DNA from: a virus | Length of the DNA stretch: 47,353 bases | Reading direction: 5' to 3' (one strand) | IMG/VR virus record: IMGVR_UViG_3300008115_000008 | Location: 1 to 47,353 of that record | In this document: one piece after another, positions 1 to 47,353 of the stretch | Layout of the letters: each line of letters opens with the position of its first letter | Position numbering within the stretch: the stretch's first letter is position 1 | Program-made: the position numbers and the translations under genes | The notes under the pieces: model-generated | Databases searched by the model: none | What the model was told of the DNA's origin: nothing | What the model saw: the letters and a program-made list of their open reading frames with translations, nothing else

Positions 1-114
1 ATCGTTATGCATCACCCAACAGCCCCATCCCACGCGCGGCGCAGCTTGTCCAGAATCTCCGCATCGTGCGTGCTGATGGGATGGCCCACGCGCTGAGCCA
101 AGTTAAAGGCCACG
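1..114. repeat. Terminal direct repeat, copy 1 (circular closure)
   Basis: Identical to 47240-47353 over 114 bases. It lies inside a cassette gene and ends mid-codon. This is what an assembler leaves at the ends of a circular or circularly permuted molecule. It means the two contig ends should be joined, giving 47,239 unique bases. A physical terminal repeat cannot be excluded from sequence alone, but nothing about its position suggests one. Confidence 0.9.
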
Positions 115-287
115 TTCGCCAACTGCGCGCCAACCAACTGTTTGGCTGCGTGTCGCTTGTCTGCGCCAGCAATCGCCAGCGCTTCCACACGTTGCGCAAA
201 GGCATGCACGGTGCGGCCAGTCGGCGCTCCTTCGGGTGCGCCGCGCGTCACATCGCGCCATTCTTTGGTTGCTGCTTTCCTGTCCAT
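12..287 (-). CDS. Cassette 5 protein, unknown function
   Basis: A 91-residue protein that I do not recognise. The chosen ATG follows a GAAGGGATAAGG ribosome-binding stretch; an upstream ATG (335) would read through the attC core and is less likely. The protein is alpha-helical in character, with basic and alanine-rich stretches and no cysteine pairs or membrane segment. The TGA stop lies one base short of the GCATAAC complement of the core at 4-10, so the gene fills its cassette exactly. It is read in the same direction as the phage early operon. The 3' end is repeated at the far end of the contig because of circular closure. Confidence 0.6.
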   Translation of the reverse strand: MDRKAATKEWRDVTRGAPEGAPTGRTVHAFAQRVEALAIAGADKRHAAKQLVGAQLANVAFNLAQRVGHPISTHDAEILDKLRRAWDGAVG

Positions 288-320
288 CCTTATCCCTTCG
301 TTGTGCGCCACCAGGGCGCT

Positions 321-406
321 GCATAACTGTCGCATCGAGCAGAGCGCGAACAGCTACGCCGCGCTCTGCCACCTTTCACCCGCGCCTGCTCATGCTGGCG
401 TTAGGC
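321..406 (+). other. Integron attC site (86 bp)
   Basis: Inverse core GCATAAC at 321-327 and core GTTAGGC at 400-406 enclose an imperfect inverted repeat: GAGCAG-GCGCG pairs with CGCGC-CTGCTC, leaving one unpaired A in the left arm. The inverse core matches the core at 4-10, the start of the same cassette. The strand given follows the stem asymmetry, as in classical aadA attC sites. It separates the genes ending at 401 and starting at 287. Confidence 0.75.
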
Positions 407-733
407 CCCAGCCTTCATCACCGCGTCCATGTGCTCTCGGGCCAGCGCACGAAGGGCCTCGCGGCGCTCCTTCACGCTCAGAATCTGCTTGATGTCGGTC
501 GCCAGCTCAGCCGCCATGTGGTTCACCATGCGCTCGGCCAGCTCGGCCTCGATGCGCTCCACCACTTGCCGGCGCACCCGGTCGGCGTCCACCAGGCGCC
601 ACATTTCGGCCATCCACTCGGCCGGCACCTTCAGGCGGCTCTCGTAGTTCGGCAGCAACCATTGGCCGCTGCTCACATGGTGCAGCACAGCCTTCTCGGC
701 GGCGGCCTTCACTTGCGCTTCAAAGTCAGTCAT
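401..733 (-). CDS. Cassette 6 protein, unknown function
   Basis: A 110-residue helical protein with no family that I recognise. The start is ATG 733, preceded by AAAGGAAAGACG. Upstream frame extensions read through attC sequence and are unlikely. The C-terminal half is rich in charged helices (repeated E/R/A, with a KERREALRALAREH stretch), which suggests a coiled-coil or helical-bundle protein. No cysteines or membrane segment. The TAA stop overlaps the attC core at 400-406, so the gene spans the whole cassette. It is read with the early operon and follows the DUF551 gene across an attC. Confidence 0.65.
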   Translation of the reverse strand: MTDFEAQVKAAAEKAVLHHVSSGQWLLPNYESRLKVPAEWMAEMWRLVDADRVRRQVVERIEAELAERMVNHMAAELATDIKQILSVKERREALRALAREHMDAVMKAGA

Positions 734-762
734 CGTCTTTCCTTTGCTTCGTTCAACATGGG

Positions 763-889
763 GCCTAACCACTCGTTCAAGCCGACCCGCTACGGCCGGC
801 CAGCTTGCCCGCGCAGCCGCCTTGGTTCATCATCGGCCGCACGGGCAAGCCGTCCGTCCTCCGCGGGCGGCTTAACTCGAACGTTAGGC
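763..889 (+). other. Integron attC site (127 bp)
   Basis: Inverse core GCCTAAC 763-769 and core GTTAGGC 883-889. The arms AAGCCG-A-CCCGC and GCGGG-CGGCTT pair perfectly except for one extrahelical A in the left arm. Spacers CACTCGTT and CTCGAAC sit where AATTCGT and CTCAAGC sit in the aadA1 attC. That match fixes the orientation as plus. The long central part (about 80 bases) has further self-complementary pieces. The TAA stop of the leftward DUF551 gene is inside the core. Confidence 0.85.
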
Positions 890-1237
890 GCTCAGTGGCG
901 GCACAGGCAGCCAATGCGTCGGGTTCGGCCCGAGCGGGTTGCTGTCGGCCGTTGTCGCATCGTCGTAAACCCATCCGCTCCACTCTTCGCCGTCAAGGTA
1001 GCTGGCAGCCACCCACGGCGTATAGCCCGGCGTGGTGTCGTTCACCAGAACCATCGTGCCGTCGTGTGGCGCAGTGGCTATCGGCAACCACGCGCCTAAC
1101 CCCTCGCTGAACGCCGCGGCGACGCAGCCCTCGGTCGCGCAGTAGACCGGCTGCGAGCCGAGCAGTCCCGGTCCGATGACGAGCGAGCCGAGGAAGGTGT
1201 CTGCGCCGCAGTGGGCGCACTTGCCGACGGGGCGCAT
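884..1237 (-). CDS. Zinc-ribbon/DUF551 fusion protein (cassette 7)
   Basis: 117 residues. The N-terminal 37 or so residues carry CxxC (CAHC) and CxxxxC (CATEGC) pairs, as in a small zinc ribbon. The rest matches DUF551: WLPIATAPHDGT near the middle, a Trp-rich centre and HWLPVPP at the end. DUF551 proteins are small, common in phages, and of unknown role. The start ATG overlaps the upstream gene's TGA by one base (TGATG); the stop TAA lies in an attC core. The joint between the two domains is the in-frame sequence GTTAGGC (encoding LG in EGLGAW), i.e. the complement of the attC inverse core 1094-1100. The gene therefore appears to be a chimera of an operon-side zinc ribbon and a cassette-borne DUF551. 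Confidence 0.75.
   Translation of the reverse strand: MRPVGKCAHCGADTFLGSLVIGPGLLGSQPVYCATEGCVAAAFSEGLGAWLPIATAPHDGTMVLVNDTTPGYTPWVAASYLDGEEWSGWVYDDATTADSNPLGPNPTHWLPVPPLSA
1094..1118 (+). other. Half attC site inside a coding region
   Basis: GCCTAAC followed by CCCTCGCTGAACGCCG is the left half of an attC (inverse core, spacer, start of the left arm). It matches the left half of the site at 45263 almost base for base. No matching right half with a GTTRRRY core is visible in the next 150 bases. The inverse core complements the core at 883-889, so it is the end of cassette 7. Confidence 0.6.
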
Positions 1238-1539
1238 CAGTGCCCCCCTTTCGCCGCCTCGGCTATGTCGGAAGCGGTTTGTGGCGCCAGAACGAATCTC
1301 ACCCACTTGCGCGGGTTGCGGCGCTGCCGAAGGCCATTCTCGCGAAGCCAAATGGCGTATGCGGTTGTCTTCAGGCCGAGCCCGATCTCTTCCATGTGCG
1401 CGACCTCGACCTCCTCCCAATCCGTTTTTTCGACCACAAGGACCTTCAGGATGGTCTGCGCGAGTAGGTCAGGCTGGCCGCGTATCGGCTTTCTGATATC
1501 AGCAAGCCGCGCCCAGGCGGCTCGTGCTGCTTCGTTCAT
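1237..1539 (-). CDS. Early operon protein, unknown function
   Basis: A 100-residue soluble protein that I do not recognise. It has a hydrophobic-acidic centre (VLVVEKTDWEEVEVAHMEE) and an ending typical of small early phage proteins. The ATG start overlaps the upstream TGA by one base (TGATG) and its own TGA overlaps the next ATG in the same way, so it is translationally coupled on both sides. This is the last complete phage-type gene before the cassette array. Confidence 0.7.
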   Translation of the reverse strand: MNEAARAAWARLADIRKPIRGQPDLLAQTILKVLVVEKTDWEEVEVAHMEEIGLGLKTTAYAIWLRENGLRQRRNPRKWVRFVLAPQTASDIAEAAKGGH

Positions 1540-1838
1540 CAGTGTGCTCCTTTCGCCGCCTCAGCCTCTTTCGCGGCCATCCTGCGGCCGTAGCCGATGC
1601 AGGCGGCCATGATGCCCTCGGACTGCACGAGGCCGACCTGGGCGCCCATCGCGGCCGTGATGGCGGCCATGAGGCCGTGCCAGAAGAGCAGGCGCTCGGC
1701 GTGCGTCATGCCATCGCATGCGACCTTCGTGACGAGCGGAAGCACGGCGTCGGCCACCTGAGCGCCGACCATCATCGGCGGCGCCATGATGTCGATCTCG
1801 AAGTCGTGTTGCGCGAGCGGTTCGGGTTCGGTGCTCAT
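1539..1838 (-). CDS. Early operon protein, unknown function
   Basis: 99 residues from ATG 1838, which overlaps the TGA of the upstream small membrane frame (ATGA). It is alanine- and methionine-rich in the middle, with a moderately hydrophobic stretch (FWHGLMAAITAAMGAQVGL) that might be a helix packing against a partner rather than a clear membrane span. The C-terminus is a charged alanine-rich tail. No known family recognised. Coupled by TGATG to the next gene. Confidence 0.7.
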   Translation of the reverse strand: MSTEPEPLAQHDFEIDIMAPPMMVGAQVADAVLPLVTKVACDGMTHAERLLFWHGLMAAITAAMGAQVGLVQSEGIMAACIGYGRRMAAKEAEAAKGAH

Positions 1839-1975
1839 CGGTGCGGCCCTTTCCACTGCTGCTGGTCGTCGCGATCCATGCTCATCACCAAGCATGCCAT
1901 GAGCATCACGCCAAGCGTGCCGCCGATGGAAAGGCCAAGCGCGCCTCAGGCGAGCGCGAGGCCGGTGAATCTCAC
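1835..1975 (-). pseudogene. Small membrane protein frame interrupted by TGA
   Basis: The frame opens with GTG at 1975, overlapping the TGA of the upstream gene by four bases, and closes with a TGA at 1835 overlapping the next ATG by four bases. That is just how real genes of this operon join. It reads nine codons (VRFTGLALA), then an in-frame TGA at 1946-1948, then 36 codons with one hydrophobic segment (LGLSIGGTLGVMLMACLVMS) and a charged tail. It looks like a 46-residue single-span membrane protein broken by one nonsense codon. Internal GTG/ATG codons at 1909-1904 could restart a 23-24 residue product. A sequencing error or stop readthrough is also possible. Confidence 0.5.
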
Positions 1976-2181
1976 GACCTCTTCCCCTTTGCCGGCCGCG
2001 TCTCCAGGCCCCGCAGGAACTCGTCGACGGTGGCGCGGCGCCAGGACAGGCGGCGGGTGTTCAAGCGCGGCGGCAGCCAGTCGGCGCCGCCACGCGCGAC
2101 GGCGCTGCGGATGGCGGCCTCGGTGCGGCCGAGCAGCTTTGCCATCTCGGGCACGTATAGGACTTGCGCTTCGGTGCTCAT
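1972..2181 (-). CDS. Small HTH (excisionase/MerR-like) DNA-binding protein
   Basis: 69 residues. The N-terminal 40 or so have the shape of a winged or MerR-type helix-turn-helix (YVPEMAKLLGRTEAAIRSAV) followed by a wing-like stretch with LPPRLNTRRLSW. Proteins of this size are usually excisionases or phage regulators that bind DNA. There is no integrase in the genome, so a regulatory role in the early operon is more likely than excision; this is inference. ATG at 2181, ten bases after the previous stop. The stop overlaps the GTG of the next frame. Confidence 0.75.
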   Translation of the reverse strand: MSTEAQVLYVPEMAKLLGRTEAAIRSAVARGGADWLPPRLNTRRLSWRRATVDEFLRGLETRPAKGKRS

Positions 2182-2191
2182 GGGATCCTCG

Positions 2192-2710
2192 TCAGGTGGT
2201 GGAAGTGTTGCCGGCTGCGGCCGCGCCGCCGTCGCCGTCGAACAGGTCGGGCGGCCCTTCGATCTCGACGCGCGCGCCGTCTTGCACGCGCTTCGCCAGC
2301 TCGGCGATGTCGCCGCCGCTCGGATAGAGCGACGCGCTGCAGGTGACGTCGACAGTGCCGCCGTCGCGCGGCTGCAGGGCGAACTTCTTCACCTCGCACC
2401 CGACGAAGCTGGCGCCGTCGATCTTCACGCTGGCGCTGGTGATCGCGTTCGCGTAGGCCACCTGGTGCATGAAGCCGTTGCGCGCGGCCATGATCCCGCC
2501 CGACTCGGCGCGCCATAGGAAGGCTTCGAGGGACTCGTCGAAGTAGGCGCAGAGCGCACGGTCTACCTTCGTGAAGGCGAGCTTCACGTCGACGGCCAGG
2601 ATCTTCTCGTCGTCGGGGCCTTCCTTGCGCACGTTGAGGTGCTTGATCTCGGCGATGCCGGCCAGGCGGAAGACCGGGCGCTTCGGGGTGGTGGTGGTGT
2701 CGGTGCTCAT
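2192..2710 (-). CDS. Conserved-type early phage protein, unknown function
   Basis: 172 residues. It starts three codons after the SSB gene ends. The N-terminal half alternates beta-strand-like stretches (IKHLNVRKEG, ILAVDVKLAF), and the C-terminus has an acidic and glycine/alanine tail (LFDGDGGAAAAGNTSTT) that recalls the flexible tails of SSB partners. Its position directly downstream of SSB in a recombination operon suggests a DNA-metabolism accessory role, but I recognise no domain. Confidence 0.7.
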   Translation of the reverse strand: MSTDTTTTPKRPVFRLAGIAEIKHLNVRKEGPDDEKILAVDVKLAFTKVDRALCAYFDESLEAFLWRAESGGIMAARNGFMHQVAYANAITSASVKIDGASFVGCEVKKFALQPRDGGTVDVTCSASLYPSGGDIAELAKRVQDGARVEIEGPPDLFDGDGGAAAAGNTSTT

Positions 2711-2713
2711 GGC

Positions 2714-3148
2714 CTAGAAGGGAATGTCGTCGTCCATGTCGTCGAAGCCGGTGCCCGTGCCCTTCGCAGCGGGCCGCGGCGCCGGTGCAGCTGCGCGCGG
2801 TGCCGGTGCGGGCGCGGCCTGGCGCTGCTCGCCGCCTTCGCGGCTGCCGGCGAACTGCAGGTCGTCGATCCGCACGGCCAGCTTCCAGCCCGGCGAGCCG
2901 TCGCGCTTCTCGAACGTCTCGACGCACGGCTCTCCGATGATCTCGATCTGAGTGCCCTTCTTCAGGTAGTCGGCCAGCTTCTCGGCGCGCGTGCCCCACA
3001 AGGTGCAGTCGATCCACTGCGTCGGCTGCTCGCCGTCGACTTTGCGGCCGTGGTTGTAGGCCGCGGAGAAGGCCGCGACGGGCGTGCCGTCGGGGCTGTA
3101 GCGCACCTCGGCGTCGCGGCCGAGGCGGCAGAGTCCGATCAGTTTCAT
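2714..3148 (-). CDS. ssb: Single-stranded DNA-binding protein
   Basis: 144 residues. The N-terminal 100 form an OB fold of the bacterial SSB type (start MKLIGLCRLGRDAEVRYSPDG, then WIDCTLWGTRAEKLADYLKKG). A proline/alanine-rich linker of about 30 residues and the acidic tip DDDIPF follow; the tip is the conserved peptide that recruits partner enzymes. Function: coats ssDNA in replication and recombination. It lies in the operon with RecT-type annealing protein and exonuclease, the usual phage recombination grouping. The first residues show no methionine-rich leader, so ATG 3148 is the natural start. Confidence 0.92.
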   Translation of the reverse strand: MKLIGLCRLGRDAEVRYSPDGTPVAAFSAAYNHGRKVDGEQPTQWIDCTLWGTRAEKLADYLKKGTQIEIIGEPCVETFEKRDGSPGWKLAVRIDDLQFAGSREGGEQRQAAPAPAPRAAAPAPRPAAKGTGTGFDDMDDDIPF

Positions 3149-3150
3149 GC

Positions 3151-3339
3151 TCAGTGCACTCCTTGGACGTTGACGAGGATCGAGGCGTCGACCACGGCGT
3201 AGGCCGCGCGCTCGGCGCCGCGCTTCGTGGCGTAGGCCTCGCCGCTGTCGGCCACCGTGCGGCCGGTCGCGGCCTTCATGCGCCAGCGCCAGCCGTCGGC
3301 GGCCTTGTAGACGGTGATGGTGTAGGTCTTGAATTTCAT
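3151..3339 (-). CDS. DUF1508-like small protein
   Basis: 62 residues from ATG 3339. The pattern is YTITVYKAADGWRWRMKAA, then GRTVADSGEAYATKRGAERA. This is the repeat seen in DUF1508/YegP proteins: a small beta-beta-beta-alpha unit with a Trp-Arg-Trp core and an SGEAY motif. Molecular function is unknown. Earlier in-frame methionines would add an arginine-rich stretch unlike the family, so I trimmed them. It sits three bases upstream of the SSB start within the operon. Confidence 0.75.
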   Translation of the reverse strand: MKFKTYTITVYKAADGWRWRMKAATGRTVADSGEAYATKRGAERAAYAVVDASILVNVQGVH

Positions 3340-3391
3340 GCTGCCGGTCTTTCGTGGTGCTGGGGCGGCGCGAGGCCGCCCTGGGTTGTGA

Positions 3392-4105
3392 TCAGCGGCG
3401 AGCCGCCAGGGTCTGCTTCTCGAACACGCGCACGCCCGGCAGGTTCGTCGCCATTCCGGTCGCACGCACCTGGGCGCGCAGCCTCACGGAGTCGACGGCC
3501 AGCAGCGCCAGCAGCTCGGGGCGCTGCGCGACGTGCTGAACCAGCGCCAGCAGGTCGACGACCTCGAAGTCGACGGTGGTGCTGGTGCTGATGCCCTTCA
3601 CGGCCGGCGGCGCCGGCACGGCCGCGGGAGGCGCGACGACCATCTGCGCGACCTGATCCTTCACGGCAGCCTCGCCGGTGCGGCCCTCGGCGGCTAGGGC
3701 CTTCGCCTCGGCCTCGAGGCGCTCGCGCTCGGCTTGAGCGGCACGCTCGCGCGCTAGGCGATCCTCCTCGGCCTTGCGCTGCTCCTCGCGCTGCCAGCCG
3801 AGCATCTTCTGCTTCAGGATGCCCTCGGCCTGCTCGAGCAGCGCGATCGGCGGCTTGAACAGCGCCATGACGGCGGCCTTCGCGGCGTCGAGCGGCTTCG
3901 TGATGCCGAGGCGCTTCTCGTTCAGCGCGTCGATCTTGCGCTTGATCGCCTTGAGCTCGTCGGCCGCGATCTCGAATGTTGCGGCGTCGACGACCTCGAA
4001 GGACTGCACGAGGTCGAGCGCGCTGGCGGCGCCGCGCTGCAGGTCGGCGCTGCTGGGCGCTGCGATCGCGACGCTAGCGGGGATGGTGGCGGTGGTGTCG
4101 TTCAC
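3392..4105 (-). CDS. Coiled-coil protein of the recombination cluster
   Basis: 237 residues starting at GTG 4105, which overlaps the exonuclease stop by four bases (GTGA). The N-terminal third resembles proteins found beside phage RecT/exonuclease pairs: ALDLVQSFEVVD, then lysine-rich helix, then ALFKPPIALLEQAEGILKQK. A long charged coiled coil (roughly 100-145) and a proline/alanine linker follow. The C-terminal 80 residues form a small mixed domain (FEVVDLLALVQHVAQRPELL). The role of this family is not established; position suggests an accessory for recombination or nuclease control. Confidence 0.75.
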   Translation of the reverse strand: MNDTTATIPASVAIAAPSSADLQRGAASALDLVQSFEVVDAATFEIAADELKAIKRKIDALNEKRLGITKPLDAAKAAVMALFKPPIALLEQAEGILKQKMLGWQREEQRKAEEDRLARERAAQAERERLEAEAKALAAEGRTGEAAVKDQVAQMVVAPPAAVPAPPAVKGISTSTTVDFEVVDLLALVQHVAQRPELLALLAVDSVRLRAQVRATGMATNLPGVRVFEKQTLAARR

Positions 4106-4725
4106 TTGGTGGCTTCCTTCCAGGAGTGCAGCGCCAAGCATGCCATGAAGCATGCTGAATCGCTGTGATTCGTGAATCGGTGCAAACGATAGGTGCCGTC
4201 GTCAAACAGATGAACGCTGGCGCGGCGGATCTGAGAGCCTGGTCCGAGGTCGGCGTCGTTGACGTGCAGCAGCTCCTCGTAGGCAGCCAACTGCACGCCG
4301 AAGGACGGGTGCGGCTGCAGGCCGGTCTTGCGGTCGACCAGCACGATGTCGGTGCCGTGCCCGCGCCACGCGCGCATCCGCACCAGGCCGTCAAGCGTGC
4401 CGGCGTAGCGCAGCGTCGGGTGGTAGAGCCGCTGCTCGGTGGCGAGCACCTCGACGTCGTTCTCGATCTTGAAGCGGCGCCAGGCGTGCACGCAAGCCAT
4501 GACGCGCGCATCGGTGCCGTCGTCGTCGAGCTCGCCCAGGTCGTCGAGTTCGCAGGCTAGGTGCACGGCCAAACCGAAGGCGCGCGCGGCTTCGAGCAGC
4601 TGCGGCGGCACCGCGCTGAAGTCAGGGCCGATGCCGGCGCCCTTGAGCAGCTGGGTGACGCTCGGCAGCCTCACGCCGTCGAGGGCGTAGGTGTGCGAGG
4701 CCTCGTCGAATGAGAAGAAGGGCAT
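4102..4725 (-). CDS. PD-(D/E)XK exonuclease (RecE/Cas4-like)
   Basis: 207 residues. The order of motifs fits the PD-(D/E)XK nuclease fold: an N-terminal DEASHTYALDGVRLPSVT start typical of phage exonucleases of this group, a mid-protein YAGTLDGLV (catalytic Asp), DIVLVDRKTG (catalytic D-x-K) and a QLAAYEELL helix. It should resect dsDNA ends to give single strands for the RecT-type protein encoded immediately upstream. ATG 4725 overlaps the recT-like stop (TGATG); a GTG at 4728 is an alternative. The pair resembles RecE/RecT. Confidence 0.88.
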   Translation of the reverse strand: MPFFSFDEASHTYALDGVRLPSVTQLLKGAGIGPDFSAVPPQLLEAARAFGLAVHLACELDDLGELDDDGTDARVMACVHAWRRFKIENDVEVLATEQRLYHPTLRYAGTLDGLVRMRAWRGHGTDIVLVDRKTGLQPHPSFGVQLAAYEELLHVNDADLGPGSQIRRASVHLFDDGTYRLHRFTNHSDSACFMACLALHSWKEATK

Positions 4726-5600
4726 CACGCGCCCCGCTTCAGCAGCTCGGCCTTCACCGTGTCGAAGTCGGCCTTCGACAGCTTGCCGGCCTCGATCACC
4801 ACTCCATGCAAGCCGACGGCCGCGGCCACCTCGGCCAGATCGGCGCCGATGCTGCGCGCCTTGTTGCCCAGGTAGGCGATCTCGCCCTGGCCGACCATGC
4901 GGTCGCCGCTAGGCGCGGGCGCGGCGGCCTGGACCGGCGCCGTCACAGCCGCATTCTCCTCGGCGCTCGCGCCGGCGCTAGTGGCAGGCGTCGCGTCGAC
5001 TACGTCGGCCGGCGCCGGTGCGGCGCTGGGCCGTGGCTTGCGCGCCACCGTCGGGCCTGCAGGCGGCTGAACGACAGTGGTGCCGTCGGACTGGGTGGCG
5101 ACGACGTCGAGATCCTGCGCTTCCTCGGTGACGATCGCGCCGCCCAGCGCTGCCGGGAAGGTCGCGCGCACGCCCTCGGCGATGCACCGGGCGCGCAGCA
5201 TGGCGCGCGGTGTCCGCTTCCAATTGTCCTTGTTCAGCAGGCCGGCGCGGGCAGCCATGTCGAGGTTCCACTCGATCCGCACGCTGCCGCCCTTCGGGTG
5301 GCTGAACGTGCCGCTCACGACCTGCTCGGTGAAGTCGTGCCACTGCACGCTGCCGCCGGCCTGCTGAAAGCGGGCGAGCACGCTGTGCGTCTTGCGCGCC
5401 GGGCGGCCTTGGATGACGTCGTAGTCCTGCGCCACGCTGGCCGGATGCAGGCCCTCGGCGTCGGCGATCAGCATCAGCGCGTAGGCTTGCTGCGGCGTCT
5501 GGATGCCGAACAGCTTCGACTCGGCCAGGGCGCCGGCCATGTCGCGCATGTCGGTGAGGGAGAAGGCGCGCTGCTCGCGCACCGCAGGTAGGTTGCTCAT
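4725..5600 (-). CDS. RecT-family single-strand annealing protein
   Basis: 291 residues and first gene of the leftward operon. The first 180 residues carry the family pattern: ALAESKLFG, QAYALMLIADAEGLHPA, a KTHSVLARFQQAGG stretch, and RAMLRARCIAEGVRATFPA, which is the RecT signature near residue 160. An alanine/proline-rich linker and a small C-terminal helical domain follow. It pairs complementary strands after resection and supports recombination-dependent replication. The leader from the promoter near 5650 is about 45 bases. Confidence 0.88.
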   Translation of the reverse strand: MSNLPAVREQRAFSLTDMRDMAGALAESKLFGIQTPQQAYALMLIADAEGLHPASVAQDYDVIQGRPARKTHSVLARFQQAGGSVQWHDFTEQVVSGTFSHPKGGSVRIEWNLDMAARAGLLNKDNWKRTPRAMLRARCIAEGVRATFPAALGGAIVTEEAQDLDVVATQSDGTTVVQPPAGPTVARKPRPSAAPAPADVVDATPATSAGASAEENAAVTAPVQAAAPAPSGDRMVGQGEIAYLGNKARSIGADLAEVAAAVGLHGVVIEAGKLSKADFDTVKAELLKRGA

Positions 5601-5652
5601 GGGTGGTTGTCGTCCTGTGATGCCGCCGGTCTATCGCCGAGCGCGCATCGCA

Positions 5653-5681
5653 ATGCTACATCGTAGCGGAGCGCGGCGCAA
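5653..5681 (-). promoter_or_regulatory. Promoter for the leftward early operon
   Basis: Read on the minus strand: -35 TTGCGC (5676-5681), 17-base spacer, -10 TAGCAT (5653-5658). Transcription would start near 5646 and enter the recT-like gene 46 bases on. The -10 lies next to the short inverted repeat GCTAC-ATC-GTAGC (5655-5667), which may be an operator half. Confidence 0.55.
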
Positions 5682-5699
5682 CTTGCAGTAGCATGCAAG
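5682..5699. promoter_or_regulatory. Palindromic operator candidate
   Basis: CTTGCA-N6-TGCAAG, a perfect 6+6 inverted repeat directly upstream of the leftward -35. A CTTGCA half-site also begins the rightward promoter at 5822. The spacing and location suit a site for the Cro/YdaS-like HTH protein encoded at 5878. Confidence 0.45.
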
Positions 5700-5700
5700 G

Positions 5701-5731
5701 CGAAAAAATGCCGGGACAGCGGCCCCGGCTT
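5701..5731 (-). terminator. Leftward intrinsic terminator in the control region
   Basis: On the minus strand GCCGGG, an 8-base loop, CCCGGC, then ATTTTTT. The arms are at 5724-5729 and 5710-5715 and the T run corresponds to 5703-5708. It stops transcripts coming leftward from beyond 5730, just before the leftward operon promoter. This implies either a short RNA starting near 5826 or insulation from antisense read-through. Confidence 0.65.
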
Positions 5732-5822
5732 TCACAGTCTTCTTGCACTTCGCCCCTACATCAGCAGCGCCAGCGCCGCGGTGGTATCCGAGTGCATAGG
5801 TGGGGATTTTGTTCCTCGGGGC

Positions 5823-5851
5823 TTGCAATATCAGGCTATCGGAAATAGCAT
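5823..5851 (+). promoter_or_regulatory. Promoter for the rightward early genes
   Basis: -35 TTGCAA (5823-5828), 17-base spacer, -10 TAGCAT (5846-5851). The expected start is near 5858, about 20 bases before the HTH gene, whose ribosome-binding site is AAGGGGAA. It shares the -10 hexamer with the divergent leftward promoter. Confidence 0.55.
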
Positions 5852-5877
5852 CGCGCTGCAACTATGAAGGGGAACAC

Positions 5878-6111
5878 ATGGCAGACAACGCGACGGCGCA
5901 TCAGGTGGTGCGCGCAGCCGTCGGCGCAGCTGGTGGCGTCTCGAAGGTGGCCGAGCACTTCGGGATCTCCGCGGCATCGGTGAGCGGCTGGCTTGACCGC
6001 GGCAGCGTGCCGGCCGGCAGGATCAAGGCGCTGTGCGATCTCGGCGGCAACGTCGTGACGCCGATGCAGGTGCTCGACGCGCTGGCGCGCGAGGCGAGGG
6101 CTGCAGCGTGA
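5878..6111 (+). CDS. Cro/YdaS-like HTH regulator
   Basis: 77 residues. A single helix-turn-helix (VSKVAEHFGISAASVSGWLDRGSVPAGRIKAL written in parts: VSKVAEHFGISAASVSGWL, then RIKALCDLGG) matches the YdaS/Cro family. These are small phage regulators or antitoxin-like proteins, acting as DNA-binding dimers. It is the first gene of the rightward operon, faces the recombination operon and lies beside palindromic sites, so control of the divergent promoters is likely. No CI partner gene lies opposite, which is odd for a lambda-like switch. The strong RBS AAGGGGAAC fixes the ATG. Confidence 0.8.
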   Translation: MADNATAHQVVRAAVGAAGGVSKVAEHFGISAASVSGWLDRGSVPAGRIKALCDLGGNVVTPMQVLDALAREARAAA

Positions 6112-6434
6112 AGCGCCCGCGCCTATACGTCTCCGGCCCGATGACCGGCAAGCCGCTGCTGAACTTCCCCGCCTTCCACGAAGCGGCGGCCCAGCTGCGC
6201 GCCGCTGGCTTCGAGGTGGTGAACCCCGCCGAGCTCAACCCTGAACCGAACGCGCGGTGGCTCGACTGCATGCGCGCGGATATCAAGGCGCTCGTCGACT
6301 GCGACGGCGTGGCCCTGCTGCCCGGGTGGACGGAAAGCCGCGGCGCGAAGCTCGAGGCCACGATCGCCGAGGGCCTGGGCATGACGCTGTGGGCGGTGCC
6401 CGAGTGGCTGCGCAGCGACGTGAGGGCCGCCTGA
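6108..6434 (+). CDS. DUF4406 (nucleoside 2-deoxyribosyltransferase-like) protein
   Basis: 108 residues from GTG 6108, overlapping the previous stop (GTGA). The family pattern is clear: LYVSGPMTGKPLLNFPAF, then AAGFEVVNPAEL, WLDCMRADIKALVDCDGVALLPGW, SRGAKLEATIAEGLGM. DUF4406 proteins share the fold of nucleoside deoxyribosyltransferases and are frequent in phages; substrate and role are not established. A part in nucleotide handling during infection is plausible. The gene is coupled to the replication gene by TGATG. Confidence 0.85.
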   Translation: MKRPRLYVSGPMTGKPLLNFPAFHEAAAQLRAAGFEVVNPAELNPEPNARWLDCMRADIKALVDCDGVALLPGWTESRGAKLEATIAEGLGMTLWAVPEWLRSDVRAA

Positions 6435-7309
6435 TGCCGACGCGCTACCTGAAGCCGGGCATCCGCGACAGCGAGGCGATCGACCGCCTGAGGCCTGCCG
6501 CCGAGGTGCTCTTCTACCGGCTGCTCGTCACCGTCGACGACTTCGGCCGCGCCGACGCCAGGCCCGCGATGGTGAAGGCGGCATGCTTCCCGATCAAGGC
6601 GGCCGTCGACGCCGCCGGCTGCGCCGAGCTGCTTGACGAGCTGGCCGACGCGGGCCTGCTCGACCTCTACGCCGTCGAGGGCAAACCATACCTGCAGATG
6701 CGGAAGTGGGACAACGCGCCGCGCGCGAAGGAGAGCAAATTCCCACCCCTGCATGACGGATGCACGCGGATGCGCGCAGGTGTATGCAATCCGCGCGCAC
6801 TTCTACCCGTAACCGTAACCGGAACCGGAACCGGAACCGAGAACCGGGAACCGGAAACCGAAACCGCAACCGTGCTTCCGCCGGGGCCGCAAGCGGCACC
6901 CGCCGGCGCCCGGAAGCCGCGGGCAGAGAAGCCGACCGACGCCGCCTGGGATGCCTACACCGGGGCCTTCGTGCAGCGGTACGGCACCGACCCGGTGCGC
7001 AACGCCACCACGAACGCGCAGATGGCGCAGTTCGTCGGCCGCCTCGGCGCCGAGGAGGCGCCCCACGTCGCGGCCTTCTACGTCGGGCACAACGGCGCCT
7101 TCTACGTGCGCGGAGGACACGCCGTCGGCGGGCTACTGAAGGATGCCGAGAAGCTGCGCACCGAGTGGGCCACGCGACGCCAGATCACAGCTACAGCCGC
7201 CCAGCAGGCCGACCGCACGCAGACGAATCTCGACGCCTTCGCGCCGCTGCTGGCGAAGGCGCGGGCCGAACGGGAGCAGCAGGAACAAGGGGCAGAGCAT
7301 GCCGAGTGA
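6434..7309 (+). CDS. Phage replication initiator (winged-helix, O-like)
   Basis: 291 residues. The first 100 form a winged-helix domain of the phage replication-protein type (RYLKPGIRDSEAIDRL, FYRLLVTVDDFGR, FPIKAAVDAA, YLQMRKW). A low-complexity linker (VTVTGTGTGTENREPETET) encoded by AACCG repeats comes next. The C-terminal 100 residues (TDAAWDAYTGAFVQRYG, GGLLKDAEKLRTEWAT) match the usual end of such proteins, thought to contact the helicase loader. Expected role: origin recognition, with the origin in the gene's own repeats as in lambda O. Its end overlaps the next gene by 11 bases. Confidence 0.78.
   Translation: MPTRYLKPGIRDSEAIDRLRPAAEVLFYRLLVTVDDFGRADARPAMVKAACFPIKAAVDAAGCAELLDELADAGLLDLYAVEGKPYLQMRKWDNAPRAKESKFPPLHDGCTRMRAGVCNPRALLPVTVTGTGTGTENREPETETATVLPPGPQAAPAGARKPRAEKPTDAAWDAYTGAFVQRYGTDPVRNATTNAQMAQFVGRLGAEEAPHVAAFYVGHNGAFYVRGGHAVGGLLKDAEKLRTEWATRRQITATAAQQADRTQTNLDAFAPLLAKARAEREQQEQGAEHAE
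6808..6872 (+). repeat. AACCG tandem repeats, candidate replication origin
   Basis: Ten copies of AACCG at 6-7 base spacing in about 65 bases, inside the linker of the replication initiator gene. Lambda-type phages keep their iterons in the same place. The repeats are simple, so they may only encode a flexible linker; both can be true. No AT-rich unwinding stretch is obvious next to them, which weakens the origin call. Confidence 0.45.
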
Positions 7310-7901
7310 GCAACTGATCCAAGCCGTCGCGGTGACGGCAGAGCTGTGCGGGCGCACCTTCTCGCCAGCGGCCGCCGCGGTCTTCGTCGACGACCTGTCG
7401 CGGTATCCCGAGGCGCAGGTGCTGGGCGCGCTGCGCCGCTGCCGGCGCGAGGTGCGCGGGCTGCTGACGGTGCAGGACGTCCTGAGCCGGCTCGACGACG
7501 GCCGCCCTGGCGCCGAGGAGGCCTGGGCCATGATCCCGCAGGACGAGGCCGGCTCGACAGTGTGGACTGATGAAATGGCTGCGGCCTACGGAGTAGCGCG
7601 GCACCTGCTCGCCGAGGGCGATCGCATCGGCGCGCGGATGGCCTTCCGGGAGTCCTACGGCCGGCTCGTGGCTCAGGCCCGCGACGACGGCAAGCCGGTG
7701 CGCTGGTCGCCATCGCTGGGCCACGACCCGGGCGGCCGTGAGGCAGTGCTGCAGGAAGCCGTGCGCCTGGGGCGCCTGAGCATCGCGCACGCTGCCGTCG
7801 AGCTGCTGCCAGGCATCGAAGACCGCCGGCCGGCGCTGTTGGCCGGGCAAGAACGGGTCGCCGCACTGATCGGCGGCCTCGCAACGAAGACCGTCGCATG
7901 A
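7299..7901 (+). CDS. Helicase-loader-like replication protein
   Basis: 200 residues from ATG 7299, after AAGGGGCAGAGC. The N-terminal 75 residues (LIQAVAVTAELCG, FVDDLSRYPEAQVLGALRRCRREVRGLLTVQDVLSRL given in parts: RYPEAQVLGALRRCRREV, LLTVQDVLSRL) look like the helicase loader/inhibitor family (SPP1 G39P, lambda P-type adaptors): a helical domain with a proposed partner-binding surface. The rest is helical with no ATPase motif, so it is not DnaC. It follows the initiator gene with an 11-base overlap, as loader genes usually do. Confidence 0.6.
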   Translation: MPSEQLIQAVAVTAELCGRTFSPAAAAVFVDDLSRYPEAQVLGALRRCRREVRGLLTVQDVLSRLDDGRPGAEEAWAMIPQDEAGSTVWTDEMAAAYGVARHLLAEGDRIGARMAFRESYGRLVAQARDDGKPVRWSPSLGHDPGGREAVLQEAVRLGRLSIAHAAVELLPGIEDRRPALLAGQERVAALIGGLATKTVA

Positions 7902-7921
7902 CGGCAGGAAGGCAACCGACC

Positions 7922-8047
7922 ATGAACCGTAGAACGAAACTGATCCTCGTGATCTTCGCGCTGGCCGCGATCGCCGCCGGCTTTCTCACAGCGCACCCCT
8001 GCGACATCGACGGCAGGCACGATCCTGCCTGCGAGGTGCGGCCGTGA
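7922..8047 (+). CDS. Small membrane-anchored or secreted protein
   Basis: 41 residues: basic start MNRRTKL, one hydrophobic segment (ILVIFALAAIAAGFL), then a short polar tail with two cysteines (HPCDIDGRHDPACEVRP) that could form a disulfide in the periplasm. The start follows GGCAGGAAGG at good distance; an upstream ATG (7898) overlapping the previous stop is possible. The stop TGA overlaps the ATG of the next gene. Function unknown; one-span proteins of this sort often act on the cell envelope. Confidence 0.55.
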   Translation: MNRRTKLILVIFALAAIAAGFLTAHPCDIDGRHDPACEVRP

Positions 8048-8421
8048 TGATGCAAGCCGACCTTTTCGCCGCGCCAGCGTTCACAGATCCGCCGGAGCCG
8101 CGCAAGCTTGCCCGCCGCGGCGCGCCAAGCACGTCTAAGCTGGCCGCCCTCGAGGTGCCGAACTTCGCCGGCGAGCACCATGCCGTCATCCTGCAGGCGC
8201 TGAAGGATCACGGCGCGCGAGGCCTGACCGTGCACGAGATCGCCGCGTACTGCCGGCTGGACGCGCATGCCATCGGCAAGCGCATGAACGAGCTCCGGGC
8301 GGGCAACATCGTCGAGGTGATGCGAGAGCGGGACCGCAGCATGATCCTGTGCGACGTGACCAGGAAAACGCCAAGCGGTCGCCAGGCTCGGGTGTGGGTG
8401 CTGAAGAAGGGGGTAGCCTGA
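8047..8421 (+). CDS. Winged-helix protein, unknown function
   Basis: 124 residues; GTG 8044, ATG 8047 and ATG 8050 are consecutive in-frame starts. The C-terminal 75 residues look like a winged helix: AVILQALKDHGARGLTVHEI, then DAHAIGKRMNELRAGNIVE (recognition helix), then two strands ending KVWVLKK-like (ARVWVLKK). Such proteins in phages resemble small DNA-binding regulators. The N-terminus is a disordered proline-rich stretch. Coupled to both neighbours by ATGA/TGATG overlaps. Confidence 0.7.
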   Translation: MMQADLFAAPAFTDPPEPRKLARRGAPSTSKLAALEVPNFAGEHHAVILQALKDHGARGLTVHEIAAYCRLDAHAIGKRMNELRAGNIVEVMRERDRSMILCDVTRKTPSGRQARVWVLKKGVA

Positions 8422-8516
8422 TGCTCTCCTCGCAGTTCATCCTTCCGCGACGCCGAGCAGATGCCTCGTGCCGCATGACCATCCCACCCCCGCCAATACA
8501 CCGAACTACTGTGTAA
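8421..8516 (+). CDS. Very small ORF, unknown function
   Basis: 31 codons opened by ATG overlapping the upstream stop (TGATG). The product is basic at the N-terminus and proline-rich (TIPPPPIHRTT). It may be a real coupled peptide or only a relic. After it comes the only noticeable AT-rich gap of this operon (8517-8582, with CTATATACC), which could hold a promoter for the next gene. Confidence 0.3.
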   Translation: MLSSQFILPRRRADASCRMTIPPPPIHRTTV

Positions 8517-8582
8517 GACCCTATATACCTCGCAGATCAATGCAATACAGTCGATACCCGACCCTCATCATCCGGAGCAATC

Positions 8583-8993
8583 ATGCCCACCGACACGCCT
8601 GACCTCGTTCTGCCAGCCCTTCCCGCGCTGCCCACATACCCGGCCGAGCCGGGGCCGGCCCGCGACGAGTGGCACCGCCTGGCGCGACTCCACACGGATG
8701 CCGCCAGCGTCCGCGCCCAGCAGGCCCGCGCCGACGCCGAGCAGGCCGTGGCCGAGGCCGGCCAGGCCGCCGCCGCTGCGCAGCGCGCCGCCGCCGACGC
8801 CCTCACCAAGCCCGCATTGGCCGACCCCGCGTACCTCGCGGCGATGCGGCTGCACGCCGAGGCGCTGGGCAAGCTCGCCGCGTCGATGAGCCGCGGCAGC
8901 GAGATCAGCGGCGGAGACGCAGTCATTGCCGCGCACGTCCGCGGCATCGCGCGCGAGCTGGCCGATGCGCCGCCTGCCTCCGGCGCCGCCTGA
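8583..8993 (+). CDS. Alanine-rich helical protein, unknown function
   Basis: 136 residues. Proline-rich first 35, then a long alanine/glutamine coiled coil (about 40-85, with repeated AEQA/AAAAQRAAADA) and a compact helical end (AHVRGIARELADA). No family recognised. RBS CCGGAGCAATC before ATG 8583. The next gene overlaps its end by 26 bases. Confidence 0.6.
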   Translation: MPTDTPDLVLPALPALPTYPAEPGPARDEWHRLARLHTDAASVRAQQARADAEQAVAEAGQAAAAAQRAAADALTKPALADPAYLAAMRLHAEALGKLAASMSRGSEISGGDAVIAAHVRGIARELADAPPASGAA

Positions 8994-9150
8994 GCGCGCG
9001 CCAGACACGCGCGACCTGACCGCATCCGAGGCCCGCATGCTCGCCTGCGCGACGATGCCGCTCGACACCCTGCGCCAGCAGGCGCAGGCTGAGGTGCATG
9101 ACGCGTGGGCGCTGCTGCGGCGCCTCGGCATCCGCTCGCAGGTGCCTTGA
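8968..9150 (+). CDS. Small helical protein upstream of the sigma factor
   Basis: 60 residues. Disordered proline-rich start, then MPLDTLRQQAQAEVHDAWALLRRLGIRSQVP in two helices (the second ends in a basic tip). It is unknown. The stop overlaps the sigma-factor ATG (TGATG), so the two are translated together, which hints at a functional link such as an accessory of the sigma factor; that is inference only. Confidence 0.55.
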   Translation, partial: RRLPPAPPERAPDTRDLTASEARMLACATMPLDTLRQQAQAEVHDAWALLRRLGIRSQVP

Positions 9151-9821
9151 TGGATGCGGCCAGCGCGGCGCTCATGGCCAATCTGCCGATGGTGAGGCGA
9201 ATCGCGCACAAGATGCTCGCGACCCTGCCGGCAAGCGTTGAGATCGACGATCTCATGCAGGCCGGCATGATCGGACTACTGGAGGCCGTGGAGCGTTACG
9301 ACCCAAGCCGCGGCGCATCGCTACAGACATACGCCGAACCGCGAATCGCCGGAGCCATGATGGACATGCTCCGATCGTTCGACGAGGCGCTGCGCAGCGA
9401 CAGGAGCGCGCAGCGGCGAGCGGCGCTGGCGCAGCAGCTTCTCGAGCACCGCCTTGGCCGGGCCGCAACGACGGCGGAGATCGCTGGCGAGATTGGCATG
9501 TCGGTGGAAGGCCTTGACGCTCTGCGATACGCGGCGCCGGCGGCGGCAGCTATGGATGACGCCGACGGCATCGATCTGATTCCGGCATGCCCGCTGGCCA
9601 ATCCAGAGACGTGGCTGGAACTGAAACAGCAGGTGGAAGCAGCAGTCTCGGCATCCGGTCAACTGAGCGAGCGGGAGCAGGCCGTCCTGAGCATGTTCTA
9701 CGACGACGACATGACGCAGGCCGCGATAGCCGAACGGTTCGGAGTCTCAGATTCGCGGATCTGCCAACTGCGGGCCTGCGCGTTGTCCAAGGTCGCCATG
9801 GCGGTGAGACTGGCCGCGTGA
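9150..9821 (+). CDS. Phage-encoded FliA-type sigma factor
   Basis: 223 residues, the length of sigma-28 (FliA/WhiG) proteins. Region 2: LPMVRRIAHKMLATLPASVE, DDLMQAGMIGLLEAVERYDP, then ASLQTYAEPRIAGAMMDMLR, which corresponds to the -10-binding helix. Region 3: AATTAEIAGEIGMSVEGLDAL. Region 4 HTH: LSEREQAVLSMFYDDDMTQ, AAIAERFGVSDSRICQL. It should bind host core RNA polymerase and redirect it, most likely to phage late promoters. FliA-type sequences usually want TAAA-N15-GCCGATAA promoters; I found no convincing copy upstream of the late genes. A truncated group 4 (ECF) factor is excluded by the presence of region 3. Confidence 0.88.
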   Translation: MDAASAALMANLPMVRRIAHKMLATLPASVEIDDLMQAGMIGLLEAVERYDPSRGASLQTYAEPRIAGAMMDMLRSFDEALRSDRSAQRRAALAQQLLEHRLGRAATTAEIAGEIGMSVEGLDALRYAAPAAAAMDDADGIDLIPACPLANPETWLELKQQVEAAVSASGQLSEREQAVLSMFYDDDMTQAAIAERFGVSDSRICQLRACALSKVAMAVRLAA

Positions 9822-10024
9822 TGTCGCGACCGCCGCTCACGACACGCGACAGAGGCCTTGGGCACGCGCTGCGGATCCAGCGCCTGTGCGCGCCGGCCCA
9901 ATGGCGAGCGCAGGTGGACGCGATCGAAGACCCGGCCGAGCGCCAGGTGGCCGAGGACTACCTGCGCGGCATCATCGAACGGATCCGCTTGCTGCGGGCG
10001 CTGCGGGAGAAGGACAGCCAGTGA
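9821..10024 (+). CDS. Small protein between sigma factor and VRR-NUC gene
   Basis: 67 residues starting in TGATG with the sigma factor. Two amphipathic helices (GLGHALRIQRLCAPAQWRAQ, DYLRGIIERIRLLRALREK) and many arginines. The pattern resembles small phage proteins found beside nuclease genes, family not recognised. Its stop overlaps the next gene's GTG by four bases. Confidence 0.65.
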   Translation: MSRPPLTTRDRGLGHALRIQRLCAPAQWRAQVDAIEDPAERQVAEDYLRGIIERIRLLRALREKDSQ

Positions 10025-10464
10025 AGCACTTGGAACATCAGCACCAAGTCGCCCTGATCGCCTGGGCGCACCGCATGCGCCTGCCGCCGGCGGCCGACAT
10101 TCGCCCAGGCGCCACGCTGGGCACCTATCTGCTGGCCCTGCCGATGGGCGGCAAGCGCAACCCGCGCGAGGCTGCGCGACTGAAGGCCGAGGGGGCGAAG
10201 GCCGGCGTGAGCGACCTACTGCTGCCGCTGCGCCGCCAGGGCTTCGGCTCGTTCTGGCTTGAAATGAAGGCGCCCAGGGAGAAGCCGACGCCCGCGCAGC
10301 GCGAGTGGCTCGACCTCATGCGCGAGGCTGGCTACCGGGCCGAGTGGCACGACAGCTGGACGGAAGCGGCGGCCGCGCTGGCGGACTACGTCGGCGTGAA
10401 GCCGCCCGTCTCTACAATCGCCGCGCCGCAACAGCACGAGGAACCCCGATGCAGCGCACCGTGA
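10021..10464 (+). CDS. VRR-NUC domain endonuclease
   Basis: 147 residues from GTG 10021 (GTGA overlap). Motifs of the VRR-NUC branch of the PD-(D/E)XK fold: EHQHQVALIAWA at the N-terminus, GVSDLLLPL (catalytic Asp), FWLEMKAPREKPTPAQREWL (catalytic E-x-K followed by the Q-x-x-W helix) and YRAEWHDSWTEAAAAL. Phage members are thought to act as structure-specific nucleases such as Holliday-junction resolvases before packaging. The C-terminal 25 residues are a disordered extension overlapping the next gene by 16 bases. Confidence 0.88.
   Translation: MKHLEHQHQVALIAWAHRMRLPPAADIRPGATLGTYLLALPMGGKRNPREAARLKAEGAKAGVSDLLLPLRRQGFGSFWLEMKAPREKPTPAQREWLDLMREAGYRAEWHDSWTEAAAALADYVGVKPPVSTIAAPQQHEEPRCSAP
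10413..10418 (+). promoter_or_regulatory. Possible -10 element upstream of the Mor-like gene
   Basis: CTACAATC, holding the hexamer TACAAT, lies 30 bases before ATG 10449; the same octamer recurs before the terminase genes at 14078. There is no good -35 hexamer at 16-18 bases, so an activator would be needed. Weak evidence. Confidence 0.25.
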
Positions 10465-10847
10465 AAGAGCTTGTCGCCGCGATGGGCTACACCGACGCGA
10501 TCGAGCTCTGCCGCGGCTGGGGCGGCCGCGAGCTGGTCGTGCCGATGAAGGTCGCGCCCGATCACCCGCTGGCGCTGCGCCTGGGCCTCGTGGCCGCCGA
10601 GAGCCTCGTGGCCGCCTTCCGAGGCCAGCGCCTGCAGCTGCCCGTCGAGCGCGACGCGCTGCTGGACGAGCGCAACGCCGCGATCGTGGCCGCAGTGAAG
10701 GCCGGCCGCAGCCGCGCTGCCGTAAGCGACGAGTTCGGCGTCAGCAGGCAGACCGTCAACTACCTGCTGCGCCGGGCCGCCGACAGCGAGCCGCCCGCGG
10801 TTGCGGGTGGCAAGGGCGAGCAGCGCGCGGAAGAATTCACGCCATGA
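10449..10847 (+). CDS. Mor/C-family transcription activator
   Basis: 132 residues. The layout matches Mu Mor and C proteins: an N-terminal dimerisation part (MGYTDAIELCRGWGGRELVVP, where the GG-x-x-hydrophobic-P motif is typical) and a C-terminal helix-turn-helix (AAIVAAVKAGRSRAAVSDEF, GVSRQTVNYLLRR). Mor-type proteins activate middle or late promoters with host polymerase. With the sigma factor 600 bases upstream, this phage has two candidate late regulators. The last 20 residues are disordered. ATG is preceded by CACGAGGAACCCCG. The gene is coupled to the holin by ATGA. Confidence 0.75.
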   Translation: MQRTVKELVAAMGYTDAIELCRGWGGRELVVPMKVAPDHPLALRLGLVAAESLVAAFRGQRLQLPVERDALLDERNAAIVAAVKAGRSRAAVSDEFGVSRQTVNYLLRRAADSEPPAVAGGKGEQRAEEFTP

Positions 10848-11062
10848 AGCCAGAGATCATTCCCAACTGGCGCCAGTCTGTGCGCATGCTCAGTGTTCAG
10901 GTGGCAGTCGTCGCTGTAGCCTGGGGCAGCATGCCCGAGGAGTGGCAGCAGGCCGTTCTGTTGGCCGTCGGCGTGCCAGAGCACCGCGTGCCTGCCGTCT
11001 TCGGCATTCTGTTCCTGCTGGGCCGGCTAGTTCGGCAGCCGAAGACCGAGGCGCAGTCATGA
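10844..11062 (+). CDS. Holin
   Basis: 72 residues. Polar start with a tryptophan (MKPEIIPNWRQSVRMLSV), a hydrophobic segment (QVAVVAVAWGSM), a short turn, a second segment (VPAVFGILFLLGRLV) and a polar tail (RQPKTEAQS). The GRLVRQ motif after the last segment is typical of a common proteobacterial phage holin family. It is placed directly before the endolysin, with ATGA overlaps on both sides. Expected role: pores in the inner membrane that time lysis. Confidence 0.8.
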   Translation: MKPEIIPNWRQSVRMLSVQVAVVAVAWGSMPEEWQQAVLLAVGVPEHRVPAVFGILFLLGRLVRQPKTEAQS

Positions 11063-11526
11063 AGCTGTCGGAAAACTTCACCCTCGCCGAGGCCATCCGC
11101 AGTCAAACCGCGGTGCGCCTCGGGTTGGACAACATGCCAGCGCCGGCGACTATCGATCGCATGCGCGAGACGGCCGCGATGATGGAGCGCATCCGCGCGT
11201 TCCTTTCTGCCAGGGCCGGGCGGCCGGTGCCGATCCACGTCTCAAGCTGGTTCCGCAGCCCGCCGGTGAACCGCGCCGTCGGCAGCGGCGACACCAGCCA
11301 CCACGTCACCGGCGACGCTGTCGACTGGGAGGCGCCGTCGATGGGCTCGCTGCTTGAGGTTGCGCGCATGCTGGCGCCGTTCGTCGACGACCTAGGCATC
11401 GGCCAGCTGATCAACGAGTTCCCACCGAGTGGCTGGATCCACACGAGCCGCCTGCAGCCGACTCGCGCAGCGAATCGCATCATCACGATCAAGCGCGCCG
11501 GCACCTTCTCCGGCATCGTGCCGTGA
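11059..11526 (+). CDS. Endolysin, peptidase M15 family
   Basis: 155 residues. Zinc peptidase signature S80-x-H82-x-x-G85-x-A87-x-D89 (SHHVTGDAVD) with the third ligand H128 in SGWIHTS. The N-terminal 15 residues (LSENFTLAEAIRSQTA) are the usual start of M15_3 proteins. It should cut peptide cross-links of peptidoglycan. There is no signal peptide, so export relies on the holin encoded upstream. ATG overlaps the holin stop. Confidence 0.9.
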   Translation: MKLSENFTLAEAIRSQTAVRLGLDNMPAPATIDRMRETAAMMERIRAFLSARAGRPVPIHVSSWFRSPPVNRAVGSGDTSHHVTGDAVDWEAPSMGSLLEVARMLAPFVDDLGIGQLINEFPPSGWIHTSRLQPTRAANRIITIKRAGTFSGIVP

Positions 11527-12056
11527 CCGCGCTGCCGGGCCTGGTGTCCCCCGTCCGGTGGAAGCTGCGCGCCGCGCTGGCGCTGGCCTGGCTGCTGTCG
11601 CTGGCGCTGGTGGCCGCCTGGGGCCTCTGGCAGCAGAGCCGCGCCGAGCGCGCGCATGCCGACGCGATGGCCCAGGCCGCCGAGACGGCCAGGCTTCGCG
11701 AGGAGGCGCTGCACGGCGCCCTGATCGAACAGACCCGCCGCCTTCGCGCGGCAGAGGAGGTGAACCGTGTCGCATCGAACAATCTGGCGGTCGCGCGCCG
11801 CGATGCTGCTGCCGCTGACGCTGCTCGTGCAGGCGTGCTCGACCATGTCGCCGAGCTCGAGGCCCGTGCCGCCGCCGGAGATTCCTGCACTGCCGCCGAT
11901 CGCCAGGCAGCCGGCGCCGCCGCCCGAATGCTCGCCGACCTGCAGCGCCGCGCTGACGAGCGCGCGGGAATCCTGGCTGCATACGCCGACGAAGCCCGAA
12001 TCGCCGGCGAGGCCTGCGAGCGGGCCTACGACTCCCTGAAGGAACCGACGCCATGA
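11523..12056 (+). CDS. i-spanin (Rz-like)
   Basis: 177 residues from GTG 11523 (GTGA overlap). One N-terminal membrane segment (about 16-37, ALALAWLLSLALVAAWGLW) followed by a long periplasmic alanine-rich coiled coil. A second gene lies wholly inside it in another frame, as in lambda Rz/Rz1. It works with the lipoprotein of 11767 to fuse inner and outer membranes at lysis. Two C-terminal cysteines (DSCTAAD and EACERAYD) could make a disulfide. Confidence 0.85.
   Translation: MTALPGLVSPVRWKLRAALALAWLLSLALVAAWGLWQQSRAERAHADAMAQAAETARLREEALHGALIEQTRRLRAAEEVNRVASNNLAVARRDAAAADAARAGVLDHVAELEARAAAGDSCTAADRQAAGAAARMLADLQRRADERAGILAAYADEARIAGEACERAYDSLKEPTP
11767..12039 (+). CDS. o-spanin lipoprotein (Rz1-like), embedded in Rz gene
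   Basis: 90 residues from GTG 11767, preceded by a very strong RBS (GAGGAGGTGAACC). Basic N-terminus, hydrophobic stretch MLLPLTLL and lipobox LVQAC with the lipidated Cys24. The mature part is proline-rich, as in Rz1 proteins (PVPPPEIPALPPIARQPAPP). It would be an outer-membrane lipoprotein that pairs with the i-spanin. It is entirely inside the Rz frame in another reading frame. Confidence 0.85.
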   Translation: MSHRTIWRSRAAMLLPLTLLVQACSTMSPSSRPVPPPEIPALPPIARQPAPPPECSPTCSAALTSARESWLHTPTKPESPARPASGPTTP

Positions 12057-12169
12057 AAACGATCCGCAACACGCTGGCCTCGTGGCTGGAGCGCTTGGCA
12101 GCATGGGTTCGGCCTGAAAACGAAACCAGCGGCGGCGGCGGAGGCGGCGGCCCGCAGCCCGTAAAGTAG
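12053..12169 (+). CDS. Small tryptophan/glycine-rich protein
   Basis: 38 residues; ATG overlaps the spanin stop (ATGA). An amphipathic helix (TIRNTLASWLERLAAWVR) and a glycine run (seven Gly) near the end. Short glycine-tailed proteins of this form are common after lysis genes in proteobacterial phages, with no known function. No alternative start. Confidence 0.55.
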   Translation: MKTIRNTLASWLERLAAWVRPENETSGGGGGGGPQPVK

Positions 12170-12174
12170 GCCGT

Positions 12175-12399
12175 GTGGCTCCGCGAAAGTCGTCACCGCC
12201 TGAGCCAGATTCGCGACTCAGCGATGAAGACAGGCGAGTACTCGCAGACGCGAGCGAGCGACTGCGCGAGCGTGAGCATTGGAGGTGGCTATGGACAATG
12301 ATCGCTCGCGTCAGCAAGTGGGCGCTGGCGTGCATGGCGGGGCTCACGGTCGTGCACGAGTTCGCGCTGCGAGTCTGGCGATCGATTCACGGGCCGTAG
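12175..12399 (+). CDS. Single-span membrane protein of the lysis region
   Basis: 74 residues from GTG 12175. Charged N-terminal helix rich in arginine and glutamate (LSDEDRRVLADASERLRERE), then one membrane segment (about 45-65, SKWALACMAGLTVVHEFAL). It recalls small accessory holin-like or superinfection proteins in lysis clusters. Function not known. The RBS is weak, so the start could be slightly different. Confidence 0.55.
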   Translation: MAPRKSSPPEPDSRLSDEDRRVLADASERLREREHWRWLWTMIARVSKWALACMAGLTVVHEFALRVWRSIHGP

Positions 12400-12410
12400 G
12401 CTGGCTGCAC

Positions 12411-12863
12411 GTGATCGACGACGTCATGCGTCGCTGGGACTGGCTGCCGACGTGCACCCTTTGGGCCTCGCTGCTGATCGTACTGGCGCAGGCTCTAGAC
12501 AGGCGCCCGCCGCTTGAACTGCTGCGGGTATACCCAGCCGAGGCTCGCGCCGGCGAGGTGGTGACCATCTACGCTGAAGTGCTGCGCGATTCGTCGCGGC
12601 ACTGCGAGGTCGACGTGTACCGAAGCCTGCACGATGCCCGCGGCAAGACGTGGGATTACCCGCATGCCCACTTCAGCACCGAAGCTTTCGCAATGACGGA
12701 AAGCAGCACGCCCGGCCGCATGGCGCCGACGTTCGTGCTGCCCGCAACCGCGGCGCCCGGGCCGGCGGGAATAACTACCAGCCTGCGCTATCGCTGCAAC
12801 AAGACCCACGCCCTATGGCCGATCATGCTCACCCACACACTGCCGCTCACGGTACTGCCGTAG
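12411..12863 (+). CDS. Membrane-anchored periplasmic protein, unknown
   Basis: 150 residues from GTG 12411 (ATG 12426 is an alternative). A membrane segment near the start (LPTCTLWASLLIVLAQALD) is followed by a beta-rich outward domain: VYPAEARAGEVVTIYAEVLR, SSRHCEVDVYRSL, TSLRYRCNKTHALWP, with a cysteine pair likely bonded outside the cytoplasm. The arrangement suggests display in the periplasm. I recognise no family, but location in the lysis/late region suggests an envelope role. Confidence 0.6.
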   Translation: MIDDVMRRWDWLPTCTLWASLLIVLAQALDRRPPLELLRVYPAEARAGEVVTIYAEVLRDSSRHCEVDVYRSLHDARGKTWDYPHAHFSTEAFAMTESSTPGRMAPTFVLPATAAPGPAGITTSLRYRCNKTHALWPIMLTHTLPLTVLP

Positions 12864-13216
12864 CGCTGCTGCTTGCCGGCGCGGCCCTGCACTACGGCTG
12901 GGCGCTGGCCCCGATCGAGCACCAGGCGCAGATCTGGAATGCGGCCGGCGCAGCCGTGCGCGCTGGGCTGCTCGTTGCTGCGCTGATGATGGCAGCCGCG
13001 ATAGGCGCCCGCAGCCGCTGGTTCACCGCCCTTGCCGCGTGGTGGCTGGCCGAGGAGGCGCTGGTCGTCGGCTGCAGCCTGGCCTACATCGCAAGCCCTT
13101 GGCACGTTCCGCCCGGCGAGGCGCAGTGCAGCGCGCTACTGCAGCACGACCTCGGGGTCTACGGACTCGCGGCCGTGGCGCTGCTCGCGCTGTACCGGCC
13201 GACCTGTAAAAGTTGA
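12815..13216 (+). CDS. Multi-span membrane protein, unknown
   Basis: 133 residues with about four hydrophobic segments (VALLLAGAALHYGWALA; AGLLVAALMMAAAIGA; WFTALAAWWLAEEALVVG; GVYGLAAVALLALY). It overlaps the end of the preceding gene by 49 bases in another frame. A second holin or a superinfection-exclusion protein are possible; there is no family match to decide. No clear RBS, as expected inside another gene. Confidence 0.55.
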   Translation: MADHAHPHTAAHGTAVALLLAGAALHYGWALAPIEHQAQIWNAAGAAVRAGLLVAALMMAAAIGARSRWFTALAAWWLAEEALVVGCSLAYIASPWHVPPGEAQCSALLQHDLGVYGLAAVALLALYRPTCKS

Positions 13217-13258
13217 CAGGTATGCGCGCAAGTGCCGTTTGCGTAGATTCATCGAATC

Positions 13259-13393
13259 ATGGTCATTATCCGCTGCATTCGGCGCCTCTTTCGCATAAGT
13301 GCAACGGAGGCAGCGGTCGCTGTCGTCGTGGTGCTGGCGGTCGTGCAGGCGCTGGTCGAGTTCTGGCTGTGGCTGGCGGCGCCGCCTGGGTGA
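13259..13393 (+). CDS. Small single-span membrane protein
   Basis: 44 residues: basic start (MVIIRCIRRLFRIS) and one hydrophobic span (AAVAVVVVLAVVQALVEFWLWLAA). The ATG lies in a lower-GC gap and the stop is four bases before the next gene. Function unknown; it could be a further lysis-module accessory. The RBS is weak. Confidence 0.45.
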   Translation: MVIIRCIRRLFRISATEAAVAVVVVLAVVQALVEFWLWLAAPPG

Positions 13394-13397
13394 TTCG

Positions 13398-14060
13398 ATG
13401 ACCAGCAAACGCAGCGGCGCCAGCGCTGCGGGTGTGGTAGGGCGCCCGATGCCCCTTTCCGCTCTGGCCGACGAGCTCTTCGACCTGACCTTCGCGCCGG
13501 CGCCCGAGCTGCTCGCCTGGGTGCGCGCGACGTTCATCCGCCCGGCCGGCCCGCTGGCGAACCCGGACCACGCGCACCTGCAGGATGCCGCGCTGGGCTT
13601 CCTGTGGGCATCGTCGGGCTACGTCAGCAAAGGCCGCCGGGTCGTCGGCACGGCCGAAGACACCGTCATGGCCGGCATGGGCAGCCCGTGGAAGCGCGCC
13701 CGCGCCGAGCAGCAGCTGCGCGAGTGGTTCGGCGCCGTGCCGCGCTTCGTGATCACGGTCGACGCCTTCTACTGGCGCGAGGCCGACGACGCCGCGGCCT
13801 GCGCGCTGGTCGAGCACGAGCTATATCACCTGGCGCACAAGACCGACGAGTTCGGCGCGCCCGCCTTCACGAAGGACGGCCAGCCCAAGCTCGGCATCGT
13901 CGGCCACGACGTCGAGGAGTTCGTCGGCGTGGTGCGCCGCTACGGCCCGGGCGACCCCGACGGCAGCGTCGCGCGCCTGGTGATCGCGGCCGCCGCCGGG
14001 CCGCGCGTGGAAGAGGCGCAGATCCGCCACGCCTGCGGGGTGTGCGCGGCGAAGGTGTGA
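13398..14060 (+). CDS. Putative phage metallopeptidase
   Basis: 220 residues. Zinc-binding HExxH motif H140-E141-L-Y-H144 in CALVEHELYHLAH, and a later histidine/glutamate pair in VGHDVEEFVGVVRRYG that suits a third ligand. This order fits the 'phage metallopeptidase' family encoded next to terminase genes; the substrate is not known. The first 20 residues are disordered, and the C-terminus ends with a CGVC pair. Upstream ATGs in the frame run through the preceding membrane gene, so ATG 13398 was chosen. Confidence 0.8.
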   Translation: MTSKRSGASAAGVVGRPMPLSALADELFDLTFAPAPELLAWVRATFIRPAGPLANPDHAHLQDAALGFLWASSGYVSKGRRVVGTAEDTVMAGMGSPWKRARAEQQLREWFGAVPRFVITVDAFYWREADDAAACALVEHELYHLAHKTDEFGAPAFTKDGQPKLGIVGHDVEEFVGVVRRYGPGDPDGSVARLVIAAAAGPRVEEAQIRHACGVCAAKV

Positions 14061-14084
14061 CCGCGCAGACCTGCCCCCTACAAT
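14056..14084 (+). promoter_or_regulatory. Possible promoter before the terminase genes
   Basis: -10 TACAAT at 14079-14084 in the octamer CTACAATC (shared with 10412-10419), 16 bases after a four-of-six -35 match GTGACC (14057-14062). It ends 11 bases before the small terminase ATG, so any transcript would be nearly leaderless. Weak. Confidence 0.25.
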
Positions 14085-14094
14085 CCGCTGCATC

Positions 14095-14571
14095 ATGGCG
14101 AAGCTAGACGATCCGGTGAAGGTGTTCATCGTGCAGGCGCTGGCCTGCTATGACACCCCGCAGCAGGTGGCCGACCTCGTGCGTGAGGAGTTCGGCATCG
14201 ACGTCACCCGCATGCAGGTGCAGGCCTACGATCCGACGAAGCGCAAGGGCGGCGAGATCTCGGCGAAGCTGAAGGCGCTCTTCGACGCCACCCGGAAGGA
14301 GTTCCTCGAGGAGACGGCGAAGGTGCCCATCGCCTCGCAGGTCTACCGGCTGCGCAACCTGCAGCGGCTCTTCGAGAAGGCCCAGGCGCGCGGCAACATG
14401 GCGCTCGCCGCGGCGCTGATCGAGCAGGCCGCGAAGGAAGTCGGCGGCGCCTACACGAACCGGCGAGAGCACAGCGGGCCGAACGGTGGCCCGATCCCGG
14501 TGAAGAACGAGAACGTTACGACACTGCCGGATGCCGACCTCGAGCGCATTGCAGCAGGCGGCGGCCCGTGA
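14095..14571 (+). CDS. terS: Terminase small subunit (DUF2280 family)
   Basis: 158 residues. The first 120 match DUF2280: VKVFIVQALACYDTPQQVAD, then EEFGIDVTRMQVQAYDPTKRKG, a helical middle and LRNLQRLFEKAQARGNMALA. These proteins recognise phage DNA for packaging. The end (SGPNGGPIPVKNENVTTLPD) is a flexible tail. It overlaps the large terminase by 41 bases, as is usual. Confidence 0.85.
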   Translation: MAKLDDPVKVFIVQALACYDTPQQVADLVREEFGIDVTRMQVQAYDPTKRKGGEISAKLKALFDATRKEFLEETAKVPIASQVYRLRNLQRLFEKAQARGNMALAAALIEQAAKEVGGAYTNRREHSGPNGGPIPVKNENVTTLPDADLERIAAGGGP

Positions 14572-16105
14572 GCTGCTGCGCCGGCGACGCGGGCGCGCAT
14601 CGCTGGCCGGCTACGCGAACGCGATCGAGATCCCTGGCAAGCCCGCCAGCGACGACCCGGACGAGTGGCTCTTCAAGCCCGTAGAGTCGGGCGTGGCCGC
14701 GCACCACCTGCTGGTGCTGCAGGCGATCGAGCGCGCCGCTGCTACGCGCTACGGCCGCTTCATGATCTTCATGCCGCCAGGATCGGCGAAGTCGACCTAT
14801 GCCAGCGTCGTCGCGCCGACCTACCTCATGGGCAAGCAGCCCGGAACGAAGATCATCCTCGCCAGCTACGGCAGCGACCTGGCGCGCAAGCACGGCCGCC
14901 GCGCCCGGCAGATCGTGCGGTCGCCGCAGTTCGCCAGCCTCTTCGGGTGCACGATCTCGAAGGACAGCAGCGCGGCGAACGAATGGGCGCTCACGAACGG
15001 CTCGGAGTACCTCGCCGCGGGCCTGCTGGCCGGCCTGACCGGCAACCGGGCGCACGGCGCGCTGGTCGACGACCCCATCAAGGGCCGCGAGCAGGCCGAC
15101 AGCCCGACGATCCGCGAGAAGACCTGGGAAGCCTACGTCGACGACCTGCAGACTCGCCTGATACCGGGCGGGTGGCTGGGGCTGGTGCAAACCCGCTGGC
15201 ACGAAAACGACCCAGCCGGGCGGCTGCTGCCGCAGGGTTACGCCGGCGAGTCGGGTCTGATCAAGTGCACCGATGGGCGGGTGTGGGAGATCATCAACCT
15301 GCCGGCCGAGTGCGAGCGCGCCGACGACCCGCTGGGCCGGCCGATCGGCGGCATGCTGTGGCCGGAGTGGTTCGACGCCTCGCACTGGGCGCCCTTCCGC
15401 CTGCAGTCGCGCACCTGGGCGTCGCTCTTCCAGCAGCGGCCACGCCCCGACGAGGGCGGAATCTTCAAAGAGGCCTGGTGCCGCGAGCGGTGGCGCCAGA
15501 TCCCGCGGCAGGCGAATGTCATCGTGCACAGCTGGGACACAGCGCAGAAGCCCGAGGAGATCAACGACCCGACGGTGGGCACCGTGTGGCAGTTCGGCCA
15601 GGACGTGCCCGGCTATCACTTGCGGGAAGTCTGCCGCGAGCGCATGGACTACCCTACGCTGAAGCGGAAGGTGAAGGCCTACGCCGAGCGCGACAGGCCG
15701 GCCGCCATCCTGATCGAGGACAAGAGCAGCGGGCAATCGCTGATCCAAGACCTGCGCAGCGAGACGAGCCTGCCGATCATCGCGATCGAGCCGCTGCGCG
15801 ACAAGGTGTTCCGGGCGAACGAGGTGTCTGCGATGGTCGAGGCCGGGCTGCTGCTGCTGCCGGAGTCGGCGCCCTGGCTGGTGGACTTCGAGGGCGAGTT
15901 CTTCGGCTTCCCGCTCTCGACGCACGACGACCAGGTGGACAGCGTCACGCAGTTCCTCAAGTGGGTGCGCACGTGGGCCAGCCGCATAGAATCGGCCGGC
16001 GCTGGCGTGCTTCGCCCGATGGCCGAGCAGGCGATGCGCGAGAACCGCGGCGCCAGCAGCCTCGGCATCGGAAGCGCCGGCGAGAACATGGACGGCTTCG
16101 CATGA
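14531..16105 (+). CDS. terL: Terminase large subunit
   Basis: 524 residues. ATPase part: Walker A MPPGSAKST (about 81-89) and Walker B GALVDD (about 176-181). Nuclease part: HSWDTAQKP (first acidic residue, about 331), AILIEDKSSGQ, and the closing STHDDQVDSVTQFL. The motor pumps DNA into the prohead and cuts it. Full family length. The C-terminal 45 residues after the nuclease are disordered and probably bind the portal. ATG 14531 is the first plausible start. Confidence 0.93.
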   Translation: MPTSSALQQAAARELLRRRRGRASLAGYANAIEIPGKPASDDPDEWLFKPVESGVAAHHLLVLQAIERAAATRYGRFMIFMPPGSAKSTYASVVAPTYLMGKQPGTKIILASYGSDLARKHGRRARQIVRSPQFASLFGCTISKDSSAANEWALTNGSEYLAAGLLAGLTGNRAHGALVDDPIKGREQADSPTIREKTWEAYVDDLQTRLIPGGWLGLVQTRWHENDPAGRLLPQGYAGESGLIKCTDGRVWEIINLPAECERADDPLGRPIGGMLWPEWFDASHWAPFRLQSRTWASLFQQRPRPDEGGIFKEAWCRERWRQIPRQANVIVHSWDTAQKPEEINDPTVGTVWQFGQDVPGYHLREVCRERMDYPTLKRKVKAYAERDRPAAILIEDKSSGQSLIQDLRSETSLPIIAIEPLRDKVFRANEVSAMVEAGLLLLPESAPWLVDFEGEFFGFPLSTHDDQVDSVTQFLKWVRTWASRIESAGAGVLRPMAEQAMRENRGASSLGIGSAGENMDGFA

Positions 16106-16115
16106 AGCGGGGGTG

Positions 16116-17714
16116 ATGATGGCGACCGAACCGATGATTCCCGAGCCGATCGACCCGCCGGTCGAAGCAGACCTGCGCGAGATCGCGCGCGCCGAGGATC
16201 CAGCCTCGCCGCTCTCGCTTGAGAGCCTGCGCGCCGTCTCGCCCTACGTCACCCTGCTGTCGGCCACCGACTCCGTGCTGCAGCAGAAGGGCGGCATCGG
16301 GAACCTGTCTGTCTACTCCGAGCTGCTGCGCGACGATCAGGTGTCGACGTGCTGGGCGCAGCGGCGCCTTGCGCTCACCAGCTGCGACACCGTGGTCGAG
16401 CCCGGCTCCGACGATGCCGCCAGCCAGGCCGCGGCCGAGGCCCTGCAGGCCGAGCTCGACGGCATGAATTGGGACGACGTCACCGACAAGGCCCTCTTCG
16501 CCGCGTTCTACGGCTGGGGCGTGGCCGAGGTGCTGTGGAAGCCGGCCACCGCCGGCAGCCTGACGCCGAGCGTCAGCTTCGACCGCGTGGTAGTGCGCGA
16601 CCGCGCGCGCTTTCGCTTCGACCGCGACGGGAACGCCTACCTCTTCGCCAGCGGCAGCGGCTGGCGCCAGGTGCCGCCGCGCAAGTTCTGGTCGGTGAAG
16701 TTCGGCGGCGACCATCACGACCAGCCCTACGGCCTGGGACTGGCGCACGCGCTCTACTGGCCGAGCTTCTTCAAGCGCAACGACATCAAGTTCTGGCTGA
16801 TCTTCCTGGAGAAGTTTGGCCAGCCCACGGCGATCGCGAAGCTCACTAAGGCGCAGCTCGAGGACGAGACGCAGCGAAAGAACGCGCTGGCCGCGCTGCG
16901 CCTGATCGCCACCGACGCCGGCGTCGTGGTGCCCACGAACGACCAGGGCGAGAGCCTGATCGAGCTGCTAGAAGCCGCCCGCAGCGGGGCCGCCGACTAC
17001 GAGGCGATGAAGCGGGCGATGGACGAGGCCATCGCGAAGGTGATCCTCGGGCAGACGATGACGACCGAGAACGGCAGCAGCCGGGCTCAGGCCGAGGTGC
17101 ACCTGAGCGTGCGCCAGGACATTGTCGAGGCCGACGCCGACCTGCTGTGCGGCAGCTTCAACCATGGGCCGGTGAAGTGGTGGTGCGAGTGGAACTTCCC
17201 TGGCGCGACGCCGCCGCGGGTGTATCGGCAGACCGAGGTGCCGGAAGACCTGGCGCAGCGTGCCGACCGCGACACGAAGATCCACGCGCTCGGCTTCGAC
17301 CCTGACGAGGACTACATCCTCAAGACCTACGGCCCGGGGTGGAAGAAGCGCGACAACCCGCTGCAGTCTATCGTCGCCGCGATGGGCGGCGGGCCTTCCG
17401 AGCCGCCGCCCGAGTTTGCCGAGGGCGAGCCCGTGGCTCTGGCAGCCCTGCGCGCCGCGCGCCGCGCCGATCAACGCGCGCTGTACGAGGCCGCCCGCAT
17501 GTTCGCCCGCGATGCGCAGTCGATCACCGGCAAGCGCGTCGAGCAGCTGCTGCAGGCCGCGGAGTTCGCCGAGGATCCCGAGGTGTTCACGCGCGGCCTC
17601 GACGAGCTGCTGGCCGAGAAGCCGCCCGAGGGCACGATGCAGAAGCTGACGCGGGCCATCGTCACCTCGCGCCTGCTGGCCGCCTGGCGGAATCAGCGGC
17701 GCCGGCCGGCGTGA
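16116..17714 (+). CDS. Portal protein (DUF935, Mu gp29-like)
   Basis: About 532 residues. DUF935 pattern: YSELLRDDQVSTCWAQRRLA, KALFAAFYGWGVAEVLWKP, FGGDHHDQPYGLGLAHALYW, KFWLIFLEKFGQPTAIAK, KVILGQTMTTENGSSRAQAE and VHLSVRQDIVEADADLL. Portals form the dodecameric DNA gate of the head. GTG 16113, ATG 16116 and ATG 16119 follow an AGCGGGGG ribosome site; any could be used. The next gene overlaps by four bases. Confidence 0.92.
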   Translation: MMATEPMIPEPIDPPVEADLREIARAEDPASPLSLESLRAVSPYVTLLSATDSVLQQKGGIGNLSVYSELLRDDQVSTCWAQRRLALTSCDTVVEPGSDDAASQAAAEALQAELDGMNWDDVTDKALFAAFYGWGVAEVLWKPATAGSLTPSVSFDRVVVRDRARFRFDRDGNAYLFASGSGWRQVPPRKFWSVKFGGDHHDQPYGLGLAHALYWPSFFKRNDIKFWLIFLEKFGQPTAIAKLTKAQLEDETQRKNALAALRLIATDAGVVVPTNDQGESLIELLEAARSGAADYEAMKRAMDEAIAKVILGQTMTTENGSSRAQAEVHLSVRQDIVEADADLLCGSFNHGPVKWWCEWNFPGATPPRVYRQTEVPEDLAQRADRDTKIHALGFDPDEDYILKTYGPGWKKRDNPLQSIVAAMGGGPSEPPPEFAEGEPVALAALRAARRADQRALYEAARMFARDAQSITGKRVEQLLQAAEFAEDPEVFTRGLDELLAEKPPEGTMQKLTRAIVTSRLLAAWRNQRRRPA

Positions 17715-18877
17715 GCCTGCACATGCGCGTGACGATGGCCGACTTGCGCGAGGCCATCGCCGCGGCCGAGGCCGTCGACGACCTGATCACCGAGGCTGCC
17801 GAGTTCGCCGCGCAGCACGAGGCCGACACCGGCGTCGTCGACTTCCTCGACGTGCTCTCCGGCGGCGCCTTCGACGTGGCACCCGAGCGTGCGATCGACT
17901 TCTTCCGCGCGAAGGGCCTGCGGCCGACATTCAGCTACGCCGACATGCTGGGCGAAGCGCACGACCACGCCTTCACGGTGGCAAAGATGATGGACGTGGA
18001 CATGCTGGGCCAGGTGCGGGCCTCGCTCGACTCGGCGCTGGCGAACGGCACAACCTTCGCCGACTGGCGGAAGGAAATCGAGCCTGTGCTCAAGTCGGGC
18101 GGATGGTGGGGCCGGCGTGAGGTGGTCGACCCGCAGAGCGGGCTCCCGACTCAGGCGCAGCTGGGCAGCCCGTGGCGCCTTGAGACGATCTTCCGCACCA
18201 ACATGCAGACGGCCTACAGCGTGCAGGCATGGCAGGAGATTGAGGCCCAGGCCGATCTCGCGCCGTTCCTCATGTATGACGCCGTCGACGACTTCCGCAC
18301 GCGCGAGCAGCACCGGCGCTGGGATCGAACGGTGCTGCCGTGGAATCACCCGTGGTTCAAGACCCACTATCCGCCCCTCGGGTTCAACTGCCGCTGTGGC
18401 GTGATCCAGCTGTCAGAGGACGAGCTCGGCGCGATGGGCCTGTCGCCGAACGAGCCGCCCGAGGATGGCACCTACCGCTGGCGCAACCCGCGCACGGAGA
18501 TCGTCGAGCGTGTGCCAGATGGCGTCGACCCGGGCTTCGACCACAACAGCGGCGAGGTGTACCTAGCGAAGCTGCGCAGGCTGGCAGCCGAGCGCGTGCA
18601 GCAGCTACCCGAGGACATGCGTGCGGCGGCCCAGGCCGGCCTCGCCAGCGAGCCGATGCAGAGCGCCGCGGGCAGGGCCAGCGTGATCGTTGTCGACCTG
18701 GCCGGCGACGTGCAGACGGCGTCGAAGCTGAACGCGCTGATCTCAGGCCCGATCGTGGGGTACATCGAAGCGCGGCTGATCGGCGCGCAGCCGTCGCCCG
18801 TGGAGCTTGCCGCCTTCGAGGCTCTCACGCGGGCGCAGCGGGCCGACATTGAGCGGCGCATCGCGCTCGGGGCCTAG
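17711..18877 (+). CDS. Head morphogenesis protein (SPP1 gp7/Mu gp30-like)
   Basis: 388 residues from GTG 17711 (GTGA overlap). The conserved region is ETIFRTNMQTAYSVQAWQE, FLMYDAVDDFRTREQHRRWD, then HPWFKTHYPPLGFNCRCGVI, the signature of the minor head protein family. It binds the portal and goes into the head in a few copies. The C-terminal 100 residues are alanine-rich helices. It ends at 18877, overlapping by three bases the stop of the opposing gene 18874; there is no terminator between. Confidence 0.9.
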   Translation: MSLHMRVTMADLREAIAAAEAVDDLITEAAEFAAQHEADTGVVDFLDVLSGGAFDVAPERAIDFFRAKGLRPTFSYADMLGEAHDHAFTVAKMMDVDMLGQVRASLDSALANGTTFADWRKEIEPVLKSGGWWGRREVVDPQSGLPTQAQLGSPWRLETIFRTNMQTAYSVQAWQEIEAQADLAPFLMYDAVDDFRTREQHRRWDRTVLPWNHPWFKTHYPPLGFNCRCGVIQLSEDELGAMGLSPNEPPEDGTYRWRNPRTEIVERVPDGVDPGFDHNSGEVYLAKLRRLAAERVQQLPEDMRAAAQAGLASEPMQSAAGRASVIVVDLAGDVQTASKLNALISGPIVGYIEARLIGAQPSPVELAAFEALTRAQRADIERRIALGA

Positions 18878-19047
18878 CCCAGCAGCTGACGCACGCTGTC
18901 GGCCGGCACGATCGCCGACACCGGCCAAGCCTCGTCGCCGGTGTGCATGAAGACCTGAGTGCCGGTCGCGGCCTGCAGTTCCTCGATCGTGCTGGCCTCG
19001 ACGACCGCAAGGGTGTCGTCGCCTGGGAAGTGGCGTGCGCGGATCAT
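18874..19047 (-). CDS. Small leftward protein, last of the antisense block
   Basis: 57 residues from ATG 19047, overlapping the upstream stop by four bases. A small alpha/beta sequence (TLAVVEASTIEELQAATGTQ, then VSAIVPADSVRQLLG). No family recognised. Its TAG lies within the TAG of the convergent head gene. Confidence 0.5.
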   Translation of the reverse strand: MIRARHFPGDDTLAVVEASTIEELQAATGTQVFMHTGDEAWPVSAIVPADSVRQLLG

Positions 19048-19313
19048 CGCGGCTTCTCCTCTGCGTTGATCGCCAGGTAGACCCGGCACTCGGCCAGCTG
19101 CTGCGCGAGCATGCGCATGTCGATCGATCGGCCTGCTTCGCGCGCCGCCCGGATGCCCGCGAGACAGGCCTCCTCCCATTCCAGCAGCAGTGACAGCTCA
19201 CGCGACAGGTTCATCGGCCGGCCGACCGACTGCGCGTAGAACGTGATGATGTTCGACCCCATGGTGTAGGCGCGCGACACGGCCTGCGCCAGGGCTGCAG
19301 CGCCCGCGCTCAC
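19044..19313 (-). CDS. Small helical leftward protein
   Basis: 89 residues from GTG 19313 (GTGA overlap with the previous stop). A helix-rich sequence with an alanine start (AGAAALAQAVSRAY), then LSRELSLLLEWEEACLAGIR and MRMLAQQLAECRVYLAINAE. Possibly a dimeric helical bundle. No family recognised. Confidence 0.55.
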   Translation of the reverse strand: MSAGAAALAQAVSRAYTMGSNIITFYAQSVGRPMNLSRELSLLLEWEEACLAGIRAAREAGRSIDMRMLAQQLAECRVYLAINAEEKPR

Positions 19314-19741
19314 GACAGAAGCTCCGTGCGCTGCGGCATCCCGGCCCAGCCGTCGCACTGATCGTCGAGCAGGTCGGCCATCCCGCGATCGACGGCCGCG
19401 TCGGCCTCGAAGGCGGACTGAATCATGGCCGGGTCAGTGATCACCTCGGCGTCCGGCAATAGCGGCCCGGCCAGCCTCCTGCCGACGGCCGGCAGCACTT
19501 GGCGCCCCAGCTCCTCCTGCAGCGCTTCGACCTGGGCCTCGAGCTCGGCAATGCGGTAGCGCATGCTGCTCGCCTGGTCGGCCGGCACGTAGGCGTCGAA
19601 CTTGCGCAGGATGGCAGCCTCGTCGACCAGCGTGTGCACGGTGCCGCGCACGATGGCCGCGTAGTCTTCCGCCCGCGCCCTGTCGCGCAGCAGCGCCGGA
19701 AGCTCGACGCCCGGGGTGATGACAGCGTAGGCGGTGATCAT
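19310..19741 (-). CDS. Leftward protein with coiled coil, unknown
   Basis: 143 residues from ATG 19741 (TGATG with the upstream gene). A coiled-coil stretch lies in the middle (YRIAELEAQVEALQEELGRQ), flanked by helical acidic parts. No enzymatic motif seen. Function unknown. The start fits the 1-4 base overlap pattern of the whole block. Confidence 0.6.
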   Translation of the reverse strand: MITAYAVITPGVELPALLRDRARAEDYAAIVRGTVHTLVDEAAILRKFDAYVPADQASSMRYRIAELEAQVEALQEELGRQVLPAVGRRLAGPLLPDAEVITDPAMIQSAFEADAAVDRGMADLLDDQCDGWAGMPQRTELLS

Positions 19742-20064
19742 CAGATGGTTACCTTCTTCGGCTCGAACAGCGCGGCTGCAGGGCCGCACGGGGCGCCATC
19801 GATTCGCGCATCGATGCAGTGCATGGTGATGGTGCGCGATCGCAGTCCAGCGTTGATTCGGACCCGCGACGCCGAGCACCTTTCGCCGCTGTTCGATCGG
19901 TCGTGCTTGACGTCCGCGATGTAGTGCGCGCAGGCCCTGCACTTGGGGCGCTGACGCCACCAGAGCGCTGTCGCTGGGTGCAGTCTCAGAAAGGTACGGT
20001 CCGTCACCGTGTGGCGGAGGATGGGCGCCAAGTCGTCGGCGCTGCACGGTCGGCTGTATGTCAT
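19741..20064 (-). CDS. Cysteine-containing leftward protein, unknown
   Basis: 107 residues from ATG 20064 (ATGA overlap). Two halves: a helical N-terminus, then a part with cysteines in CRAC, ERCSAS, MHC and PCG that could bind a metal. The sequence PKCRACAHYIADVKHDRSN resembles small zinc-ribbon proteins of phages. Function unknown. Codon use similar to neighbours. Confidence 0.55.
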   Translation of the reverse strand: MTYSRPCSADDLAPILRHTVTDRTFLRLHPATALWWRQRPKCRACAHYIADVKHDRSNSGERCSASRVRINAGLRSRTITMHCIDARIDGAPCGPAAALFEPKKVTI

Positions 20065-20174
20065 CGGCCGCCCCGCCTCGCGGAGATCGACAGCCGTTCG
20101 CGCTGGGCGCGATGAAGCGTCGTCCAGACTTCCATGGCCACAAGCTTGCAGCCGCCAGATGTGAATAACCACAC
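20061..20174 (-). CDS. Very small leftward ORF
   Basis: 37 codons from GTG 20174 (ATG 20135 is possible). The stop overlaps the next ATG (ATGA) and the start follows the previous stop by two bases, which fits the packing of this operon. Basic tail (RAQRERLSISARRGGR). May be a real coupled peptide; I recognise nothing. Confidence 0.35.
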   Translation of the reverse strand: MWLFTSGGCKLVAMEVWTTLHRAQRERLSISARRGGR

Positions 20175-20176
20175 GG

Positions 20177-20428
20177 TCAGATTCCTTTCCTGCCGCTGCG
20201 CGCGGACAGATATCCCGGCAGGCTGTGCCGGATCAGCGCCAGGTGGCGCGGCGCCATGCTGCGAAAGCTGGCCGCGGCCTTGTGGGCCAGCCAGCCCTCG
20301 ACGGTCTTGATCGAGACGCAGGCCAGCGCCGCTACGTCGCGTTGCGTGAGGCTGTGCTCTGCCATGATCTCGCGCAGATCGTCTGCGGTGCTCTTCGCGC
20401 CGCGCCGCGGTGTCGGTGCGATCGCCAT
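20177..20428 (-). CDS. Small HTH regulator of the antisense block
   Basis: 83 residues from ATG 20428 (TGATG). Helix-turn-helix LREIMAEHSLTQRDVAALAC followed by VSIKTVEGWLAHKAAA, like Cro/XRE or LuxR-type C-terminal HTH domains; the QRDVAALACVS turn and KTVEGW recognition helix are clear. Probably binds DNA and may control its own operon, whose promoter candidate holds an inverted repeat (22017-22031); that link is inference. Confidence 0.7.
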   Translation of the reverse strand: MAIAPTPRRGAKSTADDLREIMAEHSLTQRDVAALACVSIKTVEGWLAHKAAASFRSMAPRHLALIRHSLPGYLSARSGRKGI

Positions 20429-20631
20429 CAGGAGGCCACACCCTGCGCCCGGAGATCGGCGACCCAGCCGCCTCGGGTAGCGCGCACCATGCAGACTGCG
20501 CGAATCCACTCCCGGCGGTTGTGCTCGGCGCACGGCTCGCCGTCTGGCCAGAGTCTCAAGGCGCGGGCCTCGAGGTCGCCAGGCGTGGCCGGCAGCCGGC
20601 GCCCGGCGGCTGTGCTTGGTTGGGTCTTCAT
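20428..20631 (-). CDS. Small leftward protein, unknown
   Basis: 67 residues from ATG 20631. Sequence is arginine- and tryptophan-containing (NRREWIRAVCMVRATRGGWV), basic and possibly nucleic-acid binding. No family recognised. Its stop is coupled to the HTH gene. Confidence 0.5.
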   Translation of the reverse strand: MKTQPSTAAGRRLPATPGDLEARALRLWPDGEPCAEHNRREWIRAVCMVRATRGGWVADLRAQGVAS

Positions 20632-20635
20632 GTGA

Positions 20636-20833
20636 TCACTCCTCGGTCGGTTGAATTCCGCCGGCAGCCCTGCGGTGAAGGGTATTGTAGTCGTCGGCCT
20701 CATCGTCCGATACTTCGGGAATGTCCCCGGTAAGCGTGAGCGCGGCGTCGACGTCGGCAGCCGGCACGTCATGCCCGCGCCGCAGGGCGTCGAGCAGGCC
20801 GTTCGCGGCGCGGCGGCGCTGGGCCGGCGTCAT
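20636..20833 (-). CDS. Small leftward protein, unknown
   Basis: 65 residues: basic helical start (TPAQRRRAANGLLDALRRG), acidic C-terminal half (EVSDDEADDYNTLHRR). ATG 20833 overlaps the upstream stop by four bases. No family recognised. Confidence 0.55.
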   Translation of the reverse strand: MTPAQRRRAANGLLDALRRGHDVPAADVDAALTLTGDIPEVSDDEADDYNTLHRRAAGGIQPTEE

Positions 20834-21156
20834 GCCGTGGCGCCGAACACCCGGCGCACCATGGACGCGAATTCGGACTCCGGCGTAGGCTGAAGCTCCA
20901 GCCTCAGCGGCATCGCCTGCGTTATCGGATCTTCAAGCACACCGAACACATCGCGGAGTGCGCGAAGGGCTTCCTGCTCTGGCAGTTCGCGCGCGTCGCC
21001 GACGGGGATGCGCTGGCCGCCTTGGTTGATCACGCTCACGATCGCGTCGACCTCTGCCAGCGCGGCGCGGGCTGCCTCTAGGCGTGCGCGCACAGCCTCG
21101 CGCTGGTTGACGAGGTTTTCGATGCTGATCGACTTGACGATGCTGGTGCCGGGCAT
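20830..21156 (-). CDS. Small leftward protein, unknown
   Basis: 108 residues from ATG 21156 (TGATG). It starts with a coiled coil (ENLVNQREAVRARLEAARAA), followed by a helical region and a C-terminal segment with LEDPITQAMPLRLELQPTPE. No family recognised. An accessory scaffold-like or regulatory role cannot be judged. Confidence 0.6.
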   Translation of the reverse strand: MPGTSIVKSISIENLVNQREAVRARLEAARAALAEVDAIVSVINQGGQRIPVGDARELPEQEALRALRDVFGVLEDPITQAMPLRLELQPTPESEFASMVRRVFGATA

Positions 21157-21512
21157 CACAGATGCCCTTCCCAGCGCCCGGCAGCGGAGCGGATGTTCGC
21201 CTTCGTCCCGGGGTCGTTGGCGTATCTGTCCCGGAGGGCCTGGCAGGCAGCAAAAGCGACGTCGGCGCGCGGGTACAGCGACAGCGCGGCCAGCATGGGC
21301 ACGTCGGCAGAGCGGATCATCAGGTCAAGGTCGACGGCGTCTCGCGGAACGTAGCCAATCGGCACAAACTCGGCGTGACCGCATTGATCGGCCAGCCACT
21401 CCGTGTACAGGGTCATGTTCTGCAGCACGCGATCTGCGGCCCAATCTGCGGCCGCCTCGGCATCGGCAAGCCTGCGCTCGTTGTAAAGCGCCTCGCAATA
21501 CAGCGCCGCCAT
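21156..21512 (-). CDS. Small leftward protein, unknown
   Basis: 118 residues from ATG 21512 (ATGA). Helical throughout, with several tyrosines (ALYCEALYNERRLADAEAAA) and FAACQALRDRYANDPGTKA. No known fold recognised. Coupled on both sides. Confidence 0.6.
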   Translation of the reverse strand: MAALYCEALYNERRLADAEAAADWAADRVLQNMTLYTEWLADQCGHAEFVPIGYVPRDAVDLDLMIRSADVPMLAALSLYPRADVAFAACQALRDRYANDPGTKANIRSAAGRWEGHL

Positions 21513-21724
21513 CACGCACCCTCCGTCTTCGCGCGCATCGCGTCACCCAGCGCTGCCACCAAAGCCTGAGCTTGCGGCACGGTGAGGTATGACGCGGAAT
21601 AGATGCCGGACGACATCAGGCGCAGCCACACGCCTTCCTGATCGTCTTCGGGCCGCGCGTAGACGTGGATCTCTTGCACACCGTACTGCGGGCGGATCGT
21701 CTGACGGGAAATGTCTGCTGACAT
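21512..21724 (-). CDS. Small leftward protein, unknown
   Basis: 70 residues from ATG 21724. A strand-rich N-terminal half (YGVQEIHVYARPEDDQEG, VWLRL) and a helical end (VPQAQALVAALGDAMRAKT). The form 'strands then helix with a regularly hydrophobic face' is shared by many early phage proteins of unknown role. Confidence 0.6.
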   Translation of the reverse strand: MSADISRQTIRPQYGVQEIHVYARPEDDQEGVWLRLMSSGIYSASYLTVPQAQALVAALGDAMRAKTEGA

Positions 21725-21757
21725 GGTCTCTCCTGTGTGATCAGATCGATGCGTCGG

Positions 21758-21976
21758 TCAGGCGTCGACGCCGAGGCGGCGCATGGTGGCGCTGTCGCCA
21801 ACCCAGCCGTACAGCCACCAGCCTCTGACGTTGCTGTTGGGTATGACGCCGTAGGCGTGGATTTCGCCGCCGCGGGTGATGCGGTAGCGGCGGGTGCCGA
21901 ACATTTCGCGCAGCGCCTGCCGGATGGCGCTGGCGGCGATGTTGCTGGTTTCGGCTGAGCGGGACTTGATCATCAT
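21758..21976 (-). CDS. First gene of the antisense block, unknown
   Basis: 72 residues from ATG 21976 (or 21973), preceded by CGGAGCCAG. Basic helix (ASAIRQALREMFGTRRYRI) followed by a strand-rich tail with tryptophans (VRGWWLYGWVG). It may be DNA-binding. The gene lies about 30 bases after a candidate promoter. Confidence 0.6.
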   Translation of the reverse strand: MMIKSRSAETSNIAASAIRQALREMFGTRRYRITRGGEIHAYGVIPNSNVRGWWLYGWVGDSATMRRLGVDA

Positions 21977-22009
21977 CTGGCTCCGTGCTTCGGGTGCTGC
22001 GATTGGTCC

Positions 22010-22040
22010 ACTATAACCCTGCGGCGCAGGGTGCAGACAA
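22010..22040 (-). promoter_or_regulatory. Candidate promoter with inverted repeat for the antisense block
   Basis: On the minus strand: TTGTCT (22035-22040), 19 bases, TATAGT (22010-22015). The spacer contains the perfect inverted repeat CCCTGC-GGC-GCAGGG (22017-22031), which may be an operator. Spacing is two bases too long for an ideal sigma-70 promoter, hence modest confidence. Confidence 0.4.
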
Positions 22041-22123
22041 TGGGACAAACCCTAATGCCGTGATCTCCGTGGCTACTACTTGCGGGTTTTCGCGCCCTGG
22101 CCGCCCGAATACAGTGCCGCCGC

Positions 22124-23248
22124 ATGAAGCGGTTCACGATCTTCCGCAAGGGACGGCACACCGCCAGCAGCGGCGCCACGCTGGAGTTCAGCGCGAGCGC
22201 GCTGCGCGATGCCGTCGCCGCCTACGATCCGAAGGTGCACGAGGCGCCGATCGTCGTCGGGCACCCGAAGGACAACCACCCGGCCTACGGCTGGGTCGGC
22301 TCGATCGCATTCGACGAGGCCACCGGTGAGATCGTGGCCGATCCGGCCCAGGTCGACGCCGAATTCGCCGAGATGGTGCAGGCCGGGCGCTTCAAGAAGC
22401 GAAGCGCCTCGTGGTATCTGCCCGACGCGCCGGGCAACCCGAAGCCTGGCACGCTGTACCTGCGCCACGTCGGCTTCCTGGGCGCGCAGCCTCCGGCCGT
22501 GAAGGGCCTGCGCGACGTGAGCTTCAGCGAGTCCGATGGCGTGGTCGAGTTCAGCGACTACGAGGCCTGGGGCTTCAGCTCGATCGCCTCGCTCTTCCGC
22601 GGCCTGCGCGAGTGGATCATCGCCGAGAAGGGCGTCGACGCGGCCGACAAGGCCGTGCCCGGCTACCTGATCGGTAGCGTGGACGACGCGGCCAAGCAGG
22701 CCGCCGAGGACGCCAGGCAGAGCAAGGCCGAAAGCACCGCCGGCGTCATGCCGGCATTCTCCGAGGACAACAACCCCATGACGATCGCCGAACTGCAGGC
22801 CCAGGTGGCCGCGCTCACCACCGAGAACGCCACGCTAAAGGCGAATCAGAAGCCGGCCGACTTCGCCGAGCGCGAGGCCGGCATCGCCCAGCGCGAGGCG
22901 AAGGTCGCCGAGGCCGAGGGCAAGCTCGCCCGGGCCGCGATCGAGCAGCGCGTCGACGCCGCAATCGCCGCCGGCAAGGTGCTGAAGGCCCAGCGCGCGC
23001 AGCTGGTGTCGTTCGCCGCCAGCCTGGCCGACACCGACGCCACCGTCGAATTCGGCGAGGGCGACCAGGCGAAGAAGGTCACGCAGCGCGAGGCCTACCT
23101 GCTCGAGATCGAGGGCCGCCCGCCCGTCGTCGACTTCGGCCAGTACGCGCCGGCGGCCGCCGGCAAGGGCGACGACGAGAAGCCGATCGAGGCCGTGCAG
23201 CAGACCCTGATGGACCAGGTCGCCAGCGGCGGCAAGGCCAAGAAGTAA
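22124..23248 (+). CDS. Capsid protease/scaffold (Mu I-like)
   Basis: 374 residues. N-terminal half like Mu protease gpI: FRKGRHTASSGATLEFSASA, PIVVGHPKDNHPAYGWVGSI, KKRSASWYLP and TLYLRHVGFLGAQPPAVKGL. C-terminal part is a long coiled coil (ENATLKANQKPADF, then alternating E/A/R) typical of the fused scaffold, with an internal ATG at 22780 (MTIAELQAQVAALT) that could yield scaffold alone. It matures the prohead. No promoter is apparent directly upstream. Confidence 0.88.
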   Translation: MKRFTIFRKGRHTASSGATLEFSASALRDAVAAYDPKVHEAPIVVGHPKDNHPAYGWVGSIAFDEATGEIVADPAQVDAEFAEMVQAGRFKKRSASWYLPDAPGNPKPGTLYLRHVGFLGAQPPAVKGLRDVSFSESDGVVEFSDYEAWGFSSIASLFRGLREWIIAEKGVDAADKAVPGYLIGSVDDAAKQAAEDARQSKAESTAGVMPAFSEDNNPMTIAELQAQVAALTTENATLKANQKPADFAEREAGIAQREAKVAEAEGKLARAAIEQRVDAAIAAGKVLKAQRAQLVSFAASLADTDATVEFGEGDQAKKVTQREAYLLEIEGRPPVVDFGQYAPAAAGKGDDEKPIEAVQQTLMDQVASGGKAKK

Positions 23249-23283
23249 CCCACGCAACCCCCCTCACCCTGTCGAGGTAGATC

Positions 23284-23652
23284 ATGCCGACCTTCAACGA
23301 ACCCGCCCGCCCGCTCGAGTTCCTCGTCACCGAGGCGAACGGCTCGATCTCGCGCGAGCGCGTGACCATCGCGGCCGCCGCCCCCGCGATGGTGGCCGGC
23401 ACCGTCGTCGCCCGCCTGAGCGGCGGCGAGTGGACCCTCTACAACAACGCCGGCTCGGGCGGCGCGGAAGTCGCGGCCGGCATCCTGGCCTACGACGCGC
23501 CCGATCTCGCCGTCACCCAGCAGACCACAGTCATCGTGCGCCACGCCGAGGTGAAGGCCGCCGGCCTGAACTGGGGCGCGAACGACGCCGCCGGAATCAC
23601 GGCCGGCACCGCCGACCTGGCCGCGCTGCAGATCCTGCTGCGCGCCGCCTGA
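23284..23652 (+). CDS. Head decoration protein (lambda D-like)
   Basis: 122 residues. The pattern LEFLVTEANGSISRERVTIA followed by VVARLSGGEWTLYNNAGSGG and AGILAYDAP is that of decoration-protein D families that stabilise the expanded capsid. It lies between protease and major capsid protein as expected. RBS not strong (TCGAGGTAGATC). No cysteines. Confidence 0.85.
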   Translation: MPTFNEPARPLEFLVTEANGSISRERVTIAAAAPAMVAGTVVARLSGGEWTLYNNAGSGGAEVAAGILAYDAPDLAVTQQTTVIVRHAEVKAAGLNWGANDAAGITAGTADLAALQILLRAA

Positions 23653-23688
23653 CCCTCACCTCGAGCCACTGAAGAAGGAACCCCGATC

Positions 23689-24660
23689 ATGGACATCTTC
23701 CGCGACTACTTCACGCGCGAGAACCTCGTGCGCTCGCTCGAGAAGGCGCCTTACATCCCCGGACGCCTCGGCGCCCTGGGCCTCTTCGAGACGGTCGGCC
23801 TGACCTCGACGACGCTGGCCGTCGAAGAGCAGACCACGGACAATGCGAAGGTGCTGAGCGCGCTCTCGCGCGGCGCCCCGCGCACGCAGACGGGCCTCGA
23901 GAAGCGCAAGGTTCACACGTTCACCACGCAGACCTTCGGCGACGAGGGCGCGGTGTACGCCGACGAGGCCCTGAACGCTCGCGGCGCCGGCACGAATGCC
24001 GCCGTCGAGGTGATCACCGACCGCCGCGACCGCCTGGTGCGCAAGCTGCGCCGCCACGTCGACCTGACGCTGGAATCGCTGCGCATGTCTGTTCTGCTGG
24101 CGCCCGGCACGACCGAGTTCGGCAGCGCGCCGGCCGAGCAGTCGATCGCCTTCAACACCGACGCCACCAAGACCCGCGCCGAAGTCTTCAACAAGATCGT
24201 GGTGCCGATCGAGTCGGCGCTCGACGGCCTGGAGTTCAGCGGCATTCACTGCTTCTGCAGCGACGGGTTCTGGACGGCGCTGATCGAGAACAAGGCCGTG
24301 CGGGACACCTACCTGAACTTCACGGCCGCGGCGGAACTGCGCGCCGGACTGAAGGACATCGACAACTTCCGCTTCGGCGGCGTCACGTTCGAGCGCTACC
24401 GCGGCACGGCTTCTGTGGCCATCACCGCCAACAAGGCCGTTGCGTTCCCGCTGGGCGTGCCCGACACGTTCTGGCAGGCCTTCGCGCCGAACGACACGAT
24501 GGAGTCGGTGGGCGCCGGCGGCCTCGGCCAGCCCTACTACATGGGCAGCAAGCCCGTCACCGACGCGCTGGGCACCAAGGCGATGCAGGTGGCGATCGCC
24601 ACGCACCCGCGCATGGTCTGCGGCCGCCCTGCCGCCATCCGCGGCCTGGCGTTCAGCTGA
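23689..24660 (+). CDS. Major capsid protein (lambda E-like)
   Basis: 323 residues. Family pattern of phage major capsid protein E: start DIFRDYFTRENLVRSLEKAP, FETVGLTSTTLAVEEQ, TFTTQTFGDEGAVYADEALN, an FNKIVVPIESALDGLEFSG helix and PYYMGSKPV near the end. Strong RBS GAAGAAGGAACCC. It forms the shell of the icosahedral head. A terminator follows 35 bases later, so high expression of this upstream unit is expected. Confidence 0.92.
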   Translation: MDIFRDYFTRENLVRSLEKAPYIPGRLGALGLFETVGLTSTTLAVEEQTTDNAKVLSALSRGAPRTQTGLEKRKVHTFTTQTFGDEGAVYADEALNARGAGTNAAVEVITDRRDRLVRKLRRHVDLTLESLRMSVLLAPGTTEFGSAPAEQSIAFNTDATKTRAEVFNKIVVPIESALDGLEFSGIHCFCSDGFWTALIENKAVRDTYLNFTAAAELRAGLKDIDNFRFGGVTFERYRGTASVAITANKAVAFPLGVPDTFWQAFAPNDTMESVGAGGLGQPYYMGSKPVTDALGTKAMQVAIATHPRMVCGRPAAIRGLAFS

Positions 24661-24693
24661 TGGCTGACGGCACGCAGTAGGCCCATCACGGAG

Positions 24694-24719
24694 GGGGCGC
24701 TCGGGCGCCCCTTTCTTCT
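24694..24719 (+). terminator. Intrinsic terminator after the major capsid gene
   Basis: GGGGCGC (24694-24700), loop TCGG, GCGCCCC (24705-24711), then TTTCTTCT. A strong rightward terminator. It would limit expression of the next genes relative to capsid protein unless another promoter or antitermination is used. Confidence 0.8.
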
Positions 24720-24733
24720 ACCAGGAGCACGGC

Positions 24734-25153
24734 ATGCCTTCGCTGATCTACAACCGGGCGCTCGAGCTGTGGGCTCGCGGATCGATCGACTTCGACACGG
24801 ACACCTTCCGCGTGCTCCTGACGACGGCGACGTACACCGAGAACAAGGACACCCATGACTTCCGCGACGACGTGACCAACGAGGTCACGGGCACGGGCTA
24901 CACCGCAGGCGGGAACACGGTCACGGTGACGGTGACGCTGGACACGGTCAACGACCGGCTGGATATCAGCCTGGGCGGGACGACGTGGCCGGCCAGCACG
25001 ATCACGGCGCGCAAAGCGGTGTACTACAAAAGCCGCGGCGGCGCGGCTGCGGCCGACGAGCTGATTGTGGTCAACGACTTTGGCTCGGACGTCGTGACTA
25101 GCGCCGGCACGTTCACGCTGAACGCTTCAACGCTGCGCATCACCAACACCTGA
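24734..25153 (+). CDS. Virion-associated beta-rich protein
   Basis: 139 residues. The beginning YNRALELWARGSIDFDTDTF and the strand-rich middle (VTGTGYTAGGNTVTVTVT, WPASTITARKAVYYKS) fit a family of phage structural proteins commonly encoded after the capsid gene, with a jelly-roll-like look. Function likely capsid surface; not certain. RBS CCAGGAGCACGG. Confidence 0.7.
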   Translation: MPSLIYNRALELWARGSIDFDTDTFRVLLTTATYTENKDTHDFRDDVTNEVTGTGYTAGGNTVTVTVTLDTVNDRLDISLGGTTWPASTITARKAVYYKSRGGAAAADELIVVNDFGSDVVTSAGTFTLNASTLRITNT

Positions 25154-25165
25154 CCGGAGGACAGC

Positions 25166-25429
25166 ATGCAGCACGAAGTCACGACCAACGCCGACGGGAG
25201 CACGACCTTCTCTGTCAACCTGGCCGACATGAGCCTCGAGCAGCTGGTGCAGGTGTCGCAGGGCCTGGGCCGCCAGATCGACAAGCTGCGCGAGCGGCGC
25301 GCCTACCTGCGGGCGAAGATCGACGCGCGCCTCGCGGCCGGCGAGCGCACCAGCGTAGAGGCCGCGCGGTCCGACGCCAGTGGCGATGCGACCGCGCCCG
25401 GCGCCGCGATCGAAGCGATGGCGCGCTGA
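25166..25429 (+). CDS. Small helical protein, unknown
   Basis: 87 residues. Polar start, then helices LADMSLEQLVQVSQGLGRQ and DKLRERRAYLRAKIDARLAA, ending in a disordered alanine tail. RBS CGGAGGACAGC. Accompanies virion genes; no family recognised. Confidence 0.6.
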   Translation: MQHEVTTNADGSTTFSVNLADMSLEQLVQVSQGLGRQIDKLRERRAYLRAKIDARLAAGERTSVEAARSDASGDATAPGAAIEAMAR

Positions 25430-25447
25430 TCGCAGCTGACTGCGCCC

Positions 25448-25882
25448 ATGGCAGCGCACCTCTACGTCGTCTACTCCCGCAGCCGCACCGTCGGCGGCTG
25501 GCTGATCCGGGCGTCGAGCTGGTGGGACCAGTGGAGCCACTGCGGCCTGCTCACCGACGACGGCACGGTCATCGAGGCGCGGGCGTTTGCAGGCGTGGTC
25601 GAGACGCCGGCCGACGAGTTCATGGCCCGCTACAGCGCGCACACGCGCGTTCGCGTCGATGTACCCGAGCCCGCCGCCGCCATCGCCTGGGCGCGAGAGC
25701 AGATCGGCTGCGGCTACGACTACGGCGCGATTGCCGGGTTCGTGTTGCGCGAGCCCTTGGAGCGCCCCCGCCGCTGGCAGTGCGTCGAGCTTGTAGAGAC
25801 GGCCCTCCGAATGGCCGGCCGGCCGCGGTTTCGGCGTCCCGAGCACCGCATCACGGTCGCGCAGAGCTACATGGCGAGGTGA
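25448..25882 (+). CDS. Permuted papain-like (YiiX/NlpC-P60-type) enzyme
   Basis: 144 residues. His in WSHCGLLTDDGTVIEA (H31) precedes the Cys in RWQCVELVETAL (C112). That order (His first, Cys second) defines the circularly permuted branch of the NlpC/P60 superfamily. Proteins of this branch cut amide bonds such as peptidoglycan cross-links or act on lipids. Location among virion genes suggests an enzyme used on entry, but it is not shown. No signal peptide. Confidence 0.72.
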   Translation: MAAHLYVVYSRSRTVGGWLIRASSWWDQWSHCGLLTDDGTVIEARAFAGVVETPADEFMARYSAHTRVRVDVPEPAAAIAWAREQIGCGYDYGAIAGFVLREPLERPRRWQCVELVETALRMAGRPRFRRPEHRITVAQSYMAR

Positions 25883-25886
25883 CGGC

Positions 25887-26318
25887 GTGAGCATGACCGT
25901 GGACCAGATCAAGGCGGCCATCGCCGCCGACTCGGCGCTGCAGGCGCTGGCCGACGCGCGTGACGTTGACGCGCTGGTGACCGCGCTGTCTGCCGGCCGC
26001 ACGCGCTACGTGGCGCGCGAGGTGGGCAATGGCACCGTGCTCGAGGTGCTAGGCCTCAGCGTGGGCAACGCGCTGCTCGACCTGATCCAGACGCAGCTCA
26101 CCTACCGGCACGTCAAGCCGTTGCTGGAGCAGGGCCGCCTGCGCCTGGACAGCGCCATGGTGCGCGCCACGCTGCAGCAGCTTGTCGGCGTTGAGATCGC
26201 GGCCGGCGTGACGTTCCAGGCGCAGCACGCTGACGCGCTGGCGTCGCTGGCGCAGGTGCCAGATCCGGTGGACCGGACCGCCGTGTGGGTGGCCATAACC
26301 GACGGCCGACTGGAGTAA
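25887..26318 (+). CDS. Hypothetical virion-region protein
   Basis: 143 residues from GTG 25887 (ATG 25893 possible). All-helical: TVDQIKAAIAADSALQALAD, GLSVGNALLDLIQTQL, DSAMVRATLQQLVG. The form (ends with a short acidic DGRLE) resembles small conserved phage proteins found before fibre genes. Family not recognised. The spacing to the next gene is three bases. Confidence 0.65.
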   Translation: MSMTVDQIKAAIAADSALQALADARDVDALVTALSAGRTRYVAREVGNGTVLEVLGLSVGNALLDLIQTQLTYRHVKPLLEQGRLRLDSAMVRATLQQLVGVEIAAGVTFQAQHADALASLAQVPDPVDRTAVWVAITDGRLE

Positions 26319-26321
26319 CGC

Positions 26322-26816
26322 GTGAGTCTCAACACCTACCGCGCGTCATCGGCGCTCACGATCACGCTGGCTTCGCTGGCGTCGTCCAGCGGCCTGACGG
26401 TCGGGCGCTGCTCGACGAGCTACAGCAACGCCACCAACAAGGACGAGATCATCGGGCTCGCCGGCCAAATCACGGTCGGCGCGACGACGACGGCCGGCGT
26501 GATCGAGGTGTGGGCGTTTGCGCAGAGGGCGGACAGCACCTGGCCGGATCTGTTCACGACGAGCTACGCGGGCACTGATGGCGGGTTCACGATCCGCAGC
26601 CGCGACATCCTGTTCGCAGGTGCGCGGCTGGTGTCGAGCATGACGGTGGCGGCGAGCCTGAGCAACGTGCCGCACTCGTTCGGCCCGCAGGATGTCGCCG
26701 CGTTGTTCGGCTACCCGCCGAAAGACGTCGCTTTCTTCGTGGCGCACAACAGCGGCGTCGCACTGAACGCGACCGCCGGCAACCACGCCATGCACATCCT
26801 CCCGGCGTACTACTGA
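26322..26816 (+). CDS. Beta-rich virion protein, probably capsid fibre-associated
   Basis: 164 residues from GTG 26322. Threonine/serine-rich strands (SSALTITLASLASSSG, GQITVGATTTAGVIEVWAFA, VSSMTVAASLSNVPHSFGPQ) in a jelly-roll-like alternation. The short spacing to both neighbours places it in the same operon. Probably structural; no precise family. Confidence 0.65.
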   Translation: MSLNTYRASSALTITLASLASSSGLTVGRCSTSYSNATNKDEIIGLAGQITVGATTTAGVIEVWAFAQRADSTWPDLFTTSYAGTDGGFTIRSRDILFAGARLVSSMTVAASLSNVPHSFGPQDVAALFGYPPKDVAFFVAHNSGVALNATAGNHAMHILPAYY

Positions 26817-26825
26817 GCGACGACG

Positions 26826-27641
26826 ATGCCGACTCGGGTGAGGTATCAGCAGTGGACGAGGCAGCCGCAGTTTGCGGCGCCAGTGTCCAGCGCGCTGCGC
26901 CCTGCGTTCGTGGGCGCGTCGGACGGGCGCCGGAACCTCGCGTCTGGCCGCGATGTGTCCACGTACACGACGTCCGGCGTCTCCGAGATCGCAGGGCTGT
27001 ACGGGCGCGGCCTTGAGTTCACGGGCTCCGGGTCGGGGCAGGTGCTGCACGCGTTCCCAGACGCCGCGGCGTTTTCCGTGCTGGTTGTGGCCGAGCTGCG
27101 GGGGGGCGGCAGCAGCAGCCTCGGCCGGATCGTCAGCACGTTCGACGGAGCCAACGGTTACGACCTGTTCTTCGACGGCGTGTCGTTGGACTACGGCGCC
27201 ACGTTTGTCGGCAGCGGTCGAGCCAGTTGGGTGTACGCCGTCCCAACGTCTGAGAGGGCTGCGGTTGTCGGCTTGTCCCACGATGCGTCGTCCGAGGCAA
27301 ACACGCCGGCTCTCTACATCAACGGCGCCGCGCGGTCGCTGACCGTCAACGCCGCGCCCTCTGGCTCGCGCGTTGCGCACGCGGGAACGCTTGGCATCGG
27401 TTGCAGACCCGACGTGACGACACGACAGGGCCAGGGCTCGGTGTATCTCGTCGCCGCGTGGCGGGAGGCACTGCCTGCCGCCGTCATGACGCGGCTGACG
27501 GCCAACCCCTGGCAACTCTTCGCCCCCCGCCGCCTCCTCGTCCCCGTCGCGGCCGGCGGCGGCATCCCCACGCTGTCCGCCGCCACCGTGTTCGCGATCA
27601 CCGCCAACTCCGCGCAGCCGCGCGTCACCGTGACTTTCTGA
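26826..27641 (+). CDS. Concanavalin/LamG-like virion protein
   Basis: 271 residues. After a 60-residue start, a lectin-like beta sandwich is visible: LYGRGLEFTGSGSGQVLHA, FSVLVVAELRGGGSSSLGRI, TPALYINGAARSLTVNAAPS, TLGIGCRPD. The end (NPWQLFAPRRLLVPVAAGGG) is a common C-terminal linker in phage surface proteins. Probably binds glycans or stabilises the capsid surface. RBS weak. Confidence 0.65.
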   Translation: MPTRVRYQQWTRQPQFAAPVSSALRPAFVGASDGRRNLASGRDVSTYTTSGVSEIAGLYGRGLEFTGSGSGQVLHAFPDAAAFSVLVVAELRGGGSSSLGRIVSTFDGANGYDLFFDGVSLDYGATFVGSGRASWVYAVPTSERAAVVGLSHDASSEANTPALYINGAARSLTVNAAPSGSRVAHAGTLGIGCRPDVTTRQGQGSVYLVAAWREALPAAVMTRLTANPWQLFAPRRLLVPVAAGGGIPTLSAATVFAITANSAQPRVTVTF

Positions 27642-27648
27642 GGACGCG

Positions 27649-28443
27649 ATGCCCGACAACGTTACCCTACCAGCAGCCTCAGGCAAGGTCGCCACGCGCG
27701 AGGTCGTGTACTCCGGCGAGACTGCCCAGGCCCAGGCCGTCGGCCTGCTCACGTTCGCAGGCGCGGATGACGCCAAGACCGCGGCCGATGTCGGCCAGAA
27801 CAATCCGCTCCCCGTAGACGCGGGCTACGGCGAGCTGATCGAGGCCGTCGAAGCGCTGCGCTTCGCGGTCGGCTCGCTTACGCGGACCATCGGTATGGCG
27901 CTGCCAAACACATCGGGCCAGCCGATCATGGAGGCGAGGCAGGCGACGGCTGCAAACCTGCAGGTCACCGCCACGATCAGCGGCACTCCCGGCGTCAACG
28001 CGGCGCAGTCTGGTGTCTGGCATCACGGTGACCTGACATGCCCACCACCAACGGCAACCGAAAGATCCTCGACCTCAAGCGCTGGGAGTTCTGCGCGCCG
28101 CTGCCTGCCGCGACCGTGGTGGGATCGTTCATCTCGTCGTCGCGCCACTTCCGCCAGCAGCAGATGTACCTCCGCGGGCAAAACGAATCGTACATCTACA
28201 ACCCGGCCGAGGACGGATGGGTCACGCTCCCCGCCGCCGCGCTCGCCGCCGCGGTTGGCGCGGGCACGTCCGGGGTCGCCGGCGCGTGGAGCACCGGCAC
28301 CACGACGGCGGCGGCGTCGCTCACCGCGACGGGCGGCACGACCTCAACGATCGTCACGAACCAGACGCTCGCGCGCGACCTGCGCGGCTATCGCGTCCAC
28401 ATCCTTGCGGGGCCGAACGCAGGCGCGGTGCTCGACATCGTGA
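27649..28443 (+). CDS. Virion-region protein with run-on frame
   Basis: The open frame has 264 codons, but only the first 125 or so look coding (start PDNVTLPAASGKVATREVVY, GQPIMEARQATAANLQVTAT, SGTPGVNAAQSGVW). After about 28020 the translation becomes arginine/serine-rich noise that overlaps the next gene by 406 bases. A reading in the +1 frame ends with SGITVT and TGA at 28034-28036, two bases before the next ATG, which is how a natural end would look. So a +1 frameshift (natural or sequencing) near 28020 is likely. The family is a common small phage structural protein. Confidence 0.5.
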   Translation: MPDNVTLPAASGKVATREVVYSGETAQAQAVGLLTFAGADDAKTAADVGQNNPLPVDAGYGELIEAVEALRFAVGSLTRTIGMALPNTSGQPIMEARQATAANLQVTATISGTPGVNAAQSGVWHHGDLTCPPPTATERSSTSSAGSSARRCLPRPWWDRSSRRRATSASSRCTSAGKTNRTSTTRPRTDGSRSPPPRSPPRLARARPGSPARGAPAPRRRRRRSPRRAARPQRSSRTRRSRATCAAIASTSLRGRTQARCSTS

Positions 28444-29462
28444 GCAACACCGTGACCACCAACGCCACGATCACCGTCGCGACGCAGGCGTCGGCGTTCA
28501 CCGCGTCCACCGTGTACCGGCTGCTCACGCCCGTGTGGTACGTCGGCGTCAACGGCTCGACCGCGGCCGCGTCGTTCCGCAAGTACGACTACGCCACGAA
28601 CACCTGGACGACGCTCGCCAATATGCCGATTTCGTTCGGCACGGACGCCAAGATGGTCGCGACGCCCTCGATCGTGGACGGCGCGTTCCGGTCGTTTGCG
28701 ACCGGCACGGCGACGAGCGCCACGACGACGACGCTGGTGCAGACCGGCAAGACGTGGACGGCGTCGCAGTGGGTGAACTCGCAGGTGCGCATCACGGCGG
28801 GCACGGGCGCGGGCCAGATTCGCACGATCACCGCGAACACGGCCGACACGCTGACCGTCGCGACGTGGACGACGACGCCGGACGCCACGTCGCAGTACGC
28901 GATCGAGGGGAACGACGACTTCCTCTACCTGCTCGGCAACAACGCGGTCACGCTGTATCGCTACTCGATCTCGGCGAACACGTGGTCCACGCTGACGCCG
29001 GGTGCGGCGCGCGCGGCGGCTCCGGGCGCGGGCATGAGCGCGCATTGGGTCCACAGTGCCGAGGGCACGGAATGGAACAACGAGTCCGCGATCATCAACG
29101 GCCGCTGGATCTACTCGCTGCAAGGCGCGGCCACGGGCGCGCTGCACCGCTACGACATCGCGGGCAACACGTGGCAGACCGTGACGTACTCGCCCTCCTC
29201 GGAGACGTTCACGACGGGCAGCAAGTACGCGCTCCACAACGGGATGCTCTACATCCAGCGGGACGCGACGGGCCGCTGGTTCGCGCTCGACTTCGTGCGG
29301 TCCGAGCTGTTCCCGTGGGGGACGATGCTGTATCCGCAGGGCGCGGCGATCGTCGGCGACACGGCGTTCGACGTGATCTACAAGGACGGCGCGGCCGAGA
29401 TCTACTACGTCCACATGGCGCACAACACGTCGACGGTCATGCTGCGGCAGATGGTGATCTGA
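28038..29462 (+). CDS. Propeller-like virion surface protein
   Basis: 474 residues. The N-terminal 45 residues look like an attachment segment. Kelch-like repeats follow: YDYATNTWTTLANMP, YRYSISANTWSTLTPG, RYDIAGNTWQTVTYSP, plus a strand-rich inserted domain (TLARDLRGYRVHILAGPNAG). The 'x-YD-x-x-x-NTW' pattern is typical of a beta-propeller. I read it as a fibre or capsid-surface protein. It continues the operon with a two-base gap from the likely end of the previous gene. Confidence 0.7.
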   Translation: MPTTNGNRKILDLKRWEFCAPLPAATVVGSFISSSRHFRQQQMYLRGQNESYIYNPAEDGWVTLPAAALAAAVGAGTSGVAGAWSTGTTTAAASLTATGGTTSTIVTNQTLARDLRGYRVHILAGPNAGAVLDIVSNTVTTNATITVATQASAFTASTVYRLLTPVWYVGVNGSTAAASFRKYDYATNTWTTLANMPISFGTDAKMVATPSIVDGAFRSFATGTATSATTTTLVQTGKTWTASQWVNSQVRITAGTGAGQIRTITANTADTLTVATWTTTPDATSQYAIEGNDDFLYLLGNNAVTLYRYSISANTWSTLTPGAARAAAPGAGMSAHWVHSAEGTEWNNESAIINGRWIYSLQGAATGALHRYDIAGNTWQTVTYSPSSETFTTGSKYALHNGMLYIQRDATGRWFALDFVRSELFPWGTMLYPQGAAIVGDTAFDVIYKDGAAEIYYVHMAHNTSTVMLRQMVI

Positions 29463-29500
29463 CCGTGACGCACGCCCCGCTGCGCCCGCTGGAGTAACCC

Positions 29501-30754
29501 ATGCTGCTCACCCTGCTCGGCGCGGGTGGGCCGCGGCTCTACGCCGTCATCTACCCCTCGGCGCTGTCCGCGCCGAGCGCCGCACAGGTCAAGGCCGGGC
29601 AGGATTCCGGCAGCGTCGCCGCCACCTGGGCCGGCAGCACCGCTGCGCCTACCGCCAGCGGTGTCTTCGACTGGCCCTCTGCCGCCACCGGCCTCGCGGG
29701 CGGCACGAGCTACCGCGTCGCCATCGTCTGGTCGACCGGCACCAGCGACAGCAACGTCGCCGTCAGTGACGCGTTCAGCACGTCGGCGGCCGGCGCTTCG
29801 GCCCCCGGCGCCACCGTTTCTGCCGCCGCGGCGCTGATCGCCGGAGCGGCAACTGGGCAGACGAGCGGCACGGCTTCTGGCGCCACCGTCTCCGCCGCGT
29901 CATCGCTAATTGCGGGATCTGCCACCGGCCAGACGAGCGGCACAGCCGCGGGCACTACCGTCTCCGCCGCCTCCGCGCTGATCGCCGGGGCCGCCAGCGG
30001 GCAAACCGCTGGGACAGCCGGCGGCGTGACCCTGGCCGCCGTCGCGGCGCTGCTGGCCGGCATCGCCTCCGGGCAGCGCAACGCCACGGCCGCGGGCGCG
30101 ACGGTCGCTGGCGCCGCGTCCCTGACCGCCGGTTCGGCATCCGGCGCCAGCGGCGGCACGGCAAGCGGGGCGACGTGGATCGCAGCAGGCGCTCTGCTGG
30201 CCGGTTCCGCGGCCGGGCAGCAGAACGCAAGCGCCGCCGGCGCGACCATCACGTGCGCCGTGGCGCTGGTGCCGGGCTCGGCGTCCGGCGCTGCGGCAGG
30301 CACAGCTTCGGGCGCGACGCTTTCCGCGGCCGCTGCCTTCATTGCCGGCGCGGCGGCCGGGCAGCGCAACGCGACGGCTTCGGGCGTCGTCGTGCAGTCT
30401 TCGGCCGCGCTCGTGGCCGGTGCCGCATCTGGCGGCGCTGGCGCTGCCGCCGGCGGGGCCACACTCACCGCGGGGGCGAGCCTGCTGGCCGGCGTGGCGA
30501 CGGCAGGCGGCGCGGCGCCAAGCGTCACGCTGGCCGCCGCCGCGGCGTTCATCCCCGGCGCGGCATTCGGCCCGTCCAGCGCTACCGCCAGCGGCGCGGT
30601 GCTGTCCGCCGCCGCCTCCGGGATGTGGGGATCGGCCTTCGGGCCGATCTTCACGCCGACGCGCGGCTTCGTGGCGCGCCGCGGCCGCGCGGCCTTCGAG
30701 GCCGCTCGCCAGCCAGCGGACTTTGAAGCGACAATCGACCTCGCAGTGCACTGA
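29501..30754 (+). CDS. Tandem-repeat virion protein (12 x 24 residues)
   Basis: 417 residues. N-terminal 95 form a fibronectin-like domain (SVAATWAGSTAAPTASG, GLAGGTSYRVAIVWSTG). Residues 103-388 are twelve consecutive 24-residue repeats of the form GATVSAASALIAGAASGQTS + GTAA, then a 29-residue end (GFVARRGRAAFEAARQPADF...) that may anchor it. The repeat alternates small and hydrophobic residues, suiting a beta-solenoid or other stacked fold. Probably a fibre or stalk on the head or neck. RBS is weak. Confidence 0.75.
   Translation: MLLTLLGAGGPRLYAVIYPSALSAPSAAQVKAGQDSGSVAATWAGSTAAPTASGVFDWPSAATGLAGGTSYRVAIVWSTGTSDSNVAVSDAFSTSAAGASAPGATVSAAAALIAGAATGQTSGTASGATVSAASSLIAGSATGQTSGTAAGTTVSAASALIAGAASGQTAGTAGGVTLAAVAALLAGIASGQRNATAAGATVAGAASLTAGSASGASGGTASGATWIAAGALLAGSAAGQQNASAAGATITCAVALVPGSASGAAAGTASGATLSAAAAFIAGAAAGQRNATASGVVVQSSAALVAGAASGGAGAAAGGATLTAGASLLAGVATAGGAAPSVTLAAAAAFIPGAAFGPSSATASGAVLSAAASGMWGSAFGPIFTPTRGFVARRGRAAFEAARQPADFEATIDLAVH
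29807..30664 (+). repeat. Tandem 72-bp coding repeat
   Basis: Twelve units of 72 bases (unit 10 is 66) encoding 24-residue repeats. They have diverged at the DNA level, but a G-A-T-V start, an L-I/L-A-G core and a G-Q-x-x-x-T-A end are kept. Units 1-3 are most alike, suggesting recent duplication at that end. Confidence 0.8.
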
Positions 30755-30766
30755 CCGAGGCATGCC

Positions 30767-31072
30767 ATGACGACCAGATGGCCGACGAAAGATCCGGGCG
30801 AGGAGGTGACGGCGGCATTCGACTACGAGGCTGTCGGCGCAGGCGCGCCATCCCTGCCGGCTGTGACGATCGCCGTTCGCATCGGCACCGATCCGTCCGC
30901 CGCCGCGATGCTGATCGGCTCGCCGCAGGTCGCCGGCAATCGCGTGCTGCAGCGCATAGGCGGCGGCGTGGCGGGCGCGGAGTACGAGGTGCGGTGCATG
31001 GCGACGGTGGGCGGCGATCGCCTGCTGATCGCGGCGCTGCTGCCGGTGGTGCGCCGCCCGACGGCGGCCTGA
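30767..31072 (+). CDS. Fibre/tail adaptor-type small protein
   Basis: 101 residues. The start TRWPTKDPGEEVTAAFDYEA is that of the small phage proteins annotated as fibre-tail or head-tail adaptors. The rest is a beta sandwich (VTIAVRIGTDPSAAAMLIGS, YEVRCMATVGGDRLLIAALL). It sits between virion surface genes and the gp36 homologue, as in related phages. Confidence 0.7.
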   Translation: MTTRWPTKDPGEEVTAAFDYEAVGAGAPSLPAVTIAVRIGTDPSAAAMLIGSPQVAGNRVLQRIGGGVAGAEYEVRCMATVGGDRLLIAALLPVVRRPTAA

Positions 31073-31081
31073 GGAGGGGCG

Positions 31082-31480
31082 ATGATCTACGTCACGCGCG
31101 AGGACTACGAGGAGGCCTTCAGCGCCGCCGAGCTGGTGGATCTGCTGGCCCGCGGCGTCGACTTCGAACGCCAGGAGGCGGCCGCCGCCAGCCTGATCGA
31201 CGGCTACTTGGCCGGCCGATACGTGCTGCCGCTGGTGGCCGTGCCAGACATGCTGCGGGCCTGGGCTCTCGACGTGCTGCGCTACCGGCTGTGGAGCGAT
31301 CAGGCGCCCGAGGAGGTGCGGCGCCGCTACGAAGACGCGCTAGCCCAGCTGCGCGACCTGGCGGCGCGCAGGATCGACCTGCCGCCGGGCGTGGCCGGCA
31401 CGCCTCCGGCCGCCGCATTCAACTACGCCGGCGAGAGCGCCGAGCGAGTCTTCACCATGACCACGCTCTCGGACTTCTGA
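31082..31480 (+). CDS. Mu gp36-like connector protein (DUF1320)
   Basis: 132 residues. DUF1320 pattern: IYVTREDYEEAFSAAELVDL, ASLIDGYLAGRYVLPL, MLRAWALDVLRYRLW, then a flexible end. It is a head-completion protein below the portal. RBS GAGGAGGGGCG. In Mu order it precedes gpG, as here. Confidence 0.88.
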   Translation: MIYVTREDYEEAFSAAELVDLLARGVDFERQEAAAASLIDGYLAGRYVLPLVAVPDMLRAWALDVLRYRLWSDQAPEEVRRRYEDALAQLRDLAARRIDLPPGVAGTPPAAAFNYAGESAERVFTMTTLSDF

Positions 31481-31483
31481 ACC

Positions 31484-32140
31484 GTGGGCAAGCTCTTCTT
31501 CAGGATCGACGACGGCGGCGCGAAGAAGAAGATCGCGGCGCTGCAGGCCGCAACGAACGACATGCGCCCGGTGTACGAGACGATCGGCCGCGTCCTCGTG
31601 AACCGTGTGCGGCTGTGCTTTAAGCTCGGCATCGACCCGTGGGGCAACCCGTGGCAGGCGATCAAGTGGCGCGCGCCGCGATCGCGCATGGTGGCGGTCA
31701 AAGACAAGGCCGGCAACGTCATCGACTACAAGCGCAAGTTCGGGAAGGACGGCAAGCTGCTGCTGACCAAAACCGGCAAGAAGCAGGTCGAGGCGAACAA
31801 GGCGGGCGCGGCCGGCCAGCCGCTGCGCGACACCGGTCGCCTTAACCGATCGGTCAGTTCGCAGGCCGACGGCGAAGGCGTCACCGTGGGCACAAACGTC
31901 AAGTACGCGCGGATCCATCAGTTTGGGGGCGAGATCAGGCCGAAGAACAAGCCGTTCCTTGCCTTCCCGGGGCCGAACGGACAGATTATCTTTGCGAAGC
32001 GCGTCACCATCCCTGCCCGCCCCTATCTGCCGCTGCGCAAGGGATCAGCGGTCGTCGCACTGCCGCCCTCGTGGTCGGTGCTTGTTGTCAACGCGCTCAA
32101 GAGCTACTTTCGCAAGAAGGTCGCGGAAGTGGCCGCCTGA
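31484..32140 (+). CDS. Virion morphogenesis protein (Mu gpG-like)
   Basis: 218 residues from GTG 31484. Conserved core: GRVLVNRVRLCFKLGIDPWG, WQAIKWRAPRSRM, then LRDTGRLNRSVSSQADGEG, VTVGTNVKYARIHQFGGEI, and a C-terminal RPYLPLRKG. The LxxTGxLxxS and YAxxHQFG motifs are typical of tail-completion proteins. It closes the head-tail joint. It is three bases after gp36. Confidence 0.9.
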   Translation: MGKLFFRIDDGGAKKKIAALQAATNDMRPVYETIGRVLVNRVRLCFKLGIDPWGNPWQAIKWRAPRSRMVAVKDKAGNVIDYKRKFGKDGKLLLTKTGKKQVEANKAGAAGQPLRDTGRLNRSVSSQADGEGVTVGTNVKYARIHQFGGEIRPKNKPFLAFPGPNGQIIFAKRVTIPARPYLPLRKGSAVVALPPSWSVLVVNALKSYFRKKVAEVAA

Positions 32141-32142
32141 TC

Positions 32143-32586
32143 ATGTACGCAGAAATCGAACAGCGAATTCTCGACCGCCTGCGGGCGAAAATCCCCGATC
32201 AGGACGGCCAGCCTGTCACTATCGAGCCGCTGCGCGAGATCGAGCGCGTGCCTGAAATGCGCCAGAAGGCGCCTGCGGTGTGGGTGATTTATGACGGCTT
32301 CACGCCCGGCGACTCGATCCCGAGCATGCCCCACGTGCAGCAGGTGCGCCTGGAGTGGTTCGTCGTGGTCGCGGCCAAGAGCGCCAAGGGCGCCGGCGAC
32401 GTCGAGGCAGCGCGCGACATGGCCTCGGCGCTGGCCGAGCGAGTCATGAAGGCCCTGCTGGGCTTCCACGCCGGCGGCGGACAATACTTGCGTCTCGGAG
32501 ATGCGCCGGGGCCTGAGTACGATGCCGGCTACTGTCACGTCCCGCTGGCTTTCACCTGCGCGGCCACCTTCAAGGGCCAGCCCTGA
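32143..32586 (+). CDS. Mu gp37-like tail terminator protein
   Basis: 147 residues. The pattern YAEIEQRILDRLRAK, then APAVWVIYDGFTPGDS, VRLEWFVVVAAKSAK and AFTCAATFKGQP matches the Mu gp37/DUF1834 family, located in the head-tail joint region and thought to cap the tail tube. It overlaps nothing; ATG is two bases after the gpG stop. Confidence 0.8.
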   Translation: MYAEIEQRILDRLRAKIPDQDGQPVTIEPLREIERVPEMRQKAPAVWVIYDGFTPGDSIPSMPHVQQVRLEWFVVVAAKSAKGAGDVEAARDMASALAERVMKALLGFHAGGGQYLRLGDAPGPEYDAGYCHVPLAFTCAATFKGQP

Positions 32587-32588
32587 GC

Positions 32589-33095
32589 ATGAACTTCCTT
32601 CAGCACCTCACTGCCGATCGCGCGCGCGAGCTGCTGAACTACGCGCCCGAAACCGGCGCCTTCACATGGCGGGTCGCTCGACAAAACGGGGCGAAGCCAG
32701 GCCAGGCCGCTGGCAGCCGCCGCCACGACTACATGATCCTGCGCCTAGACGGCGTGAACTACATGGCCCATCGCGTCGCGTGGCTGATCGTGCACGGGGC
32801 CTGGCCCGATGGCGAGATCGACCACGTCAACGGCAACAAGTTCGACAACCGGCTGGCGAACATCCGTCCGGTGACGCACCAAGGCAACGCCGAGAACAAG
32901 CGGCGCGCAAGGGCTGACAACAAGCTCGGCGTATTGGGCGTGCACCTCGACAGCAGGCGGAAAAGCCGGCCCTATGTTGCGAGCATCCGCGTCGACGGCA
33001 AGCTCAAGCAGATCGGCGCCTTTGCAAGCGCAGAAGAAGCCCATCGGGCCTATGTTCAACAGAAGCGGCAAGTTCACGCCGCGTGCACTCTCTGA
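32589..33095 (+). CDS. HNH endonuclease with AP2 domain (homing-type)
   Basis: 168 residues. N-terminal FLQHLTADRARELLNYAPET + GAFTWRV, then the HNH core DGEIDHVNGNKFDNRLANIR (His, two Asn), followed by an AP2-like DNA-binding domain (GVLGVHLDSRRKSRPYVASI, QIGAFASAEEAHRAY). This architecture is typical of free-standing homing endonucleases in phages, which cut DNA lacking them and spread by repair. It lies between the gp37 and tail-tube genes, where nothing of the tail pathway needs it. Confidence 0.9.
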   Translation: MNFLQHLTADRARELLNYAPETGAFTWRVARQNGAKPGQAAGSRRHDYMILRLDGVNYMAHRVAWLIVHGAWPDGEIDHVNGNKFDNRLANIRPVTHQGNAENKRRARADNKLGVLGVHLDSRRKSRPYVASIRVDGKLKQIGAFASAEEAHRAYVQQKRQVHAACTL

Positions 33096-33108
33096 AGGAG
33101 CCTGAATC

Positions 33109-34029
33109 ATGCCGGATTACTCTTACATAGGCAGCGGCCGTGCCTACCTGCGCGAGATCGGCGGCGGCGGCGGCCTGATCGAGGTCGGCAACGCCTCGAA
33201 TCTGACCTTCAGCGTCACCGAGGACACGATCGAGCAGAAGGACTTCACGCAGCCGGGCGGCGGCACCTACAACGAGGTGCGGCGCATCAGCGCGGTCGAG
33301 TGCACGATCACGATGGCCGAGCTCTCGCCGGCGAATCTCGCGCGGGCGGTGTACGGGTCGGCCACGGCCGTCGCGTCGACCACGGTGAGCGGCGAGGCGG
33401 TGACGGTGTACCCCGACGCCTTCTCGGCCTTCGCGCACCTGCCCCTGACGACGCCGACGCCGACGGTGGTGCCGGCGCAGGCCAGCGCGACGGCGCGTGC
33501 GAACACGACGGCCTATGCGCTGAATTCCTACGTCCTGCCGGCCGCGCCCAACGGCTTCTATTACAAGGCCACGACGGCCGGCACCAGCGCCGGCACGATC
33601 CCGACCTTCCCGACGACCATCGGCGCGACCGTGACCGACGGCACGGTCACGTGGACGTGCGCGGGCCGCACGACGCTGGTGGCCGGCACCGACTACGAGA
33701 TCCGCCCGGGCGGCATCTTCGTCTACGTGGGCCGCCTGATCGCCGGCGAGGTGCTGACCTGCGGCTACACCCGCGCTGCGGCCGACGTGGTGCAGGCGCT
33801 GACGAACTCGGGCAAGGAGTACGAGCTCGTCTTCGACGGCCTGAACGAGGCGCGCAGCGGCAAGCGCACGCGCGTCACGGCCTACCGCGTGAAGGTCGGC
33901 GCGGCGCAGCAGATCGCGCTGATCGGCGAGGAGTACGCGGCGCTCGAGGTGACCGGCAAGCTGCTGAAGGACACCAGCAAGACCGGCGCCGGCGTGAGCC
34001 AATACTTCGCGGCCGTGATCGAGCAGTGA
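33109..34029 (+). CDS. Major tail tube protein with Ig-like insert
   Basis: 306 residues. The first 125 and last 100 residues form the tail-tube fold (YIGSGRAYLREIGGGGGLIE, VGNASNLTFSVTEDTIEQKD; near the end YELVFDGLNEARSGKRTRVT). In between, an inserted module (ANTTAYALNSYVLPAAPNGF, ATTAGTSAGTIPTFPTTIGA, TVTDGTVTWTC) is an Ig/carbohydrate-binding-like module known from phage surface proteins. RBS TGAAGGAGCCTG. It builds the tube and shows the extra domain on the tail surface. Confidence 0.85.
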   Translation: MPDYSYIGSGRAYLREIGGGGGLIEVGNASNLTFSVTEDTIEQKDFTQPGGGTYNEVRRISAVECTITMAELSPANLARAVYGSATAVASTTVSGEAVTVYPDAFSAFAHLPLTTPTPTVVPAQASATARANTTAYALNSYVLPAAPNGFYYKATTAGTSAGTIPTFPTTIGATVTDGTVTWTCAGRTTLVAGTDYEIRPGGIFVYVGRLIAGEVLTCGYTRAAADVVQALTNSGKEYELVFDGLNEARSGKRTRVTAYRVKVGAAQQIALIGEEYAALEVTGKLLKDTSKTGAGVSQYFAAVIEQ

Positions 34030-34439
34030 GCGCGCCTGATGACCTGAGCGTGCTGGCGCCTGAGGCGCTGGGCAGCGTCGAGCTCGGCGAGGGCGCGGCG
34101 GCCTGGCGCGGCCAGGTGCGGCCTCTGAAGATCGGCCAGCTGCCGGCCTTCGCGCGCGCCGCGCGCCCGCTGGCAGACCGCATCGGCGGCCTGCTGGCCG
34201 GCGGCGTCACGGCCGAGGCCGTGCTCGACCTGATCGAGCAGGACTTCGACCGCGTGGTCGAGCTGCTGCACGTCGCAACCGGCGCGCCCGTGGAGGCGGT
34301 GAAGGAGGCAACGCTCGACCAGGCGCTCGGCGCGGTGCTGGCGGTGCTGGCGGCGAACAAGGATTTTTTGCGCGGCCGGCTGGCGGCAGCCCTGCGGACG
34401 GCCGCGACGCTGAACCCTGGGGCTGGGCCGACACCGTAG
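34026..34439 (+). CDS. Tail assembly chaperone (gpG-type short form)
   Basis: 137 residues from GTG 34026 (GTGA overlap). Helical: LGSVELGEGAAAWRGQVRPL, FARAARPLADRIGGLLAGGV, DLIEQDFDRVVELLHVATGA. It is placed exactly between tube and tape-measure genes, the constant spot of the chaperone. The zero-frame product stops at TAG 34437-34439. A slippery TTTTTTG at 34364 makes the longer form. Confidence 0.82.
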   Translation: MSAPDDLSVLAPEALGSVELGEGAAAWRGQVRPLKIGQLPAFARAARPLADRIGGLLAGGVTAEAVLDLIEQDFDRVVELLHVATGAPVEAVKEATLDQALGAVLAVLAANKDFLRGRLAAALRTAATLNPGAGPTP

Positions 34440-34633
34440 TCGCGCTCGTCGCGGCCGGCTGGTCTTTCGAGGAGGTCAAGAGCCTCACGCTCGCGCAGGT
34501 CGGCGCCTTCCTGGCCGCGATCGAGAGGCAGCAGCGGCAGCGGCGCCTCGGCGACGCAATCGCAGCCAGGATGGCCCAAGCTGACGGCAAGGCGTGGAAG
34601 ACCTACGTGAAGGGCCTGCGTCGTGGCGGCTGA
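34026..34633 (+). CDS. Tail assembly chaperone, -1 frameshift fusion (gpGT-type)
   Basis: Reading the short form to 34370 and slipping back one base gives a 202-residue fusion. The -1 frame is open without a start codon from the slip site to TGA 34631-34633. It encodes a real-looking second domain: WADTVVALVAAGWSFEEVKS, LTLAQVGAFLAAIERQQRQR, then AWKTYVKGLRRGG. As in lambda gpG/gpGT, both forms chaperone the tape measure, and the ratio matters. The end overlaps the tape-measure start by 11 bases. Confidence 0.82.
34364..34370 (+). promoter_or_regulatory. Programmed -1 frameshift slippery site
   Basis: T TTT TTG with zero-frame codons TTT (34365-34367) and TTG (34368-34370), preceded by GAT. 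It is the canonical X XXY YYZ form. It is the only run of six T in a GC-rich gene, and the -1 frame is open after it. GC-rich inverted sequence following (GCGCGGCCGGC) may act as a stimulator. Confidence 0.85.
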
Positions 34634-37367
34634 TCTCTCCTTCCGAATCGGCGCCGAGCTCACCGAGATCAAGGGCGCGCTCGCCAGCCTGCGCCAGGAC
34701 TTCGCCCGCGTAGGCCAGGCCGCGAACCAGGCCGGCGGCCGCGGCGCCCTGCAGGGCCTGGAGCAGGGCGCCGGCCGGGCCGCGCGCGCCGTCGGCGGCC
34801 TGGTGGCCGGCTTCGCATCGCTGGCCGGTGCCATCGCGCTGATCGGAGCGGCCGACGAGCTGAACACGCTGAACGCGCGGATCCGGCTCGTCACCGGCAG
34901 CACCGAGGAGTACAACCGCGCGCAGGTCGCGCTGTTCGACCTCGCGCAGCGCACGCGCAGCAGCCTGGGAGACACGATCAACACATACGTGCAGATCGGG
35001 CAGGCCGTCAAGGATGCCGGCGTCGGCCAGGAGGTGCTGCTCGGCGTCGTCGAGACGATCAATCAGGCGGTGCAGCTGTCGGGCGTGAACGCCGCGTCGG
35101 CGCAGGCCGCGCTCGTGCAGCTCACGCAGGGCCTTGGCAGTGGCACGCTGCGCGGCGAAGAGCTGAACAGCGTGCTTGAGCAGACCGGCAAGCTGGCCGA
35201 CGTGATCGCCCGCGGGATGGGCATCACCCGGTCGCAGCTTCGGGAATACGGCGAGCAGGGTAAGATCACCGCCGAGCAGGTGATCAACGCGCTGCAGTCG
35301 CAGCGCGCCGAGGTCGACGCGCAGTTCGCGCAGCTGCCCCTCACCGTCGGCCAGTCGGTGACGCTTCTGCGGAATTCCAGCCTGCAGCTGCTGGGCGCCT
35401 TCAACGAGAGCACCGGCGCGACCGCGGGCCTGGCGTCGGTGATCAAGGATCTAGCCGACTTCCTGGCGAGCGACGCCGCCCTCGGCACCGTGGTCGAGTT
35501 CGCCGCGACGTGGTCGAGCGCCTTTCGGCTGATCACCAGCGACGTGCAGGCCGCCGTCGACATCATCGGCGGCGCAACGCGCGGCATCACCAGCCAGGGC
35601 GAGACGATCTTCGGCTTCCTGGCGCGCGCCTTCCGCGAGCTGCCGCTGAACGTGCGGGCAGGAATCCAGATCGCCACGGTCAACATCGCGGCCTTCATCG
35701 ACTCGACGATCGCCAGCTTCGGCGCGCTGGCAGACTACATCCGGGCGATCTTCGACCCGCGGACCACGATCGCCCAGGTGCGCGCGCAGGCGCTGCGCAC
35801 GCAGGCCGCGATCGAGCAGGCGCGGCAGGAGTCCGTCGATCAGGCGCTGCGCGAGCGGCAGCAGGCGCTGAACGACGCCGAGGCGGCGAGGCGCGAGTCC
35901 GAGCAGCGCCGGCAGCGCGCGCGCTCCACGCCGGGCAGCACGGCGGCCGGCACGTTCCGCACGCGGCCTGACGATGCCGCCGCAAAGGCCGCCGCCGCGG
36001 AGCGCAAGGCCGCACTCGACGCCGAGGAGAAGCTGGCCAAGGACAGCGCGCAGCGCGCGCTCGGCATCCTGCAGGGCTACTACGAAGACGCGCAGCTAGC
36101 AGCTGAGCAGTACTTCGCCGCACGTCAGGCGATCGAACTGGCGGCGCTTGATCGCAGCATTGCCATCGAGCAGCGCCGACGCGATGCGGCGGCGCCTGGA
36201 TCGGCGGATCGCGTCATGGCAGAAACCGAGATCAAACTGCTGGAGGCAGCGAAGACCGACATCGTCGCCAAGGCGCAGCGTGACCGGGCTGCTGCCGAGC
36301 GCGAGATCGAGCAGCAGCTTACCCAGGCCCGAGCGCAGCAGCTCGACAACGAGGGCCGCACGGCCGAGGCAGCGCGCATCCGGCTGGAGGCGCAGTATCG
36401 CGACCTGCTGGCGCGACTCGGCAAGGACAGCGAGGGCGCGAAGCTGGTGCAGAAGCTGATCGACACCGGCGTCGCCCAAGCGCAGTTCGACGAGGTGAAG
36501 GCGCAGTTCGACCGCACCGTGGCCGATCTGCAGGCCCGCCAGCAGGCGATCGCGAACCAGCAGCAGACCGGCGCGATCACGAACGACACAGCGCGCCAGC
36601 AGCAGTCCGACGCGCAGCGTGCCGCCGTCGAGCGGCTGCGCGCGCTGAACGCCGAGCTGCAGCGGCTGGCTGCGGATCCCGCCGCGCTGCCGGCCGTCAG
36701 GCAAGCCGCGGAGGAGGCGAACGCAGCCTTCCATCGCCTGCAGATCGACGGCCTGACCGGCCTCGACCTCGCGATCGTCGACCTGCTCGCCAGCCTGGCG
36801 AACCTGCAGGACGGCTTCGCGCAGTCGCTGACCGGCGCCGGAGTGGACGCGCTGACGAACCTCTTCACCGACCTGGCGAGCGGCAGCAAGTCGGCGAAGG
36901 ACTCGATCCTCGACTTCGTGCGCAGCTTCGTCGCCAGCATGGCGCAGATCGCGGCGCGCGCCCTCGCCACCTACGCGGTGCTGCAGCTGCTTAAAGCGGC
37001 AGGGGTTCCGACTCCGGCCTTGGCCTTGGTTCGGCACAGCGGCGGCATGGTGACGGCTTCAGGCGGCCCTCGCCGCTCCGTCAACCCGCTCATATTCGCC
37101 GGCGCGCCGCGCTTCCACGCGGGCGGCATGGTGGGCCTGAAGCCGGGCGAGGTGCCGGCGATCCTGCAGACCGGCGAGGAGGTGCTGGCGCGGAACGACC
37201 CTCGGAATGCGGCCAACGGAGGGGGAGGCGGCGGCGGCACCCGTATCATCAACGTCCTCGATCCGGGCCTCGTGCAGGACTACATGACGAGCAGCAGCGG
37301 CGAGAAGACGTTCGTGAATCTGATCGAGCGCAACGCCGGCAGCATCCGGCAGATCCTTGCGGGGTAA
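34623..37367 (+). CDS. Tape measure protein
   Basis: 914 residues from GTG 34623. The N-terminal tape-measure domain includes AADELNTLNARIRLVTGSTE, YNRAQVALFDLAQRTRSSLG and LRGEELNSVLEQTGKLADVI. A long coiled coil (about 400-700) and a C-terminal glycine-rich part with HAGGMVGLKPGEVPAILQTG follow. It sets tail length; by the usual 0.15 nm per residue, roughly 135 nm. It may also have channel-forming segments (GGLVAGFASLAGAIALIGAA). Confidence 0.93.
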   Translation: MAADLSFRIGAELTEIKGALASLRQDFARVGQAANQAGGRGALQGLEQGAGRAARAVGGLVAGFASLAGAIALIGAADELNTLNARIRLVTGSTEEYNRAQVALFDLAQRTRSSLGDTINTYVQIGQAVKDAGVGQEVLLGVVETINQAVQLSGVNAASAQAALVQLTQGLGSGTLRGEELNSVLEQTGKLADVIARGMGITRSQLREYGEQGKITAEQVINALQSQRAEVDAQFAQLPLTVGQSVTLLRNSSLQLLGAFNESTGATAGLASVIKDLADFLASDAALGTVVEFAATWSSAFRLITSDVQAAVDIIGGATRGITSQGETIFGFLARAFRELPLNVRAGIQIATVNIAAFIDSTIASFGALADYIRAIFDPRTTIAQVRAQALRTQAAIEQARQESVDQALRERQQALNDAEAARRESEQRRQRARSTPGSTAAGTFRTRPDDAAAKAAAAERKAALDAEEKLAKDSAQRALGILQGYYEDAQLAAEQYFAARQAIELAALDRSIAIEQRRRDAAAPGSADRVMAETEIKLLEAAKTDIVAKAQRDRAAAEREIEQQLTQARAQQLDNEGRTAEAARIRLEAQYRDLLARLGKDSEGAKLVQKLIDTGVAQAQFDEVKAQFDRTVADLQARQQAIANQQQTGAITNDTARQQQSDAQRAAVERLRALNAELQRLAADPAALPAVRQAAEEANAAFHRLQIDGLTGLDLAIVDLLASLANLQDGFAQSLTGAGVDALTNLFTDLASGSKSAKDSILDFVRSFVASMAQIAARALATYAVLQLLKAAGVPTPALALVRHSGGMVTASGGPRRSVNPLIFAGAPRFHAGGMVGLKPGEVPAILQTGEEVLARNDPRNAANGGGGGGGTRIINVLDPGLVQDYMTSSSGEKTFVNLIERNAGSIRQILAG

Positions 37368-37370
37368 GCC

Positions 37371-38612
37371 ATGACTAACGCGACGGCCGCCGGATCGTCG
37401 GTATTGGCGCGGGCTAGTCTGCTGCCTGGAGGGGCCAGCGCAACCCCGATAGTTTGGGCGCATCAGCCCTACGGCGCGGTGCTTGAGAGGATGTCGTGGC
37501 TGACAGACGTGCTGCCGTCGTTCAACGGCGCAGAGCAGCGCCGGGCGCTACGGGCCGCGCCGCGCCGCAGCTTCGAGTTTGATGTCATGATGTCCGCCGC
37601 CGAGCGCCGGGCGGCCGAGAACCGGCTGCACCAATGGCAGGCGCGCCGGTGGGCGTTGCCCATCTGGCCGGACGCGCGACCACTGAGCGCATCCATTGCG
37701 CCCGGCGCCACGGCTGTGCCATGCGACACAGCGACGCGTGACTTCCAAGTCGGCGGCATCCTGGCGGTGGTGCTGAACACGAGGAGCTACGAGGTGCTGC
37801 AGGTGGAGTCGCTCGCCGTCGACTCGATAGGCCTCGCCGCGCCGGTCGCCGGGTCTTGGCCGGCTGGATCCGCCATCGTGGTTCCGCTTCGCGCGGCCCG
37901 GATGACCGATCGCGTGGATCTGTCGCGCTTCACCGGCGCGCACTCCTACGGACGATTCAGATTCGAGATCGACGAGCCCTGCGATTGGCCGGCCGCTGTC
38001 GAGAGCACCTACCGCGGCATCCCCGTGCTCGCTCAGGCGCCGAACTGGACGGAGGACGTGCAGCAGGGCTACGAGCGATTCCTGGCCCGGCTTGACCCGG
38101 GCATGGGCCTCACCTACGTCGATGACGAGGCCGGAGGCCCGCACCTGATGCAGTCGCATCGATGGCTGCTGGACGGGCGCACGCAAGCCGACGCCTTCCG
38201 CCGGTGGCTGTATGCGCGCCGCGGTCGCCTGGCCGCATTCTGGCTGCCGACGTTCGCCGAGGACTTCGTGGTCGCCGCTTCCATCGGTGCGTCTGCGCTC
38301 ACCATCGACGTCGAGCACTGCGACTACACGCAGGCGATCGGCCAGGCAGTCGGGCGGCGCGACATCCGCATTCGGCTGACGACCGGCCAGACGTTCTACC
38401 GGCGCATCACCGGCAGCACGGTGGTGTCTTCGGCCGTCGAGCGGCTGTCGATCGATGCCGCGCTGGCCGTGCTCGTCTCGCCGGCGCAAGTGGAGAGCGT
38501 CAGCTACATGGCCGCGGCCCGCCTGGATTCGGACGCCGTCGAGATCGCCTGGACATCCGGCGCATTGGCAGAATCTCGCCTCATGACGAGGGTGCCGCGC
38601 AATGACCTATGA
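37371..38612 (+). CDS. Tail-tip associated protein (minor tail)
   Basis: 413 residues. Common phage pattern: WLTDVLPSFNGAEQRRALRA, PRRSFEFDVMMSAAERRAAE, WPDARPLSASIAPGATAV, and later RFEIDEPCDWPAA. It precedes the DUF2163-type gene, so it belongs to the distal tail ring/baseplate hub set. Mostly beta. It overlaps the next gene by 11 bases. Confidence 0.78.
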   Translation: MTNATAAGSSVLARASLLPGGASATPIVWAHQPYGAVLERMSWLTDVLPSFNGAEQRRALRAAPRRSFEFDVMMSAAERRAAENRLHQWQARRWALPIWPDARPLSASIAPGATAVPCDTATRDFQVGGILAVVLNTRSYEVLQVESLAVDSIGLAAPVAGSWPAGSAIVVPLRAARMTDRVDLSRFTGAHSYGRFRFEIDEPCDWPAAVESTYRGIPVLAQAPNWTEDVQQGYERFLARLDPGMGLTYVDDEAGGPHLMQSHRWLLDGRTQADAFRRWLYARRGRLAAFWLPTFAEDFVVAASIGASALTIDVEHCDYTQAIGQAVGRRDIRIRLTTGQTFYRRITGSTVVSSAVERLSIDAALAVLVSPAQVESVSYMAAARLDSDAVEIAWTSGALAESRLMTRVPRNDL

Positions 38613-39414
38613 CGCCCGCGAGCGCAGCGCGCAGGATGGCCAGCCGATCGAGCTGTACACCTTCGCGCGCGACACGCTGCGCTGGAGATACACCAGCGCC
38701 GACCGGCAGGTGACAGCCGCCAGCGCCACATTCGCGCCGTCGCCGATCGCCCGCTCGCGCATAGAGTCGTCCCAGCAGCTGTCGCGCGCCACGATCACGA
38801 TCACGGCACCGCGCGAGCTTGAGATCGCCGAGATGCACCGCGTCGTCGCGCCGTCGACGCCGATCACCGTGCTTGTGCAGCAGATCCATGCGGGCGATTC
38901 CGAGGTGGCGACGATCTGGTCTGGCCGCGTGGTGGCGGTGGACTTCGCCGGCCCGGAGGCGCGCATCACCTGCGAGCCTATCGTCACCAGCATCAAGCGC
39001 CTGGGCTTGCGGCGGGTGTACCAGCGCAGTTGCCCTCATGTGCTGTACGGATCGGCATGCGGCGTCAGCCGAACCGCATACCACGCGGCAGGAACAGTCG
39101 CGTCTGTGAGCGGCCTGCAAGTCAATGTGGCCGCGGCGGCGGCACAGCCAGACGGCTACTTCGCTGGAGGCTACCTGCAGTTCGAGCTGGCACCGTCGAT
39201 CTTCGAGCGCCGCTTCATCAGCGGCCACGTGGGCGATGCGCTCACGGTGGCTGCGCTTCCGCAGGGTCTGGCCGCCGGGACCACGGTGACGCTGTTCCCG
39301 GGATGCGACCACACGCTCGCGACGTGCTCGGGCAAGTTCTCGAACACAGCCAACTACGGCGGCTTCCCGTTCATGCCGACCAAGAATCCCTTCGGCGGCG
39401 ATCCGATCTATTGA
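38602..39414 (+). CDS. Tail protein with DUF2163/BR0599 domains
   Basis: 270 residues. N-terminal DUF2163-like part (GQPIELYTFARDTLRWRYTS, IARSRIESSQQLSRATITIT). C-terminal phage_BR0599 part with cysteines in QRSCPHVLYGSACGV, then FPGCDHTLATCSGKFSNTAN and YGGFPFMPTKNPFGGDPIY. The cysteines are those of the conserved Fe-S or metal site in tail proteins of this set (compare lambda gpL). Expected at the tail tip. Confidence 0.85.
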   Translation: MTYDARERSAQDGQPIELYTFARDTLRWRYTSADRQVTAASATFAPSPIARSRIESSQQLSRATITITAPRELEIAEMHRVVAPSTPITVLVQQIHAGDSEVATIWSGRVVAVDFAGPEARITCEPIVTSIKRLGLRRVYQRSCPHVLYGSACGVSRTAYHAAGTVASVSGLQVNVAAAAAQPDGYFAGGYLQFELAPSIFERRFISGHVGDALTVAALPQGLAAGTTVTLFPGCDHTLATCSGKFSNTANYGGFPFMPTKNPFGGDPIY

Positions 39415-39423
39415 GGGCAGAGC

Positions 39424-39657
39424 ATGGGATGGGAATTCGTCGCGTACCTGCTTGTCGCCGCGGTAGTCAGCTATGCGCTGGCGCCCAAGCCCCCGCAGCA
39501 GCCGCCGCCGTCTGTGGAGGACGTTGATGCGCCTACCGCCGAGGAGGGGAGACCGCTCGGCGTGATCTTCGGAGAGGTATGGATCACCGGCCCAAACGTG
39601 GTGTGGTACGGCGATCTGAGAACGACGCCGATCAGGCGCAAGGGCGGAAAGAAGTGA
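39424..39657 (+). CDS. Small tail-tip assembly protein
   Basis: 77 residues. A hydrophobic start (EFVAYLLVAAVVSYALAPKP) with proline-rich linker (PPQQPPPSVEDVDAPTAEEG), then a core IFGEVWITGPNVVWYGDL. It occurs in this place, before the host-specificity gene, in many siphophages. Role unclear, assembly of the tip likely. Confidence 0.75.
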   Translation: MGWEFVAYLLVAAVVSYALAPKPPQQPPPSVEDVDAPTAEEGRPLGVIFGEVWITGPNVVWYGDLRTTPIRRKGGKK

Positions 39658-39875
39658 ACGAGCCGGTCGTGCTGCTTCGGCACTGCGTCGGCGTAGACGG
39701 GCAGCCGTACTGCGCGCGCGGCCTGCGCGAGTTCATGCGACGGCACGGCATGGACGTGCGCGTTCTGGCCCGCCAGGGATACCCGGCGAGCGTGATCGAG
39801 GCGACAGGCGATGCGATGGCGCAGCGCGCGGCGGGCAACGCGCGCGCGGAGCACGAGACAGCGAGGGCCGAATGA
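39654..39875 (+). CDS. Small tail-region protein, unknown
   Basis: 73 residues from GTG 39654 (GTGA overlap). Contains HCVGVDGQPYCARGLREFMR and a helical end. It is regularly found between the preceding small tail protein and the tail-tip hub; the function is not known. The ATGA overlap with the next gene couples translation. Confidence 0.7.
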   Translation: MNEPVVLLRHCVGVDGQPYCARGLREFMRRHGMDVRVLARQGYPASVIEATGDAMAQRAAGNARAEHETARAE

Positions 39876-42800
39876 GCGGGGGCAGCAAGACGCAGACCGT
39901 AGGGTGGCGCTACTACATGGGGCTCCACATGGGGCTGTGCCACGGGCCTGTCGATGCCATCACCGAGATCCGGGTCGGCGACCGCACGGCATGGACAGGG
40001 GAGCAGACGGCTTCCGGCGCGATCGCCATCGATGCGCCAGACCTGTTCGGCGGCGAGGAGCGCGAGGGCGGCGTGCAGGGAACGCTCGACGTGATGATGG
40101 GCGAGCCGTCACAGGCGCCGAACAGCTATCTGGTGTCGAAGCTCGGCGCGCTCGTGCCGGCGTTCCGCGGCCTACTGAGCACCGTCTTCAGGCAGGGTTA
40201 CGTGGGCGCCAACAACCCTTACGTCAAGCCATGGGCGTTCAAGACGAGGCGCATCCTGCAGGGGTGGCATGGAGGATCGGCGTGGTATCCGGCAAAGGCG
40301 GCGATCGTGCTGGCGGCTCAGTCCTCGAGCGTGCAAAGCCAGGCCGCCTTCGCCATCTTCGCTGGCGCAGACGAGAACAACGCGTTCCCGTACCTGTACA
40401 CCATGCCCAGCTACCAGCCAACTGCGGCCACGGTGACAGAAGACGTCGCGTCGTTCGCGCCCTACGGCGTCGACGGCAACAACAGGGCCGCCATCCTTGA
40501 TTCGTCGCCAAGCTTCGACTTCGCGCAGGGCGAGGACTTCGCGATCGAGTTCGAGGTGAACGCCGCTGGCAGTAACGGCGGAATTGGATCTCAGCCCGCG
40601 AACTTTCTCTTCTGCCGAACGGAGGTCAACTCCACGACGGGAACCGGCAACTACACGATGCTTCGGAAGTGGTCGTTCTCGGAAAACAGCAGCATCGTCA
40701 GCTTCTCTGCGCCGGATATTGCCGGCTTGGTCAGTTGTCCCGCAACGTTCGGGGCGTGGACAAGCTACCGCGTCGAGCGCAACGGGACCACGCTGCGCAT
40801 GTACAAGAACGGAGCGCTCGTAGGATCCAACACCTGCACGGCTGGCGCGATTTCTGGACCGTGCCGTATCGGCATCAATGGCCCCTATCAGTATGGCGTC
40901 GGAGACATCCCGAACACTTGGGGTGGGAACGTCGGAGTCACGAGTTACCGCAATCTGCGCATCTTCAAGGGCTCGATCACGCCGCCGATCATCGGCATGA
41001 ACCCTGCGCATATCGTCTACCAGTGCCTGACCGATCCAGAGTGGGGCATGGGCTACAGCGCGAGCATCATCGACGATGTGAGCTTCAGGGCCGCGGCGGA
41101 TACCTTCTTTGACGAGGGTATGGGGCTGTGCCTGCATTGGGCGAGGCAGGAGCAGATCGAGGCGTTCCTGCAGGTGGTTCTCGACCACGCCGGCGCGCAG
41201 CTGGTGCAGGACAGGCGCACCGGCCTGTTCAAGCTCACGCCGATCCGCGCGAACTACAGCCTCGCATCGCTGCCGGTGTACGACGAAAGCTCCGTTCGGT
41301 CTGTCGATACCTACCAGCGCCCGGGGCTTGCCGGCGCCGTCAATGCGATCACCGTCAAATTCAACGACGTGGCGACAGGCCGCCGCGGCAGCGTGACGGT
41401 GCACAACCTGGCCAACATCGCCGCCCAGGAGGAGACAGCCGCGCAGGCCAAGGCTTACCCCGGCCTGCCGACGGCCGCGCTGGCGCTGCGGGTGGCCATG
41501 CGGGATCTGCAGGCGGCTTCCACGCCGCTGGCGAAGGTTCGGATGCGCGTCAATCGCACGGCCTACGCTGCGCTGCCCGGAGACGTGATTCGCCTGACTT
41601 GGCCGAAGCTCGGGATCGCCGATCTGGTGCTTCGGGTGCTCCGCGTGGACATCGGGCAGCTGACGGACGGCCTGATCGAGATCGAGGCAGGCGAGGACGT
41701 GTTCGGGCTGCCGGCCGCCACCTACGGGGCTCAACAGCCTTCCGGCTGGGTTCCGCCGAACCAGACGCCGCGGCCGATGGCGGCGCGTCTGGCGCGTGAG
41801 GCCACGTACTACGAGGTTCAGCGCGGCCTGTCGCCAGCCGACCTGGCCGCGTTGCCTTCCGATGCCGGCTACGTCGTCGCCGCCGGCGTTCGGGGCGGGC
41901 CGGACGCGATCGACTACAGCATGAGGACGAGGACCGGCAGCGGCGCTTTCTCCGAGGCCGCGCGCGGCGCTTTCGTGCCCTCGGGGCTTCTTTCTGCGGC
42001 GCTCACGCCAGGCGCAGCGGCCGCCACGCTGACGGGCGTCGTGGACGGCGATCTCATCGCTGCAGGCGCCTACGCGCAGATCGGCCCCGAGATCGTGCGC
42101 GTGGACTCGTTCGATGCTGGCACAGGCGCAATCGCGTTCGGCAGGGGGGTCATGGGCACGGTGGCCAGGCAGCACGCCAGCGGCACGCGGGCGTTCTTCT
42201 TGGGCGACTTGATCGCTGACGACGAGACGCAGCGGCTCGACGGCGAGGCGGTCGACGTCAAGCTGCTTACGCGCACAAGCCTGGGCGAGCTCGCCGAGGG
42301 CAGCGCGCCAACCGATTCCGTTGTCATCGATTCGCTCGCCGCCAGGCCATATCCGCCGGGCCGCGTTCGCATCAACGGGGCCGCCTACCCGGCCACGGCG
42401 CTTGCACCGATCACGATCGCGTGGTCGCATCGGAACCGGCTGCAGCAGAATCTTGAGGGCGACGAGAGCGGGAACATCGGGCCGGAGCCTGGCGTGACCT
42501 ACGCCGTCGAGCTGCGCAAGGCGGACACGGGCGACCTGCTGGACCGCACGGAAGGCATTGCAGGGACCAGCTATTCGGTGCCGGCGGTGGCCGGCAACTT
42601 CCCGCTGCGCGTGCAGCTGTGGGCCATGCGGTCGGATCCAGACGCCCTGGCGCTGCGGAGTGCATTCGAGGTGACGCGCGCCCTGCCCAGCCTTGGATCT
42701 TCGTCGGTGATCTGGCGATTCTTGATCCCTGCCGGCGGGCATGTTGAAGTCCAGCGGTTCTACACGACGACGGCGGGCATCTATCACCAAGTGCGGCGCT

Positions 42801-44227
42801 ATTCCTCGCAGGGCGTGCTCGAGGACACGGCCTACGCATTCATGGTGAGCGGGGCCGCGCTGGACTCGTCGAACAGCCGCCTGGCCGTCGGCATCTACAG
42901 CCTGCCTGCGAGCCTGCAGCAGACCGCGTCGAAGGTCAGGGTGTACGACCTCACGGCGGCCGGGCTATCGACCAGCGTCGACATCACGCCCGACTTCCCG
43001 CCGCCATCGGGCACAGAGATCATCGGCGTCGCGGCGGCCGCCGGCAGCATCTATGCGGTGAACTACGACGGCACCCGCCTCATCCGGTACAACGCGGCAG
43101 GCGCGGAGCAGGCGCGCGTCGACGCGACGCTCTTCCGGCAGTTCGACTGCGATGGCACAGAGCTGATCTTCCCGGCCGCCAGCGGCTTTCAGAGCCGCAA
43201 CCCGCTGACACTGGCCGCGATCTCGACCGTGAACTTCGCGCCAGGCGCGACCAGGACAGGGCAACTGCGTCTGGTAGGCGGAGAGGTCGTGTTCATCGGA
43301 AATCCTCAGTCTGGCGGCAACAGCACGCTGTACCGCTACAGCATGGCCGGCGCGCGCATTGCCAGCTACTCAGCAGTCCCGTTCTCTGGTAGCGGCGCGG
43401 GCTGCGATCTGCAGGCCTTCGGCCCCTACCTGTCGGCCGGCGACAGCGGCACGCCGGCAGTGTTCGACCGGCTGGGCGGTTGGGCCTCTGTGCCGACGGC
43501 AGGCGCCGCCGCGGCCATGGAGAGCGCGCAGCGGCACGATTTCACCACGCAGCACCTCGGCATCTCGGTGATGACGGCCGCCGCGTCTCTGGCCGCCGGC
43601 GCCGCGGGCGGCGATGTGATAAGTTTCGTCGGAGCGGGGGTGCCTAATGATAATGTTAACGCGCCTACGATTGTACCAGCGCATAATGCGGGGGATATAA
43701 TTGTTGCGGTTGATAGACAAGGAAGTGGACAACTACCTCCGCTACGATCGGGCTATACAAATTTATGTACTGTCCCTTCGGGGACCGGCTTTATTCTAAA
43801 TTACCGAATATCGGCGATTGTTGATACAAATAATAGTATTAGCAGTATTTCAGGGACTGGCATATCTCCGCCTTTAGTCTGTGTGTATCGTGGGGCACAA
43901 GTAGCCCCGGGGGCGTCTGGACAAGGGCCAGAAGACGTAGCGGGGAATAACCCGCGTAACTGGCCGAATCTAGCTGCATTTGTCGGTAGTGGATCATGGG
44001 TTGTTGGTATTTTGGCGTCAAACTCTGGGGATCCGGTTGTTTTATCACCTAGTGACACACCTGGTATGGTGCAGCGAACTATTAGCCCCATTACTTGGGG
44101 CGGCGGGAGTTTTGCATTTTTTGATTCAAACGGAGTCCTAAGCAGTTTTGCGGGATATACATGGAATGCAAACCAACCTAGCTTTGTCACAAACAGTTCA
44201 GCCGCTGCCGAGTTGAGAAGGATATAA
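39872..44227 (+). CDS. Tail-tip/host-specificity protein (J-like) with inserted and exchanged domains
   Basis: 1451 residues. Tail-hub pieces: GWRYYMGLHMGLCHGPVDAI and ALVPAFRGLLSTVFRQGY at the start; MNPAHIVYQCLTDPEWGMGY (about 373) and LASLPVYDESSVRSVDTYQR later. Between about 147 and 372 lies a lectin-like insert (DFAQGEDFAIEFEVNAAGSN, TSYRVERNGTTLRMYKNGAL). About 940-1236 looks propeller-like (VYDLTAAG, AVNYDGTRLIRYN, LYRYSMAGARI). The final 205 residues (from 43610) are encoded by AT-rich DNA with different codon use and end SSAAAELRRI; this is probably the receptor-binding part. Full-length and intact. Confidence 0.88.
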   Translation: MSGGSKTQTVGWRYYMGLHMGLCHGPVDAITEIRVGDRTAWTGEQTASGAIAIDAPDLFGGEEREGGVQGTLDVMMGEPSQAPNSYLVSKLGALVPAFRGLLSTVFRQGYVGANNPYVKPWAFKTRRILQGWHGGSAWYPAKAAIVLAAQSSSVQSQAAFAIFAGADENNAFPYLYTMPSYQPTAATVTEDVASFAPYGVDGNNRAAILDSSPSFDFAQGEDFAIEFEVNAAGSNGGIGSQPANFLFCRTEVNSTTGTGNYTMLRKWSFSENSSIVSFSAPDIAGLVSCPATFGAWTSYRVERNGTTLRMYKNGALVGSNTCTAGAISGPCRIGINGPYQYGVGDIPNTWGGNVGVTSYRNLRIFKGSITPPIIGMNPAHIVYQCLTDPEWGMGYSASIIDDVSFRAAADTFFDEGMGLCLHWARQEQIEAFLQVVLDHAGAQLVQDRRTGLFKLTPIRANYSLASLPVYDESSVRSVDTYQRPGLAGAVNAITVKFNDVATGRRGSVTVHNLANIAAQEETAAQAKAYPGLPTAALALRVAMRDLQAASTPLAKVRMRVNRTAYAALPGDVIRLTWPKLGIADLVLRVLRVDIGQLTDGLIEIEAGEDVFGLPAATYGAQQPSGWVPPNQTPRPMAARLAREATYYEVQRGLSPADLAALPSDAGYVVAAGVRGGPDAIDYSMRTRTGSGAFSEAARGAFVPSGLLSAALTPGAAAATLTGVVDGDLIAAGAYAQIGPEIVRVDSFDAGTGAIAFGRGVMGTVARQHASGTRAFFLGDLIADDETQRLDGEAVDVKLLTRTSLGELAEGSAPTDSVVIDSLAARPYPPGRVRINGAAYPATALAPITIAWSHRNRLQQNLEGDESGNIGPEPGVTYAVELRKADTGDLLDRTEGIAGTSYSVPAVAGNFPLRVQLWAMRSDPDALALRSAFEVTRALPSLGSSSVIWRFLIPAGGHVEVQRFYTTTAGIYHQVRRYSSQGVLEDTAYAFMVSGAALDSSNSRLAVGIYSLPASLQQTASKVRVYDLTAAGLSTSVDITPDFPPPSGTEIIGVAAAAGSIYAVNYDGTRLIRYNAAGAEQARVDATLFRQFDCDGTELIFPAASGFQSRNPLTLAAISTVNFAPGATRTGQLRLVGGEVVFIGNPQSGGNSTLYRYSMAGARIASYSAVPFSGSGAGCDLQAFGPYLSAGDSGTPAVFDRLGGWASVPTAGAAAAMESAQRHDFTTQHLGISVMTAAASLAAGAAGGDVISFVGAGVPNDNVNAPTIVPAHNAGDIIVAVDRQGSGQLPPLRSGYTNLCTVPSGTGFILNYRISAIVDTNNSISSISGTGISPPLVCVYRGAQVAPGASGQGPEDVAGNNPRNWPNLAAFVGSGSWVVGILASNSGDPVVLSPSDTPGMVQRTISPITWGGGSFAFFDSNGVLSSFAGYTWNANQPSFVTNSSAAAELRRI

Positions 44228-44230
44228 AGC

Positions 44231-44551
44231 ATGGCAAATCGCTTTGCTAATGGCGCTAAAGCGTTAGGGTTTTGCGACGTTTGTGCGTTCCGTTGCAACC
44301 TGAAGAAGCTGAAGAACCTTACCGTCAAGACAAAGCAGACACAGATTCGCGCGTGCCCGCAGTGCTGGGTGCCCGATCAGCCGCAACCGCAACTCGGCAT
44401 GTATCCCGTCGCGGATCCTCAAGCGATTCGCGACCCGCGCCCTGATACGAACACATGGGTTGCTTCCGGTACGGGCGTTCCCGGGTTCCCCGGCGAAGGC
44501 AGTCGTGTTACTCAGCGGGGCTGGGCTCCCGTAGGCGGCCCGAGCAGCTAA
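44231..44551 (+). CDS. Zinc-ribbon protein at the end of the tail operon
   Basis: 106 residues with two cysteine pairs: CDVCAF (with a further RC) near the start and ACPQCWVPD in the middle, the outline of a zinc ribbon. Flanking residues are basic (LKKLKNLTVKTKQTQIR). The end is glycine/proline-rich. It occurs just after the tail-tip gene in some siphophages; role unknown. The first 60 bases share the lower GC of the preceding tip. Confidence 0.75.
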   Translation: MANRFANGAKALGFCDVCAFRCNLKKLKNLTVKTKQTQIRACPQCWVPDQPQPQLGMYPVADPQAIRDPRPDTNTWVASGTGVPGFPGEGSRVTQRGWAPVGGPSS

Positions 44552-44628
44552 AGATCGCCAGGCTGCGCGAGCGCGACCTGGCCGCGCGCTTGTTCGCAAC
44601 CTCAACCCCGCGAGCGAGTGCCCGTCGT

Positions 44629-44658
44629 GAAAAGAAACCGGCCGCGCTGGGCGGCCGG
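44629..44658 (-). terminator. Terminator of the leftward operon
   Basis: On the minus strand: CCGGCCGC (44658-44651), loop CCAGC, GCGGCCGG (44645-44638), then TTTCTTTTC. It ends the leftward operon 56 bases after its last gene and separates it from the convergent tail operon. A GC-rich AAGCC/GGCTT pairing nearby (44661-44703, followed by TATT) may serve the rightward side. Confidence 0.75.
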
Positions 44659-44713
44659 GAAGCCTCATGAGAGGAGGAGACAACCGGACAGGCCGGGGGG
44701 CTTTATTCTAGAC

Positions 44714-45052
44714 CTAGGCCATATCCCGCTCTTCGGCGCGCTGGGCGTAGCTCGGCCGCTTGGCCACGCGGTCCGCCACGGCCTGACCGATTGCGACGCC
44801 GCCCAACAGACCGACGCGCTCTCCGTCGATGACGACAGCATGCTGGTCGCATCGCGCCTTGGCGGGCACGTACAGCTCGACAACGACGCGCTGCCAAAGC
44901 TGACCAGGAGCGGGATCGGCTGGGATCGGCGGCAGCGTGGCTGCCATGGCTTCGCGGCGCGCGTCCATCAACGCGCGGCGTCGCCGACGAGCAGCTGGCG
45001 TGTTGCAATGTGCCCAGCGGTTGGGCTTTTGGTTGCGGCGATGACTTTTCAT
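44714..45052 (-). CDS. Last gene of the leftward operon, unknown
   Basis: 112 residues from ATG 45052 (GTG 45058 possible). Basic start (KSHRRNQKPNRWAH, AARRRRRALMDARR), then a beta-rich part (PAPGQLWQRVVVELYVPAKA, QHAVVIDGERVGLLGGVAI). I recognise no family, but the composition fits a DNA-associated phage protein. It lies immediately beyond the cassette array, 18 bases from the first cassette boundary, so the array was probably inserted right before it. It is followed by a terminator. Confidence 0.65.
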   Translation of the reverse strand: MKSHRRNQKPNRWAHCNTPAARRRRRALMDARREAMAATLPPIPADPAPGQLWQRVVVELYVPAKARCDQHAVVIDGERVGLLGGVAIGQAVADRVAKRPSYAQRAEERDMA

Positions 45053-45069
45053 AGTCACGGTATCTACTA

Positions 45070-45076
45070 GTTAGGC
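45070..45076 (+). other. Outer core site bounding the cassette array
   Basis: G^TTAGGC: the left end of cassette 1. The bases to the left (TATCTACTAG) are not attC-like and no attI or integrase is near, so 45070/45071 is the joint between phage DNA and array. It complements the inverse core at 45263-45269 of the same cassette. Confidence 0.65.
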
Positions 45077-45316
45077 GCTTCGTTCGTACACCACCAAGTC
45101 CACGCGCTGCGTCTCGGTTTTGTACGTGAGGCCGCAGCACTCCACCGAGTCCAGCTCGCCGCCGTTGTAGTAAAGGTGCAGCGTCTTGCCGCACCGAATG
45201 CACGGCGTTCGTCCGCAAGAAAAGCCCTCCACGCGGGCAATCTCGCGGTCTTCGTCGCCAGCGCCTAACCCCTCGCTCAACGCGGACCCATCGGGGCCGG
45301 CTACATCGTCTTGCAT
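45071..45316 (-). CDS. Cassette 1 protein, small zinc ribbon
   Basis: 81 residues. Cysteines in FSCGRTPCIRCGKTLHL and VECCGLTY form a probable zinc-binding knuckle pair. Start ATG 45316 with RBS CACAGGAGTAGACG lies inside the attC, so the first 17 residues (MQDDVAGPDGSALSEGL) are encoded by attC sequence and its inverse core. The TAA stop lies in the outer core 45070-45076. The residues after the boundary could be the original protein. Function unknown. Confidence 0.65.
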   Translation of the reverse strand: MQDDVAGPDGSALSEGLGAGDEDREIARVEGFSCGRTPCIRCGKTLHLYYNGGELDSVECCGLTYKTETQRVDLVVYERSA

Positions 45317-45365
45317 CGTCTACTCCTGTGCGGCCCCGCTGGGCCGGTTAGCTCGAACGTTAGGC
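45263..45365 (+). other. Integron attC site (103 bp)
   Basis: Inverse core GCCTAAC 45263-45269, spacer CCCTCGCT, arm AAC-g-CGG-a-CCC; right arm GGG-CCG-GTT, spacer CTCGAAC, core GTTAGGC 45359-45365. Two unpaired bases fall in the left arm only, as in classical sites. The centre holds a ribosome-binding site and start codon for the leftward gene of cassette 1. Confidence 0.82.
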
Positions 45366-45665
45366 CTCGGAACACAGGCGGCGGGCCTCTGCCAGTGTGA
45401 TGTTGGCGTCTGCGCCGTACACCACGCAGCGCTCGGGGTCGTCATCCCAGCCGCGCAACCGGATCGCGTTGTTGTCGGGCATCGCCGTCACTTCCGGGTT
45501 GTCTTCCCACCGCTCAATCTCGCCCTGAGCCTCTAGCGCATCTTCTTCGCTGTCGGCTAGTACGTAGGCCTCGCGCACCACGCGCACTACCCAGAGCCGA
45601 GGCCTAACACTCCGCTCAACTTGACCCGCCACGGCGCCGTGGCTCTCCTGCGTTTCCGTGCTCAT
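45360..45665 (-). CDS. Cassette 2 protein, unknown function
   Basis: 101 residues. ATG 45665 follows AGGAGGAACG, a near-perfect RBS, but both lie within the attC, so residues 1-20 (MSTETQESHGAVAGQVERSV) come from attC. The body is a small alpha/beta sequence: LWVVRVVREAYVLADSEEDA, LEAQGEIERWEDNPEVTAMP, then ITLAEARRLCSEA. It resembles small stress or accessory proteins common in cassettes; no family assigned. The TAA stop is inside the core at 45359-45365. Confidence 0.65.
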   Translation of the reverse strand: MSTETQESHGAVAGQVERSVRPRLWVVRVVREAYVLADSEEDALEAQGEIERWEDNPEVTAMPDNNAIRLRGWDDDPERCVVYGADANITLAEARRLCSEA

Positions 45666-45716
45666 CGTTCCTCCTGTTGCGCCCGCGTGGCAGGCAAGTT
45701 AGCTCGGGCGTTAGAT
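45602..45716 (+). other. Integron attC site (115 bp)
   Basis: Inverse core GCCTAAC 45602-45608, spacer ACTCCGCT, left arm AACTTG-a-CC; right arm GG-CAAGTT, spacer AGCTCGGGC, core GTTAGAT 45710-45716. The loop region holds the start of the cassette 2 gene on the minus strand. The differing cores at the two ends (GGC against GAT) show that it joins two different cassettes. Confidence 0.82.
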
Positions 45717-46754
45717 GGCAAGCGCTGCCTGCGCAGTGCGTGCCTGCTGTAGTGGCGCGTACTCGGTATTGAGTTCGCACCCGATCCATTGCCGGCCCAG
45801 CGCCTGCGCCACCTGGGCCGTTGTCCCGCTGCCCATGAACGGGTCAAGCACCAAGTCTCCCGGCCTGCTGCCTGCCAAGATGCAGGGCTCAATCAGCGCG
45901 GCCGGAAACACCGCGAAGTGCGCCCCGGCGTAGGGCTGGGTGGCCACCGTCCACACGCTGCGGCGGTTGCGGCGGCCGGTGTCGTATTCGCTCTCGTCAC
46001 GGTCAGCGCGGTGCGTGCCCACGGTCTGCCCGGGTATCACCTCCGCGCGCTTGCTGTCGTCGCGCTTGAAACTGTCGCGCTTGCTGCGCTGCCGCTGCGC
46101 GTAGGCCACCAGCCCGGCCTTGGTGCGGTGCTTCTCGTCGCCGCTGTCCTCGTATTTGGCGGTGTGCTTGTGGCTCACGTTGCCGGGCAGTGCGCCGGTA
46201 GCGTCCTCCTTCATGGCTTCCGCGTCCCAGTAGTACCGTTCGCTCTTGGTCAGCAAAAAGAGGTACTCGTGCGCCTTGGTGCAGCGGTCGGTCACGCTCT
46301 CAGGCATCGGGTTCGGCTTGTGCCATATCACGTCCTGGCGCAAATACCAGCCGGCTTCTTGCAGCGCAAACGCCACCCGCCACGGTGCGCCTACCAAGTC
46401 CTTCGGCTTCAGGCCTGTTTCCTTCTTGCCGCGCCCAATGCCGGTGTTGCCGTGCAGCGCCTGCACATGCTTGCCGCCGCTGCTGCCGCCCCACTTGGCA
46501 TCGTTGGCGTAGCTGTCGCCCAGGTTCAGCCACAGCACGCCATCGTCGGCTAGCAGTTCGCGCACGCCCTCGAACACTTCAACCAGCGCGGCCACGTACT
46601 CGGCCGGCGTCTTCTCCAGGCCAATCTGCCCGGGGTGGCCGTAGTCGCGCAGCCCAAAGTAAGGCGGGCTTGTCACGCAGCACTGCACGCGCACACCTTG
46701 CGCCTTCAGGTCGCGCATCGTGTCGCGGCAGTCTCCGAAATACACGCGGTTCAT
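45711..46754 (-). CDS. DNA methyltransferase (beta class, N4C/N6A)
   Basis: 347 residues. Catalytic motif IV TSPPYFGL at about 28-35 precedes the AdoMet motif I DPFMGSGTT (about 304-312). That order is the beta class. SPPY is common in both N4-cytosine and N6-adenine enzymes. Also WLNLGDSYAND, RVAFALQEAGWYLRQDVIWH and KPNPMPESVTDRCTKAHEYL, all typical. It would methylate a short DNA target, for instance to protect phage DNA from restriction; no partner endonuclease is present. ATG 46754 follows GAAGGAACCT; ATG 46781 overlaps the attC core. The TAA stop is in the core at 45710-45716. Confidence 0.92.
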   Translation of the reverse strand: MNRVYFGDCRDTMRDLKAQGVRVQCCVTSPPYFGLRDYGHPGQIGLEKTPAEYVAALVEVFEGVRELLADDGVLWLNLGDSYANDAKWGGSSGGKHVQALHGNTGIGRGKKETGLKPKDLVGAPWRVAFALQEAGWYLRQDVIWHKPNPMPESVTDRCTKAHEYLFLLTKSERYYWDAEAMKEDATGALPGNVSHKHTAKYEDSGDEKHRTKAGLVAYAQRQRSKRDSFKRDDSKRAEVIPGQTVGTHRADRDESEYDTGRRNRRSVWTVATQPYAGAHFAVFPAALIEPCILAGSRPGDLVLDPFMGSGTTAQVAQALGRQWIGCELNTEYAPLQQARTAQAALAI

Positions 46755-46779
46755 AGGTTCCTTCGCTCCGGCACCAGCC

Positions 46780-46872
46780 ATCTAACTACTCGCTCAACCG
46801 GACCCACGCCGGCACTGTCATCAGTCATCGGTGTTCCTCGCGGGCGTGGCCCGGTTAGCTCGAACGTTGTGC
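46780..46872 (+). other. Integron attC site (93 bp)
   Basis: Inverse core ATCTAAC 46780-46786, spacer TACTCGCT, left arm AACCGG-a-CCCACGCC; right arm GGCGTGGC-CCGGTT, spacer AGCTCGAAC, core GTTGTGC 46866-46872. The inverse core complements the core 45710-45716 at the other end of cassette 3. The core deviates by one base from GTTRRRY, matched in its partner at 47191, which suggests a cassette-specific variant. Confidence 0.82.
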
Positions 46873-46873
46873 T

Positions 46874-47152
46874 TCACGCTGCGCGCGGGGCGTCTTGCAC
46901 TCGGAGTTTCGCGGCGTACCGGCGAATGCTCTCGCCGCTCACGATCATCTCGCGCGTGGGTCCGCCGTTCACGTCGCGCACCATCACCGTCGCAGGCTGG
47001 CCGCCTATGATGTGGTACTCGTTGCTCGCGTAGTCGCTCCAATCGGCCCACTGCTCGGCCGCGTGCTGTGGGCCGTCAGCCGTGAAGCGGCGGCCGTCCA
47101 CGATCGTCTGCCCGTTCGCGGGCTCCCACACCACATAGGTTCGTCCGGCCAT
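46874..47152 (-). CDS. Cassette 4 protein, unknown function
   Basis: 92 residues from ATG 47152, preceded by AGTGGAGTGCCGAC. A strand-rich sequence with tryptophans: AGRTYVVWEPANGQTIVDGR, FTADGPQHAAEQWADWSDYA, then EYHIIGGQPATVMVRDVNGG and a helical end. It resembles small single-domain cassette proteins of unknown role. GTG 47194 is possible but would start in attC. Stop TGA one base before the core. Confidence 0.62.
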   Translation of the reverse strand: MAGRTYVVWEPANGQTIVDGRRFTADGPQHAAEQWADWSDYASNEYHIIGGQPATVMVRDVNGGPTREMIVSGESIRRYAAKLRVQDAPRAA

Positions 47153-47190
47153 GTCGGCACTCCACTGTCTGCGCGCTTCGGATGGGTGAA

Positions 47191-47249
47191 GCACAACCCC
47201 TCATTCCAGCCGACCCGCCACGGCGGGCGGCTGAATTCGATCGTTATGC
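47191..47249 (+). other. Integron attC site (59 bp)
   Basis: The most classical member: inverse core GCACAAC 47191-47197, left arm CAGCCG-a-CCCGCC, short loop, right arm GGCGGG-CGGCTG, spacer AATTCGATC, core GTTATGC 47243-47249. Its size equals the original '59-base element'. The core is repeated at 4-10 due to the circular overlap. Confidence 0.88.
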
Positions 47250-47353
47250 ATCACCCAACAGCCCCATCCCACGCGCGGCGCAGCTTGTCCAGAATCTCCG
47301 CATCGTGCGTGCTGATGGGATGGCCCACGCGCTGAGCCAAGTTAAAGGCCACG
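47240..47353. repeat. Terminal direct repeat, copy 2
   Basis: Exact copy of 1-114. It repeats the end of the cassette 5 gene and the right core of the 59-base attC. The window should be read as a circle joined at 47239/1. Confidence 0.9.

Follow-up and report, generated by a model that had tools for sequence, protein, structure and literature searches.

The window, by which we mean the whole stretch of 47,353 nucleotides that was analysed, is IMG/VR record IMGVR_UViG_3300008115_000008. Its opening 114 bases recur unchanged at its end, so the genome is a circle of 47,239 bp. PHROGs matches were obtained to a terminase, portal, head protease, major head protein, major tail protein, tape measure and tail protein, and by this gene content the window phage is a tailed phage; no known phages close to it in DNA were found. 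As the first-pass annotation of this DNA had proposed, an integron cassette array lies within the early operon, which runs leftward, with tail genes on one side and an SSB/exonuclease/RecT-like module on the other. Seven cassettes are divided by six complete attC sites plus half of a seventh, as follows.

44714..45052, minus strand: small boundary gene, 112 aa, conserved, marking the left-hand limit of the array in relatives that lack IntI
45053..45076, plus strand: putative attI-like array boundary, 17 nt from the small-gene start codon to the core GTTAGGC (45070-45076)
45071..45359, minus strand: cassette 1, gene 45071-45316, 81 aa, start codon within the attC
45263..45365, plus strand: attC 1, by structural finder, fold and covariance model
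45360..45710, minus strand: cassette 2, gene 45360-45665, 101 aa, start codon within the attC; complementary cores
45602..45716, plus strand: attC 2, by structural finder and fold
45711..46866, minus strand: cassette 3, DNA methyltransferase gene 45711-46754, 347 aa, PF01555 at E 7e-51
46751..46828, minus strand: possible 25-aa leader ORF, from the attC 3 loop to the ATGA at the methyltransferase start, as judged from the sequence
46780..46872, plus strand: attC 3, by structural finder, fold and covariance model
46867..47239, continuing to window position 4, minus strand: cassette 4, gene 46874-47152, 92 aa
47191..47249, plus strand: attC 4, crossing the joint of the circle, covariance E 8e-11
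5..400, minus strand: cassette 5, gene 12-287, 91 aa
321..406, plus strand: attC 5, by structural finder and covariance model, weak fold
401..883, minus strand: cassette 6, gene 401-733, 110 aa; 402 bp recur at 93.3% identity in contig G016
763..889, plus strand: attC 6, long Rubrivivax-like form, by finder, fold and covariance model
884..1237, minus strand: cassette 7, common to the sister contig G001, gene fused across its half attC, 117 aa
1094..1120, plus strand: half attC (R'' and L'' arm only) at the right end of the array, by sequence and covariance E 0.45

Seven small genes had been described here. Seven cassettes there are; the gene at 45711-46754, a methyltransferase of 347 aa, is not small, and the seventh cassette ends in half an attC. 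The gene of this last cassette (884-1237) reads through the half site, whose arm encodes the linker FSEGLGA of a fusion protein.

A structural attC finder reported exactly six full sites, at the positions proposed earlier, all with the top strand as plus and each scoring at least 31, and no site scoring at least 30 was found in 12 dinucleotide shuffles of the genome; a single spurious reverse call was nested within site 46780. All six sites carry the R''/L''/L'/R' arms and the extra base giving polarity. A covariance model trained on the arms of 23 bacterial attCs only, the check that had been recommended, recovered every site but 45602, at E 8e-11 to 0.04, with two of these five matched by one arm only; in the rest of the genome nothing fell below E=0.45, and E<0.05 was restricted to the array. 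The bottom-strand fold was clearly better than that of shuffles at 45263 (z -3.4) and 763 (z -8.1), moderately so at three sites (z -2.1 to -2.6) and no better at attC 5 (site 321; z -1.0). Rfam at the gathering threshold gave no match. The suggestion that the repeats might be fixed and non-mobile in all relatives is opposed by 12 loci carrying relatives (32-60%) of the early protein 2192-2710, none with an attC scoring at least 31, loci that may nevertheless miss the homologous place.

Searches of the window phage proteins for a tyrosine recombinase, a resolvase or an rve-type transposase found none, and profile searches with PF00589 and TIGR02249 gave 0 matches, in agreement with the earlier statement that no integrase is present. 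The protein 13398-14060 is labelled as a transposase in PHROGs; it is a phage metallopeptidase in Pfam and hence no recombinase, and the PHROGs label looks wrong. With at least two attCs and no intI, the array of the window phage is of the CALIN kind.

Integron cassettes enter arrays as circles, and the arms of one arrayed attC derive from different cassettes, so that the first core of a cassette and its own R'' should be complementary. This complementarity, claimed earlier for the window, was exact in all cassettes scored, namely 5/5 in the window (those flanked by two complete sites), 8/8 in the sister contig G001 and 13/13 in phage G012, or 26/26 in total, and the cores of the window's two end cassettes, read from the sequence, are exact complements as well. 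Matching arms within one attC were found in only 1/26 cases (1/5, 0/8 and 0/13, respectively). All seven intI-adjacent cassettes of the relative G008 likewise have complementary ends, and core variants are many. Cassette ends thus bear the signature of a circular intermediate.

Comparison between phages indicates that the arrays turn over. The sister IMG/VR contig G001 is 99.75% identical to the window over 13.2 kb on the left flank and 99.86% over 9.7 kb on the right; between cores 45070 and 883 no cassette is common to both, G001 having nine attCs within 5 kb between matching cores, and the identity ends at the boundary 45053-45076. The cassettes of relatives therefore do differ at cores, as anticipated, and by this comparison the window array is turning over despite the lack of a recombinase in the phage. 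A second place at which the two genomes differ is 43568-44613, in the last part of the tail protein gene (39872-44227) and just beyond it, which is possibly a host-range module. Sharing was also seen between otherwise unrelated genomes. Contig G016 encodes a terminase, a portal and a head protein of its own, and its DNA resembles that of the window phage in array pieces only; in it, window cassette 6 (402 bp, 93.3%) adjoins a G001 cassette (381 bp, 99.2%), and the edges of both are cores. At finer scale, contigs L391 and L392 are identical for 1.1 kb up to an attI core and again over the following 580 bp, except that at attI L392 has 523 bp more, a single cassette with its cut at G|TT; judged by its ends, this cassette was gained or lost by way of the canonical cut. 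Beyond the next core the two sequences diverge again. A 77-bp difference between L220 and L497 beside the boundary gene was rejected as a cassette change, since it reads as the loss of sequence between two GGC repeats within a single cassette.

Exchange of this kind might also come about through homologous recombination of one phage with another, in which attC arms serve as short conserved joints and no integrase takes part. The phage does encode RecT-like, exonuclease and SSB proteins, the arms offer short homology, and the replacement of the whole array in G001 could be one crossover pair. We consider this explanation unlikely, because the exact complementarity of cassette ends points to circles, breakpoints fall on the 7-bp core, the single-cassette difference between L391 and L392 shows the canonical G|TT cut at attI, and relatives have intact, conserved IntI genes.

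A scan of viral contigs yielded about 45 IntI-bearing loci. The relative G008 (54.9 kb, tape measure 59% identical) carries IntI beside its array (TIGR02249, 413 bits), G024 and G022 likewise have it next to theirs, and the IntIs of all three are intact, each scoring above 400 bits against a cut-off of 265; intI, on which the definition of a complete integron turns, is thus present in these three and absent from the window phage. The tyrosine-recombinase residues are conserved in the IntI alignment. In a tree of viral IntIs (fetched using viral queries), 30 Burkholderiales IntIs and IntI1, built by a quick search with no bootstrap, 28 viral IntIs, some of them duplicates, formed one clade (SH-aLRT 99). 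A search of 399 Burkholderiales genomes for the phage IntI at E<=1e-120, run without a positive control, gave none. Beside the intI start lies a conserved block, the phage attI, reading GGTGTTACGCCGC...GGTCGAATT...GTTRGGC; its core and the R'' of the first cassette match, the sequence beyond varies between phages, and the block resembles attI1 of a P1 record. With an intact IntI, this attI and an array, such relatives possess complete integrons. Directly downstream of intI, G008 (47644-48928) and G024 (16071-17364) encode a second tyrosine recombinase, probably a prophage integrase.

IntI-less phages have a different array start. Homologues of the 112-aa boundary protein were found at ten viral loci, including G012 (55%) and G013 (53%); the protein had no Pfam match and no fold match, and its modest structure model no PDB match, and it could be a recombination or regulatory factor. 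The 17-nt spacing from its start codon to the core, together with several invariant bases, is kept in nine phages (the window phage, G012, G013 and six others). The boundary 45053-45076 is not similar to the attI of IntI-bearing phages, and is read here as a putative attI-like landing site. At L297 (2641-5104), on a contig of an Aquincola MAG, the boundary gene occurs with a tRNA-Cys and an ORF that by eye looks recombinase-like. This is a likely prophage end and suggests Burkholderiales as the host group, though the contig may have been binned in error.

Most of the contigs are metagenomic, and repeated attC arms can mislead assemblers into joining arrays of different phages or hosts. Such an artefact is extremely improbable here: the window genome is circular, unique genes separate the cassettes, the architecture recurs in many contigs and at the prophage-like end beside a tRNA in the MAG, and the polarity rule described below cannot arise from mis-assembly.

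Among the cargo, the methyltransferase of cassette 3 has a 75% identical counterpart in a G012 cassette and the protein of cassette 5 an 85% identical one in cassettes of other viral contigs, and a two-gene cassette is repeated in G008, L392 and the array edge of L297. The cargo families are PF01555, PF00145 and PF14354, including DNA methyltransferases and a Lar-like anti-restriction protein. Cassettes are likely to hold phage accessory genes, with counter-defence as the benefit. A rule that cassette genes always start within the attC was tried and fails, the start codon lying there in 39 of the 145 viral cassettes having a located start; an attC-encoded SEGLG peptide stands near the N terminus of 16 viral cassette proteins.

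A bacterial cassette gene is usually sense to the top strand of its attC, an orientation that is customary, not strictly defining. All seven cassette genes of the window are antisense to their attC, a feature missed by the first-pass annotation. Viral loci were fetched by a gene-blind attC pattern and bacterial loci by nearly the same pattern. All 54 viral contigs with callable cassettes were mostly antisense, and all 49 bacterial contigs, a sample of loci with one attC type and mostly Rubrivivax, were mostly sense under a mixed codon model, with other training sets in agreement. Per cassette, 176 viral ones were antisense only and 0 sense only, against 14 and 166 of the bacterial ones. Orientation by ORF length (viral 83 antisense, 42 sense) proved noisy, and codon-model gene calls were used instead. 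As polarity controls, a class 1 integron and a Shewanella phage were both sense. Phage TJE1, taken from Qi et al. 2023 (PMC9892861) and tested here, has sense genes as well, so the inversion marks the group of the window phage, not all phages.

The pool of cassette proteins also appears distinct: of 315 proteins from viral cassettes, 151 had a match on a further viral contig, counting duplicates, and 0 matched any of 212 sampled bacterial cassette proteins. These two results bear on whether the array is a chance-captured piece of a host chromosomal integron, that is, a passenger CALIN with bacterial cassettes. Its attC type does match Burkholderiales chromosomal arrays, mostly those of Rubrivivax, and attC 6 has the Burkholderiales long form; against this stand the opposite gene polarity, the absence of any match between the 315 and the 212 proteins, arrays that differ between near-identical phages and a fixed array place in several phages, and we hold such a capture to be very unlikely. 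For the first two of these reasons, the earlier proposal of a phage carrying bacterial cassettes from host to host is left unsupported.

Several known systems invite comparison. The chromosomal integrons of Rubrivivax and other Burkholderiales resemble the phage arrays in attC type, in having IntI and in the cassette circle signature; they differ in sense genes, in a separate IntI clade and, within our sample, in having no cassette proteins in common with the phages. The phage IntI is about 56% identical to the IntI1 of the P1 record, and the phage attI recalls attI1 as noted, so the likeness extends to class 1 integrons, from which the phage system differs in cassette genes that run toward intI, not away from it, and in phage cargo. 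Phage Rctr41k (KX853513) has an IntI relative (47%) and attC-like sites, with the difference that its array is downstream of intI, its genes are sense and its IntI falls outside the 28-member clade; the region concerned (L489, 4680-8813), annotated as XerD-like, represents a different phage integron layout.

Arrays of this sort had been called a feature of chromosomes, plasmids and transposons in the first-pass annotation, a view that is incomplete, as phage arrays have already been reported. According to the available text of Qi et al. 2023 (PMC9892861), CALINs occur in virulent and temperate phages and single phage attCs are active with IntI1. Those phage CALINs, as far as that text describes them, are like the window array in being attC arrays without an integrase and in methyltransferase cargo; a phage IntI clade, a phage attI, inverted polarity and strain-level turnover are not described in it. 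The same text presents prophage integrons of Vibrio and Shewanella, which have IntI inside the phage record as do our relatives, as pieces of host chromosomal integrons (PMC9892861), and the Shewanella prophage cassettes are sense, unlike those of the window phage group. No description of the phage IntI clade or of inverted cassettes was found in the literature searched, a search whose scope excluded preprints and most subscription papers.

The window phage shares inverted cassettes, array position and cassette pool with the phage integron family and has no IntI of its own. At the level of sequence, attC structure, core complementarity, turnover, sharing across phages, the IntI and attI of relatives and the inverted polarity are established. 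We regard it as highly probable that the locus is the mobile cassette array of an IntI-less member of a phage-borne integron family, whose inverted cassettes would be moved in trans. Cassettes would be excised and enter as circles, with recombination at the G|TT within attC cores and also, in the case of relatives, at the attI beside the phage IntI; in the window phage and its closest relatives the array would start at the fixed attI-like spot by the conserved small gene. IntI, supplied in trans, would cut the folded bottom strand of attC, and circles would land at the landing site or at another attC. Since cassette genes are inverted, they would be read in line with the leftward early operon upon entry and be expressed from it. 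The shuffling of accessory genes, given the methyltransferases and Lar-like protein in the cargo, would probably alter which host defences the phage escapes.

Most likely IntI comes either from another phage that bears it, whether co-infecting or resident, or from a Burkholderiales host's chromosomal integron. The earlier proposal had hosts' integrases supplying the recombination; a host enzyme is not required, given that relatives have an IntI and an attI of their own. A narrower alternative is that host chromosomal IntI alone drives turnover in IntI-less phages, the phage IntIs being uninvolved. IntI is carried by 50/81 Rubrivivax-related genomes, and IntI1 acts on attCs of other phages in the available text of Qi et al. 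2023 (PMC9892861); the cassette pool, which looks separate from the bacterial one, would be unexpected if chromosomal IntI mixed both freely, and we rate this alternative as possible and rather doubtful.

Returning to a phage-borne integron family, the IntI and attI of relatives and the inverted cassettes make it seem that these phages run their own gene-swapping system and gene pool. In its wider form, which we consider probable, Burkholderiales phages would have an IntI/attI lineage of their own and a mirror-image cassette pool, apart from the bacterial one, through which anti-defence genes are swapped across unrelated and even IntI-less phages. Integrons are regarded as bacterial devices occasionally picked up by phages. 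The sequences studied here point to a phage integron lineage that has an integrase of its own and cassettes of reversed design, and to unrelated phages exchanging cassettes on the time scale over which strains stay nearly identical. Such a system would offer phages a site-specific means of renewing their accessory genes, those against restriction among them. What part gene orientation relative to attC plays becomes directly testable, and a pool of short phage accessory genes, recognisable by their attC sites, is opened up.
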